Below are positions 1 through 64,000 of a stretch of 64,000 nucleotides of DNA, piece after piece. Location of the stretch: the NCBI GenBank assembly GCA_018334015.1, contig JAGXTI010000014.1, forward strand, positions 62,001 through 126,000. Reading direction: 5' to 3'. The translations under genes and the position numbers were made by a program. Under the pieces are notes generated by a model, which saw nothing but the letters and a program-made list of their open reading frames with translations, was not told the origin of the DNA and did not search any database. The stretch is from Silanimonas sp. (GTDB lineage Bacteria; Pseudomonadota; Gammaproteobacteria; Xanthomonadales; Xanthomonadaceae). Positions within the stretch are counted from its first letter, which is position 1. Every line of letters starts with the position of its first letter.

Positions 1-30
1 GAAAACCGCGCCATTGCTGGCTTTCCCGTA

Positions 31-59
31 TTGCGGGCGCTCGGGGGCACTGGTATAAC
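31..59 (+). promoter_or_regulatory. Sigma-70-type promoter for hupB
   Basis: TTGCGG at 31-36 and TATAAC at 54-59 are separated by exactly 17 bp. They lie about 100 bp before the HU start codon, which implies a leader of roughly 95 nt. No terminator is visible between hupB and the two tRNAs that follow, so this promoter may also feed them. Confidence 0.6.
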
Positions 60-161
60 GAGCCGCAGCCGCGGTTTCGCGCCGTGTGGCTGAATCCGGC
101 TGGTGGCCGTCCGGTGCGCCGGCAGATCAATCCGCGGGGCAACCCGCTCAGGGAGTCGAGA

Positions 162-434
162 ATGAACAAGTCTGATTTCGTCAGCGCCGTCGCTGATTCC
201 GCCGAACTGTCCAAGGCCGACGCCGGTCGCGCCGTCGATGCAATGGTCGAAGTGATCAAGAAGGCCCTCAAGAAGGGCGACACCGTCACCCTCGTGGGCT
301 TCGGTACCTTCTCGGTGCGCAAGCGCGCTGCCCGCCAGGGCCGCAACCCGCAGACCGGCGCCACCATCAAGATCAAGGCGTCCAAGTCGCCGGCGTTCAA
401 GGCTGGCAAAGCGCTGAAAGATGCTGTAAACTGA
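162..434 (+). CDS. hupB: DNA-binding protein HU (beta-type)
   Basis: A 90-residue histone-like protein that bends and compacts DNA as a dimer. The sequence is HU over its whole length: an [11 protein letters not shown] start, the central [13 protein letters not shown] beta-arm entry and the RNPQTG motif at the flexible arm. The ATG at 162 gives the standard family length; an upstream in-frame ATG at 84 would add an unrelated Arg/Pro-rich leader and was rejected. The neighbours are two tRNAs and ppiD, and hupB next to ppiD is also seen in other gammaproteobacteria. Highly expressed genes of this kind usually have a strong promoter, consistent with the one at 31-59. Confidence 0.97.
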
Positions 435-452
435 TCAAATCAGCTCGCCCAT

Positions 453-527
453 GGGTGCTTAGCTCAGCGGTAGAGCGTCGCCCTTACAAGGCGAGGGTCG
501 GGGGTTCGAAACCCTCAGCACCCACCA
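453..527 (+). tRNA. tRNA-Val (anticodon TAC)
   Basis: The acceptor stem GGGTGCT pairs with AGCACCC, the anticodon loop is CTTACAA (anticodon TAC), and the T-arm carries GGTTCGAAACC. The CCA end is genome-encoded at 525-527. It begins only 18 nt after the hupB stop codon with no promoter-like sequence between them. Confidence 0.95.
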
Positions 528-536
528 CGTTTCGGC

Positions 537-613
537 GGAGTGGTAGTTCAGTCGGTTAGAATACTGGCCTGTCACGCCGGGGGTCGCGGGTTCGAGTCCC
601 GTCCACTCCGCCA
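537..613 (+). tRNA. tRNA-Asp (anticodon GTC)
   Basis: The acceptor stem GGAGTGG pairs with CCACTCC, the anticodon loop is CTGTCAC (anticodon GTC), and the T-arm carries GGTTCGAGTCC. The CCA is encoded at 611-613. Only 9 nt separate it from tRNA-Val, so the two are almost certainly processed from one precursor. Confidence 0.96.
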
Positions 614-623
614 GTTCCACAGC

Positions 624-652
624 AAAGGCGCCGCGAGGCGCCTTTGTTTTTT
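624..652 (+). terminator. Intrinsic terminator after the tRNA pair
   Basis: A perfect 9-bp stem (AAAGGCGCC against GGCGCCTTT) with a GCGA tetraloop is followed by GTTTTTT. It sits 10 nt after tRNA-Asp and 28 nt before ppiD, so it ends the hupB-tRNA transcript. Confidence 0.9.
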
Positions 653-679
653 CCGCCCCCACTTCGAGCCGCTGCCCGC

Positions 680-2659
680 ATGCTGCAGACATTCCGCAAG
701 TTCACCACCGGCTGGGTCGCCTGGGCGATCATCATCCTGATCGTGTTCGCAATGTCGTTCTTCGGCATCGAGCACTACTTCCAGACCCGCGTTCCGACCT
801 ACGCCGCCAAGCTGGAGTCACCGCCTTCCTGGTGGCGCGACGCGCCCGCCGACGGCCTGGCGCGCTCGATGCTGTGGGAAACCCACGAGATCGACCAGCG
901 CGAGTTCCGCCAGCGCTTCGATCGCTTCCGCCAGCAGGTCCGGGCCAGTGCCGGCGAGGATTTCGATCCCGAACAGATCGAGTCGATCGAGACCAAGCGC
1001 CAGGTGCTCGATGCGATGATCGATGAGCGCGTGCTTGATCTCGTCGCCCGCCGCGAGGGTGTCGCGATCACCCCCGAGCAGGTGCGTCGGGCCATCCTCG
1101 AAGTCGAGGGCATCACCCGCGACGGCCAGTTCATCGGCGATGACGCCTACCTGATCTGGCTGCAGAGCCGCGGCCTTACCGCCGCCTCCTTCGAGGCCCT
1201 GGTGGCGGGCAGCCTGCTGACCGGTGCCATGCCCGATGCCATCCAGGCCAGTGGCCTGGTCGGCGACGCCGAACTGGAGCACCTGCTCAAGCTGCAGGCC
1301 GAGACCCGGGACGTGCGCTTCTTCGAAGTGCCGGCGCCGGCCGTGCCGGCTGCGGCCCCCTCCGAGGCCGAACTGCAGGCCTGGCACGCGGCGAACGGCG
1401 CGCGCTACGCCACACCGGAGCAGGTTTCGATCGCCTACATCGAACTCGACGCCAGCCTTCTTCCCGAGCCGGCGGCTCCCGAGGAGGCGGTCCTGCGCGC
1501 GCGCTACGAGGCCGAGCAGGCGCGTTTTGGCACGCTCGAGGAACGCTCCGCCGCGCACCTTCTGGTCGCGGTGCCGGCCGATGCCGACGCGGCGGCGGTC
1601 GAGGCCGCACGCGTCGAGGCCGCCGCTCTGGCCGAGCAGGCGCGCGGCGGTGCCGATTTTGCCGCCCTGGTTGCCGCCCACAGCGACGACATCGGCAGCC
1701 GTGAGTTCGGCGGCGAGCTGGGTCCGATCGCCCGCGACATCTTCCCGCCGCCGTTCGAGGACGCCGTGTTCGCTCTGGATCAGGCCGGCGCAATCAGCGA
1801 TCCGGTGCGCACCGACGAAGGCTGGCACGTGATCCGCCTGAGCAGCCTGACACCGGCCACCGTGCAACCCTTCGAGGCGGTACGCGAGCAGTTGGCAAGC
1901 GAGTTCGTGGCGGCCGAGCGCGAGCGCCTGTTCAGCGATCGGCAGGGGCAGCTGGTCGACGCCATCCTGCGCGATCCCAATGCCTTGCAGGCGGTGGCCA
2001 CGACCTTGGGGCTGGAGGTCCGCGATGGCGGTCGCTTCACCGCCGCCACCGGTGAGGGCATCGCCGCCAACCCCATGGTGCGCCAGGTCGCCTTCTCGCG
2101 ACCGCAGCGCGACGACCGCGTGGTCAGTGATCCGATCGAACTCGAACCAACCCGTGTGGTCGTGCTGCAGGTCACCGAGCACATCCCGGAAACCGTTCGC
2201 CCGCTGGCCGAGGTGCGCGAGCAGGTACAGGCCGATTTCGAAGCCGATCGCAGCATCCGGGCGGCCCGTGCCCAGGGCGAGGCCCTGCTGGCCCGTGCCC
2301 GCAATGGCGAGAGCCTGGACGCACTGGCCGCGGAACTCGGCACCGTGGTGCAGACCAGCGCTGGCCTGTCGCGTTCGGCCGGGTTCCCCGATCCGGCGAT
2401 CGCCACCGAGGCTTTCCGCCTGCTGCCCGCCGCCGAGGGCCGTCCGGCCGAGGTCGGTCTGGCCGCGATGGCGGGCGGCCGCTACGCCCTGGTGCAGACC
2501 GAGGCGATCCAGCCGGCCGACCTCGCCGACCTGACCCCGGCGATCCGCGCCCAGCTCCGCGACCAGCTGGCCCAGCTGCGCGCCGAGGCCGAGCGCCAGG
2601 CCTTCGTCCGCGCTCTGCGCAGCCAGTTCCAGATCACCGTGGCCGAAGCGCGGCTCTGA
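680..2659 (+). CDS. ppiD: Periplasmic peptidyl-prolyl isomerase / foldase PpiD
   Basis: A 659-residue inner-membrane-anchored chaperone and prolyl isomerase that helps fold outer-membrane and exported proteins leaving the Sec translocon. One N-terminal membrane segment lies near residues 12-31, followed by a SurA_N-like helical region and a parvulin (rotamase) domain at about 287-385, with the GGELGPI and GWHVIRL signatures. The C-terminal half is helical. The ATG at 680 places the membrane anchor right at the N-terminus as in E. coli PpiD; the further upstream ATG at 644 would read through the terminator tail. It converges on fabI across a bidirectional terminator. Confidence 0.93.
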   Translation: MLQTFRKFTTGWVAWAIIILIVFAMSFFGIEHYFQTRVPTYAAKLESPPSWWRDAPADGLARSMLWETHEIDQREFRQRFDRFRQQVRASAGEDFDPEQIESIETKRQVLDAMIDERVLDLVARREGVAITPEQVRRAILEVEGITRDGQFIGDDAYLIWLQSRGLTAASFEALVAGSLLTGAMPDAIQASGLVGDAELEHLLKLQAETRDVRFFEVPAPAVPAAAPSEAELQAWHAANGARYATPEQVSIAYIELDASLLPEPAAPEEAVLRARYEAEQARFGTLEERSAAHLLVAVPADADAAAVEAARVEAAALAEQARGGADFAALVAAHSDDIGSREFGGELGPIARDIFPPPFEDAVFALDQAGAISDPVRTDEGWHVIRLSSLTPATVQPFEAVREQLASEFVAAERERLFSDRQGQLVDAILRDPNALQAVATTLGLEVRDGGRFTAATGEGIAANPMVRQVAFSRPQRDDRVVSDPIELEPTRVVVLQVTEHIPETVRPLAEVREQVQADFEADRSIRAARAQGEALLARARNGESLDALAAELGTVVQTSAGLSRSAGFPDPAIATEAFRLLPAAEGRPAEVGLAAMAGGRYALVQTEAIQPADLADLTPAIRAQLRDQLAQLRAEAERQAFVRALRSQFQITVAEARL

Positions 2660-2696
2660 TTCCCGGCGCCGCTGCCAGCAGCGGCGCAAAGGCCAG

Positions 2697-2724
2697 AAAA
2701 AGCCCGCATCGCTGCGGGCTTTTT
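2697..2724. terminator. Bidirectional terminator between ppiD and fabI
   Basis: A perfect 12-bp inverted repeat (AAAAAGCCCGCA against TGCGGGCTTTTT) with a TCGC loop lies between the convergent ppiD and fabI stop codons. The A-run and T-run flank it symmetrically, so it can stop transcription from both sides. Confidence 0.92.
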
Positions 2725-2727
2725 CGT

Positions 2728-3525
2728 TCAGGCGGAATCGCCGCCCAAGCCGGCCATGCCGAGGATGTTGTAGCCGCCATCGACGTAGGTGACCTCGCCG
2801 GTGATGCCGGCCGCGAGGTCGGAGCAGAGGAAGGCGGCGGCGTTGCCGACATCCTCGATGCTGACGTTGCGGCGGATCGGCGAGACCTCCTCGACGTGCT
2901 TGAGCATCTTGCGCAGGTTGCCCACGCCCGAAGCGGCGAGCGTTTTGATCGGGCCGGCCGAGATGCAGTTGACGCGGATGCCCTCCGGGCCGAGGTTCAG
3001 GGCGAGGTAGCGCACGCTGGCCTCGAGCGCGGCCTTGGCCACGCCCATCACGTTGTAGTTGGCGAGCGCGCGCTCGGCGCCGAGGTAGCTCAAGGTCAGG
3101 ATCGCTGCCTTGCGGCCCTGCATCATCGGCCGCGCCGCCTGCGCCAATGCGGAGAGCGAGTAGGCCGAGATGTCGTGGGCGATGCGGAAGTTCTCGCGGC
3201 TCAGATGATCGAGGTAGCCGCCTTCCAGCGTCTCGCGCGGGGCGAAGCCGATCGAGTGCACGAGGATGTCGAAGCCGTCCCAGTGGTTGCCCAGTTCGGC
3301 CATGCAGGCGGCGATCTGGGCATCCTCGGCCACATCGAGCGGGATGACGATGCTGGAACCGTACTCGGCGGCGGCCTCTTCGACGCGTGATTTCAGCTTG
3401 TCGCTCTGGTAGGTGAAGGCCAGCTCGGCGCCTTCGCGGCGCATGGCCTCGGCGATGCCGTTGGCGATCGAGCGTTGGCTGGCGATGCCGGTGATGAGGG
3501 CGCGCTTGCCCGCGAGAAAACCCAT
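2728..3525 (-). CDS. fabI: Enoyl-[acyl-carrier-protein] reductase (NADH) FabI
   Basis: A 265-residue short-chain-dehydrogenase-type enzyme that reduces trans-2-enoyl-ACP in the last step of each fatty-acid elongation cycle. It has the FabI-type nucleotide motif GIASQRSIA (residues 13-21) in place of the usual SDR glycine pattern. The catalytic Tyr157-x6-Lys164 spacing is diagnostic of FabI, and Tyr147 is also present. The ATG at 3525 is chosen because it gives the standard [10 protein letters not shown] start and has AGGAG just upstream. It lies apart from the main fab cluster at 22.6-27.1 kb, which is common. Confidence 0.97.
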
Positions 3526-3630
3526 GGAAGCTCCTGGATCGTGGTGCCGGGTCGGCACCGGGATCGACAGTGTGACCAGCCGCGCCGGGCTCGCCAACTG
3601 TACGCCGGGGTGCGGTGCTCGCTGCCGCCT

Positions 3631-4461
3631 TCAAGTGCCTTCGGGCGCTGCCGCCACCGGCTCGGCTTGCAGAGGCTCGAAGACGCCTCGCGGCAGCTCG
3701 AGGCCATGCCGCTCCGGTTCGCCCAGCAGGCAGGACAGGGCTTCGAGTTTGGCCACGTAGTTGTAGGTGATCGGCGACAGACCGACCGGCCGACGGCGCT
3801 CGGCGGAAACAGTGCGGTCCCCGGATCGGGCGAAGGCACGGCGCAGGCGGCCACTGCCGGCGTTGTAGGCCATCGCGGTGGCGCGCCAGCCACCGAAATC
3901 GGCCTGCAGGGCCTCGAGGTAGTCGAGCGCGGCCGTCGTCGAATACAGCGGCGAGAGCCGCTGGTCCTCGTGCTTTCCGACCCGCAGGCCGAGTTGGCGC
4001 GCGGTCGCCGGCATGATCTGCCACAGCCCGAGCGGGCCGCCGCGGCCGCGGGCATCAGGGCGCAGGCCGCTCTCGATGATCGGGATCAGGGCGAACTGCA
4101 TCGGCAGCCCGCGCTCCTCGACCGATTCCACCACCCAGCCGAGCAGGGGCAGGCCGCGTTCCAGCTGGTCCACGAAGGCCTGTGGCGAGCCGATGAAACG
4201 CTGCCGCATGGCGCGGTTGCGCGAACCGCGCACGCAGGCCGGCGGGTCGAGGCCGGCCCGCAGGCGCGCGAACAGGGTCTCGCCATCGCTGATCCGGGCC
4301 GGCACCGGCGGCGGCGGTTCCGGCAGGGGGCTGACCTGCACCGGCACCGGCTCGGGCAGGGCGATCGGTGTCGAGGCCGGCATCGGCGGTGTGGTGGCGC
4401 AGGCGGCCAGCAGCAGGGCCGGCAGCACGGTGGCAAGGCGCAGGTGCCGCTGGCGGATCAT
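3631..4461 (-). CDS. mltD: Lipoprotein lytic murein transglycosylase, MltD-like, without LysM domains
   Basis: A 276-residue lipoprotein with a signal peptide ending in the lipobox LLAAC and a Pro-rich linker, then a family 1 lytic transglycosylase (SLT) domain. The catalytic Glu lies in IPIIESGL, followed by [18 protein letters not shown] and [10 protein letters not shown], all SLT signatures. It would cleave peptidoglycan strands from the inner face of the outer membrane. The name follows synteny (mltD-gloB-yafS-rnhA-dnaQ in E. coli). E. coli MltD is much longer and ends in LysM repeats; none are visible here. Its ATG overlaps the gloB stop (ATGA), so the two are translationally coupled. 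Confidence 0.8.
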
Positions 4462-5216
4462 GCAAAAACGTCCTTCCAGGCCCGCAGGGCCGTGAAGGCC
4501 TCGAGCCGGTCGTCGGCCGCGAGGTCCTTGGCCGCGAGGCTCTGGCGGATGCCCGGGGCATCGACGCGCAGGAAGGGGTTGGCGGCACGCTCGATGCCGA
4601 TGGTGGAGGGCAGGCTGGGCCGGCCGCTGGCCAGCCGGCGCTCGGCCTCGGCGACCCAGGCCGTGCGGGCCGGGTTGTCCGCCTCCACCGCGGCCGCGAA
4701 ACGGGCATTGGCCAGGGTGTATTCGTGGCCGCAGCAGACCCGTGTCGAAGCCGGCAGGGCCGCCAGCCGATCGAGCGCGTCGAGCATCTGCGCCGGCTGG
4801 CCTTCGAACAGGCGGCCGCAGCCGAGGCTGAACAGGGTGTCGCCGCTGAACAGGTGATCGCCGATGTGGAAGGCAAGATGGCTGCGGGTGTGGCCGGGTA
4901 CGGCCAGCACCTCGACCGCCCAGTCGCCGGGCAGGGCGTGCCGACCGGCCGACAGGGCCTGCACGGCCTCGGGCAGACGCCGGTCCTCGGGTCCGAACAG
5001 CGCGGCACCGCTGGCCTCGGCCAAGGCCAGCGCAGCGCCAACATGGTCGGCGTGATGGTGGGTGAGCAGGATGGCGAGCGGCCGCAGTCCGGCTTCGAGT
5101 GCGGGCAAAAGAGGGGTCAGCTCGCCGGGATCGATCACGAGGGCACCGCCGGTGCCGTCGACGAGGGCCCAGATCAGGTTGTCGCGCAGCGCGGGGAAGG
5201 CGAGAAGCTGGGGCAC
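4458..5216 (-). CDS. gloB: Hydroxyacylglutathione hydrolase (glyoxalase II)
   Basis: A metallo-beta-lactamase-fold thioesterase that hydrolyses S-D-lactoylglutathione in methylglyoxal detoxification. The metal-binding motif THHHADHVG is present, then VPGHT, FSGDTLF and CCGHEYT, matching the dinuclear site of glyoxalase II, and the C-terminal substrate domain is intact. The GTG at 5216 gives 252 residues and the typical start before the RDNLIWALV motif; E. coli GloB has 251. An upstream ATG at 5306 is in frame but would overlap the divergent methyltransferase gene. Confidence 0.93.
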
Positions 5217-5263
5217 GGAAACGGCAATGACCGATCGCGGGACTTTGCCGCACAATCCCGACC

Positions 5264-5941
5264 ATGCCGCCGCCCCGCCCACCCCGTCAAGCCGAGGCCG
5301 CAGCACGCTGGTGGGCCTCGCCGACCGCCTCGGCCCTGCTGGCGGCAGCCCAGCACAGCTGGACTGCCGCCGTGCCGGCCCTGCCGGGCGGGCAGGTGCG
5401 GCTGTGCCTGCGGCCCACCGCCGATTGGCCGGCCCTGGCCGCCGGTGCGCCCTTCGCCAGCAGCCACCTGCTGCACCGCGAAGGCACGGCCTGGTCCGGG
5501 GCCTGGCGCGCCGACGAGGCAGTCTGGCCGCTGGCAGCGCAGAGCGTGTCGCGGATCGACCTCTGCTTCGTGCTGGAGCAGGCCAGCGACCCGCTCGCCT
5601 TGCTGTCCGAGGCCGTCCGGGTGCTGTGCCCGGAAGGCCGGCTGCTGGTGCTCGGCCTCAACCCCTGCGGGACCGCGCGCTGGCGCTGGGCGCGACAGGG
5701 CGTGCGCAGCCTGCCGCCGGCGCGGGTGGCCGGCTGGCTGGATGCGGCTGGGCTGGTGCGGCTCGACGAACGCCGCCTCGGCCCACGCTGGCGGCTGCCG
5801 GTCGCGGCGACCCTGCCGGCCGAGGGTGGGCCGGGGCGGGTGGCCTGGGCCTTGCTGGCGACCCGCCGCGACCCGACACCGACCCCTCTGCGGCTCGCCC
5901 GTCCGCGCTGGCGGCCCAACCCCGGCACCAGCCTGGCCTGA
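5264..5941 (+). CDS. Methyltransferase-like protein (YafS position)
   Basis: A 225-residue protein between gloB and rnhA, the place of yafS in E. coli. The segment around residues 100-135 ([22 protein letters not shown], then [12 protein letters not shown]) matches the second half of a class I SAM-dependent methyltransferase. However, the N-terminal glycine-rich SAM-binding motif (GxGxG) cannot be seen. It may therefore be a diverged or inactive methyltransferase. A -10-like CACAAT lies 7 nt before the ATG, suggesting a leaderless message. The substrate is unknown. Confidence 0.75.
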
Positions 5942-5972
5942 TGCCCGGCCTGCGGCTCCGTACAATCGCAGC

Positions 5973-6422
5973 ATGACCGAAATCGAGATCCACACCGACG
6001 GCGCCTGCCTCGGCAATCCGGGGCCGGGCGGCTGGGCCGCCCTGCTGCGCTGCAACGGCGTCGAACGCGAGCTCTGCGGCGGTGAGCCGCAGACCACCAA
6101 CAACCGCATGGAGCTGATGGCCGCCATCGCCGCCCTCGAGGCCCTGACCCGACCCTGCGCGGCGGTGCTGCACAGCGACTCCCAGTACGTGCTGCAGGGC
6201 ATCAGCGAGTGGATGCCGGCGTGGAAGCGCAAGGGCTGGAAAACCGCCGCCGGCGCAGCGGTCAAGAACCAGGACCTCTGGCAGCGCCTCGATGCCGCCG
6301 CCCACCCGCACCGCGTCCGCTGGCAGTGGGTGAAGGGCCATGCCGGGCATCCCGACAACGAGCGCGTCGATGCCCTGGCCCGCATCCAGGCCCAGCGCTT
6401 CCGCGACGGCGCTCCGGCATGA
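5973..6422 (+). CDS. rnhA: Ribonuclease HI
   Basis: A 149-residue endonuclease that removes RNA from RNA-DNA hybrids. The four catalytic acidic residues are present at Asp9 ([15 protein letters not shown]), Glu47 (NNRMELMA), Asp69 (LHSDSQYV) and Asp133 (NERVDALA), with the catalytic His123 in WVKGHAGH. The start lies 6 nt after a TACAAT box, so the message may lack a leader. Its stop overlaps the dnaQ start (ATGA). The rnhA-dnaQ pair is conserved but often divergent in other bacteria; here both run the same way. Confidence 0.97.
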
Positions 6423-7117
6423 GGCAGGTCATCCTCGACACCGAAACCACCGGGCTGGCGTGGGAAAAAGGCAACCGCGTCATCGAGATCGGCTGCATCG
6501 AACTGCTGGAGCGCCGGCCGACCGGCCGGCATTTCCACCACTACCTCAACCCCGACCGCGAACTGGAACCCGGCGCCGCCGAAGTCACCGGCCTGAGCTG
6601 GGATTTCCTGCGCGACAAGTCGCGTTTCGAGGACATCGCGCAGGCTTTTCTCGACTTCATCCGCGGCGCCGAGCTGGTGATCCACAACGCGCCTTTCGAT
6701 GTCGGCTTTCTGGACGCGGAACTGGCCCGGCTCGGCCCGGAGGCCGGCCGCATCGGCGACCATGCCGCCGGCGTGCTGGACACCTTGGCACTGGCCAAGC
6801 AGCGCTACCCCGGGCAACGCAATTCGCTGGACGCGCTGTGCCGCCGGCTGGGCGTGGACAACAGCCACCGCACCCTGCACGGCGCCTTGCTCGATGCCCA
6901 ACTGCTGGCCGATGTCTATCTGGCCATGAGCTCGGGCCAGGGCGAGTTCGCGCTCGGCACGGACTCGGGTGAGGCCCGGGTGGCCGCCATCGAGGCCCCG
7001 TTGGCGGCGGTGCGCCGGCGTGCCCTGCGGCCCGAGGAGGAGGCCGCACACCGCGCTCGCCTTGCCGCTATGGCGAAGCGGACCGGCAGCGCGGTGCTCT
7101 GGGATCTGGCCGGCTGA
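6419..7117 (+). CDS. dnaQ: DNA polymerase III epsilon subunit (3'-5' proofreading exonuclease)
   Basis: A 232-residue DEDDh exonuclease, the proofreading subunit of the replicase core. ExoI is DTETTG near the N-terminus, ExoII is [14 protein letters not shown], and ExoIII carries the [15 protein letters not shown] His and Asp. The C-terminal tail is short and charged and would hold the alpha-subunit contact. It overlaps rnhA by 4 nt, indicating coupled translation. Confidence 0.96.
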
Positions 7118-7136
7118 GGCCGGGTCGGCAGCCGCT

Positions 7137-7841
7137 TCAGCTGCGGCGCAGCAGCACGACCGTGATGTTGTCGCTGCCACCACCATCGAGCGCCGCGGCG
7201 ATCAGGTGATCGACGCCCTCCTGGGCGCTGATGTCCTTCTGGGCGAGCACGCGGGCGATGCTGGCATCATCGACGTCTTCGGTCAGGCCATCGCTGCAGA
7301 GCAGGATCTGCATGCCCGGACGCAGTTCACCGGCCACCGTCTCGACCTCCAACTGACCCGATTCGCCCACCCCCAGGGCCTTGGTCACGACGTTGCGCTG
7401 CGGGTGGCTGCGCGCCTGTTCCGGGGTGAGCTTGCCGCGGTCGACCAGTTCTTGCACGTAGCTGTGGTCCGAGGACACCTGGCGCAGCCGGCCGTCCCAG
7501 AGGTAGGCGCGGGAGTCGCCGACCCAGGCGATCTCGAAACGGCCGGAGGACTGCACGCGGGCAGCGACCAGGGTGGTGCCCATCGGCATGCCCTGCTGGC
7601 GGCGACGCGATTGCCGGATGATTTCTTCGTCGGCCTGGCGGATCGCCTCCTTCAGCGAGCGGCCGGCGCGCACCTCGCGGACGACGGTGTCGCGAGCCAG
7701 CGCGCTGGCCACCTCGCCGGAGTCGTGGCCACCCATGCCGTCGGCGACCAGCCACAGACCCAGTGTGGCATCGCCGTAGTAGGTGTCCTCGTTCAGCTCG
7801 CGGCGCAGACCCACATGGCTCAGGTGGCCGAACTCGATCAT
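7137..7841 (-). CDS. PP2C-family serine/threonine protein phosphatase
   Basis: A 234-residue, single-domain PPM phosphatase. The metal-binding motifs are in order: NEDTYYG, VADGMGGHDSGE, GTTLVA, WVGDSRAYL, LLCSDGLTEDV and GSDNITVVLL. It has no membrane segment, so it is cytosolic. No partner kinase or type VI genes are adjacent; the neighbours are dnaQ (convergent, 19 bp away) and tRNA-Ser. The ATG at 7841 gives the normal short N-terminus. The regulated target is unknown. Confidence 0.92.
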   Translation of the reverse strand: MIEFGHLSHVGLRRELNEDTYYGDATLGLWLVADGMGGHDSGEVASALARDTVVREVRAGRSLKEAIRQADEEIIRQSRRRQQGMPMGTTLVAARVQSSGRFEIAWVGDSRAYLWDGRLRQVSSDHSYVQELVDRGKLTPEQARSHPQRNVVTKALGVGESGQLEVETVAGELRPGMQILLCSDGLTEDVDDASIARVLAQKDISAQEGVDHLIAAALDGGGSDNITVVLLRRS

Positions 7842-7892
7842 GGCGGGGCGTCTCCGTGCGCTGGGGGCTGTTCCGGCGCGCGAGCGGCGGCC

Positions 7893-7921
7893 TTGGCGCG
7901 AAGCGCGCGGGTGTGTATGCT
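7893..7921 (+). promoter_or_regulatory. Promoter for tRNA-Ser(CGA)
   Basis: TTGGCG at 7893-7898 and TATGCT at 7916-7921 are spaced by 17 bp. They end 45 nt before the mature 5' end of the tRNA, leaving a short 5' leader for RNase P to remove. Confidence 0.6.
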
Positions 7922-7966
7922 TCCGCGCCTGCTTCGACGGACCTTGGTGCCGTCCGGCAGCCCACC

Positions 7967-8057
<91 letters not shown>

Positions 8058-8064
8058 GCATGCA

Positions 8065-8095
8065 CGAGGCGCCCGCAAGGGCGCTTCGTCTTTTC
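8065..8095 (+). terminator. Intrinsic terminator after tRNA-Ser(CGA)
   Basis: A 10-bp stem (CGAGGCGCCC against GGGCGCTTCG, with G-T pairs) closed by GCAA is followed by TCTTTTC. It starts 7 nt after the CCA end of the tRNA. Confidence 0.82.
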
Positions 8096-8141
8096 GCGGG
8101 TCCGCCGAAGGGCCGGTCCGCACCTCGAACCGGAGTGCCCC

Positions 8142-8561
8142 ATGTCCGAGATCAGCGTGCCCGTGTCCTTTGGCGAACTGCTGGACAAGATCGCCATCCT
8201 CGAAATCAAGGCCGAGCGCATCGACGATGCCGCCAAGCTGGCCAACGTCCGCCGCGAGCTGGACGCGCTGGAGGCCATCTGGGCCTTGCACCCGGCCTCG
8301 CGCATCGACATCGCCCTGCTGCGCGCTGAGTTGAAGGCGGTCAACGAGCGGCTCTGGGTGATCGAGGACGAGATCCGCCTGAAGGAAAAGGCGCAGGCCT
8401 TCGACGCCGGCTTCGTCCGCCTTGCTCGCGCCGTGTATTTCGAGAACGACGAGCGCGCCCGCATCAAGAAGGCGATCAACCTGGCGCTCGGCTCGACCTA
8501 CGTCGAGGAGAAGAGCTACGCCGACTACAAAGCTCCGGGTGCCGCTTCGCCGCTGGCCTAA
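8142..8561 (+). CDS. DUF6165 family protein (LPS-locus associated)
   Basis: A 139-residue, charged, helical protein starting MSEISVPVSFGELLDKIAILEIKA, which matches the family annotated as DUF6165. No enzymatic motif, signal peptide or membrane segment is visible. Family members are often found near LPS-core glycosyltransferase genes, and here the next genes are a heptosyltransferase and the Kdo kinase, separated by a repeat-filled gap. A role in LPS core assembly is therefore an inference from context only. The ATG at 8142 begins the conserved region and is the only plausible start after the tRNA terminator. Confidence 0.75.
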   Translation: MSEISVPVSFGELLDKIAILEIKAERIDDAAKLANVRRELDALEAIWALHPASRIDIALLRAELKAVNERLWVIEDEIRLKEKAQAFDAGFVRLARAVYFENDERARIKKAINLALGSTYVEEKSYADYKAPGAASPLA

Positions 8562-9022
8562 GGGGCAATTCGGAGCCGACACCCTTGATAGGGCCGTCAG
8601 CGCGCATGCAGCGGGACGCGGAGCCTGAGCCGTCGCGTCCGCAGGTCGCGCGAGGGCAGGCGCGAGAGCATGGCCCTGTTCCGTGCTCCGGCAGGCCGGG
8701 ACGGCTCATAGCAGCCCTCTGCTGCGACAAGCCGGGACGCGCCCGGAGCAGCCCCCCCGCCGCGACAGGCATGGGGCCTGCCTTGCGGGGTGCTTCGTGG
8801 CTCCGGCGGTCATGAAGAAAACAGCATGAATCTTGGCTTGGCTTGGCTTCGCTTCGCATCTTTCGTCCAATGCCCATCAACGAGCGCCGCGCCAGCGCGG
8901 CCTGACGGATAGCGAAGCGAGCCAAGGATGGCGAGCGGCGGCGAATGCGGAGCGGGACGCGGAGCCTGAGCCGTCGCGTCCGCAGGTCGCGCGTCGGCAG
9001 GCGCGTCGGCAGGCGCGAGTGA
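8562..9022. repeat. Repeat array: module B fragment, truncated module A, module B
   Basis: This 461-bp gap has no credible gene. It holds two copies of an invariant 42-nt hairpin core at 8611-8652 and 8952-8993, which also occurs twice at 55.4-55.9 kb. Between the cores is a shortened copy of module A (about 8725-8815) lacking the apical part seen elsewhere, then the rest of module B (about 8835-9016). A 10-11 bp GCGTCGGCAG unit is duplicated at 8991-9011. The array ends exactly at the heptosyltransferase stop codon, which lies inside a CTAG. Confidence 0.8.
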
Positions 9023-10099
9023 CTAGCGGCCGAGGTCGGCGGCGCAGGCCTCGAAGCGTTCGACCACCTCGTCCACGCCGATCAGGTCCATCACGCCGGG
9101 AAACTCGATGTGCTTGCCCCAGGGCAGCTCGGCGGCCGGTCGGCCGAGGAAGCGGCGCGCCGCCTCGTCGTAGCGGTTGGGCGACCAACGCCGGTCGCTG
9201 TAGGGGCCGCTGCGTTCGCGGTCGGTGCAGGCGTGCAGGGCGATCACCCGGGTACCCATGGCATTGGCCATGTGCACCGGGCCGGAATCCGGGCTGAGCA
9301 GCAGGTCGGCGCGCGCGGCCATCGCCAGAAAGCGCTTGAAGGTGTCGCGGCCGACCAGGTCGAGCACCGCATCGCGGCCGGGCAGGGCGGCCAGGATGGC
9401 ATCGGCGGTGTCGCGCTCCAGCCGGCTCGGTCCGCCGCAGAGCACCACCCGCCAGCCGCGCCGCTGCGCCACCGCCGCCACCGCCGCGTAACGCTCCGGG
9501 GCCCAGTTGCGCAGGCGATGGCTGGAACAGGGCGAGATCAGCAGCACCGGCTCGTCGGCCGGCCATTGCGCGGCGGCCCAGGCCTGCGCTTCCGCAGGCA
9601 CCGGCAGCCGCCACTCGACCCGGCCCTGCGGCACGCCCAGGGCCTCGCCGAAGCGGGCCAAGGCATCGATCACGTGGTGGCCACCGGGCGCGATCCGGGC
9701 GTTGATGACGAGGCCGTGGCCTTCCTTGCTGCGCGCCCGGTCGTAGCCGATCCGACGCTCGGCGCGCACCAGGCTGGACAGCAGGTTGGCGCGCAGCGCG
9801 AGCTGCATCTGCAGCAGCACGTCGAAGCGCCTTCCGGCCAGGGCGCGGCGCAGTGCGCGCACGCCGGCCCAGCCGGTTTTCTTGTCGAACACGATGAACT
9901 CGACGTCTTCCAGCCCGGCCAGCATCGCCGCCTCGGCCTTGCCGATGATCCAGGTGATCCTGGCCGCGGGGCGTTCGCGCTGGATCGAGCGGACCAGCGG
10001 CACGACATGGGTGGCATCGCCCAGGGCGGAAAGGCGCAGCAGGCAGATCGACGAGGCTTCGACGGACACGGCAGGGGCGCTTGCTAGACTGCGCCGCAT
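9023..10099 (-). CDS. Glycosyltransferase family 9 (heptosyltransferase-like)
   Basis: A 358-residue GT-B enzyme of the ADP-heptose:LPS heptosyltransferase family, acting at the cytosolic face of the inner membrane on LPS core. It starts with the conserved RLSALGDATHVVPLVRSI motif. It carries ISPCSSHRLRNW and the acceptor/donor segment DSGPVHMANAMGTRVIALH near the C-terminus. The ATG at 10099 shares its CATG with the divergent kdkA start; a GTG at 10069 would remove ten unconserved residues and is equally possible. The family also contains WaaQ-like enzymes, so the exact linkage is not assigned. Confidence 0.88.
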   Translation of the reverse strand: MRRSLASAPAVSVEASSICLLRLSALGDATHVVPLVRSIQRERPAARITWIIGKAEAAMLAGLEDVEFIVFDKKTGWAGVRALRRALAGRRFDVLLQMQLALRANLLSSLVRAERRIGYDRARSKEGHGLVINARIAPGGHHVIDALARFGEALGVPQGRVEWRLPVPAEAQAWAAAQWPADEPVLLISPCSSHRLRNWAPERYAAVAAVAQRRGWRVVLCGGPSRLERDTADAILAALPGRDAVLDLVGRDTFKRFLAMAARADLLLSPDSGPVHMANAMGTRVIALHACTDRERSGPYSDRRWSPNRYDEAARRFLGRPAAELPWGKHIEFPGVMDLIGVDEVVERFEACAADLGR

Positions 10100-10826
10100 G
10101 ATAGCCGCCGCCCCTCGCGCCGAGGCCGGCCTGCCCAGTGTCCTCGCCGCCCCGGCCTGGGCCGGCCGGGTCCGGCCGGAGTGGTTCGACCTGCGCCGTT
10201 ACGGCGCCAACGCCCTGCCGATCAGCACCGGCGGCCGCGGTGCGGCCTGGTACCTCGAGGGCCCCTTCGGTTCGGCGGTGCTGCGCCTCTACCGGCGTGG
10301 CGGTCTGGCCGCGCGACTCAGCACCGAGCACTACCTCTGGTTCGGTGAATCGCGCAGCCGCTGCGCGCGCGAGTTGCGGTTGCTCGAGGTCCTGCATGCC
10401 GCCGGTTTGGCAGTTCCCGAGCCGATCGCCGCCGCCTGGTGGCGCGAGGGCCTGTTCTACCGCGCCGCGCTGCTGATGGTGCGGGTGCCGGCGCGCGCCG
10501 ATTTCCTGAGCCTGTTGCACGACGATGCCGCCGAAGCACCCTGGGCGACGGTCGGGCAGGCCTTCGCGGCGTTCGAGCGGGCCGGTGCGCGGCATCCCGA
10601 TCTCAACGCTCGCAACGTGCTGCTGCGCAAGGACGGGACGGTGGTGCTGATCGACTGGGACCGTGGCCATCTCGGCGCCGCGCCCGGGCGCTGGGCGGCT
10701 GGCGAGATCGCCCGCTTCGAACGCTCCCTGCGCAAGTACCGGCGGCACGTTGCTCCGGCGGCGATCGACGTCGGCATGGCCGTGCTGCGCGCTGCGCATG
10801 CGGCGGCCACGAGCTCGGCGGCATGA
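10098..10826 (+). CDS. kdkA: 3-deoxy-D-manno-octulosonic acid (Kdo) kinase
   Basis: A 242-residue kinase-fold enzyme that phosphorylates the single Kdo of LPS inner core. It has the Rio/KdkA-type catalytic loop HPDLNARNVLL and the metal-binding IDWDRG in place of DFG. The N-terminal segment with GGRGAAWYLEG is also typical. The H. influenzae enzyme has a very similar length. It is divergent from the heptosyltransferase, with start codons overlapping in CATG. Downstream it overlaps the metallo-beta-lactamase gene by ATGA, so these two are translated together. Confidence 0.92.
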   Translation: MIAAAPRAEAGLPSVLAAPAWAGRVRPEWFDLRRYGANALPISTGGRGAAWYLEGPFGSAVLRLYRRGGLAARLSTEHYLWFGESRSRCARELRLLEVLHAAGLAVPEPIAAAWWREGLFYRAALLMVRVPARADFLSLLHDDAAEAPWATVGQAFAAFERAGARHPDLNARNVLLRKDGTVVLIDWDRGHLGAAPGRWAAGEIARFERSLRKYRRHVAPAAIDVGMAVLRAAHAAATSSAA

Positions 10827-11584
10827 GCTGGAGCCTGCACCTCCTGGGCGTCGGCAATGCCGGAGCGGCGCCAGTGCTGGGCGCGGCCTCGGCGGTGATC
10901 GAGCACGAAGGCCGGCCGCTGCTGCTGATCGACTGCGGGCAGGAGGCGCTGACGGCCTACCTCGCGGCCTACGGTCGGCTGCCGGAAGCCCTGTTCATCA
11001 CCCACGTGCACATGGATCACGTGGCCGGTCTGGAGCGGCTGTTCTATGCCGCCTACTTCGACCCGGGCCTGCGCGGACGCGTCCGGCTGTACGTGCCGGC
11101 GCCGGTGGTGCCGCACCTGCAACGGCGTTTGGCCGACTACCCTGAGCCGCTGGCCGAGGGTGGCGCCAATTTCTGGGATGCCTTCCAGCTCATCCCGGTG
11201 AGCGGGGCGTTCTGGCATGCCGGTTGGCGTTTCGAGGCCTTCGCCGTGCGCCACCATCGCCCGGACACCGCCTTCGGCCTGTGCCTGCGCGGCAGCATGG
11301 TCTGGACCGGCGACACCCGGCCGATCCCGGAGCTGCTGGCGGCGATGGCCGACCTCGGCGAGACCGTGTTCCACGACTGCGCCCTGCACGGCAACCCCTC
11401 GCACGCCGGGCTGGACGATCTGGAGCGCGAATACCCGCAGGAACTGCGTTCGCGTTGCGTGCTCTACCACTACGCCAGTGCGGCCGAGGGCGAGGCGATG
11501 CGCGCCCGCGGTCTGCAGGTGGCGAGGGCGGGGGAGCGGTGGCTGCTGAAAGCACCGACCGCCGAAAGCGCATCGAGCTGCTGA
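10823..11584 (+). CDS. Metallo-beta-lactamase-fold hydrolase
   Basis: A 253-residue MBL-fold protein with the metal motif THVHMDHVAG, then a late GDTRP, FHDCAL and a terminal YHY segment. This resembles the RNase Z/phosphodiesterase-like branch rather than glyoxalase II or beta-lactamase. It lacks a signal peptide, so it is cytosolic. Its start overlaps the kdkA stop, suggesting a role in the same pathway, but the substrate cannot be told from the sequence. Confidence 0.85.
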   Translation: MSWSLHLLGVGNAGAAPVLGAASAVIEHEGRPLLLIDCGQEALTAYLAAYGRLPEALFITHVHMDHVAGLERLFYAAYFDPGLRGRVRLYVPAPVVPHLQRRLADYPEPLAEGGANFWDAFQLIPVSGAFWHAGWRFEAFAVRHHRPDTAFGLCLRGSMVWTGDTRPIPELLAAMADLGETVFHDCALHGNPSHAGLDDLEREYPQELRSRCVLYHYASAAEGEAMRARGLQVARAGERWLLKAPTAESASSC

Positions 11585-11625
11585 GGGCGCATGTCGTCAG
11601 GGCCGCGGCACTCGGCAAGGGCGAC

Positions 11626-11729
11626 GGCCCCGCCAGCGTGACTCCGGCACCCGAATCGGCCGATACCGTTGCTCCCTTCCGGGCCTGGCGGGGTTTTCGG
11701 CCTATCGTCGCGGAGGCGCCAACGGGGCC
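11626..11729 (-). ncRNA. ffs: SRP RNA (4.5S-type small bacterial form)
   Basis: Read on the minus strand, the region contains the conserved SRP domain IV core: CCAGGCCCGGAAGGGAGCAA, with the GGAA tetraloop and the AGCA asymmetric loop. The outer ends GGCCCCG and CGGGGCC pair to close a rod about 104 nt long. It would bind Ffh to target nascent membrane proteins. It lies 32 nt downstream of tRNA-Ser(GGA) on the same strand and just upstream of divergent dnaX. The ends are set from the closing stem and may be off by a few nt. Confidence 0.9.
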
Positions 11730-11761
11730 GCCATAAAACGTCTGCTGCACGGATCGCGAAG

Positions 11762-11854
11762 TGGCGGACAGGGCGGGATTCGAACCCGCGAAGCGGGGTT
11801 TAGCCGCTTACACACTTTCCAGGCGTGCTCCTTCAACCGCTCGGACACCTGTCC
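11762..11854 (-). tRNA. tRNA-Ser (anticodon GGA)
   Basis: On the minus strand the acceptor GGACAGG pairs with CCTGTCC, the anticodon loop is CTGGAAA (anticodon GGA), and a long variable arm precedes the T-arm GGTTCGAATCC. CCA is encoded (11762-11764 as TGG on the plus strand). Confidence 0.95.
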
Positions 11855-11907
11855 ACGCTCGCGTCGCACCCCCGGCCGGGCAGAGCGCTGTGACCGGGGA
11901 ACCGCGA

Positions 11908-11936
11908 ATGATACCGGCCCACCGACGAGGGCACAA
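11908..11936 (-). promoter_or_regulatory. Promoter for tRNA-Ser(GGA), perhaps also SRP RNA
   Basis: On the minus strand TTGTGC (11936-11931) and TATCAT (11913-11908) are spaced by 17 bp and lie 53 nt before the tRNA 5' end. No terminator is seen between the tRNA and the SRP RNA, so both may be transcribed from here. Confidence 0.55.
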
Positions 11937-12006
11937 ATCGCCGGGCACCGTCATGGCGCAGCGGCGGCCCGGTTGGCACAATGCAGGCCGGTTCCCGGGG
12001 TGTGAC

Positions 12007-13770
12007 ATGGCCTACCTCGTTCTTGCACGCAAGTGGCGTCCCAAGCGTTTCGCCGAGCTGGTCGGGCAGGAGCACGTTGTCCGTGCGCTCGGCAACGCGC
12101 TCGAAACCGGCCGCGTCCACCACGCCTTCCTGTTCACCGGCACCCGCGGGGTCGGCAAGACCACCATCGCCCGTATCTTCGCCAAATCGCTGAACTGCGA
12201 GGCCGGCACCAGCGCCGATCCCTGCGGCGTGTGCAAGGTCTGCCTCGACGTCGACGCCGGCCGCTTCGTCGATCTCATCGAAATCGACGCCGCCAGCAAC
12301 AACGGCGTCGACGAGGTGCGCGACCTGATCGAGAACGCGCAGTACCTGCCCTCGCGCGGCCGGGTGAAGGTGTACCTGATCGACGAAGTGCACATGCTCT
12401 CGAAGCCGGCCTTCAATGCGCTGCTGAAGACGCTCGAGGAACCGCCGGAACACGTGAAGTTCCTGCTCGCCACCACCGACCCGCAGAAGCTGCCGGTCAC
12501 GGTGCTGAGCCGCTGCCTGCAGTTCAACCTGCGGCGGCTGGAGCCCGAGCAGATCCATGGCCAGATGCGTCGCATCGTCGATGCCGAGGGCATCCCCGCC
12601 GAAGCTGCGGCGCTGGCCCTGCTGGCGCGTGGAGCCGATGGCTCGCTGCGCGACGGGCTCTCGCTCCTCGACCAGGCCATCGCCTACAGCGGCGGCCAGC
12701 TCACCGCCGGGGCCGTGCACGCGATGCTCGGCACCCTCGACCAGCAGGCCATCGGCGGGCTGCTGGCGGCCCTGACCGGCGGCGATGGCCCGGCCCTGCT
12801 GGCGCAGGTCGAGGCGATGAACGCTTTCTCGCCGGATTACGGGCAGGTGCTCGACGATCTCGCCGCCGCCTTGCACGCCGTGCAGGTGCGGCAGCTGGTG
12901 CCGGAAGCCGCCCGCGCGGTCGAGGGTATCGACACCGCAGCGCTGGCTGCGCAGGTGCCACCGGAACTGGTGCAGCTCTGGTACCAGATGGCGATCGCTG
13001 GTGCCCGCGATCTCGAACTGGCGCCCGGCCCGCGGATCGGTTTCGAGATGGCCCTGCTGCGGATGCTGGCTTTTCGGCCGCTCGATGGTCCGGCCACACC
13101 ACCGCGCCGGACAAGCGTCGAAGCGGTCGAAACGAGCACGCCACCGCGCGGCATCGCCGTGCCGGTGGTCGAGGCGCCGCCGCCACGCAAGGCCCCGCCC
13201 TCGCCGTTCGCGCGCGCCCCTGAACCACAGCGCCTTGAGCCGCAGCGCCTTGAACCGCCGCGCATCGAGCCCGCGCCTGCTGAGCCCGGCCGCAGGGAGA
13301 CGGCCACCGCCAGCGGCCATGCCGCCCTCGCCCTGCGGGAAGCGGTTGCCGTCGCCCCGATCGTCAGCAACGAGGATTGGCTTGAGGCCTTGCAGCGCCA
13401 GGGCGTGACGGGCCCCGCCGGCCAGCTTGCCGCGCACGCGCGTTTCGTCTCGGGCGATGCCGAATCGCTGGTGCTGGCACTCGATGCCGACGGCGAACCG
13501 ATGCGTACCGATATCAGCCTGCGACGCCTCGCCGAGGCCCTGGCCCCGCTTTACGGACGCCCGCCGCAGCTGCGTTTTGTCGGGCCCACCGCGGCAGCGA
13601 CCGGTGCGTCCGGCGAAGTCGCCGAGAGCCTGTTCGAGCGTCGCCAGCGCGAGGGTTCCGAGCGCCAGCGCGAGGCCGAGGCGCGTTTCCGTTCCGACCC
13701 CGTCGTCGTCTTGTTGCTCGAACAGGGCGCGAGGATCGTCGACGGTTCCATCCGACCCACCGAGGAGTGA
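12007..13770 (+). CDS. dnaX: DNA polymerase III subunits tau/gamma (clamp-loader ATPase)
   Basis: A 587-residue AAA+ clamp-loader protein. It starts with the canonical [15 protein letters not shown]. It has Walker [10 protein letters not shown], a four-cysteine zinc module ([16 protein letters not shown]), Walker [12 protein letters not shown] and the SRC sensor motif. After about residue 350 there is a Pro/Ala-rich linker, then the tau C-terminal domain. It lies in the conserved dnaX-ybaB-recR operon, with ybaB starting 3 nt after its stop. No A-rich slippery heptamer for gamma synthesis is visible. Confidence 0.97.
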
Positions 13771-13773
13771 GCC

Positions 13774-14103
13774 ATGTTCAAGGGCAACATCGCGCAGGCC
13801 ATGCAGATGGCGCAGCGCATGCAGGACAGTGTGAAGAAGGCGCAGGAGGAACTCGCCACACTGGAAGTGACCGGCCAGGCCGGCGGCGGCATGGTCAGCG
13901 TCACGCTGTCCGGTCGCATGGAGGCCCGCCGCGTCCGTATCGATCCGCAGGCGCTGACGGATGCCGAGATGCTGGAAGATCTGATCGCCGCTGCCATCAA
14001 CGACGCGGTCAACAAGGCCAACGAGGAATCGGGCCGGCGGATGTCGGCGGCCACCGCCGGCATGCCGATCCCGCCCGGCCTCAAGGGCATGTTCGGGGCG
14101 TGA
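13774..14103 (+). CDS. ybaB: YbaB/EbfC nucleoid-associated protein
   Basis: A 109-residue, Met- and Gly-rich DNA-binding protein of the YbaB/EbfC family. The core [17 protein letters not shown] is diagnostic, and the tail [12 protein letters not shown] is typical. It forms dimers that bind DNA with little specificity. It sits between dnaX and recR as in most proteobacteria and overlaps recR by GTGA. Confidence 0.95.
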
Positions 14104-14699
14104 GCGAGGGCCTGCTCCAGCAGCTCATCGGAGCGTTGCGCGTGCTGCCCGGCGTGGGCGCGAAAAGTGCCCAGCGCATGGCCTACCACCTGCTGGAGCG
14201 CGACCGCGAGGGTGCTGCGCGGCTCGCCCATACCCTCACCGAGGCGGTCGAACGGATCGGCCATTGCGTGCTGTGCCGTGATTTCAGCGAGACCGAGACC
14301 TGCGCCACCTGCGCCAGCCCGAGCCGCGACCGCAGCCAGGTCTGCGTGGTTGAAACGCCGGCCGACCGCCTCGCCATCGAGCAGGCCACCGGTTACCGCG
14401 GCCTGTATTTCGTGCTGCAGGGCCGGCTCTCGCCGCTCGACGGCATCGGCCCGCGCCAGCTCGGCCTCGACCGGCTCGGGGCGCGGCTTGCTGCCGGCGA
14501 GGTGCGCGAACTGATCATCGCCACCAACCCCACCGTCGAGGGTGAGGCCACCGCCCATTACCTCGCCCAGATGGCACGCGCGAGCCAGGTCCGGCCGAGC
14601 CGTCCGGCCCAGGGCCTGCCGCTCGGCGGTGAGCTGGAATACATCGACCGCGGCACGCTGGCGCACGCCTTCGGCTCGCGCAGCGAGGCGGCCGGCTGA
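14100..14699 (+). CDS. recR: Recombination mediator RecR
   Basis: A 199-residue protein that works with RecO and RecF to load RecA on gapped DNA. It has an N-terminal helix-hairpin-helix ([17 protein letters not shown]), a C4 zinc finger (CVLCRDF, then CATCASP) and a Toprim domain ([12 protein letters not shown], then [14 protein letters not shown]). The start is a GTG that overlaps the ybaB stop. RecO is also in this window at 54.1 kb. Confidence 0.97.
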
Positions 14700-14719
14700 A
14701 CCCGAGCCAGGAGCGCACC

Positions 14720-15064
14720 ATGCCCGAAACCATCTTCAGCAGGATACTCCGCCGCGAGATCCCCGCCGACATCGTCTTCGAGGACGAGCACGTTCTGGCT
14801 TTCCGCGACCTGCACCCGCAGGCGCCGGTGCACGTGCTGTTCATCCCGAAACAGCCGATCGCCACGCTCAATGACGCCACACCCGCGCAGGCCGAACTGC
14901 TCGGCCGGCTGTTGCTCGCGGCCGCCGCTTACGCGAAGGCGCAGGGTTTCGCCGAGGACGGCTACCGCGTGCTGATGAACTGCAACCGCGATGGCGGGCA
15001 GACGGTGTTCCACATCCACCTGCACCTGCTCGCCGGCCGGCCGCTGACCTGGCCGCCGGGCTGA
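14720..15064 (+). CDS. HIT-family nucleotide phosphoramidase (HinT-like)
   Basis: A 114-residue histidine-triad protein. The motif HIHLHLLAG (His-x-His-x-His) holds the catalytic histidine, and the N-terminus CxxC-less form IFSRILRREIPADIVFEDEHVLAF is typical of HinT. Such enzymes hydrolyse AMP-lysine or other purine phosphoramidates. It follows recR by 20 nt and probably shares its transcript. Confidence 0.95.
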   Translation: MPETIFSRILRREIPADIVFEDEHVLAFRDLHPQAPVHVLFIPKQPIATLNDATPAQAELLGRLLLAAAAYAKAQGFAEDGYRVLMNCNRDGGQTVFHIHLHLLAGRPLTWPPG

Positions 15065-15096
15065 AACCGCGCGGCGGCCGTTTCATCCGCCCCGGT

Positions 15097-15582
15097 TCAC
15101 CACCACGGCGAGCGTTCGACCACCACCACATCGACCTCGCGGCGTTGCGGCCAGAGGAACACCACCTCGGCATCGAGCCGCGGCAGCCGCACTTCGCGCT
15201 CGCCGATGCGGGCGGTGTCGAAGCCGGCGAGCCTGCCGGTGAAGGTCATCTCGCGGTTGGGCGCGAACAGCGCCGGATCGTAGAAACCGGCACGGCAGGC
15301 GCGGAAGCGGCCGAGGCTGAGGTCGCCACCGGCCGGCGCCGCGTTGGCGGCCAGGGGTTGGGCGATCAGGTCGAAGCAGGTGGCTTCGGCGCCCGGCCGC
15401 ACCTCGACCACCCGGCCACCCCAGCGCACGCGCTGACCAAGATCGGTATCGACCGCCGCGTGCGGTTGCAGCGCTGACCATTCGCCGCGCAGGGGCTGGG
15501 GTGTGCTCACGCAGCCCGCAAGGCCAGACACGGCCACGGCGAGCACGGTGGCGCAGGCAAGGGATCGGTTCGGACGGTGCAT
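15097..15582 (-). CDS. Slp-family outer-membrane lipoprotein
   Basis: A 161-residue lipoprotein with a signal peptide ending in the lipobox GLAGC. The rest is a small beta-rich domain with the Slp-like segment around RVRWGGRVVEVRPG and GRLAGFD. Slp is a starvation-inducible or stationary-phase outer-membrane lipoprotein in E. coli; no function is proven for relatives. The ATG at 15582 is chosen because it starts the signal peptide. Confidence 0.8.
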   Translation of the reverse strand: MHRPNRSLACATVLAVAVSGLAGCVSTPQPLRGEWSALQPHAAVDTDLGQRVRWGGRVVEVRPGAEATCFDLIAQPLAANAAPAGGDLSLGRFRACRAGFYDPALFAPNREMTFTGRLAGFDTARIGEREVRLPRLDAEVVFLWPQRREVDVVVVERSPWW

Positions 15583-15640
15583 CGGGGTCTCCGGGCGAAC
15601 GCGTTGGGGCAGGCAGACCACCATCCTGCCACGATCTGCG

Positions 15641-17617
15641 TCAAGGGCCGTCAAAGGCCGGGCCGGGCCGGGCCGGGCCGGGTTGGGCCCGGCGCAAGGC
15701 GCGGGCGAGTTCGGCGCGGGCCTGTGCCGAGGCCGCCGGGTCGGCATAACGCAGGGCATTCCAGCGCGCCACCAGTTCGCCCAGCGGGGTGGCGGCTTCC
15801 GGCACCGAGCGGCCGACCCGGGTGGCAAAGGCTTGGGCGCTCTCCTCGGGGCGTTTGCTGAAGCCGCGCCGCGCCCATCGCCGCAGGTAGGCTCGCCAGG
15901 CCCGCAGCAGTGGGTCGCGTTCGTGGTCCTGGCGGCGCAGCAGCAGGGCGAGGCTCAGGCCGAGCGCCAGCAGGGCGGCCAGGGCGAAGGCGATGCCGAC
16001 CCGCAGCGGGTCGGCGTTGCGCACGCCCAGCCGTTCCAGCAGTTGCACCTGGCGCAGGGCGTCGTAGCGGACGACGAAATGGTTCCAGGCCTCGCGCAGG
16101 GTGTCGCCCAGATCGAGCATCGGTTGCAGGCCGGCGGCGATCCCGCCAGCGGCGCGGTCTTCAAGGGTGTCGAAAATGCGCTCGGGTGCCACGGCGGCGG
16201 TCGGATCGACACGCACCCAGCCCTCGCCCTCCAGCCAGACCTCGGCCCAGGCATGGGCGTCCATCTGGCGGACGATCCAATGCCCGCCGATCGGGTTGCG
16301 CACTCCGCCCACGTAGCCGGTGACCACCCGCGCCGGCAGCCCGGCGCCACGCATCAGCACCACGAAGGCCGAGGCGAAGTGCTCGCAGAAACCCTCGCGG
16401 GTATCGAACAGAAAACCGTCGGCGGTGTGCCGGCCGAGTGGCGGCGCCGATATGCTGTAGATGTGCTCGGCATTGAACCAGCCGAGCACCCGCGTGATGT
16501 AGCCGCGGGCGTCGGCGGCTTCGGCGCGCCAGGCTTCGGCGCGGGCCAGGCTGCGCGGGTTGTAGCCGGGCGGCAGAGCGAGGTAGGCGCGGCGCAGGGC
16601 TTCGGGCAGTTCGGGTTGGAAGGCCTGTACGGGCAGGGCGCGCAGCTGGAATTGCGCCAGACCGCGCAGGGGTTCGCGGGCGAGCAGGCTGGCCTCGCCG
16701 TCCACCTGCACCTGCGCTGGCCAGCCGGCCGGCGATTCGAGCGCGAAAACGAAGCGGCGGTCGGTGGGTTCGAGGGTGAGGGTGTAGGCGATGCCGCCTT
16801 CGGCTGCCACGGGCAGGGCCGGTGGCGGCAGAGCGGCCAGTCGTGGATCGCGCCGCCATGTGCGGCCATCGAAATGGCTGAGCACTGGGCCACGCCAGTA
16901 GAGCTGCTCGGAGGGCGGTTGTGGGCCTTCGAAACGGACCCGGAAGGCGGGGCTGTCGTCGGCCATCAGGTCGATCCAGTCGCCGGGCGACATCGAATCG
17001 CCGATACCGGTGCGTGCCACGGCATTTTCCGGCAGTCCCCAGAGCGGGGTCGGCAGGCGTGGGAACAGCCAGAACGCCGCCGCAGCCAGCGGCAGACCGA
17101 GCAGCACAAGCGCACCGAGCTGACGCCATTCGCTCGCCAGTGCGGGCTTTTCCGCGGGGGCGCGGGCCAGCCGGGCCAGCGCGAACAGGCTGGCAGCACC
17201 GGCCTGCAGACCGAGCGCCAGGGTGAGCGGGCCCTGGTCCTGCAGGAAGGCGGCGAAGGGTGCGAACAGGGCGAAGCCGACCAGCCGGCGGGCGTCGTCG
17301 ATGTCGCGCAGTTCGGCCAGTTTGAGCAGCAGCATCGCCAGCAGCAGGGCGCTGCCGGCGTCGCGGCCGAGCCGGAAGTCGAAACCGGCCAGCACCCCGA
17401 AGCTGACCAGCAGCACCAGCAGCACGCGCAGACCGATCGGCAGCGGCCGGCGCAGCGCGCTGGCCCCGGCCAGCACGGCCAGCACGGCGATGCCGGCCGC
17501 CACCAGGCCCGGCACATGCAGCAGCAGGGGCAGGCTGGCCGCCAGCACGGCCGCCACCACCACGCGCCGCAGCGGCAGGGCGGGCATTTCGCGGCGTGCC
17601 GGGAGCGGACGGCTCAT
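15641..17617 (-). CDS. Membrane-bound transglutaminase-like protein (TgpA/DUF3488 family)
   Basis: A 658-residue protein with about five or six N-terminal membrane segments (to about residue 190), a periplasmic DUF3488/transglutaminase domain and another membrane segment near 530-555. The cysteine-protease-like triad is visible: Cys411 in GFCEHFAS, His455 in DAHAWAEVW and Asp471 in RVDPTAAV. Relatives include P. aeruginosa TgpA, which is essential there. Its start overlaps the DUF58 gene stop (ATGA), giving the classic MoxR-DUF58-transglutaminase set. The last codons lie in five tandem copies of a 5-bp repeat. Confidence 0.9.
   Translation of the reverse strand: MSRPLPARREMPALPLRRVVVAAVLAASLPLLLHVPGLVAAGIAVLAVLAGASALRRPLPIGLRVLLVLLVSFGVLAGFDFRLGRDAGSALLLAMLLLKLAELRDIDDARRLVGFALFAPFAAFLQDQGPLTLALGLQAGAASLFALARLARAPAEKPALASEWRQLGALVLLGLPLAAAAFWLFPRLPTPLWGLPENAVARTGIGDSMSPGDWIDLMADDSPAFRVRFEGPQPPSEQLYWRGPVLSHFDGRTWRRDPRLAALPPPALPVAAEGGIAYTLTLEPTDRRFVFALESPAGWPAQVQVDGEASLLAREPLRGLAQFQLRALPVQAFQPELPEALRRAYLALPPGYNPRSLARAEAWRAEAADARGYITRVLGWFNAEHIYSISAPPLGRHTADGFLFDTREGFCEHFASAFVVLMRGAGLPARVVTGYVGGVRNPIGGHWIVRQMDAHAWAEVWLEGEGWVRVDPTAAVAPERIFDTLEDRAAGGIAAGLQPMLDLGDTLREAWNHFVVRYDALRQVQLLERLGVRNADPLRVGIAFALAALLALGLSLALLLRRQDHERDPLLRAWRAYLRRWARRGFSKRPEESAQAFATRVGRSVPEAATPLGELVARWNALRYADPAASAQARAELARALRRAQPGPARPGPAFDGP
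15656..15680 (+). repeat. Pentanucleotide repeat (GGCCG)5 in the 3' end of the transglutaminase gene
   Basis: Five perfect tandem copies of GGCCG, inside the coding sequence about 12 nt before the stop codon of the minus-strand gene. It encodes the tail PGPARPGPA. Because the unit is 5 bp, gain or loss of a copy would change the C-terminal frame. Confidence 0.9.
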
Positions 17618-18591
17618 CCTGGTGCGGCCGGCAACAAGGCCAGCGCTTCCAAACAGGCATGACGGTGGGCTGCACCGCGCCCCGGCCCCAGCACCCCGGA
17701 GGGCAGCACCAGCCGCGAGCGCCGGCCCTGGCGTTCGGCCTCGACCACCCAGGCCGCCAGACGGCGGATCCGCGCTTCCGTGCCGAGTCCGGGAAGGGTG
17801 TGCCAGTCCAGCACAAGCTCCTGCGCGACACCGGCCTCGTACTCGCGCACCCGCAACTGGCCGCTGCGCGCGCTGGCCTTCCAGGCGATCTGCCGGGGCG
17901 CGTCGCCGGGCCGGTAGTCACGCAGGTGGTGGGTGTCCTCGCCGCTGCGGTCCGGGCGCGGCCTCCCCGGGCCACGATCGGCCGCCCCGGGCAGTGCTGG
18001 GGGCGGCGTTTCCAGCGCCGGATAGACCAGCACGCCGGCCTCCGGTGCGATCCAGGCCCAGGCCCGCACCAGACCCAGCGGATGGGTGGTGGTCAATCGC
18101 AGGCGCCCCAGTCCCTGCCGACCGCGTCGGTTGGCCGGCAGCTTCAGCACGGCCTCGAGCCGCGTTGCCGCCGGCCCGGCGAGCAGGGCTGCTTCGCCTT
18201 CGCCGCCCTGCAGCCAGAGCCCTTGCCGGGCGCGCTGGCCACTGTCGAAGACCAGTCGCAGCGCAAGCAGGCCGCCGGCGTGCACCGGTTCGGCCTGCAG
18301 GGCCTCGAGGCGCAGGCCGGCCAGGCCGAGGTGGGCCACCACTGCGCTGATGATCACCACCGCGATCAGCAGGAAGGCCAGCACCAGCCCGGCGTTGTTG
18401 TTGTAGTTGAGCGCCCCGAGCAGCATGGCCAGCAGCACGCCGCCGACCAGCAGGCCGAGCCGGGTCGGCAGCACGTAGATGCGCCGGTGCTCGAGCCGCA
18501 TCGGCAGGCTCTCCGGCGAACGACCGCGGAGCAGCGGCAGGCGACCGAGCCAGCGCTCGAGACGACCGACGCCGGCGACCTGCGCGGTCAT
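17614..18591 (-). CDS. DUF58 domain-containing protein (MoxR-linked)
   Basis: A 325-residue protein with two adjacent membrane segments (around residues 45-85) and a C-terminal DUF58 domain carrying HHLRDYRPGDAPRQIAWKASAR, the family hallmark. DUF58 proteins have a von Willebrand factor A-like fold and partner with MoxR ATPases. The ATG at 18591 lies 2 nt beyond the moxR stop; a TTG at 18597 is the alternative. It overlaps the downstream transglutaminase gene by 4 nt. Confidence 0.9.
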   Translation of the reverse strand: MTAQVAGVGRLERWLGRLPLLRGRSPESLPMRLEHRRIYVLPTRLGLLVGGVLLAMLLGALNYNNNAGLVLAFLLIAVVIISAVVAHLGLAGLRLEALQAEPVHAGGLLALRLVFDSGQRARQGLWLQGGEGEAALLAGPAATRLEAVLKLPANRRGRQGLGRLRLTTTHPLGLVRAWAWIAPEAGVLVYPALETPPPALPGAADRGPGRPRPDRSGEDTHHLRDYRPGDAPRQIAWKASARSGQLRVREYEAGVAQELVLDWHTLPGLGTEARIRRLAAWVVEAERQGRRSRLVLPSGVLGPGRGAAHRHACLEALALLPAAPG

Positions 18592-18593
18592 GC

Positions 18594-19547
18594 TCAATCG
18601 ACGGCGACGGCGGCCAGCAGGGCTTGCGCCGCAGCGCCGCCGCCGCCGCTTTCGGCCTCGACCACCAGCCGGTGTGCCGCCACCGCCACGAACAGCGCCT
18701 GCACATCGTCCGGCAGCACGTGGGCGCGACCCTGCAGCAGGGCGTGCGCCCGGGCACCGCGCAGCAAGGCGAGTCCGGCGCGCGGCGACAGGCCGACACG
18801 GACGCCGGGCTGGCGGCGGCTGGCGGCGAGCAGGCGTTGCACATAATCGAGCAGAGCATCAGAGGCGTGCACGTTCTCGACGGCCTTCTGCAGGGCCAGC
18901 ACGTCCTCGGCACCCAGCCGGGGCAGGGTTTCGTTGATCATCAGCCGGCGGTCGCGGCCGGCCAGCATGGCGCGTTCGGCCTCGCTGTCGGGGTAGCCCA
19001 TCGAGATACGCAGCAGGAAGCGATCCATTTGCGAATCGGGCAGCGGGAAGGTGCCCGAGAGGTCGACCGGGTTCTGCGTGGCGATCACGAAGAACGGTGC
19101 CGGCAGCCGGTGCGAGATGCCGTCGACACTGACCTGGTGCTCGGCCATGGCCTCGAGCAGCGCGCTCTGCGTGCGCGGCGGGGCGCGGTTGATCTCGTCG
19201 GCCAGCAGCAACTGGGTGAACAGCGGTCCCGGGTGGAAACGGAAACCGCGATCGTTCTGGTCGTAGACCGAGACGCCGAGGATGTCGGAGGGCAGCAGGT
19301 CGGCGGTGAACTGCATGCGCTGGAACTCCAGCCCCAGGGTGGCGGCGAGCGCGCGCGCCAGTGTGGTCTTGCCGAGGCCGGGCAGGTCCTCCACCAGCAG
19401 ATGGCCGCCGGCCAACAGGGCGGTGAAGGCCAGCCGCACCTCGCGCGGCTTGCCCAGCACCAGCGCATTGACCTGTTCGATCGCGGCGGCCAGCGCCTGC
19501 AGCGCCGGGGCCGGTACGATGGCGGCGGTTTTCGGGGAGGCGTGCAT
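18594..19547 (-). CDS. MoxR-family AAA+ ATPase
   Basis: A 317-residue AAA+ ATPase with Walker A DLPGLGKTT, Walker B LLADEINRAPPRTQSALLEAM and the sensor segment FVIATQNPVDLSGTFPLPDSQ, all typical of MoxR. These ATPases are thought to act as chaperones for the adjacent DUF58 and transglutaminase proteins. It is the first gene of that three-gene unit. The start region overlaps the TTG end of the divergent glycosyltransferase gene; the ATG at 19547 was chosen over a TTG two codons upstream. Confidence 0.93.
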   Translation of the reverse strand: MHASPKTAAIVPAPALQALAAAIEQVNALVLGKPREVRLAFTALLAGGHLLVEDLPGLGKTTLARALAATLGLEFQRMQFTADLLPSDILGVSVYDQNDRGFRFHPGPLFTQLLLADEINRAPPRTQSALLEAMAEHQVSVDGISHRLPAPFFVIATQNPVDLSGTFPLPDSQMDRFLLRISMGYPDSEAERAMLAGRDRRLMINETLPRLGAEDVLALQKAVENVHASDALLDYVQRLLAASRRQPGVRVGLSPRAGLALLRGARAHALLQGRAHVLPDDVQALFVAVAAHRLVVEAESGGGGAAAQALLAAVAVD

Positions 19548-19561
19548 TGGCAAATCCGGCG

Positions 19562-21136
19562 ATGGTGCAGGGCAGCGAGTCTGGCACGGCCGCTTCGGCG
19601 GCCTGCGTGAAGTTCGTCGCGGCCTGGGGTTTTGTCACCGCCCTGAAGCTGCTGATCGCGGTCCACCTGCCCCTGTTCGGCGATGAGGCCTTTTACGCCT
19701 GGTCGGCCCGGCACCTGGCCTGGGCCTACACCGACGTGCCGGGCGGCACGCCGGCCTTGATCGCCCTCGGCACGGCCCTGGCCGGTGACACCGCCTTCGG
19801 CCTGCGCTGGCCTTTCCTGGTGCTGGGTGCGGCGCTGCCTTGGCTGGTGGTGCGGCTGGCCCGACGCCTCGGCGATGCCAGCAGCGCCTGGCGTGCCGGC
19901 CTCTGGAGCCTGCCGCTGCCGCTGCTGCTGCCGCTGGGCACCTTGGGCCTGCCGGATGCGCTGCTCACCTTCGCGGTGCTGTTGGCGCTCGATGCGCTGG
20001 TCGGGCTGGCCGCGGCACCGCAGCGGCGGGCCTTCGACGGGCTGCACGGCCAGCTGGCGCTGGCGCTGGTGCTCGGGGCGCTGGCGCACTACCGCTTCCT
20101 GCCGGTGCTGGCGGTTGGTGGCCTCGCCGCCCTGTGGCTGCTGCCACGCCCGGCCCTGCGCAGCCCGGGTCTGTGGCTGGCCCTGCTGGCGGGGGCCCTG
20201 GCCTGGTGGCCGGTGCTGGCGTTCAACGCCACGATCGACGGTGCCGGCTGGCGCTTCCAGTTTGTCGAACGCCACCCTTGGAGCTTCGAGGCGCGGGGTT
20301 TGCTGCAGCCGATCGAGCAGGCTCTGGTGGTCACGCCCTTGCTCTACCTCGCCAGCCTGCTGGCCCTGTGGCGGGGCTGGCGATGCGGCGGCCCGGCCCG
20401 GCTCGCCGCCGCCTGCGCTGGCGGCTTGCTGCTGTTCTACGCCCTGCTGGCACCGTTTGCCGACCGCGCCCGATTCTCGCTGCACTGGCCGCTGCCGGCC
20501 TACCTGATTGCCACTGCCCTGTTGCCGGCGGTGCTCGATCACTGGCGCCGCCGCAGGCCCTGGTGGCCGGCCGCCACCGCCACGTTGGCCGTATCCGGAA
20601 CCTTGCTGGTGGCCGCGCTGTTCGCCCTGCCGGCCCTGCCGGGTCTGGCCGCGCGCACCGCCGGCAGTGGGCTCTACCCCGACAATTTTCTGGGCTGGCG
20701 CGAAGTCGCCGCCGCCGTGCGCCAGCATCGCCGCCCCGACGAGGTGCTGGTGGCCGATCATTTCATGCTGGCCGCGCAACTGGCTTTCGCCCTCGACCGC
20801 GAGCGCCGGGTGTTCGTGCTCGACCACTGGAACAACCACAAGCACGGCCGCGCCGCGCAACTGGCCCTGTGGGGTTACGACGAGACCGGTCTGGCCGCGC
20901 TGCCGGCCGGCACGCCCCTCTTGCTGGCGATCGAGCCGGGCGAGACGCCGGCGCAGGAACACGCCGCCTGGCTGGGGCGCGCCTGCCGCTGGATCGAGGA
21001 CCTCGTCCCGATCGCGGTGGTTGCCGGGCCCGGCGAGGGCAAGTGGTTCTGGCTCTACCGGGGCCAGCGCCGGGTTGGCGAGCAGCCGGCCGGCTGCGCG
21101 GTGCCGTTGCCGCCAGAATCAGCCACGACGCAGTGA
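19562..21136 (+). CDS. Polytopic membrane glycosyltransferase (GT39/ArnT-like)
   Basis: A 524-residue protein with about ten membrane segments. The first periplasmic loop carries FGDEAFYAWSARHLAWAYTD, resembling the catalytic Asp-Glu loop of PMT/ArnT lipid-linked sugar transferases. An HYRFLPVLAVGG segment also fits the family. It would move a sugar from a polyprenyl-phosphate carrier on the periplasmic face, but the acceptor is unknown. The ATG at 19562 was preferred over a TTG at 19547. Its last 18 nt overlap a convergent minus-strand gene. Confidence 0.85.
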   Translation: MVQGSESGTAASAACVKFVAAWGFVTALKLLIAVHLPLFGDEAFYAWSARHLAWAYTDVPGGTPALIALGTALAGDTAFGLRWPFLVLGAALPWLVVRLARRLGDASSAWRAGLWSLPLPLLLPLGTLGLPDALLTFAVLLALDALVGLAAAPQRRAFDGLHGQLALALVLGALAHYRFLPVLAVGGLAALWLLPRPALRSPGLWLALLAGALAWWPVLAFNATIDGAGWRFQFVERHPWSFEARGLLQPIEQALVVTPLLYLASLLALWRGWRCGGPARLAAACAGGLLLFYALLAPFADRARFSLHWPLPAYLIATALLPAVLDHWRRRRPWWPAATATLAVSGTLLVAALFALPALPGLAARTAGSGLYPDNFLGWREVAAAVRQHRRPDEVLVADHFMLAAQLAFALDRERRVFVLDHWNNHKHGRAAQLALWGYDETGLAALPAGTPLLLAIEPGETPAQEHAAWLGRACRWIEDLVPIAVVAGPGEGKWFWLYRGQRRVGEQPAGCAVPLPPESATTQ

Positions 21137-21604
21137 GGGCGGTTCGCGGCGGGCGGCGGTCTGGGCGGCGTCGGTGGCCTGGGTCAGGGCATCGCCGGCC
21201 GAATCCAGCGCCTGCAATTCGGCCTCCAGCCGGACCCGGACCCGCGCCAGCGCCAGGATGGCATCGTCGAGCTCGCGGCGGGTGGCGTTCAGGCCTTTTT
21301 CCTGCAGCCAGAGCCGGTGCTGCAGCAGGTCGCGGCGGGCCTCCTGGATCAGCGGTTCGGCATCGAGCGCGCGCTGGGCACCGGAGCCGAGGTCGCCGGC
21401 CAAACGGCCGACCCGGGCATGCCATTCGGCCATGCGCCGGCTGGCGACGGCGAGCAGGGCCTGCAACTGGTCGGCATGATCGAGCACCGTCCGCAGCCGA
21501 GCCTCGCGCCGTTGGCGCGGAATGGCGAGAAAACGCCAGATCAGCCAGGCCAGCGCCAAGCCGAGGCCAGCCAGTACGATGCTCGTGAACAGCCAGTCGG
21601 GCAT
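21119..21604 (-). CDS. Hypothetical membrane-anchored coiled-coil protein
   Basis: A 161-residue protein not recognised as a known family. It has one membrane segment at residues 4-25 (WLFTSIVLAGLGLALAWLIW), a basic stretch RQRREARLR, and then a long Leu/Ala/Arg-rich helical region that looks like a coiled coil. Its 3' end overlaps the convergent glycosyltransferase gene by 18 bp. The frame has good third-position GC and a sensible start, so it is likely real. Confidence 0.65.
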   Translation of the reverse strand: MPDWLFTSIVLAGLGLALAWLIWRFLAIPRQRREARLRTVLDHADQLQALLAVASRRMAEWHARVGRLAGDLGSGAQRALDAEPLIQEARRDLLQHRLWLQEKGLNATRRELDDAILALARVRVRLEAELQALDSAGDALTQATDAAQTAARREPPSLRRG

Positions 21605-21702
21605 GCCGGGCCAAGGGTGGGGCGGGCAGCCAGTGTGCCGAGCAGGGCCGTGCCCGGCAATCCGTCGCCGGGCCCGGGCTGAATCCCGTCCGAGCGCCCA
21701 GT

Positions 21703-21731
21703 TTGACTCGCTGGTTGCGCAGTCCTATCCT
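21703..21731 (+). promoter_or_regulatory. Strong promoter of the yceD-rpmF-fab cluster
   Basis: TTGACT at 21703-21708 and TATCCT at 21726-21731 are spaced by exactly 17 bp. This is the best -35 box in the window. The start codon of yceD is only 9 nt beyond the -10 box, so transcription would begin within a few nt of the ATG and the message would be leaderless or nearly so. Confidence 0.7.
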
Positions 21732-21740
21732 TGCGCGCTT

Positions 21741-22274
21741 ATGTCCGCGACCTCGCTTTCCGTGGTGGACGCTTGGCGGATGGTTGCCGCCGAGCGGGTC
21801 TTCACTGGCCGCGTCCCCTTGTCCGCCTTCGACCGGCTCGCCGGCCTGCTGGAGGACACCGAGGGCGAATGCCGCTACGTGATCGAGTTCGGGCGCGATC
21901 TTTCCGGCCAGGCGACGGTCGATCTTGTCGCCGAGGCCGAGCTGCCGCTGGTCTGCCAGCGGTCGCTCGAGCGCTTCCTGTTTCCGGTTTCCCAGCGTCA
22001 GCGGCTTGGCTTGCTGGCCGACGAATCGGAAGAACCAGCGCTCCCGGAAGGGGTCGAGCCCGCCCTGGTGGGCCCGGACGGCGCGTTGCACCTGCTGGAA
22101 CTGGTCGAGGATGAACTCATCCTCGCCGTGCCGGCCTTCCCGGTGAGCCCGGGGAGCGCGGAAGTGGAGGCGGTCTGGAGCGACGCCGAAGCCGAAGTCG
22201 AAGACGAACAACCTCGAATCAACCCTTTCGCTGCGCTCGCCGCGTTGAAAGACCGCAAGACCCCCGGAGATTGA
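21741..22274 (+). CDS. yceD: YceD/DUF177 family 23S rRNA accumulation protein
   Basis: A 177-residue acidic protein of the DUF177 family, needed for normal 23S rRNA levels in E. coli and co-transcribed with rpmF. The motif LPLVCQRSLERFLFPVSQ is the conserved centre; other bacteria have a C-x-R-C-L metal-like pattern here. The acidic ELVEDELILAVP segment follows. It is 3 nt upstream of rpmF, the universal arrangement. Confidence 0.92.
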   Translation: MSATSLSVVDAWRMVAAERVFTGRVPLSAFDRLAGLLEDTEGECRYVIEFGRDLSGQATVDLVAEAELPLVCQRSLERFLFPVSQRQRLGLLADESEEPALPEGVEPALVGPDGALHLLELVEDELILAVPAFPVSPGSAEVEAVWSDAEAEVEDEQPRINPFAALAALKDRKTPGD

Positions 22275-22277
22275 CCC

Positions 22278-22472
22278 ATGGCCGTCCAGAAATCCCGCGT
22301 CACCCCGTCCCGTCGTGGCCAGCGCCGCTCGCACGATGCGCTTTCCGCCAAGCAGCTCGCCACCGACCCGACCAGCGGCGAGACGCACCTGCGCCACCAC
22401 GTCACCGCCGACGGCTTCTACCGCGGTAAGAAGGTGATCGACACCAAGTCGAAGGTCGCTGACGCCGATTGA
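22278..22472 (+). CDS. rpmF: 50S ribosomal protein L32
   Basis: A 64-residue basic ribosomal protein. The start [22 protein letters not shown] is canonical L32, and the rest fits, with [21 protein letters not shown]. The zinc-binding cysteines found in many L32 proteins are absent, as is usual in gammaproteobacteria. It is tightly coupled to yceD and is followed by a terminator-like hairpin before fabH. Confidence 0.97.
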
Positions 22473-22557
22473 TCGGCCGGCATGGCGCGTTGCGCCAGCC
22501 TTCGACCGTGCCTGCGGGGCTTGCCATCGGCGGCCCTGCCCGTGAACCTGCGATGAC

Positions 22558-22588
22558 GCGGCGGTACCCACCGTCGCGTTTCGTTTTT
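22558..22588 (+). terminator. Terminator or attenuator between rpmF and fabH
   Basis: GCGGCGGT at 22558-22565 and ACCGTCGC at 22570-22577 form an 8-bp stem (one G-T pair) with an ACCC loop, followed by GTTTCGTTTTT. It ends 14 nt before the fabH start codon, too close for a separate fabH promoter after it. It would therefore lower or gate fab expression relative to L32. Confidence 0.7.
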
Positions 22589-22602
22589 GAGAGCCTTCGA
22601 GA

Positions 22603-23577
22603 ATGACCATCTACGCGCGCATCGCCGGCACCGGCAGCTACCTGCCGGAGAAGATCCTCACCAATGCCGAGCTCGAGAAGATCGTCGAGACCTCGGACCA
22701 GTGGATCCGCGAGCGCACCGGCATCGAGCAGCGCCACATCGCCGCGGAAGGGCAGACCACGGTCGATCTCGCCGAACAGGCTGCCCTGCGCGCCATGGAA
22801 GCCGCCGGCGTCACGGCTTCCGAACTCGACCTGATCGTGATGGGCACCACCACGCCCGACATCATTTTCCCGAGCTCGGCCTGCCTGCTGCAGGCGCGGA
22901 TCGGTGCCAACGGCTGCCCGGCTTTCGACGTCAATGCCGCCTGCTCGGGCTTCATCTTCGCGCTGGCCACCGCCGACAAGTTCATCCGTGCGGGCGCGGC
23001 GAAAACCGTACTGGTCGTCGGCGCCGAGACGCTGACGCGCATGCTCGACTGGTCGGACCGCAACACCTGCGTGCTGTTCGGCGACGGTGCCGGCGCCGTG
23101 GTGCTGAAGGCCGATGCCGAGACCGGCATCCTCAGCACCCACCTGCATTCCGACGGTGGCAAGAAGGAACTGCTCTACAACCCGGTCGGCGTGTCGGCGG
23201 GCTTCAGGCTCGACGAGAAGAACGCTGGTGTGCGCGTGCTGATGGCCGGCAGCGAGGTCTTCAAATATGCCGTCAAGGCCCTCGACAGCGTGGTCGACGA
23301 GGCGCTTGAGGCCAACGGCATCGACAAGTCCCAGCTCGACTGGCTGATCCCGCACCAGGCCAATCTGCGCATCATCGAAGCCACCGCCAAGCGTCTTGCC
23401 ATGCCGATGGAGCGGGTGGTGCTCACCGTGCACAAACACGGCAACACCTCGGCCGCCTCGGTGCCGCTGGCGCTCGACGAGGCGGTGCGCTCGGGCCGCG
23501 TGCAGCGTGGCCAACTCGTGCTGATGGAAGCCTTCGGCGGCGGCTTCACTTGGGGCTCGGCGCTGATGCGCTACTGA
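22603..23577 (+). CDS. fabH: 3-oxoacyl-ACP synthase III (KAS III)
   Basis: A 324-residue condensing enzyme that starts fatty-acid synthesis by joining acetyl-CoA to malonyl-ACP. The catalytic triad is visible: Cys114 in NAACSGF, His at about 251 in PHQANLRI and Asn at about 281 in HGNTSAAS. The C-terminus [16 protein letters not shown] is standard. It follows rpmF directly; plsX, which separates them in E. coli, is absent. Only a weak ribosome-binding site (GAGAG/CGAGA) is present near the terminator tail. Confidence 0.97.
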
Positions 23578-23670
23578 AGCCCCGTCCGGGCGGCGCCATA
23601 CCGCCCGGTACAGACGGATCCGCGCGGGCCGCCCTATCATGGCGGCCCGTTTGGTTTCCGGACTGTGCTG

Positions 23671-24612
23671 ATGACGGCATCGCTCGCCTTCGTGTTCCCC
23701 GGCCAGGGCTCGCAATCGCTCGGCATGCTCGCCGAGCTCGCGGCCGGCGACGCCTCGGTGCGGGCGAGCTTCGACGAGGCCAGCGAAGGGGCCGGCCTCG
23801 ACCTCTGGGCCCTGAGCCAGGACGGGCCGGAGGCGCAGCTCAACCAGACCGAGTTCACCCAGCCCGCTTTGCTGGCGGCCAGCGTGGCCGCGTGGCGGCT
23901 CTGGCTGGCCCGCGGTGGTGCGCGGCCGTCGGCGCTGGCCGGACACAGTCTGGGCGAGTACAGCGCCCTGGTCGCGGCGGGTGCGCTTTCCCTGCGCGAT
24001 GCGGCCAGGCTCGTGCGCCTGCGCGGCCAGTTCATGCAGGACGCCATGCCGGCCGGCAGCGGGGCGATGGCCGCCGTGCTGGGGGCCGAGGATGCCGTCG
24101 TCGAGACCGCCTGCGCCGATGCCGCGACCTTCGGGGTGGTCGTGCCCGCCAACTACAATTCGCCGGGCCAGATCGTCATCGGCGGCCAGACGGCGGCGGT
24201 CGATCAGGCCATCGCCCTGCTCGCCGAACGCGGCGTGCGCAAAGCCGTCAAGCTGGCGGTCTCGGTGCCCTCGCACACGCCGCTGATGCGCGAAGCCGCC
24301 GAGCGGCTCGCTGCCGCCATCGCCGGCCTCGACTGGCGACTGCCCGCGATCCCGGTCGTGCAGAACGTCGATGCCGCCGTCCACGGCAGCGTCGAAGCCA
24401 TCGCCGGGGCGCTGGTTCGCCAGCTCTACCGGCCGGTGCAATGGACCCGCTGCGTGCAGGCGCTGGCGGCCGGCGGTGCGAGGACCCACATCGAATGCGG
24501 CCCCGGCAAGGTGCTGGGCGGTCTGGCCCGGCGCATCGACAAGGGCATCGAAACCCGTGCCCTCGGCAATGCCGCCGACTTCGCGGCCGCGTTGGCCGAG
24601 TGGCCGGCCTGA
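23671..24612 (+). CDS. fabD: Malonyl-CoA:ACP transacylase
   Basis: A 313-residue enzyme that loads malonate from CoA onto ACP. It has FPGQGSQ at the N-terminus, the nucleophile Ser93 in GHSLGEYSA and the catalytic His near 201 in SVPSHTPLM. A GTG two codons upstream is an alternative start; the ATG gives the usual MTASLAFVFPGQ. It lies 93 bp after fabH in the fab operon. Confidence 0.97.
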   Translation: MTASLAFVFPGQGSQSLGMLAELAAGDASVRASFDEASEGAGLDLWALSQDGPEAQLNQTEFTQPALLAASVAAWRLWLARGGARPSALAGHSLGEYSALVAAGALSLRDAARLVRLRGQFMQDAMPAGSGAMAAVLGAEDAVVETACADAATFGVVVPANYNSPGQIVIGGQTAAVDQAIALLAERGVRKAVKLAVSVPSHTPLMREAAERLAAAIAGLDWRLPAIPVVQNVDAAVHGSVEAIAGALVRQLYRPVQWTRCVQALAAGGARTHIECGPGKVLGGLARRIDKGIETRALGNAADFAAALAEWPA

Positions 24613-24684
24613 TGCCGTGCTGGACGCCGCCCTGCACAGCCTCCACGCTTTGCCCCTTTCCCTCCGCTGCCTTCCGCCATCGCC

Positions 24685-25428
24685 ATGACCAACGACCTGC
24701 AAGGTGAAATCGCCCTCGTCACCGGGGCCAGCCGCGGCATCGGCGCGGCCATCGCCGATCTTCTGGCCGCAAAGGGCGCGACCGTGATCGGTACCGCCAC
24801 CACCGAGGGCGGGGCCACCGCCATCGGCGAGCGCCTGAAGGCGCAGGGCGGCCACGGCCGCGTACTCGATGTCACCGACGGCGCCGCGGTCGAGGCTCTC
24901 ATCGAGGCCATCGCCAAGGAATCCGGCCCGGTCTCGATCCTCGTCAACAACGCCGGCATCACCCGCGACAACCTGCTGATGCGGATGAAGGACGAGGACT
25001 GGAACGCCGTCCTCGACACCAACCTGGGCTCGATCTTCCGCACCAGCAAGTCGGTGCTGCGCGGCATGATGAAGGCGCGCCGTGGCCGCATCATCAACAT
25101 CGCCTCGGTGATCGGTGTGACCGGCAACGCCGGGCAGGCCAATTACGCCGCCGCCAAGGCCGGCATCATCGGTTTTTCCAAGTCGATGGCCCGCGAGATC
25201 GGCTCGCGCGGCATCACCGTCAACGTGGTGGCGCCGGGCTTCATCGAGACCGACATGACCCGCGACCTGCCCGAGGAGGCCAAGGCCAGAATGCTGGCCG
25301 ACATCGCCCTGGGCCGTCTCGGCAACCCGCGCGACATCGCCGAAGCGGTGGCTTTCCTGGCCAGCCCGGCGGCGGCCTACATCACCGGCGAGACCCTGCA
25401 CGTCAACGGCGGCCTGCACATGGCCTGA
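24685..25428 (+). CDS. fabG: 3-oxoacyl-ACP reductase (NADPH)
   Basis: A 247-residue SDR enzyme reducing 3-oxoacyl-ACP. The cofactor motif is TGASRGIG (residues 13-20), the structural motif NNAG lies near 88-91, and the catalytic set is Ser141, Tyr154 and Lys158 (YAAAK). The C-terminal [15 protein letters not shown] is the family end. It lies between fabD and acpP as in E. coli. Confidence 0.97.
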
Positions 25429-25569
25429 GTCCATGCTCTAGAATCGGGCCGCGGCAGCAGCACCAGCCGGCGCGACCGAACCCTCCGCCCCGCTGCCCGG
25501 ACGCGCGCGGGGCGGGCCAGCACCACCCGCGTCTTCCAATCGAACCAACCCCGGGAGGGACCAAAACCC

Positions 25570-25809
25570 ATGAGCAGCATCGAAGAGCGCGTCAAGAAAA
25601 TCGTCGTCGAACAGCTGGGCGTCAAGGAAGAGGACGTGACCAGCACGGCCTCCTTCGTCGATGACCTCGGCGCCGATTCGCTCGACACCGTCGAACTGGT
25701 GATGGCCCTCGAAGAGGAGTTCGAGTGCGAGATCCCGGACGAGGAAGCCGAGAAGATCACCTCGGTCCAGCAGGCCATCGACTACATCAAAGCGCACGTC
25801 AAGGCCTGA
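25570..25809 (+). CDS. acpP: Acyl carrier protein
   Basis: A 79-residue, highly acidic carrier protein. Ser37 in [10 protein letters not shown] is the attachment site for 4'-phosphopantetheine. A strong ribosome-binding site (GGGAGGGA) lies before the ATG. The 141-bp gap upstream contains a -10-like TAGAAT at 25439-25444, so ACP may have extra transcription of its own. A hairpin follows the gene before fabF. Confidence 0.98.
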
Positions 25810-25824
25810 GCCCTGTCGCGCGAC

Positions 25825-25857
25825 ACGCCGCGTCCATCGATGGGCGCGGCGTTTCTG
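25825..25857 (+). terminator. Partial terminator/attenuator between acpP and fabF
   Basis: ACGCCGCG at 25825-25832 pairs with CGCGGCGT at 25845-25852 and the loop contains the further palindrome CCATCGATGG. The T-run after it is short (GTTTCTGTT). It sits just before fabF and could give ACP a higher transcript level than the genes after it. Confidence 0.6.
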
Positions 25858-25874
25858 TTACCGGAGCATCCGCA

Positions 25875-27113
25875 ATGAGCCAGCGTCGCGTCGTCGTCAC
25901 CGGCATGGGCATCGTCTCGCCCGTGGGCAACACCTTGGCCGAGGCCTGGGACAGCGTCCGCAACGGCCGTTCCGGCATCGGCCCGGTGACCTTGTTCGAC
26001 ACCTCGGCCTACCCGACGCGGATCGCCGGCGAGGTGCGTGGCCTCGATCCCAAGGCTTTCCTGCCGGCCAAGGACGTCAAGCGGATGGACACCTTCATCC
26101 ACTACGGCCTTTCGGCCTCGTTCCAGGCGCTCGACGACGCCGGCCTGGCGATCACCGAGGCCAACGCCGAGCGCATCGGCGCGCTGATCGGCTCAGGGAT
26201 AGGCGGGGTCCGCGGCATCGAGGACACCACCATCGAGATGCACCTCGGCGGACCGCGCAAGGTCTCGCCGTTCTACGTGCCGAGCACCATCATCAACCTG
26301 CTGCCCGGCCAGCTTTCGCTGATCAAGGGCCTCAAGGGGCCGAACTTCTCGGCGGTGTCGGCCTGCGCCACCGCCAACCACAGCATCGGCATGGCGATGC
26401 GCATGATCCAGCACGGCGACGCCGACGTGATGGTGGCCGGCGGTGCCGAGCACGGCTGCACACGCTCCTCGATGGCCGGCTTCTGCGCCATGAAAGCCAT
26501 GTCCACCCGCAACGACGAGCCGACCCGGGCCTCGCGGCCCTGGGATCGTGACCGCGACGGTTTCGTGCTGGGCGACGGCGCCGGCATCCTCGTGCTCGAG
26601 GAGTACGAACACGCCAAGGCCCGCGGAGCGCGCATCTACTGCGAGCTGGCCGGTTTCGGCGCCAGTTCCGACGCCTTCCACATGACCGCACCCAGCGAGG
26701 GCGGCGAAGGCCCGGCCCGCTGCATGGCGGCCGCGCTCAAGGATGCCCGCGCCAACCCCGGCGAGGTGGGCTACCTCAACGCCCACGGCACCTCCACGCC
26801 CTTGGGCGATGTCGCCGAGACCCTGTCGATCAAGCGCGCCTTCGGCGACCACGCGCAGCGGATGATGGTCAGCTCCACCAAGTCGATGACCGGCCACCTG
26901 CTCGGTGCCGCCGGCGGGGTCGAGGCGATCTTCTCGATCCTGGCCCTGGTCGAGGGCGTTGTGCCACCGACCATCAACCTCGAGCACCCGGGCGAGGGCT
27001 GCGACCTCGACTACGTGCCCAACACGGCGCGCGAGGCCCGGCTCGATCTGGTGATGTCGAACGGCTTCGGCTTCGGCGGCACCAACGCCACGCTGGTGTT
27101 CCGCCGACTTTGA
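25875..27113 (+). CDS. fabF: 3-oxoacyl-ACP synthase II (KAS II)
   Basis: A 412-residue condensing enzyme that elongates acyl-ACP, including the 16:1 to 18:1 step. Catalytic Cys164 lies in [12 protein letters not shown], with the two histidines in [11 protein letters not shown] (near 304) and [13 protein letters not shown] (near 341). The end [14 protein letters not shown] is diagnostic. Its TGA overlaps the TTG start of pabB. Confidence 0.97.
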
Positions 27114-28498
27114 GCCGCCCCGCCATCGCGCCCCCGCCGCGTCCGCTGCCGCACGGCCTCGACCTGCTCGCCCTGCGCGCGCTGGCTCCGGCGCGCTACC
27201 CGCTGCTGCTCGAATCGGCCGCTGCCGGCGGCAAGGCCCGCTGGGATCTGCTGCTGGCCGGAGGCGATGAGGGCCTGCTGCTCGGGGCCGACGGCCGCAC
27301 CCGCACGCTGGCCGGACGGCCCCTGGACCTTGGCTTTCTCGATGCCCTGGACGCCGCGCAGGCGCGGCTCGAACGCCCGGCCACACCGGCCACGGCGGAA
27401 CTGCCGTTCGGCGGCGGCTGGGCGCTCTACCTCGGCTACGAAGTGGCTGCGCAGATCGAACCGGTGCTGCGCTTGCCGGCCTTCGCCGGGCCGCTGCCGG
27501 TGGCGGCGGCGCTGCGCTGCCCGGCCGCGGTGCTGCGCGATCGCCACGACGGGCGCTGCCTGCTGGTCGGCGAAGCCGGCCACGAGGGCCTGCTCGACGC
27601 CATCGAGGCCGATGTGCGGCGGCTGTCGACGGCCCCGCCATCGATCGGCCCCTTGCCCCTCGCTGTGGCCCTGGACGAGGATGAGCCCGACCGTTTTCTC
27701 GAGGGCGTGGAGCGCATCCATGCCCATCTGCGGGCCGGTGATGTGTTCCAGGTCAACCTCTCGCGGGGCTGGCGGGCGCATTTCGCCGCGCCGCCCGATC
27801 CGGCCGCGCTTTACGCGGCGCTGCGGCAGGCCAATCCGGCCCCGTTCGCCGGCCTGTTCACCCTGCCCGGCGGCAGCATCGCCAGTTCCTCGCCGGAGCG
27901 CCTGCTGTCGGTGCGTGGCCGGCGCATCGAGACCCGGCCGATCGCTGGCACGCGACCGCGTTTTCCGGGCGACGATGAGGCCGCGCGCATCGCCGAGCTG
28001 GTCGGGCATCCGAAGGAGCGCGCCGAGCACATCATGCTGATCGATCTGGAGCGCAACGACCTTGGGCGGGTCTGCCTGCCGGGCAGCGTGCGGGTCGATG
28101 AGCTGATGACGGTGGAGAGCTACGCCCACGTCCACCACATCGTCTCCAACGTCTCCGGCACCCTGCGCGAGGGCGTCAGCGCCGGTCAGGCGATCGCCTC
28201 GGTGTTCCCCGGCGGCACCATCACCGGCTGCCCCAAGCTGCGCTGCATGCAGATCATCGCCGCGCTCGAGGGTGAGGGCCGCGGGCCCTACACCGGGGCG
28301 ATGGGTTACCTTGATGGTGGCGGTGATCTCGACCTCAACATCCTGATCCGCACGCTCTGGACCGAGGGCAAGGCGGTGGCCTTCCGCGCCGGTGCCGGAA
28401 TCGTGGTCGATTCGGTCGCGGCCAAGGAGCTGGCAGAAACCCGGGCCAAGGCCCGCGGCCTGCTGCGCGCGCTCGGCGGCTGGGCCGATGGTGGCTGA
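27110..28498 (+). CDS. pabB: Aminodeoxychorismate synthase component I
   Basis: A 462-residue chorismate-utilising enzyme that makes 4-amino-4-deoxychorismate for folate. The C-terminal half has [29 protein letters not shown] and [16 protein letters not shown], all chorismate-binding signatures. Trp/Phe-site details cannot be judged, but the adjacent aminodeoxychorismate lyase supports PabB over TrpE. It starts with TTG inside the fabF stop (TTGA). Its placement inside the fab-mltG cluster differs from E. coli, where only pabC is there. Confidence 0.92.
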
Positions 28499-29329
28499 TC
28501 GCGGCCGGCTGATCGGGGTCTGGCGCGGCGCGGCACGGATGGCCGCGCCCGACCCGGCCGACCGCGGCCTGGCCTACGGCGATGGCCTGTTCGAGACCAT
28601 GCGCGCCCACGCCGGCCGGTTGCCCTGGTGGCCGCGCCACCGCGCCCGGCTGGCCCTCGGGGCGGCCCGGCTCGGCATCGCATGGCCCGACGAGGGCCTG
28701 CTCGAGGTCGCCTTGGCCGAGGCCCTGGCCGAGGCCCCCGACGGCGTGGTCAAGCTGGTGCTGAGCCGTGGCGTTTCGGCGCGCGGTTACGCCCCCGAAC
28801 CGGGCCAGCCCGTGAGCCTGCTGCTGAGCGTGGCACCGGCACCGGCACCGACCGTGGCGGCGCTGAAGGTGGATCGGCTCGAGCTCAGGCTCGGGGTGCA
28901 GCCGGCGCTGGCCGGCATCAAGCACCTGAACCGGCTGGAGCAGGTGCTCGGTGCCATCGAGGTCGGGCAGCGCGGCCTCGATGAAGGCCTGATGGCCGAC
29001 AGCGAGGGCCGCCTCACCTGCGGCGTCCGCAGCAACCTGCTGGTCCGGCTCGATGGCCGCTGGCTGACGCCGCCCCTCGAGCACGCCGGCGTGGCCGGCA
29101 CCGTCCGCGCCCTGCTGCTGGCGTCCTGGTCACCGCCAGGCGGGGTGCAGGTCGCCGAACTGCCGCTCGCGGTGCTGGCGCGCGCCGATGCGCTGCTGCT
29201 CAGCAATGCGCTGCGCGGTATCCTGCCGGCCACCCGATTGGGTGAGCGCCTGCTCGATCCCTGCCCACCCGGCCTCGACACGGCTCGCGCCGTGCTGGCG
29301 GCCTCTCACCCTGCTTTTTGCGAACCCTG

Positions 29330-29330
<1 letters not shown>
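28488..29330 (+). CDS. pabC: 4-amino-4-deoxychorismate lyase
   Basis: A 280-residue fold-type IV PLP enzyme that releases pyruvate to give 4-aminobenzoate. The N-terminal LAYGDGLFETMR is the PabC signature. The PLP-binding Lys lies in LAGIKHLNRLEQV, and SEGRLTCGVRSNLLV follows. The ATG at 28488 overlaps the pabB stop by 11 bp; a GTG at 28491 is also possible. Its TGA overlaps the mltG ATG by one base. Confidence 0.92.
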
Positions 29331-32005
<2,675 letters not shown>

Positions 32006-32009
<4 letters not shown>

Positions 32010-32362
32010 ACACGCCTGCCGCCACCCGTCAAGGCATTCTTTCCCTGCCGATCAAGGACAAGGCCGCCCTGCACAGCGCCTACATGTCCTTCCTGCGCGG
32101 TGGCGGCCTGTTCGTGGCCACGCCCAAGCGCTACAAGATCGGCGAGGAGGTCTTCCTGCTGCTCACCCTGTTCGACGAGAAAGACCGCCTGCCGGTCGCC
32201 GGCCGGGTGGTCTGGATCACTCCGGGCGGCGCGCAGGGCGGCCGGATGGCGGGCGTGGGCGTGCAATTCGCCGAAACGCCGGAAGCCGAGATGGTCAAGG
32301 CCAAGATCGAAACCCACCTCGCCGGCATCATCGACTCCGACAAGCCCACCGCCACCATGTGA
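32006..32362 (+). CDS. pilZ: Type IV pilus PilZ protein
   Basis: A 118-residue single-domain PilZ protein. The order tmk-holB-pilZ and the sequence GILSLPIKDKAALHSAYMSFLRGGGLFV match the founding PilZ of Pseudomonas and Xanthomonas. The N-terminal RxxxR and the (D/N)xSxxG motif needed for cyclic-di-GMP binding are missing (RGGGLFV replaces the latter). It is thus expected to act through protein contacts with the pilus assembly ATPase PilB and FimX, not by binding the nucleotide. Confidence 0.92.
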
Positions 32363-32371
32363 GCCGCCGGC

Positions 32372-32770
32372 TCAGGCGCCGGGCATCGGTGCGAAGAACA
32401 CGAAAGCGGTGATCGACAGCACCAGCAGCAGCAACAGCACGGTGCGCAGGCGCTGCGGGGTGATCCAGGGGCTGGGCACCGGCTTGCTGCGGAACTGCAG
32501 ATCCTGCGCGAGAAAACTGTCGCGCTGTCCGGCCTCCATCAGACCGGCACCGCGCAGCAGCTTGCGGGCTTCGGGCAGGTCGCTGTTGTGGGTGACGTAG
32601 AGCACCGTCGCCTTGTCCGAGTCCGGAGCATCGCGGTAACTGAAGTGCCGGCGACGCCCGCCCTTGTAGGAGCGCCCGTTCAGGATGCTGTATTCGATAC
32701 CGGCCTCGCGCAGCAGCGTGGCTGCACCTTCGACCTGTTCGATCCGAAGCGAGCGATAGACCTCGCGCAT
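32372..32770 (-). CDS. Small tail-anchored protein, DUF2007-like ('pathogenicity-like')
   Basis: A 132-residue protein. The N-terminal half (REVYRSLRIEQVEGAATLLREAGIEYSILNGRSY) resembles the DUF2007 putative signal-transducing domain, and close relatives in xanthomonads are annotated as pathogenicity-like. One membrane segment lies at the C-terminus (residues about 110-127), so the domain faces the cytosol if tail-anchored. The start overlaps the tesB stop (TGATG), giving a two-gene unit. No function is shown. Confidence 0.7.
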   Translation of the reverse strand: MREVYRSLRIEQVEGAATLLREAGIEYSILNGRSYKGGRRRHFSYRDAPDSDKATVLYVTHNSDLPEARKLLRGAGLMEAGQRDSFLAQDLQFRSKPVPSPWITPQRLRTVLLLLLVLSITAFVFFAPMPGA

Positions 32771-33642
32771 CAGGGTGCCTCACCGACAATACGGATCATG
32801 CCTTCCTGCGCCGTGCTGGCCACCAGCTGGCCGTCACGCGAGTAGATGCTGCCCCGCCCCAGGCCGCGCGCACCCTGCGCGGTCGGGCTGTCGAGCGCGT
32901 AGAGCAGCCATTCGTCGATCCGGAACGGCCGATGGAACCACATGGCGTGGTCGATCGAGGCCATCTGCACATCGGGGTGGTAGTAGCTGATGCCGTGCGG
33001 CAGCGTGGCCGTGCCCAGCAGGTGGAAATCGGAGGCGTAGGCCAAGAGCGCGCGGTGCAGCAGGGGCGTGTCGTCGATCGGGTCGATCAGCCGGAACCAG
33101 AGCTGCTGGAAAGGCGGCCGCTTCGGCGGCTTCAGCTCGTCGCGCGGGTAGACCGGCCGCACCTCGAAGGGCAATTGCCGCGACAGCCAGCGCTGCATCA
33201 TCGGCGGCAGTTTCTCCAGTACGGCGGGTGCGGGAATGGCGATCGGTTCAAGGTCTTCCGGAGCAGGCACCTCCGGTTTGCCGATCTGGTGCTCGACGCC
33301 GGCCTCCTCGATGTGGAAGGAACTGGCGAACACGCAGATCGGCTGGCCATGCTGGATGGCGGTGACCCGGCGGGTGCTGAAGCTGCGGCCGTCGCGGGTG
33401 CGGTCGACCGAATAGACGATCGGTGCTTCGATGTCGCCGGGGCGCAGGAAATAGGCGTGCAGCGAATGCACATGGCGATCCGGCCCGACCGTGGCCTGCG
33501 CGGCGGCAAGGGCCTGGCCCATCACCTGGCCGCCGAACACGAACTTGGTGCCGATGTCGCGGCTCTGGCCGCGGTAGAGGTTGTCTTCCAGCCGTTCGAG
33601 GCGCAACAGTTGGACGAGATCGGCGACGACGGGATGGGGCAT
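32770..33642 (-). CDS. tesB: Acyl-CoA thioesterase II
   Basis: A 290-residue double-hotdog thioesterase hydrolysing medium- to long-chain acyl-CoA. The N-terminal FVFGGQVMGQALAAA is the TesB hallmark. The catalytic Asp/Thr/Gln set is expected in the C-terminal half, where SIDHAMWFHRPFRIDEWLLY is the conserved block. It is coupled with the small tail-anchored gene by a one-base overlap. Confidence 0.95.
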   Translation of the reverse strand: MPHPVVADLVQLLRLERLEDNLYRGQSRDIGTKFVFGGQVMGQALAAAQATVGPDRHVHSLHAYFLRPGDIEAPIVYSVDRTRDGRSFSTRRVTAIQHGQPICVFASSFHIEEAGVEHQIGKPEVPAPEDLEPIAIPAPAVLEKLPPMMQRWLSRQLPFEVRPVYPRDELKPPKRPPFQQLWFRLIDPIDDTPLLHRALLAYASDFHLLGTATLPHGISYYHPDVQMASIDHAMWFHRPFRIDEWLLYALDSPTAQGARGLGRGSIYSRDGQLVASTAQEGMIRIVGEAP

Positions 33643-33756
33643 GCAGAAGGCAACCGGGCAGGGCGCGGGCAGAACCCCACGCGAAACGACTATTCACCGA
33701 GTATAGCGAGGGCCCGGGAGCGCCGACGTGAGCCGGGGCAGGGCCCATGCCAGGGT

Positions 33757-34365
33757 TCAGGGCTGCAAGCGTTCCAGCCCGCAGGCCGCCAACACGCGGG
33801 GCCAGGGGAACATCGGGCCCGGATCACGCTTGCGCCACACGGTCTGCGTGGGATCGTCGCTGGCCGCGATGCGGGCGGTGTCGAGGTCCTCGTGACCGGC
33901 GATGCAGCGCAATGTCGGGAAGCGCTCACGCAGCAGGACGAGCAAGGCGAGCAGGGCCGTGATCTGGGCTTCCGTGTAGGGCGAGTCCATGGTCTGGTGG
34001 CGGCTGTGGTACCAGTGCGGCCAGCGCCCGCGGTTGACGATCTCGATGCCGATCGAACGCGGGTTCCAGCCGCGCACATGGTGGGCCACGCGCTCCGGTT
34101 CGACGTACATCACGATGTCGCCGTCCAGATCGATGTAGTAATGACCGCAGGCGCCGGTACCGCTGTCGGGGTAGAGCAGGCGCTCGCCGAAATCGCGGGC
34201 ATCGGCCAAGCTGGGCGTCTCGGTGCAGTGCACGACGACGAGGTCGATGCTGGCCGGGTCGCGCAGGGCCAAACGTTCGGCGTAGGGCACCGGCTGGTGG
34301 CGGATGCCGGCTGCCGGCAGCGGCGGAAAGCCGCTGGGGGACGGCGTGGGCTGAGGGTCGGCCAT
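33757..34365 (-). CDS. N-acetylmuramoyl-L-alanine amidase, Amidase_2 type (AmpD-like)
   Basis: A 202-residue zinc amidase of the T7-lysozyme/AmpD fold. The zinc ligands are visible as His in VVVHCTETP, His in CIAGHEDLD and Asp in KRDPGPMFPW. SIGIEIVNRG is the conserved centre. No signal peptide is seen, so a cytosolic role in recycling anhydro-muropeptides (AmpD) is likely, but the N-terminus is Pro-rich and a divergent family member is possible. Its ATG lies 7 nt from a TAGCAT box that sits at the edge of a transposon-like element. Confidence 0.83.
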   Translation of the reverse strand: MADPQPTPSPSGFPPLPAAGIRHQPVPYAERLALRDPASIDLVVVHCTETPSLADARDFGERLLYPDSGTGACGHYYIDLDGDIVMYVEPERVAHHVRGWNPRSIGIEIVNRGRWPHWYHSRHQTMDSPYTEAQITALLALLVLLRERFPTLRCIAGHEDLDTARIAASDDPTQTVWRKRDPGPMFPWPRVLAACGLERLQP

Positions 34366-34371
34366 GGCGCG

Positions 34372-34770
34372 GATGCTAGCAGCCTGTCGGACATGCCCCG
34401 TCCACCACGGTCTCATTCTGCGCTGCAGCAGGCTGGGACGCGCTCGGAGCAGCCCCCCCGCCGCGACAGGCCGGGGGCCGGCGGCGGACTCGGGCCGACT
34501 GTTGTGCGGCAAGAAACCCGACGGGCCGACCGAAGGGCGCCTCCCTGCGCCTTCGGTCGGTGCGCCCATCCGGGGCGCACCCTGCGGGCCTGGCGTCTGA
34601 TCGCTGGGCTGGCCCTCGAAATCCGCCGCCGGCCCCCAACCTGTCTTGCGGGGTGCTTCTGACGGTCACATCAGGGCCGACACCCCCTGCTCACGAGGGT
34701 GCTTCACGCAGATGTTCCACGCCCTCGCATCAACGGTGAACGGGGGATCGTCCGACAGGCTGCTAGCATC
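34372..34770. mobile_element. Non-autonomous (MITE-like) element with terminal inverted repeats in CTAG
   Basis: A perfect 21-bp inverted repeat bounds the region (34372-34392 and 34750-34770). If the target is taken as TA inside CTAG, the element is 385 bp (34379-34763) with 14-bp perfect terminal repeats GCAGCCTGTCGGAC, TA duplications at 34377-34378 and 34764-34765, and flanks GATGC/GCATC. Inside is one copy of module A (about 34430-34660), with no credible gene. TA duplication in CTAG is the habit of IS630/Tc1-mariner elements. The gap between ampD-like and the hydrolase is otherwise empty. Confidence 0.75.
34430..34660. repeat. Module A of the dispersed repeat (long hairpin)
   Basis: A copy of module A with a perfect 16-bp inverted repeat at 34473-34488 and 34622-34637 (GGGGGCCGGCGGCGGA). 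The match extends outwards as GACAGG...CCTGTC and CCCCG...CGGGG. An inner stem pairs 34528-34540 with 34547-34558. The same module is found at 55.0 and 55.5 kb and, shortened, at 8.7 kb. Confidence 0.8.
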
Positions 34771-34812
34771 GCGCCCCTTGGCGCCCGGCCGCCGTATCGC
34801 TCGTGAACCCGC

Positions 34813-35352
34813 ATGGCCCGAGGCCACGTCATCCTCTCCCACGGTCTGCAAAGCGGGCCCAATGCCACCAAGGTCTCGGCACTCGCCGAGGTCGCCGAAG
34901 CCCTGGGCTGGAGCCACGAACGCCCCGATTACCGCGATCTCGACGGCCGAGGCCGGTTGGGCGATGTCGCTGCGCGCATGGCACGGCTGCGCGAGCGGGC
35001 GGCCTTGGTGCCGGGTCCGCTGGTTCTTGCCGGTTCGAGCATGGGGGCTTTCATCTCCGGCGAGGTCGGCTGCGAACTCGCGACCAGTGAGCGCCTGCGT
35101 GGCCTGTTCCTGATGGCACCCCCGGTGGCGCTGCTGGGCGAATGGCCGCAAGCCCTGCGGGTGCCCGAAGGCGTGCCGTTGATGGTGGTGCACGGCTGGG
35201 ACGATGAACTGATCCCGGCCAGCGCGGTCGTCGATTGGTGTGCGGCACGCAAGGCCGAGTTGCGCCTTGTTGATGATAGCCACCGGCTCAGCGGCCATGT
35301 CGAGTACAGCGCTCGAGCCTTCGCCGAACTGCTGCACCGGGCAGCGGCCTGA
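34813..35352 (+). CDS. Small alpha/beta-fold hydrolase
   Basis: A 179-residue alpha/beta hydrolase. The N-terminal [16 protein letters not shown] holds the oxyanion-type HG motif. The nucleophile Ser is in [10 protein letters not shown], the Asp in [10 protein letters not shown] and the His in DSHRLSGH. It resembles small YqiA/YcjY-like esterases. It overlaps rlmKL by one base (TGATG) and may be co-transcribed with it. The substrate is unknown. Confidence 0.85.
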
Positions 35353-37511
35353 TGCAGTATTTCGTGCCCTGCGGCCGCGGCCTCGAATACCTGCTCGCCG
35401 ACGAGCTGCTCGCGCTGGGCGCGGAGCGCGCCACCGCTGCGCAGTCGGGTGTCAACGCCGAGGGCGATGCGACCAGCCTGCTGCGGGTCGTGCTGTGGTC
35501 ACGGCTGGCGAGCCGGGCGCTGTGGCCGCTCATCAGCTTCGATTGCACCAGCGAGGACGATCTCTACGCTGCCGTGCACGGCATCGACTGGCGCGAGCAC
35601 CTCGACCCGGAGGACACCCTGGCGGTGGCCGCCCATCTTGCCGGCACCGGTATCACTCACGAGCGTTACGCCGTGCAGCGGGTTAAGGACGCCATCGTCG
35701 ATCGCCTGCGTTTCGATACCGGCATGCGCCCCTCGGTGGATGTCGAGCATCCCGGCCTGCGCCTCGACCTGGTGGTGCGCAAGGGCCGGGCGGTGCTGTC
35801 GGTCGATCTCGCCGGTCCGCTGCACCGCCGCGGCTGGCGGCAGGGTCAGGGCGATGCGCCCTTGAAGGAAAACCTCGCCTGCGCCGTGCTCGCCCGCGCC
35901 GGCTGGACCCGCGAAGCGCTCGCCGCGGCGGCAGCGGCGGGTGCGCCGCTGGCCCTGCTCGATCCAATGTGCGGCAGCGGCAGCCTGCTGATCGAGGGCG
36001 CGCTGATCGCCGCCGATGTGGCACCGGGGCTGCTGCGCCACGGTGATGAAGCGCCGACCCGCTGGCGCGGCTTCGATCGTGCGCTGTGGCAGCAGCTGCT
36101 CGAGGAGGCCAAGGCCCGCGATCGCCGCGCTGAGCTGCCGGCGCTGTTCTTCGGCATCGATCTGGATGCCCGCATCGTGCAACAGGCTCGCCGCAATGCC
36201 GAGGCTGCTGGTGTGTTCGAGGCCATCGACTTTAGCGCCGGCGATATCGGCGCGCTGCAGCGGCCTTGCGAGGGCCCCGGTGTGGTCGTCTGTAACCCGC
36301 CCTACGATGCGCGTCTGGCCGCTGACGAGGCCCTGTACGCGAGCCTTGGGTCGGCCCTCCAGCGGGCCGTGCCGGACTGGCGCGGTGCCATCCTCTGCGG
36401 CAGCGAGGCGTTGGCCCATGCCACCCGCCTGCGCGCGCGCAAACGCTACGCGATCAGCAACGGCGCGCTCGAATGCACGCTGCTGGCCTGCGATACCTTC
36501 GCCCCACCGCCAGCACGGACCGAAGGCGAAGTCCGACCGATGTCGGAAGGTGCCCGGATGGTGGCGAACCGGCTGAAGAAAACGCTCAAGAACTCGGCAC
36601 GCTGGCGCGAACGCGAGGGCATCACCTGCTTCCGCGCTTACGACGCCGACCTGCCCGAATACGCCGCCGCCGTCGATGTCTACCAAGAGGACGGCGGTGA
36701 GGCGCGCAGCTTCCTGCATGTGCAGGAGTACGCGCCGCCCGCCAGCGTGGCCGAGCACGACGCCCGCCGCCGCTTCGGCGAGTTGCTGGCAGCTTTGCGC
36801 GAGGTGTTCGAAGTGCCGCGCGAGCGCATCGCCATCAAAACCCGCACACGCGGCAAGGGCGGCAGCAAGTATGGCCTGATGGATGAACGGCAGGAGGCTT
36901 TCATCGTCCGCGAGGGCAAGGTGCGGCTCGAAGTCGATCTGTTCGGCCACCTCGACACCGGCCTCTTTCTCGACCATCGCCCGTTGCGCCTTCGCATCGC
37001 CGAAGAAGCGCGCGGCCTGCGTTTCCTCAATCTGTTCTGCTACACCGGCGCGGCCACCGTGCACGCCGCCGTGGGGGGCGCGGCCAGCACGATGTCGGTC
37101 GACCTTTCCTCGACCTACCTCGAATGGGCGGCCCGCAACATGGCCATCAACGGCCAGGTCGGGCCGCAGCACCGTTATGCCAAGGCCGACGCCATGGCCT
37201 GGCTGCGCGCCGAGAAGGGCGAGTACGACCTGATCTTCTGCGACCCGCCGACCTTTTCGAACAGCAAGGACAAGGACGACTTCGACCTGCAGAAGCACCA
37301 CGTCGATCTCCTGGGTGCGGCGATGCGGCGGCTGGCGCCTGGGGGGCTGCTGCTGTTCTCCAACAACTTCCGGCGCTTCAAGCCTGATCTCGAGACCCTC
37401 GCGAAATTCGCCGAGGTGGAGGAGATCACCCCGGCCACCATCGACCCGGATTTCGAACGCAATCCGCGCATCCACCGCGCCTGGCTGCTGCATCGCGGTC
37501 GTGCCGCCTGA
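35352..37511 (+). CDS. rlmL: Bifunctional 23S rRNA methyltransferase RlmKL (m2G2445 / m7G2069)
   Basis: A 719-residue fusion enzyme. The N-terminal THUMP domain is followed by the RlmL methyltransferase with [17 protein letters not shown] and [11 protein letters not shown] (N2-guanine type NPPY). The C-terminal RlmK half has [17 protein letters not shown] and [18 protein letters not shown]. The full length of the E. coli enzyme is kept and both catalytic centres look intact. It modifies G2445 and G2069 of helix 74 during large-subunit assembly. Confidence 0.95.
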
Positions 37512-37589
37512 AGCCCCTTTGAACCGTCGGCTTCTTCACGCCGGTGCTGTCCTTGTGCCGTCATCGACCGCCCCGACTATGATGGGCGC

Positions 37590-38231
37590 ATGTCCGCCGT
37601 CCCCACACCCCACCGCCACGCCCGCTGGGCTTTTTTCCGCCAGTGGCTGAAAAATCCGCTTGGCGTCGCCGCCGTCTCGCCCTCCAGTCCGCAGCTCGCC
37701 CGCCTGATGACCGCCGCACTGCCGGCCGACAGCCAGCGGGTGATCGAACTGGGCGGTGGTACCGGAGCGATCACCCGGGCCCTGCTCGACACCGGCATCG
37801 CGCCCTCCGCCCTGATGGTGCTGGAGTTGAGCGAGGTGATGCACCAGACCCTGCGGCAACGCTTCCCGGACGTGAACCTGCACCTGGCGGATGCCGCCGA
37901 CGTGCACCGCTTGGCCGCGGCCAGCGGTTTCCTCGATACCGCGCCCGCCGATGCCGTGGTCTCCGGCCTGGGCCTGCTCTCGATGCCGCGACCGCTGCAG
38001 CGGGCGATCCTCGATGAATCCTTCGCCTGCCTGCGTCCCGACGGGCGCTTCATCCAGTTCACCTACGGTCCGGCCAGCCCGGTGGCCCGCGACGTGCTCG
38101 ATGCGCTCGATCTCGATGTCCGCCGCACCAGCTTCACCTGGTGGAACGTGCCGCCGGCCAGTGTCTACGTCTACCAACGCCTGCGTTCGCGTGCCGTCCC
38201 GGCCCGACCCATGGGCCAGCGCGCCGGTTGA
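37590..38231 (+). CDS. Class I SAM-dependent methyltransferase, PmtA-like (phospholipid N-methyltransferase type)
   Basis: A 213-residue methyltransferase. The start FFRQWLKNPLGVAAVSPSSPQLARLM matches phospholipid N-methyltransferases and related rRNA-dimethylase-like enzymes. SAM motif I is VIELGGGTGAIT, and motif II is near LMVLELSEVM. It may methylate phosphatidylethanolamine, but this subfamily also has members with no lipid activity. A TATGAT box lies 6 nt before the ATG, so the mRNA may be leaderless. It is 23 bp upstream of an ABC exporter. Confidence 0.8.
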   Translation: MSAVPTPHRHARWAFFRQWLKNPLGVAAVSPSSPQLARLMTAALPADSQRVIELGGGTGAITRALLDTGIAPSALMVLELSEVMHQTLRQRFPDVNLHLADAADVHRLAAASGFLDTAPADAVVSGLGLLSMPRPLQRAILDESFACLRPDGRFIQFTYGPASPVARDVLDALDLDVRRTSFTWWNVPPASVYVYQRLRSRAVPARPMGQRAG

Positions 38232-38254
38232 GGCAAGGCCGGCGGCGGCTGCCC

Positions 38255-40099
38255 ATGTTTGACGCTCTGATGGGCTGGTTTGAACGCCGGCTCGACCCCT
38301 TTCCCGCCGCTTCGCCGTCCCAGCCTCCGGCCCGGCTGCTGGCCTTCTGCCGGCATTACACCCGCGGTGCCACGCCCTGGCTTGCCCTGATGGGTGTGTT
38401 GAGCATCGCTCTGGCCGCGTTGGAGGTGACGCTCTACGCCTTCATCGGACGCATCGTCGATGCGCTCGGCAGCCAACCACCGACCGCCTTCTTCGAAGCC
38501 CATGGCACGGCACTGGCCGTGATGGCCATGCTGGTGCTGCTGGTGATGCCGGCACTGAACCTGCTGTGGTCGCTGACAACGCACCAGGTGCTGCTTGCCA
38601 ACTACCCCATGCGCATTCGCTGGAACGTGCATCGCTACCTGCTCCGGCAGTCGATGCGCTATTTCCAGGACGAGTTCGCCGGCCGCATCGCCACCAAGCT
38701 CATGCAGACTTCGCTGGCGGTGCGCGAGACCGTGGTCAAGCTGCTCGATGTCGGCAGCTATGTGCTGGTGTACGTCGGCGGCATGATCTTGATCGCCGCT
38801 TCGGCCGATTGGCGCTTGATGCTGCCTTTCCTCGCCTGGGTTGGCGGCTACGCCCTGCTGATGCGCTGGTTCCTGCCGCGCATGCAGGCGGTCAGCAGTG
38901 CCCAGGCCGATGCTCGCTCGATCATGACCGGGCGGGTGGTCGACAGCTACACCAACATCGCCACGGTCAAGCTGTTCTCGCACTCGCGGCGCGAACAGGC
39001 CTATGCCCGCGATGCCATGGAGGGCTTTCTCGGTACCGCCTATGCGCAGATGCGGCTGGTGACCCGGGTCAATGTCGCCAACGACAGCCTCAACATGCTG
39101 CTGCTGGCCACGGTCACCGGACTCGGACTCTGGTTGTGGTCGGACGGTGCGATCAGCCCCGGCGATGTGGCGGTGGCCCTGGCGCTGGTGCTGCGGATGA
39201 TGGGCATGTCGCAGTGGGTGATGTGGGAGCTCTCGGCGCTGTTCGAGAACATCGGCACGGTCAAGGACGGCATCACCTCGATCGCTCTGCCACCGACCGT
39301 CGAGGATGCACCCGGTGCGCCGGCCCTGCCCAGGGTGCGCGGCGAAATCCGCTTCGAGGGCGTCGGTTTTCACTACGGCAAGGGTGGCGGGGTGATCGAC
39401 CGGCTCGATCTGCATGTCCGTGCCGGCGAGAAGATCGGCATCGTCGGTCGTTCCGGCGCCGGCAAGTCGACGCTGGTGAACCTGCTGCTGCGTTTCCATG
39501 ACTGCGAAAGCGGGCGCATCACCCTCGACGGCATCGACATCGCCAGCGTGCAGCAGGACAGCCTGCGCGCGCAGATCGGCGTGGTCAGCCAAGACACCTC
39601 GTTGCTGCACCGGAGTGTGCGCGAGAACCTGCTCTACGGCCGTCCTGGGGCGAGCGAGGCCGACATGCTCGAAGCCGTGCGTCGTGCCCATGCCGAGGGC
39701 TTCATCGCCGCCTTGGTCGATGCCGAGGGTCGAAGCGGCTTCGATGCGCAGGTCGGCGAGCGCGGCGTCAAGCTCTCCGGTGGCCAGCGCCAGCGCATCG
39801 CCATCGCCCGGGTGCTGCTCAAGGACGCACCGGTGCTGGTGCTCGACGAGGCCACCTCGGCGCTGGATTCCGAGGTGGAAGGCGCCATCCAGGAAAACCT
39901 CGCCCAGCTCATGCAGGACAAGACGGTGATCGCCATCGCCCACCGGCTTTCGACCATCGCGGCGATGGACCGGCTGGTGGTGATGGACGGCGGCCGCATC
40001 GTCGAACAGGGCAGCCACGCCGATCTGATCGCTGCCGGTGGCCTGTACGCCAGGCTCTGGCACAAGCAGTCGGGCGGCTTCCTCGGCGCGACCGCCTGA
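38255..40099 (+). CDS. ABC exporter, fused membrane and ATPase domains
   Basis: A 614-residue half-transporter. Six membrane segments span residues about 40-330. The ATPase domain follows, with Walker A GRSGAGKSTLVNLLLRF, Q-loop VVSQDTSLL, signature KLSGGQRQRIAIARVLL, Walker B VLVLDEATSALD and the H-loop IAIAHRLSTIA. It is of the multidrug/lipid exporter (MsbA-like) class and would act as a homodimer. Its substrate cannot be told; the upstream methyltransferase may or may not be related. Confidence 0.92.
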   Translation: MFDALMGWFERRLDPFPAASPSQPPARLLAFCRHYTRGATPWLALMGVLSIALAALEVTLYAFIGRIVDALGSQPPTAFFEAHGTALAVMAMLVLLVMPALNLLWSLTTHQVLLANYPMRIRWNVHRYLLRQSMRYFQDEFAGRIATKLMQTSLAVRETVVKLLDVGSYVLVYVGGMILIAASADWRLMLPFLAWVGGYALLMRWFLPRMQAVSSAQADARSIMTGRVVDSYTNIATVKLFSHSRREQAYARDAMEGFLGTAYAQMRLVTRVNVANDSLNMLLLATVTGLGLWLWSDGAISPGDVAVALALVLRMMGMSQWVMWELSALFENIGTVKDGITSIALPPTVEDAPGAPALPRVRGEIRFEGVGFHYGKGGGVIDRLDLHVRAGEKIGIVGRSGAGKSTLVNLLLRFHDCESGRITLDGIDIASVQQDSLRAQIGVVSQDTSLLHRSVRENLLYGRPGASEADMLEAVRRAHAEGFIAALVDAEGRSGFDAQVGERGVKLSGGQRQRIAIARVLLKDAPVLVLDEATSALDSEVEGAIQENLAQLMQDKTVIAIAHRLSTIAAMDRLVVMDGGRIVEQGSHADLIAAGGLYARLWHKQSGGFLGATA

Positions 40100-40114
40100 A
40101 CCCCGGTCGAGGCC

Positions 40115-40921
40115 TCAGCGGCGCGCCGACTGCTGCCGGTGCATCATCCAGCCGGCGACGCTGACGCCGATGCAGACGGCGACGATCACCAGGGTGGCCA
40201 GCGCGTTGATCTCGGGTGTTACACCGAAGCGCACCTTGGAGAGGATCAGCACCGGCAGGGTGGTGGAGCCCGGCCCGGAGGTGAAGCTGGCGATCACCAC
40301 ATCGTCCAGCGAGAGCGTGAAGGCCAGCAGCCAGCCGGCCAGCAGGGCCGGCCAGATCAGCGGCAAGGTCACCAGGAAGAACACCTTCCAGGGCCGGGCG
40401 CCGAGGTCCATGGCGGCTTCCTCGAGGCTCTGGTCGCCCTGCACCAGACGCGAGCGCACCACCACAGTGACGTAGCAGACGCAGAGTGTGACGTGGGCGA
40501 TGGTGATGGTGTCGATGCCGCGCCCCTCCGGCCAACCGATCAGTTGCTGCAGGCTGATGAACAGAAACAGCGCGCTGATGCCCAGCATCACGTCGGGCAT
40601 CACCAGCGGGGCTGCGCTCATCAGCGAGAGCAGGCCGCGTCCGCGGAAGCGGCCGAAGCGCGACAGCGCGAGCGCGGCCAGCGTGCCCAGCACCACGGCG
40701 AGGGTGGAGGCGATGGCGGCGATCAGCAGCGAGATGCGGACCGCCGAGAGCACCGCCTCGTTGCTGAACAGCCGCAGGTACCACTCGAAGGAAAAACCGC
40801 CCCATACGCTGATCGAGCGGGTCTCGTTGAACGAGAACACGATGACACTGGCCATCGGCAGGTACAGGAAGGCGTAGCCGAAGGCCATCAGCGTGTAGAG
40901 CACGAAGGGCCGGCTGCTCAT
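40115..40921 (-). CDS. potI: Polyamine ABC transporter permease PotI
   Basis: A 268-residue inner-membrane permease with six membrane segments. The EAA loop EEAAMDLGARPWKVFFLVTLPLIWPAL that docks onto the ATPase is present. It is last in potF-potG-potH-potI and overlaps potH by 4 nt. Together these import putrescine or spermidine. Confidence 0.93.
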   Translation of the reverse strand: MSSRPFVLYTLMAFGYAFLYLPMASVIVFSFNETRSISVWGGFSFEWYLRLFSNEAVLSAVRISLLIAAIASTLAVVLGTLAALALSRFGRFRGRGLLSLMSAAPLVMPDVMLGISALFLFISLQQLIGWPEGRGIDTITIAHVTLCVCYVTVVVRSRLVQGDQSLEEAAMDLGARPWKVFFLVTLPLIWPALLAGWLLAFTLSLDDVVIASFTSGPGSTTLPVLILSKVRFGVTPEINALATLVIVAVCIGVSVAGWMMHRQQSARR

Positions 40922-41907
40922 CGGCGCTGCTCCTCGTGATCGGCCCGCTGCTCCTGGAAACGCTCGAAGATCAGCATGGGCACCACGATCAGGGCCAGCA
41001 TGGCCATGGCGACGGCGGCAGCCAGCGGGTAGTTGCGGGCATTGAAGAAGTCCTCCCAGATCCGCTGGCCGATGGTCAGCGAGCCGGGACCGCCCAGCAG
41101 GGCCGGGATCACGTACTCGCCGACCGCCGGGATGAACACCAGCAGCGAGCCGGCGACGATGCCGGGCAGCGAGAGCGGCAGGGTGACCGACAGGAAGGCC
41201 CGCCAAGGCCGGGCGCCAAGGTCGGCGGCGGCCTGCAGCAGGCTGTTGTCCAGCCGCATCAGGTTGGCCACCAGCGGCAGCACCATGAAGGGCAGGTAGT
41301 TGTAGGTGATGCCGACGTACACCGCGAACGGCGTGTCGAGCATCCGTACCGGCGAGTCGATGACGCCCAGCGCGATCAGCACCTGGTTGACCAGACCGCT
41401 GTCGCGCAGCAGGCCGGACAGCGCGTAGGTGCGCAGCAACGAACTGGTGAGGAAGGGCATCAGCACGCCGACCAGCAGCAGCAGGCGCAGCAGCGGTCGG
41501 GCACGGGCGATGCCGTAGGCGATCGGGTAGCCGATCAGCAGGCAGGCCAGGGTCGAGACCGAAGCGAACTGCAGCGAGGACAGGTAGCTTTCAACGTAGA
41601 GCGGGTCGCTCAGCAGGCGCAGGTAGCCGGCCAGACTCAGGGTGATCTGCACCAGCCCTTGTTCACCGATGGCGACCAGCTCGGAGTAGGGCGGCACCCC
41701 GCCGGTGCGCTGGGCGAGGCTGATCTGCAGTACCACCAGCAGTGGGGCCAGAAAGAAGGCCAGCAGCCAGAGCATCGGCACGGCGATGACCAGGTAGCGG
41801 CCCCGGCTGCCGCGCAGTTCGCGGCCGAGCGCGCCGATCTGCCGGAACAGGCCGAGGAAAACCTGGTACCAGAGGTCCCACCAGCCCGCATGGCCGCCAC
41901 TGGGCAT
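40918..41907 (-). CDS. potH: Polyamine ABC transporter permease PotH
   Basis: A 329-residue permease with six membrane segments and an N-terminal cytosolic stretch. The EAA loop is QAAADLGARPWRAFLSVTLPLSLPG. The late IPALLGGPGSLTIGQRIWEDFFNARNYPLAAA block is characteristic of PotH/PotB. It starts 3 nt after the potG stop. Confidence 0.94.
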   Translation of the reverse strand: MPSGGHAGWWDLWYQVFLGLFRQIGALGRELRGSRGRYLVIAVPMLWLLAFFLAPLLVVLQISLAQRTGGVPPYSELVAIGEQGLVQITLSLAGYLRLLSDPLYVESYLSSLQFASVSTLACLLIGYPIAYGIARARPLLRLLLLVGVLMPFLTSSLLRTYALSGLLRDSGLVNQVLIALGVIDSPVRMLDTPFAVYVGITYNYLPFMVLPLVANLMRLDNSLLQAAADLGARPWRAFLSVTLPLSLPGIVAGSLLVFIPAVGEYVIPALLGGPGSLTIGQRIWEDFFNARNYPLAAAVAMAMLALIVVPMLIFERFQEQRADHEEQRR

Positions 41908-41910
41908 GGC

Positions 41911-43053
<1,143 letters not shown>

Positions 43054-43059
43054 GATCCC

Positions 43060-44190
43060 TCAGCGGCCGGCCCGGATGGCTGTCCAGGCGCGCTGGCGGG
43101 CATCGTTCTCCTCGAGCGGCAGCTTGCGCACATCGTGCAGCTTGGCCAGCACCGCCTCAGGCGGGTACACCGCCGGGTCGTTACGCAGGGCCTCGCTGAC
43201 CAGCGGCTTGGCGGCAGCGTTGGCCGAGGCGAAGCTGACGTACTCGGTGATCGGCGCGATCACATCGGGGCGCAGCAGGAAGTCGATGAAGGCATGCGCT
43301 TCGGTCGGGTTCGGTGCGTCGGCCGGGATCGCCATGACATCGAACCAGCGCACGGCACCCTCCTTCGGGATGGCGTAGCCGATCTCGACACCGGTGCCGG
43401 CCTCGGCGGCGCGGGCGCGGGCCTGCAGCACATCGCCGTTGTAGCCCATGGCGATGCAGATCTCGCCGTTGGCGAGGTCGTCGATGTAGCGGCTGGAATC
43501 GAAATAGCGGATGTTCGAGTGGACCGCAGCGAAAGTACGGGTCACCAGCTCGATCTCGTCGCCGCCCATCGCGTTGGGGTCGCGGCCGTGGAACAGCAGG
43601 GCCGCCGAGAAAGCTTCCTGCTGGTCGTCGAGGATGGCGATGCCGCATTGCGCGAGCTTGCCGCTGATGGCCGGATCGAACAGCACGGCCCAGCTGTCGA
43701 CGACGAATTCGGGGCCGAGGATCTCGCGGATTCGGCCGATGTTGTAGCCGATGCCGGTGGTGCCCCACATGTAGGGTACAACGTGGCGACCCTCCGGATC
43801 GGCGACCCGCACGGCCTGCACCAGCGCCGGGTCGAGGTTGCCGATGTTGGGCAGCAGGGTTTTGTCCAGCGGCGCGTAGAGGTTGTTGAGGATGTGCTTC
43901 TGGGCGAACGGCGCCGAGGGGAAGACCACGTCGTAGCCGCTCTGCCCGGCGACCAGTTTGGCGTCCAGAGTTTCGTTGTCGGCATAGACGTCGTAGACGA
44001 CCCGGATGCCGGTTTCCTGGGTGAAGCGCTCGAGGGTGTCGGGCGCGATGTAGTCCGACCAGTTGTAGACGTTGACCTGGCGCTGGATCTGCGGGTCAGG
44101 CTTGGCGCCCTCCGGGGCGGGCGCGTCAGGATTGCCACCGCAGGCGGTAAGGGCCAGGGCGGCGGCGAGGGCGGTCAGGATCAGGCGCAT
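43060..44190 (-). CDS. potF: Polyamine-binding lipoprotein PotF
   Basis: A 376-residue substrate-binding protein. It has a signal peptide with the lipobox ALTAC, so it is anchored in the membrane rather than free in the periplasm as in E. coli. The start VNVYNWSDYIAPDTLERFTQETG and the SGYDVVFPSAPF motif are typical of PotF/PotD. The ATG at 44190 begins the signal peptide; a further upstream ATG at 44226 is not supported. It heads the four-gene operon. Confidence 0.94.
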   Translation of the reverse strand: MRLILTALAAALALTACGGNPDAPAPEGAKPDPQIQRQVNVYNWSDYIAPDTLERFTQETGIRVVYDVYADNETLDAKLVAGQSGYDVVFPSAPFAQKHILNNLYAPLDKTLLPNIGNLDPALVQAVRVADPEGRHVVPYMWGTTGIGYNIGRIREILGPEFVVDSWAVLFDPAISGKLAQCGIAILDDQQEAFSAALLFHGRDPNAMGGDEIELVTRTFAAVHSNIRYFDSSRYIDDLANGEICIAMGYNGDVLQARARAAEAGTGVEIGYAIPKEGAVRWFDVMAIPADAPNPTEAHAFIDFLLRPDVIAPITEYVSFASANAAAKPLVSEALRNDPAVYPPEAVLAKLHDVRKLPLEENDARQRAWTAIRAGR

Positions 44191-44269
44191 CGGCGGGTGC
44201 TCGGTGAAGGAAGGTAAGAAGTCCAAGACGCATGGTCCGGGCCGGGTCGCAGGGTGTCAACGCCAGAAC

Positions 44270-44299
44270 GGCCGGGGCCCGCGAGACGGAACCCCGGCC
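44270..44299 (-). terminator. Hairpin terminator after the FadB/FadJ-type gene
   Basis: On the minus strand GGCCGGGG (44299-44292) and CCCCGGCC (44277-44270) form a perfect 8-bp stem with a 14-nt loop, 4 nt after the stop codon of the fatty-acid oxidation gene. There is no good T-run after it, so it may be a weak terminator or a 3' stabiliser. Confidence 0.45.
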
Positions 44300-44303
44300 G
44301 CGG

Positions 44304-46352
44304 TCACAAGGCCTCCCAGCCGGGGCGCGGCTTGAAGCGTTCGCCGTGGCGGGCGGCCAGGGCCTCGAGCCGGGCCTTCAGCTTGGCAGCTCCCTCGGCG
44401 CGGGCATGGGCGATCGGGCCGCCACGGAAGGGTGCGAAGCCGGTGCCGAAGATCACGCCGGCATCGAGCAGATCGGCATCGGCCACCGTGCCGTCGGCGA
44501 GGCAACTCACTGCCTCGTTGACGAGCGGCAGGATCAGGCGGTCTTCCAGATCGTCCGGGGCCTTGTAGTCGGCCGGCACAGCGGGCTTCACCGCCTTGCC
44601 GTTTTCCCACTTGTAAAGGCCCTGGCCGTCCTTCTTGCCGCGCCGGCCCTCCTCGACGGTGAGCCCTTCCGGCAGCGGCTGGCCGTGGAAGGCCGCCATG
44701 ATCCTGCCGACACTGGCGGCCACATCGAGGCCGACGGTGTCGACCAGTTCGATCGGGCCCATCGGCATGCCGAATTTCAGCGCGGCTTTGTCGATGACGG
44801 CCCCCGGCACGCCCTCGCGGAACAGCAGGATCGCCTCCTGCATGTAGGGCGCGAGGATGCGGTTGACGAGGAAGCCGGGCGTGCCCGCCACCGGCACCGG
44901 CAGCTTGTCGATGGCCTTGCAGAAGGCGGCGAGGCGGCGCGTGGTCTCGGCATCGAGGCCGTCGTGCTGGACGATCTCGACCAGCGGCATCAGCGCCACC
45001 GGGTTGAAGAAATGCAGGCCGACGAAACGGGCCGGGTCCTTGCGGCCCTCGCGCAGGGTCTCCAGCGCGATCGAACTGGTGTTCGTGGCGAGGATGGCGC
45101 CGGGCTTGAGTGATTCCTCGGCCTTTTTGAACAGCGCCTGCTTGGCCTCGGCGTTCTCGTAGATGGCCTCGATGACGAGATCGGCTTTGGCCACGCCGCT
45201 GCCCTCGACATCGGCCTGCAGGCGGGCGCGGGTCTCGGCGCGCTTGGCCTCGTCCTTGATCTTCTTCGCGTAGAACTCGTCGGCGCGCTTCAGGGCCGGC
45301 TCGATGAAGCGCATCTCGCGGTCCTGCAGGGTCACGGTGAAGCCGCGCAGAGCCACCCAGGCGGCGATGTCGCCGCCCATCACGCCGGCACCGACCACGT
45401 GCACATGCTCGATGCCCGGCGGCGGCGTGCCGCCGCCATCTTTCCCGCCCAGGCCCTTCAGGCGCTCCATCAGCAGGAAGACGCGGACGAGATTGCGCGC
45501 CGTGCTGCCGGTGGCCAGCTTCGAGACCGCCTTGGCCTCGGCCAGCAGGGCGCGCTCGGTGTTGCAGACGCCGTGGCGACGCCAGGCCTCGATCAGGGCG
45601 TAAGGGGCCGGGTAGTGTTCGCGGCGGGCCTTGCGTGCCACCTGCTTCGCCATCATGTGGGCCAGCACCTGGCGCACCGGCCAGAGGTTGCTGAGCAGGG
45701 CGAGGGCCTGCTGCTTCAGCGGCCGGGTAGGGGTTTTCCGGGCCAGATCGAGCGCGGCATCGAGCAGCAGCGGGGCCTCCACCACCTTGTCGACCAAGCC
45801 GATGGCGCGGGCCTGGCTGGCCCGCAGGGCGCGCCCGGTCAGCATCAGGTCCATCGCCGCCGGAGCACCGAGCAGCTTCGGCGCACGCACGCTGCCGCCC
45901 CAGCCCGGGTAGATGCCGAGTTTCACTTCCGGCAGGCCGATGCGGGTGTTATCGGCGCTGCTCGCCACCCGGTAACGGCAGGCCAGGGCCAACTCGGTGC
46001 CGCCCCCCATGCAGTGGCCGTGGATGGCCGCCACGGTGGGGAAGGGCAGGCGGGCGATGCGATCGAACAGCAGCTGGCCGGAGCGGATCCAGTCGTAGAT
46101 CTGGCCCTTGGCGTCGATCGTCTCGAAGCCTTTGATGTCGGCGCCGGGGATGAAACCGGCCGGCTTGCCCGAGATGAACACCACGCCCTTGGGTTTCTCG
46201 ATGGCGAGGCGCTCGACCAGCGGGCCGAGTTCGTCGATCACGCCCTGCGAGAGCGCGTTCACGTTCTGGTCGGCACGGTCCAGGGTGAGGACGACGAAGC
46301 CGTCGGCGCGTACCTGCGTGCGCCAGTGTTGCAGGCGGAGTCCTTCAAACAT
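44304..46352 (-). CDS. Fatty-acid beta-oxidation multifunctional enzyme (enoyl-CoA hydratase / 3-hydroxyacyl-CoA dehydrogenase)
   Basis: A 682-residue fusion. Residues about 1-200 form an enoyl-CoA hydratase domain with the two oxyanion-hole segments SGKPAGFIPGADIKGF and HGHCMGGGTELALACRYR. The dehydrogenase half has HVVGAGVMGGDIAAW (NAD site), NTSSIALETL, GLHFFNPVALMPLVEIV and a terminal dehydrogenase C-domain. It is in the FadB/FadJ class, but no thiolase (fadA/fadI) is adjacent, so the partner is not in this window. The ATG at 46352 was chosen over 46394. Confidence 0.88.
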   Translation of the reverse strand: MFEGLRLQHWRTQVRADGFVVLTLDRADQNVNALSQGVIDELGPLVERLAIEKPKGVVFISGKPAGFIPGADIKGFETIDAKGQIYDWIRSGQLLFDRIARLPFPTVAAIHGHCMGGGTELALACRYRVASSADNTRIGLPEVKLGIYPGWGGSVRAPKLLGAPAAMDLMLTGRALRASQARAIGLVDKVVEAPLLLDAALDLARKTPTRPLKQQALALLSNLWPVRQVLAHMMAKQVARKARREHYPAPYALIEAWRRHGVCNTERALLAEAKAVSKLATGSTARNLVRVFLLMERLKGLGGKDGGGTPPPGIEHVHVVGAGVMGGDIAAWVALRGFTVTLQDREMRFIEPALKRADEFYAKKIKDEAKRAETRARLQADVEGSGVAKADLVIEAIYENAEAKQALFKKAEESLKPGAILATNTSSIALETLREGRKDPARFVGLHFFNPVALMPLVEIVQHDGLDAETTRRLAAFCKAIDKLPVPVAGTPGFLVNRILAPYMQEAILLFREGVPGAVIDKAALKFGMPMGPIELVDTVGLDVAASVGRIMAAFHGQPLPEGLTVEEGRRGKKDGQGLYKWENGKAVKPAVPADYKAPDDLEDRLILPLVNEAVSCLADGTVADADLLDAGVIFGTGFAPFRGGPIAHARAEGAAKLKARLEALAARHGERFKPRPGWEAL

Positions 46353-46451
46353 GGCGGGGCCGTTGGCCTGAATCAGGGATCGGACCGGTATCATCCGGGC
46401 TGTCGTTTCCCCCGGTCAAATCCGGCCCGCCCGAGGCGGTGGCCGCCACCG

Positions 46452-46480
46452 GGAACTTTTTCGCCCCGCACCGGTCGGTT
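46452..46480 (+). promoter_or_regulatory. Candidate sigma-E-type promoter upstream of rpoE
   Basis: GGAACTT at 46452-46458 matches the sigma-E -35 element, and TCGGTT at 46475-46480 is a weak -10 at 16-bp spacing. It is 54 bp upstream of rpoE, suggesting autoregulation. A second GGAACTT lies at 47747-47753 before degP. Confidence 0.5.
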
Positions 46481-46534
46481 CCCGCGTCCCCCTCGCGGCC
46501 TTCCGGTGCCCAGTGCAGCAGGAGCAGGCCCGGG

Positions 46535-47110
46535 ATGGGCGAGGACCACAACGATCTTGAACTCGTCAGGCGTGTCCAATCCGGTGAGCGCAATGCCTAC
46601 GACTTGCTCGTGCGCAAGCACCAGTACCGCATCGCGGCCTTGGTGCGGCGTCATGTCCGCGATCCGGCCGAGGCCGAGGACGTGGTCCAGGAAACCTTCC
46701 TTCGCGCCTGGCGCGCCCTGCCGCAGTTCCGCGGCGAGGCGCAGTTCAGCACCTGGCTCTACCGCATCGCCGTGAACACCGCCAAGAACCACCTGGTCAG
46801 CCTGGGCCGGCGTCCGCCCACCGAAGACATCGACGACGAGGCCTCCACCGCCGTCCGCGAGGCCCGGAGCCTGCACGACGGTGCCACGCCCGAGCAGGAG
46901 GCCCTGCGCGGCGAGACGGCGCGCATCGTGCTGGCCGCTGTCGATCGGCTCGCCCCGGAACTGCGTGAGGCACTGACCCTGCGCGAGGTCGAGGGCCTGA
47001 GCTACGAGGCGATCGCCGAACGCATGGCCTGCCCGATCGGTACCGTGCGCTCGCGCATTTTCCGGGCCCGCGACGCCATCGATCACGAACTCCGTGACCT
47101 GCTGCCATGA
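46535..47110 (+). CDS. rpoE: RNA polymerase sigma-E (AlgU/RpoE) ECF sigma factor
   Basis: A 191-residue ECF sigma factor. Region 2 contains DLLVRKHQYRIAALVRRHVRDPAEAEDVVQETFLRAWRALP and region 4 EVEGLSYEAIAERMACPIGTVRSRIFRARDAI. It is the RpoE/AlgU type that responds to outer-membrane folding stress. It overlaps rseA by ATGA and is followed by degP, the usual target. Confidence 0.96.
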   Translation: MGEDHNDLELVRRVQSGERNAYDLLVRKHQYRIAALVRRHVRDPAEAEDVVQETFLRAWRALPQFRGEAQFSTWLYRIAVNTAKNHLVSLGRRPPTEDIDDEASTAVREARSLHDGATPEQEALRGETARIVLAAVDRLAPELREALTLREVEGLSYEAIAERMACPIGTVRSRIFRARDAIDHELRDLLP

Positions 47111-47736
47111 ACCCGCCCAGCCCCACCCCCGATTTCCGAGAGCAGATGAGCGCCTGGTACGACGGCGAGCTGCCGATCGAAGCCGGTCGCTTCGTCGCCC
47201 GGCGTGTGCTTGACGATGCCCACCTGCGTGCCGAGCTGGGGCGCTGGCAGCGGGTCGGTGATGTGCTGCGCCGGCAGCCGGTGGACCGGCCCCCGGCTGA
47301 TCTCTCCCAGCGCATCGCGCAGGCCCTGCCGGAGCCTCGTCGCTTCCCCCGCGATGCGGCGCTGGCAGCCGGTGTGGCGCTGTTCGGCCTGCTGCTGTGG
47401 GCACCGCTCGGGCCGCCCGGTGGAGCACCGCCCGGCGACACCGGACCCGCTTTGACGGCTGGCGCGGTACCGGCGTCGGCCCCACCGGTGGCGGTCGCTC
47501 CGATGGCTCGCCCGGCGCCTGTCGAACCGCCGCTACGGGCTGTCAGCGTGCCGCCGGCCCGAGCCCAGGTGCCGGTGCTGGTGCGGGCACCGCAGCCCAG
47601 CCCGGAGCAACTGGCACCGCTGCCGCCCATCGAGCAGCCGCCCGAGCCCCCGGCCCGACCCTGGCCGCGTGGTGAGGGTGCGAACCCCGTTTTCGTTGTC
47701 GATTACCGCATGGTGCCGCCGTCGGAAGGCCGTTGA
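47107..47736 (+). CDS. rseA: Anti-sigma-E factor RseA-like
   Basis: A 209-residue single-pass protein. The N-terminal anti-sigma domain (DFREQMSAWYDGELP) is followed by a membrane segment at about 84-100 and a long Pro/Ala-rich periplasmic tail. No conventional C-terminal RseA domain can be recognised. RseB is not encoded downstream; degP comes directly. Stress-activated proteolysis of the periplasmic part would be expected to release sigma-E. Confidence 0.88.
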   Translation: MNPPSPTPDFREQMSAWYDGELPIEAGRFVARRVLDDAHLRAELGRWQRVGDVLRRQPVDRPPADLSQRIAQALPEPRRFPRDAALAAGVALFGLLLWAPLGPPGGAPPGDTGPALTAGAVPASAPPVAVAPMARPAPVEPPLRAVSVPPARAQVPVLVRAPQPSPEQLAPLPPIEQPPEPPARPWPRGEGANPVFVVDYRMVPPSEGR

Positions 47737-47746
47737 GCCTTACACG

Positions 47747-47753
47747 GGAACTT
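47747..47753 (+). promoter_or_regulatory. GGAACTT box upstream of degP (candidate sigma-E -35 element)
   Basis: The same GGAACTT seen before rpoE occurs 10 nt after the rseA stop and 86 nt before the degP ATG. The -10 region is not a clear match (CACCAA at 16-bp spacing). Confidence 0.4.
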
Positions 47754-47839
47754 ATCGGCCTCTGCGTCCCACCAAGGCCATGGCACTGGCATCCGCCATG
47801 GCCGTCCTACCCCCCTATCAAGCGATCCGACCTCTGACC

Positions 47840-49282
47840 ATGGCCTCGAACCGTTCGCTGCTTGCCCCCACGGCCTTTCTGTTGACCACCCTGCTGGCCG
47901 CCACGCCGGCCATCGCCCAGACCGCCGCCGCCGCCGCCCCGGCGCGGGCGGCACTGGTGCAGTTGCCAGACTTCACCGCCCTGGTCGATCAGGTGACGCC
48001 CTCGGTGGTCAACATCGAGGCCAGCAGCCAGGCCCCGCGCCGCGACCTGCAGAACCTGCCCGGCGCCGAGGCCCTGCCGGAGATCTTCCGCCGCTTCATC
48101 GGGCCGGGCATGCCGCCGTTGCCGCGTGGTGGTGGCGTGTCCTCCGGCACCGGCTTCGTCACCAGTGCCGACGGTTACATCCTCACCAACCACCACGTCA
48201 TCGAAGGTGCCGATCGCGTCATCGTCCGTTTCAGCGACCGTCGCGAGATGGAAGCCCGGATCGTCGGTTCCGACCCGCTCTCCGACATCGCCGTGCTCAA
48301 GGTCGAGGCCCGCGGCCTCAACCCGGTGCGGATCGGCGATGCCCGCAGCCTGCGGCCGGGGCAGTGGGTGGTGGCGATCGGCTCGCCCTTCGGTTTCGAC
48401 TACTCGGTGACCGCCGGCGTGGTGTCCGGCATCAACCGCCGCAGCATGGACCCCGGCCAGCAGTACGTGCCCTTCATCCAGACCGACGTCGCCATCAACC
48501 GCGGCAATTCCGGCGGGCCGCTGCTCAACGTCCGCGGCGAGGTGGTCGGCGTCAATTCGCAGATCTACAGCAACACCGGCGGCTTCATCGGTGTCAGCTT
48601 CGCCATCCCGATCGACGTGGCGATGAACACCGCGCGGCAGTTGCGCGAAACCGGTGAAGTCCGGCGCGGCGTGCTCGGCGTGCAGATCGCCGAGGTCAGC
48701 CGCGAGCGCGCCGGGGAACTCGGCCTGCCGCGCCCGGTCGGTGCCTTCGTCAACAGCGTCAACAACGGCAGCGCCGCCGATCGTGCTGGCATCCGCCCCG
48801 GCGATGTGATCCTCGCTTTCAATGGCCGCGAGATCATGAACGCTTCCGACCTGCCGCCGCAGGTCGGCCTGCTGGCGCCGGGTAGCCGCGCCACCGTCAG
48901 CGTGCACCGGGGCGGTGCGCGCCGCGACCTCGTCGTCACCCTCGACGCCCTCGATGGCGCCGCCGTGGCGGCCGCCCGTCCTTCGGCCCCGGCGGCCACG
49001 GCCAACCCGCTCGGCCTGGTGGCCGAGCCGGTCGATGCCGCTACTCGCGAACGCCTCGGCCTGGGGGCCCGTGAAGGGGTGCGGATCGCTCGGGTGGGCT
49101 CGGCGTTGGCCCGTCAGGCCGGCCTGAACCCCGGCGATGTGGTGCTGGCGGTGAACGGCACCGAGGTCGGCACGCCGCAGGCTTTTGAGACCGCGCTGGG
49201 CCGGGTCGAAAGCGGGCAGACCCTGCGCCTGCTGGTGCGCAATGCCACCAGCACGGGGTTTGTCGAGCTGCCGATGCCCTGA
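47840..49282 (+). CDS. degP: Periplasmic serine protease DegP/MucD (HtrA family)
   Basis: A 480-residue protease-chaperone. It has a signal peptide (cleavage likely after ATPAIA), a trypsin-like domain with His119 in NHHVIEG, Asp149 in LSDIAVLK and Ser224 in RGNSGGPLLN, then two PDZ domains (from about residue 275 and about 395). It degrades misfolded envelope proteins. The ATG at 47840 is chosen because it starts the signal peptide. Confidence 0.94.
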   Translation: MASNRSLLAPTAFLLTTLLAATPAIAQTAAAAAPARAALVQLPDFTALVDQVTPSVVNIEASSQAPRRDLQNLPGAEALPEIFRRFIGPGMPPLPRGGGVSSGTGFVTSADGYILTNHHVIEGADRVIVRFSDRREMEARIVGSDPLSDIAVLKVEARGLNPVRIGDARSLRPGQWVVAIGSPFGFDYSVTAGVVSGINRRSMDPGQQYVPFIQTDVAINRGNSGGPLLNVRGEVVGVNSQIYSNTGGFIGVSFAIPIDVAMNTARQLRETGEVRRGVLGVQIAEVSRERAGELGLPRPVGAFVNSVNNGSAADRAGIRPGDVILAFNGREIMNASDLPPQVGLLAPGSRATVSVHRGGARRDLVVTLDALDGAAVAAARPSAPAATANPLGLVAEPVDAATRERLGLGAREGVRIARVGSALARQAGLNPGDVVLAVNGTEVGTPQAFETALGRVESGQTLRLLVRNATSTGFVELPMP

Positions 49283-49296
49283 GCAGCCGCTGCAAG

Positions 49297-49319
49297 GGCC
49301 GGCCCTTCGCGGGCCGGCC
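49297..49319 (+). terminator. GC hairpin after degP
   Basis: A perfect 9-bp stem (GGCCGGCCC against GGGCCGGCC) with a TTCGC loop lies 14 nt after the degP stop. There is no T-run, so it is either an inefficient terminator or a 3'-end stabiliser before lepA. Confidence 0.5.
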
Positions 49320-49390
49320 ACGGCTGGGCGGTCGCACCGTGCGATACTGCCGCGTTCCCCTCGCGTGACCGCCCGTTCCAGCCCCCAGCC

Positions 49391-51190
49391 ATGCAGCACA
49401 TCCGCAATTTTTCCATCATCGCCCACGTCGACCACGGCAAGTCGACACTGGCCGACCGCATCATCCAGCTCTGCGGCGGCCTCGAGGAACGCGAGATGGA
49501 GGCGCAGGTGCTCGATTCGAACCCGATCGAGCGCGAACGCGGCATCACCATCAAAGCGCAGTCGGTGTCTTTGCCCTACACCGCGAACGACGGCCAGACC
49601 TACCAGCTCAATTTCATCGACACGCCGGGCCATGTCGATTTCAGCTACGAGGTGAGCCGCTCGCTGGCCGCCTGCGAGGGCGCGCTGCTGGTGGTCGATG
49701 CCGCCCAGGGGGTCGAGGCGCAGTCGGTGGCCAACTGCTACACCGCGGTCGAGCAGGGCCTCGAGGTGGTGCCGGTGCTCAACAAGATCGACCTGCCCAC
49801 CGCCGACATCGAACGCGCCAAGCGCGAGATCGAAGCCGTCATCGGCATCGACGCCGAGGATGCGGTGGCGATTTCGGCCAAGACCGGCCTCAATGTGCGC
49901 GACGTGCTCGAAGCCATCGTCGCCCGCATCCCGCCGCCCAAGGTCGGTGACACCGATCGGCTGCAGGCGCTGATCATCGACTCCTGGTTCGACAACTACC
50001 TGGGCGTGGTGTCGCTGGTTCGCGTCATGCAGGGCGAGATCCGCAAGGGCGACAAGATCCTGGTGATGTCGACCGGCCGCACGCACGAAGTCGATGCGGT
50101 CGGCGTGTTCACGCCGAAGCGCAAGAACAAGGACGCGCTGCTGCCGGGCGAGGTGGGCTGGATCAACGCCTCGATCAAGGACGTGCACGGCGCGCCGGTC
50201 GGCGACACCCTGACCTCGGCCAAAAACCCTGCGGCCAAGCCGCTGCCGGGTTTCCAGACCATGCAGCCGCGGGTGTTTGCCGGCCTGTTCCCGACCGCCG
50301 CCGACGACTACCCGGCCTTGCGCGAGGCGCTGGAGAAGCTCCGACTCAACGATGCCGCCCTGCAGTTCGAACCGGAAAGCTCGGAGGCGATGGGCTTTGG
50401 TTTCCGCTGCGGCTTCCTCGGCATGCTGCACATGGAGATCGTGCAGGAGCGCCTCGAGCGCGAGTACGACCTCGATCTCGTCACCACCGCACCGACCGTG
50501 GTCTACGAACTGCTGCAGACCGACGGCCAGGTGGTGAAGCTCGACAACCCGGCGCGGTTGCCGCCGGCCAACAAGATCGAGGAGATCCGCGAGCCGATCA
50601 TCCGTGCCAACATTCTCACGCCCGAGGAATACATCGGCAACATCATCAAACTCTGCGAGGAGAAGCGCGGCAACCAGGTCGGCATCACCTACCTCGGCAG
50701 CCAGGTGCAGATCGCCTACGAGTTGCCGATGGCCGAGGTGGTGCTCGACTTCTTCGACCGTCTCAAGTCGGTGTCGCGCGGCTACGCCTCGCTCGACTAC
50801 CACTTCCTGCGCTTCGAGGCCGGTCCCTTCGTGCGCGTCGATGTGTTGATCAACGGCGACAAGGTCGATGCCATGTCGATGATCCTGCACCGCGCCCATG
50901 CCGACCGCCGCGGCCGCGACCTCTGCGAGCGCATGCGCGAGCTGATTCCGCGGCAGATGTTCGATGTCGCCATCCAGGCCGCGGTCGGCTCGCAGATCAT
51001 CGCCCGCAGCACGGTCAAGGCGATGCGCAAGAACGTGCTCGCCAAGTGCTACGGCGGCGATGCCACGCGCAAGAAGAAGCTTCTCGAGAAGCAGAAGGAA
51101 GGCAAGAAGCGGATGAAGCAGTTCGGTCGCGTCGAGATCCCGCAGGAGGCCTTCCTCGCCGTGCTGTCCGTCGATAACAACGCCAAATGA
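49391..51190 (+). CDS. lepA: Translation elongation factor 4 (LepA)
   Basis: A 599-residue ribosomal GTPase. G1 is AHVDHGKST, then [24 protein letters not shown] and SAKTG. Domain V and the LepA-specific C-terminal basic domain ([35 protein letters not shown]) are intact. The lepA-lepB pair is conserved across proteobacteria. Confidence 0.98.
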
Positions 51191-51200
51191 GATTCCCCGA

Positions 51201-52031
51201 GTGAGCCTTGACTTCGCCCTGATCCTGACCCTGCTCACCCTGGTTTGTGGCCTGCTCTGGGGCCTTGACCGCTTCGTGCTGGCGCCGCGCCGGCGCGCCT
51301 TGGCGGGCGATGCGGCCAAGCCCAACGAGACCCTCGACTTCTTCGCTTCGCTGTTTCCGATCCTCGCTGTGATCCTTGTGCTGCGCAGCTTCGTCTACGA
51401 GCCCTTCCGCATTCCTTCGAGCTCGATGATGCCGACCCTGCTGATCGGCGATTTCATTCTGGTCAACAAGTTCGCCTACGGCCTGCGCCTGCCGGTCACC
51501 GACACCAAGATCCTCGCGCTGGGCTCGCCGGAACGCGGCGATGTGGTGGTGTTCCGCTATCCGGGCCGCAACCCGCCGCTGCCGAACGACCCGCCGGTCG
51601 GCACCGACTACATCAAGCGCGTCATCGGCCTGCCCGGCGATCTGATCCTCGTCGCGGACAACCGCATCACGCTCAACGGCGAGCCGCTCGTCTACCACGG
51701 TGGCGAGGTGTTCGTCGGTACCGGGCCGCGTGCCGCGGTGGAGATGACCGGCGCCCGCCGCTACATGGAAACGCTGGTGCCGGAGCGTCCGCACGCCATC
51801 CTCACTGACGCGCCGTTCTTCGCCCCACGCGGCGACGGCGAGTTCAGGGTGCCCGAGGGCCATTATTTCGTCATGGGCGACAACCGCGACGCCTCCGACG
51901 ACAGCCGTTTCTGGGGCTTCGTGCCGGCCGCCAACCTGGCCGGCCGCGCCGACCTGATCTGGCTCAACTGCTCGAACTGGGCTTGCATGGACAGCTTCGA
52001 TTGGCGTCGAATGGGCAACGTCATCCACTGA
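51201..52031 (+). CDS. lepB: Signal peptidase I
   Basis: A 276-residue membrane protease that removes Sec and Tat signal peptides. It has two membrane segments (residues about 4-23 and 48-64). The catalytic Ser75 is in PSSSMMPTL and the general-base Lys139 in TDYIKRVIGLPGD. GDNRDASDDSRFWGFVP is the conserved box E. It starts with GTG 10 nt after lepA. Confidence 0.96.
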   Translation: MSLDFALILTLLTLVCGLLWGLDRFVLAPRRRALAGDAAKPNETLDFFASLFPILAVILVLRSFVYEPFRIPSSSMMPTLLIGDFILVNKFAYGLRLPVTDTKILALGSPERGDVVVFRYPGRNPPLPNDPPVGTDYIKRVIGLPGDLILVADNRITLNGEPLVYHGGEVFVGTGPRAAVEMTGARRYMETLVPERPHAILTDAPFFAPRGDGEFRVPEGHYFVMGDNRDASDDSRFWGFVPAANLAGRADLIWLNCSNWACMDSFDWRRMGNVIH

Positions 52032-52048
52032 CCCGAAGGGCACCGCCG

Positions 52049-52411
52049 ATGCATTCCCGCCAGCGTGGCATCAGTTTCATCGCCTTCCTGATCGTGCTCG
52101 CCGTGGGCGGTTTCTTCCTCTACCTCGGCATGCGGATCGGGCCGACCTACCTCGAGTACTGGACAATCCGGACCGCCGTCAACGAGGTTGCCGCCGAGGC
52201 CGGCACCGCCGACATCGCCGAGTTGCGGCGTGCCATGGACCGGCGCATGACCATCGATTACGCCGGCTCCTTCCGGCCCGAGTTCATCCGCGTGGTGCGC
52301 GAGGGCGACCAGATCAACCTGGTGCTGCACTACGAGATCCGCCGGCCGCTGATCCACAACCTCGATTTCGTCGCCCGTTTCGACCATTCGGCGCCGATCC
52401 GTCAGCCCTGA
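52049..52411 (+). CDS. DUF4845 membrane protein
   Basis: A 120-residue protein with an N-terminal type IV-pilin-like hydrophobic segment (RGISFIAFLIVLAVGGFFLYLGM). This places a small soluble domain outside the membrane. It matches DUF4845, a gene regularly found between lepB and rnc in gammaproteobacteria. Function is unknown. Confidence 0.88.
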   Translation: MHSRQRGISFIAFLIVLAVGGFFLYLGMRIGPTYLEYWTIRTAVNEVAAEAGTADIAELRRAMDRRMTIDYAGSFRPEFIRVVREGDQINLVLHYEIRRPLIHNLDFVARFDHSAPIRQP

Positions 52412-52414
52412 GTC

Positions 52415-53113
52415 ATGCCGGCCGGTTTCGGGCATGGCTTCGCCGATCCGGCGCTGCTCACCACAGCGCTGCGCCACCGCAGTGCCGGTGCCCCGCACAA
52501 CGAGCGTCTCGAATTCCTGGGTGATGCCGTGCTGGCCCTGCTGGTGGCCGAGGCCCTGCACGCGCGCTGGCCGCAGGCCGACGAGGGCGCGCTGACCCGG
52601 GCTCGTTCCCGGCTGGTGTGCGAGCCGCACCTGGCCGGCATCGCCCGCGGTCTGGGGCTGGGCGAGCAACTGGCGATGGGACCGGGCGAGTTGCGTTCGG
52701 GTGGCCGGCAGCGCGAGTCCATCCTGGCGGACGCGCTGGAGGCCGTGGTCGGGGCGATCTACGCCGACGGCGGCCTCGAGGCCTGTCGCCGGGTCGTGCT
52801 GCCCTGGTTCGAGGCTGGGCTGGCGACCATGCCGGACGGCAAGGCCGAGAAAGACCCCAAGACCCGCCTGCAGGAATGGCTGCAGGCCCGCCAATGGCCG
52901 CGTCCCGAATACGAACTGGTGGAGGCCCGCGGCCCCGACCATGCCCGCCATTTCCGTGTCCGCGCCCGCGCCGGTGAGCCGCTGCTGGACGTGGAAGGCG
53001 AGGGTGCCTCCCTGCGCCATGCCGAGCAGGCCGCCGCCGATGCCCTGCTGGTCGCGCTGGAGGCACAGCATCCCAAGCGCGGCCGCAGCCCGACGGGCGA
53101 TCCCGCCCGCTGA
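52415..53113 (+). CDS. rnc: Ribonuclease III
   Basis: A 232-residue double-strand-specific nuclease that matures rRNA and cleaves structured mRNAs. The signature [12 protein letters not shown] (residues 29-40) and the second acidic cluster [12 protein letters not shown] are present, followed by a dsRNA-binding domain at the C-terminus. It starts 3 nt after the DUF4845 gene. Confidence 0.96.
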
Positions 53114-53147
53114 GCGCGTCGGCACCCGCGGCGGCTACACTGCCAGC

Positions 53148-54062
53148 ATGAGCACGCCCTCGCCCGAAGACACTCCGCACCGCGCCGGCACCATCGCCGT
53201 GCTCGGCCGTCCCAACGTGGGCAAGTCCACGCTGGTCAACGCCTTGGTGGGTGCCAAGGTCAGCATCGTTTCCCCCAAACCGCAGACCACCCGCCATCGT
53301 CTGCTCGGCATCGCCACCTTCCAGGACGGCCAGATCGCCCTCGTCGACACCCCCGGTCTGCACCGTGATCCGGACGGCCGGGCGATGAACCGCTACATGA
53401 ACCGCGCCGCCCGCCGTGCCGTCGATGACGTCGATGGTGCGGCCCTGGTGGTCGAGGCCGGGCGCTGGACCGACGAGGACAGCCTCGCCTACAAGGTGCT
53501 GGGCGATGCCGGCGTGCCGGTGGTGCTGGTCATCAACAAGGTCGACAAGCTGGTCGAGAAGGGTGCATTGCTGCCCTTCATCGCCGAGGTGACCAAGGAC
53601 CGCCAGTTCGCCGCCGTGCATCCGGTCTCGGCGCGCAAGCAGGACGGCCTGCGCCCGCTGATCAAGAGCCTGCTGGCCCTGCTGCCGGAATCGCCGCCGC
53701 TGTTCGCCGAGGACGAGATCACCGATCGCAGCGAGCGTTTCCTCGCCGCCGAGCTGGTGCGCGAGCAACTGATGCGCAAGCTTGGCCAGGAAGTGCCCTA
53801 CTCGACGACGGTCGAGATCGAGAAATTCGAGGAAGAGGGCGACAAACTTCGGATCGCCGCCATCGTCTGGGTCGAGCGCGAGGGCCAGAAGGCCATCGTC
53901 ATCGGCCAGGGCGGCGAGATGCTCAAGCTGATCGGCAGCGCGGCGCGGATCGCGATGGAGAAGCTGTTCGGCCGCCGGGTCTTCCTGCAGACCTGGGTGC
54001 GGGTCCGCGAGGGCTGGTCGGACGACGAGGCCGCACTGCGCCAGTTCGGCTACGGCGAGTGA
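53148..54062 (+). CDS. era: GTPase Era
   Basis: A 304-residue GTPase that helps assemble the 30S subunit. G1 is GRPNVGKST (residues 20-28), G3 is DTPGLH, G4 is NKVDK. The KH domain at the C-terminus holds [25 protein letters not shown]. It follows rnc, the universal arrangement. A TACACT box 6 nt before the ATG may give a separate leaderless message. Confidence 0.97.
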
Positions 54063-54081
54063 GGCCGGCGGCGGCCCGGCC

Positions 54082-54816
54082 ATGCGCATTGACGGCGAGC
54101 CGGCCTTCGTTCTCCACGCGAGGCCCTGGCGCGAGACCAGCCTGCTGGTCGAACTGCTGACCGCCAACCACGGCCGTGTCGGCGCGGTGGCGCGTGGCGT
54201 GCAGGGTCCGAAGCAGCAGGCCCGGCGCGCTGCCTTGCAACCCTGGCAGCGGATCACCCTGGCCGCCGATGGCCGCGGCGAACTCTGGACCCTGCGGCAG
54301 TGGGAGGCCCTCGACACGCCACCGCGTCTGGCCGGCGAGGCCGCGCTGGCCGGCTTCTACGTGCACGAACTGCTGCTGCGCCTGCTGCCGCGCCAGGACC
54401 CTGCCGAGCGGGTGTTTGCCCGCCACGCCGAACTCCGCCAAGCGCTCGGCGGCGGCGGCGAGACCCTGGCCTGGACCCTGCGCCGTTGGGAGCGCGATCT
54501 GCTCGATCTGCTGGGCCTGGGCCTCGACTGGGGCCGGGCCGCCGACGGCCAGGCGCTCGACCCGGTGGCGCGCTACCGCATCGATCCCGAGCAGGGCCCT
54601 TGGCGCGACCCCGGCCAGGAGCGCGGCAGCGTGCGCGGCAGCGCGCTGCTGGCCTTGGCCGCCGACCGTCGGCCCGCCGACGAGGATTTGCCCGACCTGC
54701 GCCGGGCCTTGCGCGGGGTGATCGAACACCAGCTCGAGGGCCGGCCGCTGCGCAGCTGGAGCCTGTGGGCCGATGTGCGGCAGGCCGTGGCCGCCTCCGA
54801 GCGGCAACTGCCCTAG
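54082..54816 (+). CDS. recO: DNA repair protein RecO
   Basis: A 244-residue protein of the RecFOR pathway that displaces SSB and loads RecA. It has the N-terminal OB domain (FVLHARPWRETSLLVELLT) and the central helical bundle FYVHELLLRLLPRQDP. The four zinc-binding cysteines found in some RecO proteins are absent. The TAG stop lies in a CTAG at the edge of the 1.1-kb element downstream. RecR, its partner, is at 14.1 kb. Confidence 0.93.
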   Translation: MRIDGEPAFVLHARPWRETSLLVELLTANHGRVGAVARGVQGPKQQARRAALQPWQRITLAADGRGELWTLRQWEALDTPPRLAGEAALAGFYVHELLLRLLPRQDPAERVFARHAELRQALGGGGETLAWTLRRWERDLLDLLGLGLDWGRAADGQALDPVARYRIDPEQGPWRDPGQERGSVRGSALLALAADRRPADEDLPDLRRALRGVIEHQLEGRPLRSWSLWADVRQAVAASERQLP

Positions 54817-54841
54817 TTCACTGCGCCGCGTTGTTCGGCAT

Positions 54842-54983
54842 TTATTGTCGCCCTGACTGCGTTGGCGCGGCCCTGGCGCGAGCGACTTTGGCGAGGATGT
54901 GATCGGCGCTGACTGTCCAGAGATGTCGCGGAAGAAGCGCCCGACCATGTTCAGCCACGACGCACGGGTCGTGGTGCCCGGAG
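54842..54983 (-). pseudogene. Degraded C-terminal fragment of an IS630-family transposase
   Basis: On the minus strand one frame reads RASWLNMVGRFFRDIS. After a frame change it continues as LWTVSADHILAKVARARAA, then a stop at 54842. Both blocks are characteristic of the C-terminus of IS630 transposases (SWLN-VERFF, then WT-SA--IL-KV). About 25 codons normally between them are missing, so the two parts are joined by a deletion and frameshift. The DDE catalytic residues are not present. The stop lies 26 bp from the element's left end, as in intact IS630 copies. Confidence 0.75.
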
Positions 54984-54997
54984 CAGTACCCACACCG

Positions 54998-55946
54998 CAG
55001 CAGGCCGGGAGCCCGGAACTGCACCTCCGCCGCGACAGGCCGGGGGCCTGCGGCGGACTCGGGCCGGTTGGTGTGCGGCAAGCAACCCGACGGGCCGACC
55101 GAAGGGCGCATCCTTGGCGCCCTCGGTCGGTGCGCCCGTCCGAGGCGCACCCTGCGGGCCTGTCGTCTGATCACCGGGCTGGCCCTCGAATTCCGCCGCC
55201 GGCCCCCAGCCTGTCTTGCGGGGTGCTTCGCGGCTGCGGCGGTGATGGCGTGAGTAGCACAAAGCCGTCTTCCGAACTCCATCTTCACTTCGCATCCCTC
55301 GGCCGATGCCCGTCACCGAGCGCCGCGCCAGCGCGGCCTCGCGGACAGCGAAGCGAGCCATGGAGGGCGAGCGTCGGCGAATGCGGAGCGGGACGCGGAG
55401 CCTGAGCCGTCGCGTCCGCAGGTCGCGCGAGGGCAGGCGCGAGGGCGTGGTCTTAATCCGTGCGCCAGCAGGTCGGGACGCGCCCGGAGCAGCACCCCCG
55501 CCACGACAGGCCGGGGCCTGTGGCGGACTCGGGCCGGTTGGTGTGCGGCAAGCAAGCCGACGGGCCGACCGATGGGCACATCCTGTGCCCGCGGTCGGTG
55601 CGCCCGTCCGGGGCGCACCCTGCGGGCCTGGCGTCTGATCACCTGGTTGGCCCTCGAAATCCGCCGCAAGCCCCCAGCCTGCCTTGCGGGGTGCTTCGAG
55701 GCTGCGCAGTTGATGCCGGAACGCGCACGAAGCCCGTCTTCGCTTCGCATCCTTTGGGTGGATCCCATCCTGCGGCCAATGCCCATCAACGAGCGCCGCG
55801 CCAGCGCGGCCTCGTGGACAGCGAAGCGAGCCAGGGATGGCGAGCGGCGGCGAATGCGTAGCGGGACGCGGAGCCTGAGCCGTCGCGTCCGCAGGTCGCG
55901 CGTCGGCAGGCGCGAGGGCATGGCCTTGTTCCGCGCTCCAGCAGGC
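54998..55946. repeat. Two tandem A+B repeat units (about 470 bp each)
   Basis: Unit 1 spans about 54998-55467, unit 2 about 55468-55946. The invariant 42-nt core of module B is at 55388-55429 and 55861-55902, exactly 473 bp apart. Module A of each unit has an inner stem (55097-55109 with 55116-55128; 55567-55580 with 55584-55596). The units are similar but not identical, so this is an old duplication. No gene is supported here, although several long Arg/Pro-rich frames are open. Confidence 0.85.
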
Positions 55947-55958
55947 CGGCGCAGTGCA

Positions 55959-56627
55959 CTAGCGGTTCGGGTCGTTGTTCGCGAGGCTTTGGTCGATCCG
56001 TGCGAACACCTGCCGGGCGGCTTCCGCCGAAGCGGGATCGGCATGCAGCCGGTTTACCGCCTCGGCCAGCGCACGGGCACCGACAAAGGCGCAGCCGGCC
56101 TTGAGCTGGTGCAGCACACGGCGCACCGCCTCGGCATCGCCGGCGGCCAGCGCCACCTCGAGCCGCTCGCGTTGGTGCGGCAACTCGGCCAAGAACAGTT
56201 CGCGCAGCCGGGTCAGGGTGTCGGTGGCACCGCCCACGGCGGCCAGCGCGACGCGGTCCTCCCAGTCGGGGTCGCCCAGCCAGGGTCGCAGTGCGATCCG
56301 CAGGGCCGGCGCGGTGATCGGTTTGGCGAGGGCGGCGGCAAAACCGCAGGCCAGCAGCCGGCGACGGCGATCGCCGTCGAGTTCGGCGGTGAAGGCCACC
56401 GCCGGGCTGTCGTTGCCGAGCGCGCGCTGGCGGGCCAGCCAGGCATCGCCTTGGCCATCGGGCAGACCCACATCGACCAGCAGCAGATCGTAACGGGCTT
56501 CGGCGCAGTGGTCGCCGGCCTCAGCCAGTGTGCGCACCGCATCGACCCGCACACCGCCGCACAGGGCATCGGTGACAAAAGCTCGACTGGCGGCGTCGTC
56601 CTCGACCAGCAGGACGGTTAGGCTCAT
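55959..56627 (-). CDS. Orphan response regulator with receiver and Hpt domains
   Basis: A 222-residue protein. Residues 1-120 form a receiver domain with acidic pair Glu9/Asp10, phospho-acceptor Asp52 (LLVDVGLPDG), Thr80 and Lys102 (ALAKPIT). Residues about 125-215 form a histidine phosphotransfer domain with His173 in VLHQLKAGCAFVGA; the usual Gly after Lys is Ala. There is no DNA-binding output, so it is a phosphorelay link. No kinase gene is adjacent. The TAG stop lies in the CTAG at the right end of the 1.1-kb element. Confidence 0.85.
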   Translation of the reverse strand: MSLTVLLVEDDAASRAFVTDALCGGVRVDAVRTLAEAGDHCAEARYDLLLVDVGLPDGQGDAWLARQRALGNDSPAVAFTAELDGDRRRRLLACGFAAALAKPITAPALRIALRPWLGDPDWEDRVALAAVGGATDTLTRLRELFLAELPHQRERLEVALAAGDAEAVRRVLHQLKAGCAFVGARALAEAVNRLHADPASAEAARQVFARIDQSLANNDPNR

Positions 56628-56658
56628 GCATCCCTCCTGGACACCAAGGCCGACGAGG

Positions 56659-58680
56659 ATGCGCCCGCCCCCGCCGAGCCGCAAGCCGAAAGCGCCCCGG
56701 TTCCGTGTAAGCCTTTTCTTCATCGCCCTTGGCTGCGCGCTGGTTTTCCTGCTGCTGGCGGCGGCACCGGCCACGGCGGCGGGTGGGCAGCTGCAGGTCG
56801 AGCGGCTGTCGGCAGCGGCGGGGAGCGCCGAAGGCCTGAACCTGAGGTTTAGCGAACAAAAAGAGGGCGGCTTCAGCCTGCAGTTGCAGGTGCGCCAGGC
56901 GAGCCTGCCGGCGCTCGGGCGATCTTTCCGGGATCTCGAATGGTCCTGCACGGTGAGCCGTCTGCCCGGGCCTTGCGAGGGCCCGCTGCGCATCGCCGGC
57001 CGCGCGGCCGGTCGGCTGGCCGTCGATCTGGCGAGCCCGACGTCGGCGGAATGGCGGCAAGCAGGGCGCCGGCTCCATCTGCACGCACAGGGTGAGCGAT
57101 GGCAGCTCGATCTGACGAGGATCCCGCTGCGCTGGCTGGAGGCTCTCGGCCAAGCCCATTTTGGGGTTCTGGTGAACGCCGGTGAGCTCAGCGGTCGCCT
57201 GCACCTGCCCGCCGCCGGCCGCAGCGACTGGCGGGCGGAACTGCGGCTTGCCGGCCTGGGCTTCGACAGCCCCGACGGCACGCGTGCGGCGGCCGGTGTC
57301 GCGGCCCGCTTGGGCCTCGAAAGCCGGGGCGGGCGATTCGATCTGCGTGCCCACTGGGAAGCCGGCGAGGCCTTATTCGCGCCGTTCTACCTGCAAGCGC
57401 CGGCCGGGGGCATCGCGATCACGGCGCACTTCGACACCACCGGGCCGGATCTGCTGGTGCGGCACATGGAGTGGCGCGATGGCGAGCGCCTGCACCTGCG
57501 CGGCAGGGCCCGGCTCAGGCCTGAAGGCGAAGCACCTGAGCTGCGGTTCGAAGCGGAAAGCGGCGATCTGGGCGATCTGGCCACAGCCTATCTGGGCGGT
57601 GTGCTGGGCCCGCTGGGTCTGAGCGATGTTGCTCTGCAGGGCCGAGGGCGGATCCAGGTCGAGAGCGACAGCGAGGGTCTGGTGGCCTTCGATCTGGACT
57701 TGGACGCCGCCGCTGCCCGTGATCCCGGCGGGCGCTTCGCCCTCGAAGGGCTGCATGGCGGCCTGCACTGGTCGCGCCACAGCACGGTCGAAAGCGCCTT
57801 GCGCTGGCGTTCGGCGGCCCTGTACGGCGTCGGCCTCGATCCGGCCACGCTGAGCTTTCGCAGCCACGCCGGCCGGTTGGAACTGGTCGCGCCGGTGGCG
57901 ATCGGCCTGCTCGGCGGCGAACTGCGGCTGGCCCAGCTGGGCTGGCAGCCGGCGCAATCCGGAGCGGTGGCCCGCAGCCGACTTGGCCTGTCTCTGCACC
58001 GGATCGATCTGGCCCTGCTGTCCCGGCAGTTCGGTTGGCCGCCGTTCGAAGGGCAGTTGTCCGGCAGCTTGCCGGAGGCGAGCTATGCCGATGGCCGGCT
58101 GCTGTTCGCCGGTGGCCTGCGCATGGACCTGTTCGGCGGCAGCGTGCGGATCGACGATCTGGCCCTGGAGCGGCCGTTCGGGGTCGCCCCGTCGCTGGCG
58201 GCCGATGTCCGTTTCGACGACATCGATCTGGCCCCGCTGACCCGCGCTTTCGGTTTCGGCGAGATCACCGGCCGGCTCGATGGCCGCATCCGCGACCTGC
58301 GCCTGCTGGATTGGACGCCGGTGGCCTTCGATGCCCGCCTGCACAGCGACCGCCAATGGCCGGGTCGGCGGCGGATCAGCCAGCGCGCCGTGCAGGATAT
58401 TTCGGCAATGGGCGGTGGCGGGCTGGCCGCCGGTCTGCAGACCCGCCTGCTGCGCGCCTTCGACGACTTCGGCTACGAGCGTATCGCCATCGGCTGCGTG
58501 CTGCGCGACCACGTCTGCCGGATGAGCGGCATCGCTCGGCGCGGCGAGGGTTTTCTGATCGTCCAGGGCCGCGGCCTGCCGCGGCTCGACGTGGTCGGCT
58601 TCCGTCGCGATGTGGATTGGCCGACCCTGCTGCAGCGCCTGCAGGGTGCGACCCGACCCGGTGGCATCCGCATCGATTGA
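56659..58680 (+). CDS. ydbH: YdbH-family intermembrane phospholipid transport protein
   Basis: A 673-residue AsmA-like protein with one N-terminal membrane segment (residues about 17-40), then a long periplasmic beta-repeat region. The C-terminal YdbH domain includes LERPFGVAPSLAADVRFDDIDLAPLTRAFGFGEITGRLDGRIRDLRLLDW and a late pair of cysteines (IGCVLRDHVCRMSG). E. coli YdbH works with TamB and YhdP in moving phospholipid to the outer membrane. Its partner ydbL follows. The ATG at 56659 has a GACGAGG site; an ATG at 56626 is in frame but extends into the divergent gene. Confidence 0.85.
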   Translation: MRPPPPSRKPKAPRFRVSLFFIALGCALVFLLLAAAPATAAGGQLQVERLSAAAGSAEGLNLRFSEQKEGGFSLQLQVRQASLPALGRSFRDLEWSCTVSRLPGPCEGPLRIAGRAAGRLAVDLASPTSAEWRQAGRRLHLHAQGERWQLDLTRIPLRWLEALGQAHFGVLVNAGELSGRLHLPAAGRSDWRAELRLAGLGFDSPDGTRAAAGVAARLGLESRGGRFDLRAHWEAGEALFAPFYLQAPAGGIAITAHFDTTGPDLLVRHMEWRDGERLHLRGRARLRPEGEAPELRFEAESGDLGDLATAYLGGVLGPLGLSDVALQGRGRIQVESDSEGLVAFDLDLDAAAARDPGGRFALEGLHGGLHWSRHSTVESALRWRSAALYGVGLDPATLSFRSHAGRLELVAPVAIGLLGGELRLAQLGWQPAQSGAVARSRLGLSLHRIDLALLSRQFGWPPFEGQLSGSLPEASYADGRLLFAGGLRMDLFGGSVRIDDLALERPFGVAPSLAADVRFDDIDLAPLTRAFGFGEITGRLDGRIRDLRLLDWTPVAFDARLHSDRQWPGRRRISQRAVQDISAMGGGGLAAGLQTRLLRAFDDFGYERIAIGCVLRDHVCRMSGIARRGEGFLIVQGRGLPRLDVVGFRRDVDWPTLLQRLQGATRPGGIRID

Positions 58681-58749
58681 TGGTGCCGTCGGCACCCGTT
58701 CAGCACGGCCTCGCTATAGCATCGCGGCATCGCCCCGAGGAGAACGCCG

Positions 58750-59370
58750 ATGCGCCGTCTCGCCCTGCTGCTGCCCAGCCTGCTGCTGGCCGCCTGCGTG
58801 ACCATCAATGTCTATTTCCCGGCCGCCGAAGCGCAACGCGCGGCCGAGATCTTCGTCGAGGACGTGCTGGGCGCGCCGCCGGCCGGAAGCGGAACCGCAC
58901 CTCGCCCGGAGGGCGGCAGCAGCGCGGCCCTGCCGCCGGCAGCCCCGAGCCTCGTCCGGGTCTGGCGCTTCGATCCGGTGGGCTTCTTCATCGGCAGTGC
59001 GCTGGCCCAGGAGGCCGTCGACATCCGCATCCGCACCCCGGCCATCCAGGCCATCCAGCAGCGCATGGCCGATCGCTTCGCGTCAACGCTGGCGCCGCTG
59101 TTCGAGAGCGGGGCCCTGGGTTTTGGCAACGATGGCCTCGTGGTGCTGCGCGATCCGGCGCGGGTGCCTTTGGCGCAGCGCACGGCGGCGGCGCAGGCGG
59201 TGGCCGACGAGAACCGCGACCGCCGCGCGGTCTACCGCGAGATCGCGGTGGCCAATGGCCGCCCGGAATGGGAGGAAGCGATCCGCCAGACCTTCGCCCG
59301 CGAATGGATCGCCCAGGCCCGGCCGGGCTGGTGGTTCCAGGACAGCACCGGGGCTTGGAAGCAGAAGTGA
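58750..59370 (+). CDS. ydbL: YdbL/DUF1318 lipoprotein
   Basis: A 206-residue lipoprotein with the lipobox LLAAC and the conserved start VTINVYFPAAEAQRAAEIFVEDV. The DUF1318 core near the C-terminus holds NRDRRAVYREIAVANGRPEWEEAIRQTFAREWI. In E. coli ydbH-ynbE-ydbL are one operon; here a single protein combines the lipid anchor and the DUF1318 domain. A Pro/Gly-rich linker separates the two parts. It overlaps rlmD by GTGA. Confidence 0.83.
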   Translation: MRRLALLLPSLLLAACVTINVYFPAAEAQRAAEIFVEDVLGAPPAGSGTAPRPEGGSSAALPPAAPSLVRVWRFDPVGFFIGSALAQEAVDIRIRTPAIQAIQQRMADRFASTLAPLFESGALGFGNDGLVVLRDPARVPLAQRTAAAQAVADENRDRRAVYREIAVANGRPEWEEAIRQTFAREWIAQARPGWWFQDSTGAWKQK

Positions 59371-60770
59371 AGCGGCAGCGACTGGACCCTGATTTCGAGA
59401 TCCGCATCGACGACCTGAGCCACGACGGCCGCGGTGTCGGCCGTCGCGAGGGCAAGGCGGTGTTCGTGGCCGGGGCACTGCCCGGTGAACGTGTGCGGGC
59501 GAGGCAGACGGCGAAGAGCCGCCACTTCGACGAGGCCGTGGCTTTCGAGGTGCTCGAGGCTTCGCCGGATCGTGTCGCGCCGCGTTGCCCGCACTTCGGC
59601 GTGTGCGGTGGCTGCGTGCTGCAGCATCTCGATGAAGCCAAGCAGATCGAGGCCAAGGCCCGGGTGCTGCGCGAGACCATGATGCGCATCGGCGGCATCG
59701 AACCGAAGCAGTGGTTCGAACCGATCCGCGACGCGCAGTGGGGCTACCGGCGCAAGGGCCGGCTGTCGGTGCGCTGGGTCGAGAAGAAGGGCAGGGTGCT
59801 GGTCGGCTTCCGCGAGCAGGACCCGCGTTTTGTGGCCGATCTCGGTGAATGCCACACGGTGATCCCGGCCATCGGCCAGCGGCTGCCGGCGCTCGCGGCG
59901 CTGGTGGCCTCGCTCGATGCCCGCCGCAGCATCCCGCAGATCGAGTTCATCGCCGGCGATGGCGCGCCGCCCGGATCGGTGGATCGCAACGCGGCCCGCG
60001 AGAACGGCGTGGTCGCTCTGGTGTTTAGGCATCTTGAGCCTTTGAACGAGGGCGACCGCGCAAAGCTGCTGGCCTTTGCGCAAGGCGAGGGCATGGCGCT
60101 GTTCCTGCAGCCGGGCGGCCTCGACAGCGTGACGCCGCTGTGGCCGGAGCAGGTCGATCTGCACTTCGAGCTTGCGCCCAGCGCACCCGAGCGGAATCCC
60201 GGAGCTGCGGACAATGCCGACCGCAGCGTCCGCCTCGATTTCCGGCCGCTCGATTTCATCCAGGTCAATGCCGGCCTGAACCGGAAGATGATCGCGCGGG
60301 CCATCGAACTGCTGGCCCTGAAGCCCGGCGAACGGCTGCTCGATCTGTTCTGCGGCCTCGGCAATTTCACTCTGCCGATCGCGAAGCTGGGCCACGAGGT
60401 TGTCGGTGTCGAGGGCGATGCCGGCCTCGTGGCGCGGGCGCGCCAGAACGCCGAGAGCAACGCGCTGCCGAACGCGCGCTTCTTCGCCGCCGATCTCACC
60501 AAGGACCTCTCGGGCGAGCCGTGGATGCAGGGCGGCTTCGACAAACTGCTGATCGACCCGCCGCGCGCCGGTGCCGCCGAGGTGCTGGCCCAGCTGCCGC
60601 TGAAGGGCATCCCGCGGATCGTCTACGTCAGCTGCCACCCAGGTTCCTTGGCGCGCGACGCTGGCTTCCTCGTCAAGGAGCGCGGCTACACCCTGCTCGG
60701 TGCCGGCGTGATGGACATGTTCCCGCACACCGCGCACGTCGAGTCGATCGCCGTGTTCGAGCGCCGCTGA
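59367..60770 (+). CDS. rlmD: 23S rRNA (uracil-1939-C5)-methyltransferase RlmD
   Basis: A 467-residue SAM enzyme. It has an N-terminal TRAM domain (IDDLSHDGRGVGRREGKAVFVAGALPGE) and four iron-sulfur cysteines (CPHFGVCGGC, plus Cys in LGECHTV). The Rossmann motif LLDLFCGLGNFTLPIA and the catalytic Cys in IVYVSCHPGSLARD are intact. It starts with GTG inside the ydbL stop. Confidence 0.96.
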   Translation: MKRQRLDPDFEIRIDDLSHDGRGVGRREGKAVFVAGALPGERVRARQTAKSRHFDEAVAFEVLEASPDRVAPRCPHFGVCGGCVLQHLDEAKQIEAKARVLRETMMRIGGIEPKQWFEPIRDAQWGYRRKGRLSVRWVEKKGRVLVGFREQDPRFVADLGECHTVIPAIGQRLPALAALVASLDARRSIPQIEFIAGDGAPPGSVDRNAARENGVVALVFRHLEPLNEGDRAKLLAFAQGEGMALFLQPGGLDSVTPLWPEQVDLHFELAPSAPERNPGAADNADRSVRLDFRPLDFIQVNAGLNRKMIARAIELLALKPGERLLDLFCGLGNFTLPIAKLGHEVVGVEGDAGLVARARQNAESNALPNARFFAADLTKDLSGEPWMQGGFDKLLIDPPRAGAAEVLAQLPLKGIPRIVYVSCHPGSLARDAGFLVKERGYTLLGAGVMDMFPHTAHVESIAVFERR

Positions 60771-61297
60771 TGGGCATCGAGATCGAACGCAAGTTCCTGG
60801 TGGTCGGCGAGGCCTGGCGTGCGCAGGTGAGCCGCCGCCAGCGCATGGCGCAGGGCTACCTCAACGATGCCGCCGCGCTCGAGGCCGGCGCGCAGCAGGT
60901 GTCGGTGCGGGTGCGCATCGCCGGCGAGCGGGCAGCGCTGAACCTGAAATCGCGCGAGCTCGGCGCCTCGCGGCAGGAGTTCGAGTACGCCATTCCGCTG
61001 GCCGATGCCGAAGTCCTGCTCGCCCTCTGCGTCGGCGGCGTGATCGACAAGACCCGGCATTACGTCGAGCATGGCGGGCACCTCTGGGAGATCGACGAGT
61101 TCCATGGCGACAACGCCGGGCTGATCGTCGCCGAGATCGAACTTTCCGCCGTGGACGAGGCCTTCGAGCGGCCGCCCTGGCTGGGTGCCGAAGTGACCGA
61201 GCTCAGCCCTTATTACAACCTGGCCCTGGCGTCCTACCCCTACTCGCGTTGGAGCGCCGAGGACCGGCGCCCCGGCGCAGGCGAGAGGCAGGGCTGA
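60770..61297 (+). CDS. CYTH-domain triphosphate tunnel protein
   Basis: A 175-residue CYTH protein. The EIERKFLV motif is at residues 4-11, followed by the basic RVRIAGERAALNLKSR and the acidic LWEIDEFHGDNAGLIVAEIEL strands lining the tunnel. Relatives include inorganic triphosphatases and class IV adenylate cyclases. Without an HD or CHAD domain, triphosphatase is more likely. Its ATG shares an A with the rlmD stop (TGATG). Confidence 0.9.
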   Translation: MGIEIERKFLVVGEAWRAQVSRRQRMAQGYLNDAAALEAGAQQVSVRVRIAGERAALNLKSRELGASRQEFEYAIPLADAEVLLALCVGGVIDKTRHYVEHGGHLWEIDEFHGDNAGLIVAEIELSAVDEAFERPPWLGAEVTELSPYYNLALASYPYSRWSAEDRRPGAGERQG

Positions 61298-61335
61298 GCC
61301 GGCTCAGCTGTCGAACAGCGCGACACCGATCCAGC

Positions 61336-61995
61336 TCAGTGGACCAGGCCCCGGCGGATGGCGTAGCGAACGACCTCGGCCGCGTTGCGGACCTCAAGCT
61401 TCCCGAGCACGCGGGCGCGGTGGTTTTCGGCGGTCTTCGTGCTGATGCCGAGTCGGCGGGCGATCTCCTTGGTCGTGAGGCCTTCGGCGATCAGGTGGAA
61501 GACTTCGCGTTCCCTCGCGGTGAGGTTGCGATAGGGGTCCTCGATGGGCCGCCCGGGCTGCTGCAGTTGCAACGCCAGGATTCGGCTGGCCTCCGGACTG
61601 AAGTGGCCGAGGCCACGCGCGACGTTGCGGATCGCGTCGATCAGTTCACTGGCCGAGCTGTCCTTGAGCATGAAGCCGGCCGCGCCCGCCCGCACGGCTT
61701 GCAACAGGTATTCCTCGTCGTCGTGCATGGTGAGCACCAGGCTGCGCGTCAGCGGGCAGAGCTCGCGCAGGCGACGCACCACCTCGAGGCCGCCAAGCCC
61801 GGGCATCGAAAGGTCGATCACGGCGACGTCCGGGTTGCGCTCGGCGCACATCGCGAGCGCCTGGTGGCCGTCGGACGCCTGCGCGACCACCTGGCAGCAG
61901 TCCGCAGCGACCAGCACGGCCACCAGGCTCTCGCGCACGAGCTGGTGGTCGTCGGCGATCAGCACGCGGATGGCGGCTTTTGGAGCCTTGCTCAT
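61336..61995 (-). CDS. NarL/FixJ-type response regulator
   Basis: A 219-residue response regulator. The receiver has acidic pair Asp15/Asp16, phospho-acceptor Asp61 (VAVIDLSMPG) and Lys in GFMLKDSSASEL. A LuxR-type HTH follows at residues about 149-210 (LTAREREVFHLIAEGLTTKEIARRLGIS). Its start overlaps the kinase gene stop by 4 nt, so the pair are cognate. Targets are unknown. Confidence 0.94.
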   Translation of the reverse strand: MSKAPKAAIRVLIADDHQLVRESLVAVLVAADCCQVVAQASDGHQALAMCAERNPDVAVIDLSMPGLGGLEVVRRLRELCPLTRSLVLTMHDDEEYLLQAVRAGAAGFMLKDSSASELIDAIRNVARGLGHFSPEASRILALQLQQPGRPIEDPYRNLTAREREVFHLIAEGLTTKEIARRLGISTKTAENHRARVLGKLEVRNAAEVVRYAIRRGLVH

Positions 61996-62750
61996 TCGTC
62001 GAGTGTGACAGGTCTGGCCGGCAGCGGTACATCAAGCCTGACCTGTGTACCAGCACCGCTCCGCGACACGAAGCGCAGCGTGCCACCATGCAGGGCCACG
62101 CGTTCTCGCATGGTCGCGAGGCCGGTGCTGGTTCCCGTGCCGGCGGCTTCGAGGGCCGCCATCGGGTCGAACCCGCACCCGTCGTCCCAGGCATCGAAGC
62201 GCAGGTGGCCTCCGGTCACCGAGAGGCGAAATCCGGCATGCCGCGCGTTGGCGTGGCGGACGGTGTTCGTGAGGGCTTCCTGCGCGAGGCGGAACACGAG
62301 CGTCCGGGTGTCCTCGTCGAACGCTGGCACCTCGTCGGCATCGACGTCCACGGTGAGTCCGGCCGGTCCTCCGAGGGTCCTTGCGAGCCAGCGCAATGCG
62401 GGCAGGAGGCCGAGATCGTCCAGCACCTGCGGGCGAAGCAATCGCGACAGGCCACGCATCTCCGCCAAGGTGCGGTCGCACAGGGCCACCGCCTCCGCCA
62501 AGCGCATCGCCACCTCGCCACCGACCTCGTCGTCCGCGAGCATCAGCTGGTGCCTGAGCGCCGTGAGGTTCTGGCCAAGCCCGTCGTGCAGGTCACGGGC
62601 GAGGCGGCGGCGCTCGTCCTCTTGCACGCGGAAGATCGACCGTGCGAGCCGCTGGAACCGCACCTGGTTGGCTTCCAGCCGGGCGACCAGATCGGCGTAG
62701 TCGCGGCGCAGCCGGAGAAGGTCTCCGATGTCACCGTCGGTCGCACTCAT
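61992..62750 (-). CDS. Soluble histidine kinase (HisKA_3 / NarX-type)
   Basis: A 252-residue kinase with no membrane segment. A short coiled-coil N-terminus leads to the HisKA_3 box with His55 in RRLARDLHDGLGQN. The HATPase has the N-box RLAQEALTNTVRHANA and the G-boxes DDGCGFDP and GTGTSTGLATMRERV. It lacks any sensor domain, so input must come from another protein, most likely the TPR protein encoded directly upstream with a 4-nt overlap. Confidence 0.92.
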   Translation of the reverse strand: MSATDGDIGDLLRLRRDYADLVARLEANQVRFQRLARSIFRVQEDERRRLARDLHDGLGQNLTALRHQLMLADDEVGGEVAMRLAEAVALCDRTLAEMRGLSRLLRPQVLDDLGLLPALRWLARTLGGPAGLTVDVDADEVPAFDEDTRTLVFRLAQEALTNTVRHANARHAGFRLSVTGGHLRFDAWDDGCGFDPMAALEAAGTGTSTGLATMRERVALHGGTLRFVSRSGAGTQVRLDVPLPARPVTLDE

Positions 62751-64000
62751 CGCCCATCCCCGGCAGCCTGTGCGGCAAGGGCGTCCAGTGCCTCGCGACG
62801 GGCATAGCGTTGTGGCGATCCGATCAGTTCGTCGGCTTCGCGCAACGCCATTGCCGCCCTCTCGTGCTCGCCGGCGGCGAGGTGCATCCGGGCGCGGCGC
62901 TCGAGCCAGACCAGTTGCAGCGGCACATGGCCCGACTGGCGGACGACGTCGTCGAAAGCGGCATCCGGGTGGCGGAGGACGAGCATCCGGGCCTCGAGCT
63001 GCAGGGCACGGATGCCGGACCGGTCGGCCAGCGCGCCCGCTTCGACGGCGGCCTTGGCGGCCTCGTTCGCCCGGTCGGCGGCGGCGAGGGCGTGAGCCCG
63101 GAGCAGGGCCGCGATCGCCGCCTGTTCCGGCGATGCGGCCCCGGCGCCGCCCGGGAGAGCGTCGAGTGCGGCGATGGCCTCGTCGTGCTGGCCACGGGCC
63201 AGTGCGAGGCGGGCGGCGAGCAGGGCGGCATCGACCTGACCGCGCAGGTCGCCGCGCGACTCGAACAGACGGCGAGCGCGGCCAAGGCGGTGGGCGGCCT
63301 CATCGAGGCGGCCCTCGAGCAGGTCCAGTTCGACGAGGTTGCGCAGGCTGACGGCCGCTTCTTCCACCATCTGCAGCGATTCGGCTGCCGAGAGCGAGGC
63401 GTCGAGCGTCCGACGGGCGGCGCTCCAGTTGCCGCGGACGATGTCGAGCAGACCGAGGTTCTGGTCCACGCGCACGAGGCCGTTGCTGTCGTCGAGGCCG
63501 GCGAAGGTCTCCCGGGCCTGTCGCCAGAGGGCCTGTGCGTTCTCGTAGTCGCCGAGCTGGTGGTGGGCGAATCCGATGTTGTTGAGGCTCTCGGCGACGC
63601 CGAGCGGGTCGCCACTGCGCTCGCGGCTGCGCAGGCCACGGCGATAGGCCGCGAGCGCCGCCGCGTAGTCGCCCTGTTCCTCATGCAGCAGACCGAGTTC
63701 GTTCACCACGGCGGCCCGCCCGGCATCGTCGCCGAGTTCGGTGAACAGACGGCCCGCTTCCTCGAGGCGTTCCGCGGCGTCGGCGTGGCGGCCGCGGAGC
63801 AGGTCGATCTGGGCGAGGTTGCGCAGGCTGCTCGCCGTCCCACGCCGATCGCCGAGCTCGCGGCGCAGGGCCAGCGCGCTGGCGTACTGTTCCTCGGCAT
63901 CATCGATCTGCCCGAGCCGCGCATAGGCGACGCCGAGGGCATTCACGGTCTCGGCTTCACCCCGCTGATCCCGGGCGCGCTTGAACAGCACCAGGGCGCG
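62747..64000 (-). CDS. Tetratricopeptide-repeat protein (5' end beyond the window)
   Basis: At least 417 residues of back-to-back TPR units. Consensus positions are evident in repeats such as ALGVAYARLGQIDDAEEQY, NELGLLHEEQGDYAAALAAY and NNIGFAHHQLGDYENAQALW. The reading frame is still open at 64000, so the N-terminus, and any domain there, lies outside. It overlaps the kinase start by ATGA. In such arrangements the TPR protein may be the sensor for the soluble kinase. Confidence 0.88.
   Translation of the reverse strand, partial: RALVLFKRARDQRGEAETVNALGVAYARLGQIDDAEEQYASALALRRELGDRRGTASSLRNLAQIDLLRGRHADAAERLEEAGRLFTELGDDAGRAAVVNELGLLHEEQGDYAAALAAYRRGLRSRERSGDPLGVAESLNNIGFAHHQLGDYENAQALWRQARETFAGLDDSNGLVRVDQNLGLLDIVRGNWSAARRTLDASLSAAESLQMVEEAAVSLRNLVELDLLEGRLDEAAHRLGRARRLFESRGDLRGQVDAALLAARLALARGQHDEAIAALDALPGGAGAASPEQAAIAALLRAHALAAADRANEAAKAAVEAGALADRSGIRALQLEARMLVLRHPDAAFDDVVRQSGHVPLQLVWLERRARMHLAAGEHERAAMALREADELIGSPQRYARREALDALAAQAAGDGR

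Follow-up and report, generated by a model that had tools for sequence, protein, structure and literature searches.

Three long intergenic gaps in a 64,000-nucleotide stretch of Silanimonas sp. DNA share a modular repeat, which raises the question of what kind of element it is and what it might do. This stretch, the window, covers C14:62001-126000 of the own genome (G000, 2.25 Mb in 41 contigs). The initial annotation had described two modules, A and B, in the combinations b-a-B (8.6-9.0 kb), A (34.4-34.7 kb), and A-B-A-B (55.0-55.9 kb), and had not recognized the family. A profile nucleotide search with nhmmer recovered the modules at all three places, and their coordinates bore out these combinations. 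The following features were located.

55006-55245, minus strand (repeat orientation plus; GGA hairpin loops on the minus strand): module A, first copy (nhmmer; alignment and fold with the G003 copies)
55315-55444, plus strand: module B, first copy, three-way junction P1/P2/P3 (nhmmer; alignment fold)
55360-55365, plus strand: P2 loop ATGGAG of the first B (sequence)
55390-55394, plus strand: P3 loop GGGAC of the first B (sequence)
55482-55712, minus strand: module A, second copy (nhmmer; single-strand DNA fold z -4.2; alignment fold)
55574-55590, minus strand: A hairpin h1, loop ATCCT on plus, AGGAT on minus (sequence)
55597-55619, minus strand: A hairpin h2, loop GTCCG on plus, CGGAC on minus (inverted repeat)
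55789-55917, plus strand: module B, second copy (nhmmer; alignment fold)
55833-55838, plus strand: P2 loop AGGGAT of the second B (sequence)
55863-55867, plus strand: P3 loop GGGAC of the second B (sequence)
55905-55913, plus strand: tail GGCAGGCGC of the second B (sequence)
34442-34660, minus strand: lone module A (nhmmer)
34375-34392, no strand: left 18-bp terminal inverted repeat around the lone A (repeat-end search)
34750-34767, no strand: right 18-bp terminal inverted repeat around the lone A (repeat-end search)
8595-8666, plus strand: truncated module B, model positions 58-129 (nhmmer)
8728-8800, minus strand: module A with an internal deletion that removed both GGA hairpins and left the outer arms; the right edge is approximate (query positions 4-54 and 680 onwards matched)
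8880-9006, plus strand: module B, full (nhmmer; covariance model)
8567-8583, plus strand: module E, an end sequence of the ATTTCGGAGCCGACACC type, bordering the 8.6-kb array on its 5' side (sequence search)

At 55.0-55.9 kb, modules A, B, A, and B were arranged head to tail, and two ungapped repeat families, D1 (187 nt) and D2 (148 nt), were 89% and 86% identical between copies, respectively. The 8.6-9.0 kb array contained a partial and a full B, with only the outer arms of one A between them. The 42-nt core of B, described as invariant, was identical in the four window copies; genome-wide, it turned out to be strongly conserved but not invariant. Protein coding was rejected for the 55.0-55.9 kb array, where two of the overlapping ORFs had no Pfam match, and so was a plasmid or phage origin, as 54998-55946 had no match in plasmid and phage searches.

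Many genome copies had been expected from three occurrences in the window, and the 949-base query indeed had at least 103 matches in the own genome. The best other copy of the array was 89% identical across query positions 4-923, and with this number of matches the repeat is not due to chance. We counted at least 42 clusters holding at least 56 A and at least 69 B matches (near full length: 53 A and 56 B), and the A and B letters made up 0.92% of the 2.25 Mb, again a lower bound. All module counts cover the fetched stretches and are lower bounds, each genome search having scored up to 40 candidates; at least one further B lies outside them, at C12:14-132. Eighteen of the 42 clusters ended within 150 bp of a contig end, which indicates that the assembly is broken at these repeats and is a further reason to read the counts as minima. 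The modules of any one cluster were all on the same strand (42 clusters, none mixed), in the order A-(spacer)-B, with a unit of ~470 bp and up to three A per site. No called gene lay inside any of the 42 clusters when an edge overlap of 60 bp was allowed, the gene calls being those of a custom codon-usage script and not of a standard gene finder. Short tandem runs at the B tail, in which the GGCAGGCGC box recurs in steps of ~12, were seen at C2:75475-75532 and on the 3' side of the C40:192574 array.

The two-hairpin structure of the repeat is well supported. A MAFFT alignment of 22 sequences from five Silanimonas genomes folded module B into a three-way junction, consisting of an outer stem P1 (columns 11-26/97-111), hairpin P2 (38-40/47-49), and hairpin P3 (57-71/77-91), followed by the GGCAGGCGC tail. 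Both sides changed in 14 of the 25 predicted pairs. The fold was then compared with 35 further covariance-model matches from 28 chosen loci (26 of 30 fetched, plus L028 and L029), of which at least L028, L029, and L202 are Silanimonas; L184, L185, L211, and L212 were left out, since their genomes (G000 and G001) belong to the training set. In these matches, 97.4% of the cells were paired, versus 33.6-41.9% in slid controls, and 23 of the 25 pairs changed on both sides (shuffle mean 17.4; 0 of 500 shuffles reached 23). This alignment was fitted to the covariance model and leans towards it, and the slide control shows the specific part. Tandem G.A pairs occurred in P3 in 17 of 22 alignment rows and 24 of 35 model-match rows. 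G.U outnumbered A.C clearly in the model-fitted set (27 vs 8) and weakly in the unfitted set (15 vs 7); such an excess is expected if the plus strand of B acts as RNA.

The loops of B mostly followed the patterns A(N)GGA(N) in P2 and NGGAY in P3. For the own genome, P2 carried GGA in all 63 copies matched (of 69 B), as ANGGAN with variable N (ATGGAG in 36 of 63, AAGGAG in 11, AAGGAT in 5, and others), while P3 carried it in 60 of the 61 copies matched (of 69 B; GGGAC in 57 of 61). Among the model matches, GGA was found in 35/35 P2 loops (ATGGAT in 27) and 34/35 P3 loops (AGGAT 11, AGGAC 5, ATGGAT 4), counts that are partly circular because the model was trained on GGA loops. Strict universality of ANGGA was ruled out by ANGAY loops in 8 of the 54 rows with a P2 hairpin, from G001 and G004 (tallied by hand; 7 further alignment rows were without P2). 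The exceptions in P3 were one AGCAC in the own genome and one ACGAC among the model matches. Neighbouring hairpins not chosen by the model showed no enrichment, with GGA in 2/22 intergenic versus 2/43 genic cases (p 0.6). A hairpin scan yielded GGA or TCC loops in 55 + 54 of 266 repeat hairpins versus 21 + 23 of 715 in called genes; repeat copies are not independent, so these counts were set aside in favor of covariation.

The GGA loops of module A were identified independently of the B covariance model. On the minus strand, A formed a long stem enclosing two hairpins, with TCC on the plus strand in 55/55 copies matched for h1 and 54/54 for h2 (of 56 A each). Both sides changed in 17 of its 52 predicted pairs, the RNAalifold covariation term being nil. 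In the four G003 sequences of A, GGA was kept in both hairpins and the stems differed; in B, the loops were likewise more conserved than the stems. Between species, then, the stems change wholesale but the GGA loops and the junction persist, a pattern that suggests selection on a folded nucleic acid. Both modules carry at least two A(N)GGA-type sites in hairpin loops, as in CsrA targets. The loops agree with the ANGGAN hexaloop, the RsmE target type solved by NMR, and with CAGGA(U/A/C)G, the CsrB site type (PMC7652899). The hairpin tips of the repeat thus resemble sites at which the global regulator RsmA/CsrA docks.

The unit of the repeat is a back-to-back pair, <-A B->, with one to three units per site. 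As the A hairpins lie on the minus strand and those of B on the plus strand, the unit faces outwards. A similar arrangement was found in other genera, where 9 of 11 neighbouring B-type pairs were back-to-back and none face to face (hand count among model matches; L226 and L201 are one place and were counted once). The binomial p was 1e-4 versus one in four, a value that ignores kinship between pairs; several of the 11 come from the same genera (g4, g10) and are therefore not independent.

The repeat is not confined to the window, and its modules are not the interior of a known IS. The B covariance model revealed relatives in other Lysobacteraceae: at E<=0.01 it matched 27 of 119 genomes, from 14 of 54 genera, counts that include the own genome and genus. 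Outside Silanimonas, 23 genomes from 13 genera were matched (best E 3e-9), with at least 22 matches in one of them (G140); no match was obtained in 92 of the 119 genomes among the best 30 candidates per genome. Six of the seven other Silanimonas genomes matched the B query, all but G006. The identity of B was 85-100% within the own genome (among the matches listed, n=14) and 70-86% across Silanimonas species (matches of at least 50 bases). A B-core pattern was found in at least 40 stretches of the genome collection, all from Silanimonas or a Lysobacteraceae MAG; this pattern was designed on Silanimonas and is no measure of range. For module A, a search of 8 genomes gave only G003 beyond the own genome at E<0.001 (best 2e-7).

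The family can now be placed, although the window copies match no Rfam family: A and B are two-GGA-hairpin elements of the TwoAYGGAY/CsrA-site type. TwoAYGGAY RNA, predicted to bind CsrA, has a poorly conserved outer stem, two hairpins with GGA loops, and tandem G.A pairs (PMC4333381), and is listed for gamma-Proteobacteria (PMC2864571). The repeat resembles it in all these respects: B contains two AYGGAY-type loops inside a poorly conserved outer stem, those of the own genome being looser, has tandem G.A in one stem, and occurs in Gammaproteobacteria. It differs in its P2/P3 layout, in the P3 loop region, in the GGCAGGCGC tail, and in that a genome holds dozens of copies resembling one another, each combined with a second element. 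Identity with a known Rfam family was rejected for the window copies: the TwoAYGGAY model, RF01731, found nothing in the window, even at E<=10 for 54850-55990, and nothing at E<=1 in the own genome. A relative, L201:2140-2266, which is one of the covariance-model matches, scored 37.5 bits with RF01731 (gathering cut-off 43). Since this relative is nearly a member and the window copies give no match, the repeat is predicted to work like TwoAYGGAY, and membership is not claimed.

Across the family, RF01731 gave matches in 36 of 119 Lysobacteraceae genomes at E<=1, 4 of them above the cut-off, and in 0 of 14 control genomes. Two Lysobacteraceae genomes, G018 and G101, had 17 and 16 matches at E<=1, all below the cut-off, which suggests that other genera also amplified related elements. 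In another Lysobacteraceae genome, G094, a TwoAYGGAY match above threshold (L215 1501-1637, 46 bits) lay beside a sub-threshold naRNA4 match (L215:1410-1485, 40 bits, cut-off 59.5). A sub-threshold match to the Xanthomonadaceae sRNA sX13 was seen at L131:3039-3120 (40.1 bits, cut-off 50), where the locus end cuts the match.

Rfam clan CL00106 includes both TwoAYGGAY and RsmW; the RsmW match at one G003 locus (24.2 bits, cut-off 52) was at chance level. CsrB, RsmX-Y-Z, and RsmW share with the repeat several GGA hairpin loops per RNA. They are stand-alone sRNA genes. In contrast, the repeat is interspersed and has no recognized promoter: a consensus search of 54.7-56.1 kb found neither a sigma-70-like promoter nor an intrinsic terminator. 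A precedent from the same bacterial family is RsmU of Xanthomonas campestris, an RsmA-sequestering sRNA cut from a 3' UTR (PMC7694677). RsmU is a single locus, and the available part of that report mentions no repeat family; altering all four predicted GGA motifs of RsmU abolished neither RsmA binding nor the phenotype (PMC7694677).

With these results in hand, our leading explanation, to which we give about even odds, is that the repeat may be a new form of two-GGA-hairpin RNA, present in high copy number, that probably targets the single RsmA/CsrA by way of read-through transcripts. A csrA gene was found once in 7 of 8 Silanimonas genomes, the exception being the 77% complete assembly of G007. 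Structured RNA-type elements would thus have been written many times into intergenic DNA, and we infer that they are transcribed, bind RsmA, and affect genes. Because the <-A B-> unit faces outwards, read-through transcription, whichever flanking gene it came from, would place one pair of GGA hairpins in the 3' untranslated region. A CsrA dimer can bind two sites on one RNA (PMC7652899), and a single RsmA/CsrA dimer would presumably bind both loops of an element. Most CsrA SELEX hairpins have at most 4 contiguous pairs (PMC7652899), whereas many repeat stems are longer. Each copy might offer a local binding site in a 3' UTR, and all copies combined might form a distributed sponge.

The usual explanation of bacterial interspersed repeats is that they are DNA parasites or terminators. 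In this genome, regulatory RNA of a known type may have turned into a genome-wide repeat, which would link repeats of high copy number with the CsrA/RsmA system across a bacterial family. Whether a global RNA-binding regulator has much of its ligand in repeat DNA is a question now open to direct test. A literature search, with most subscription papers outside its reach, found no report of a CsrA/RsmA-linked high-copy repeat.

A genome-wide RsmA/CsrA sponge of repeat DNA is a more doubtful proposition. In this reading, the well over 100 GGA hairpins, in outward pairs at dozens of gene ends, would supply read-through RNA that titrates RsmA and replaces a dedicated CsrB/RsmZ gene, and the repeat would spread and stay homogeneous because it carries sites for a host global regulator.

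We regard as rather unlikely a REP/BIME-like mobile DNA, the hairpins of which are recognized as single-stranded DNA by a transposase in trans; the outward pairs would be dimers and GGA the recognition bases, with no RNA function. REP, BIME, and REPIN elements are high-copy intergenic stem-loops, often in oppositely oriented dimers, 20-40 bp long, with a GTAG or CGTC tag and often with RAYTs (PMC3733652). The copy number, intergenic sites, and inverted pairs of the repeat fit this description, as does the comparison of orthologous sites. Gaps filled with an array in G000 measured ~46 bp in G004 (L094), 151 bp in G001 (L154), and ~11 bp in G005 (L143; in this case the G000 gap is divided between the C2 end and the C25 start, which are taken to be adjacent). 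Other sites were shared with species-typical letters (C20:23078 with G001 L134, and C22:11275 with G001 L131; ~400 kb plus small loci of G001 were available), and at the C2 end of G000 and in G004 L071 the repeat adjoins the same gene. Shared and empty sites together indicate that copies come and go and are homogenized within species; the empty sites are too diverged to place element ends or a target-site duplication. On the other side, a RAYT-type transposase, suggested earlier as something to look for, was not found: Y1_Tnp (PF01797) had 0 matches in the own genome, while the same search was positive in 5 of 14 control genomes. A RAYT-driven REP was rejected on this basis. Moreover, the modules are ~130 and ~240 nt long with covarying stems, and inspection of the consensus by eye revealed no terminal GTAG or CGTC tag. 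For the regulatory RNA reading, gene conversion or mobilization in trans would be candidate routes of spread and homogenization within species.

Strong bidirectional 3' hairpins between genes, acting as transcription-end or mRNA-stabilizing structures with incidental loop sequences, appear improbable. The intergenic position and strong folds agree with such a role, and of the 32 own-genome clusters with a called gene on the B side, 22 had that gene in opposing orientation, its 3' end towards B (p 0.05). The 24 clusters with genes on both sides were distributed as 12 --, 6 +-, 3 ++, and 3 -+. This orientation bias is weak, and it had no support among the 35 model matches, one of which (L210) overlapped a called ORF: the codirectional cases split 10 to 9. 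The lack of a terminator-like site at 54.7-56.1 kb and the conservation of loops over stems also argue against this role.

The window contains one 393-bp element (34375-34767) with perfect 18-bp inverted repeats and the lone module A inside, and module E occurred at 23 positions across the own-genome stretches that were fetched; judged by eye, it almost always lay at the edge of an array. The initial annotation had placed the modules both inside transposon-like ends and on their own, which holds across the own-genome clusters; such ends are present around the lone A, but they are exceptional. It is very unlikely that E and the inverted-repeat ends define a MITE-like non-autonomous transposon carrying A and B as passengers of a DDE transposase, since the copies lack common terminal inverted repeats (at up to 2 mismatches the 18-bp end occurs at 4 own-genome places, and only one element has both ends), and 400 kb of G001 (no 18-bp end; two poor look-alikes of E) and loci L068-L107 (neither) are without true ends, yet those genomes hold many B. 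Neither E nor the 18-bp ends are general to the arrays. An autonomous IS behind the 18-bp ends was rejected, as no autonomous copy was found in the own genome; near-identical ends were also seen at C27:246 and C31:104528.

A different IS, with a DUF772/DDE_Tnp_1_6 transposase, was found at L047 ~1257-2914 (G000 C20 ~63.8-65.4 kb) and at the contig starts C20:1-106 and C7:1-106. At the single site with both sides seen, CTGAG looks duplicated. The insertion point in module B was identical to the base in all three places, following GGAGCCTGAG in P3, and the IS seems to target the repeat.
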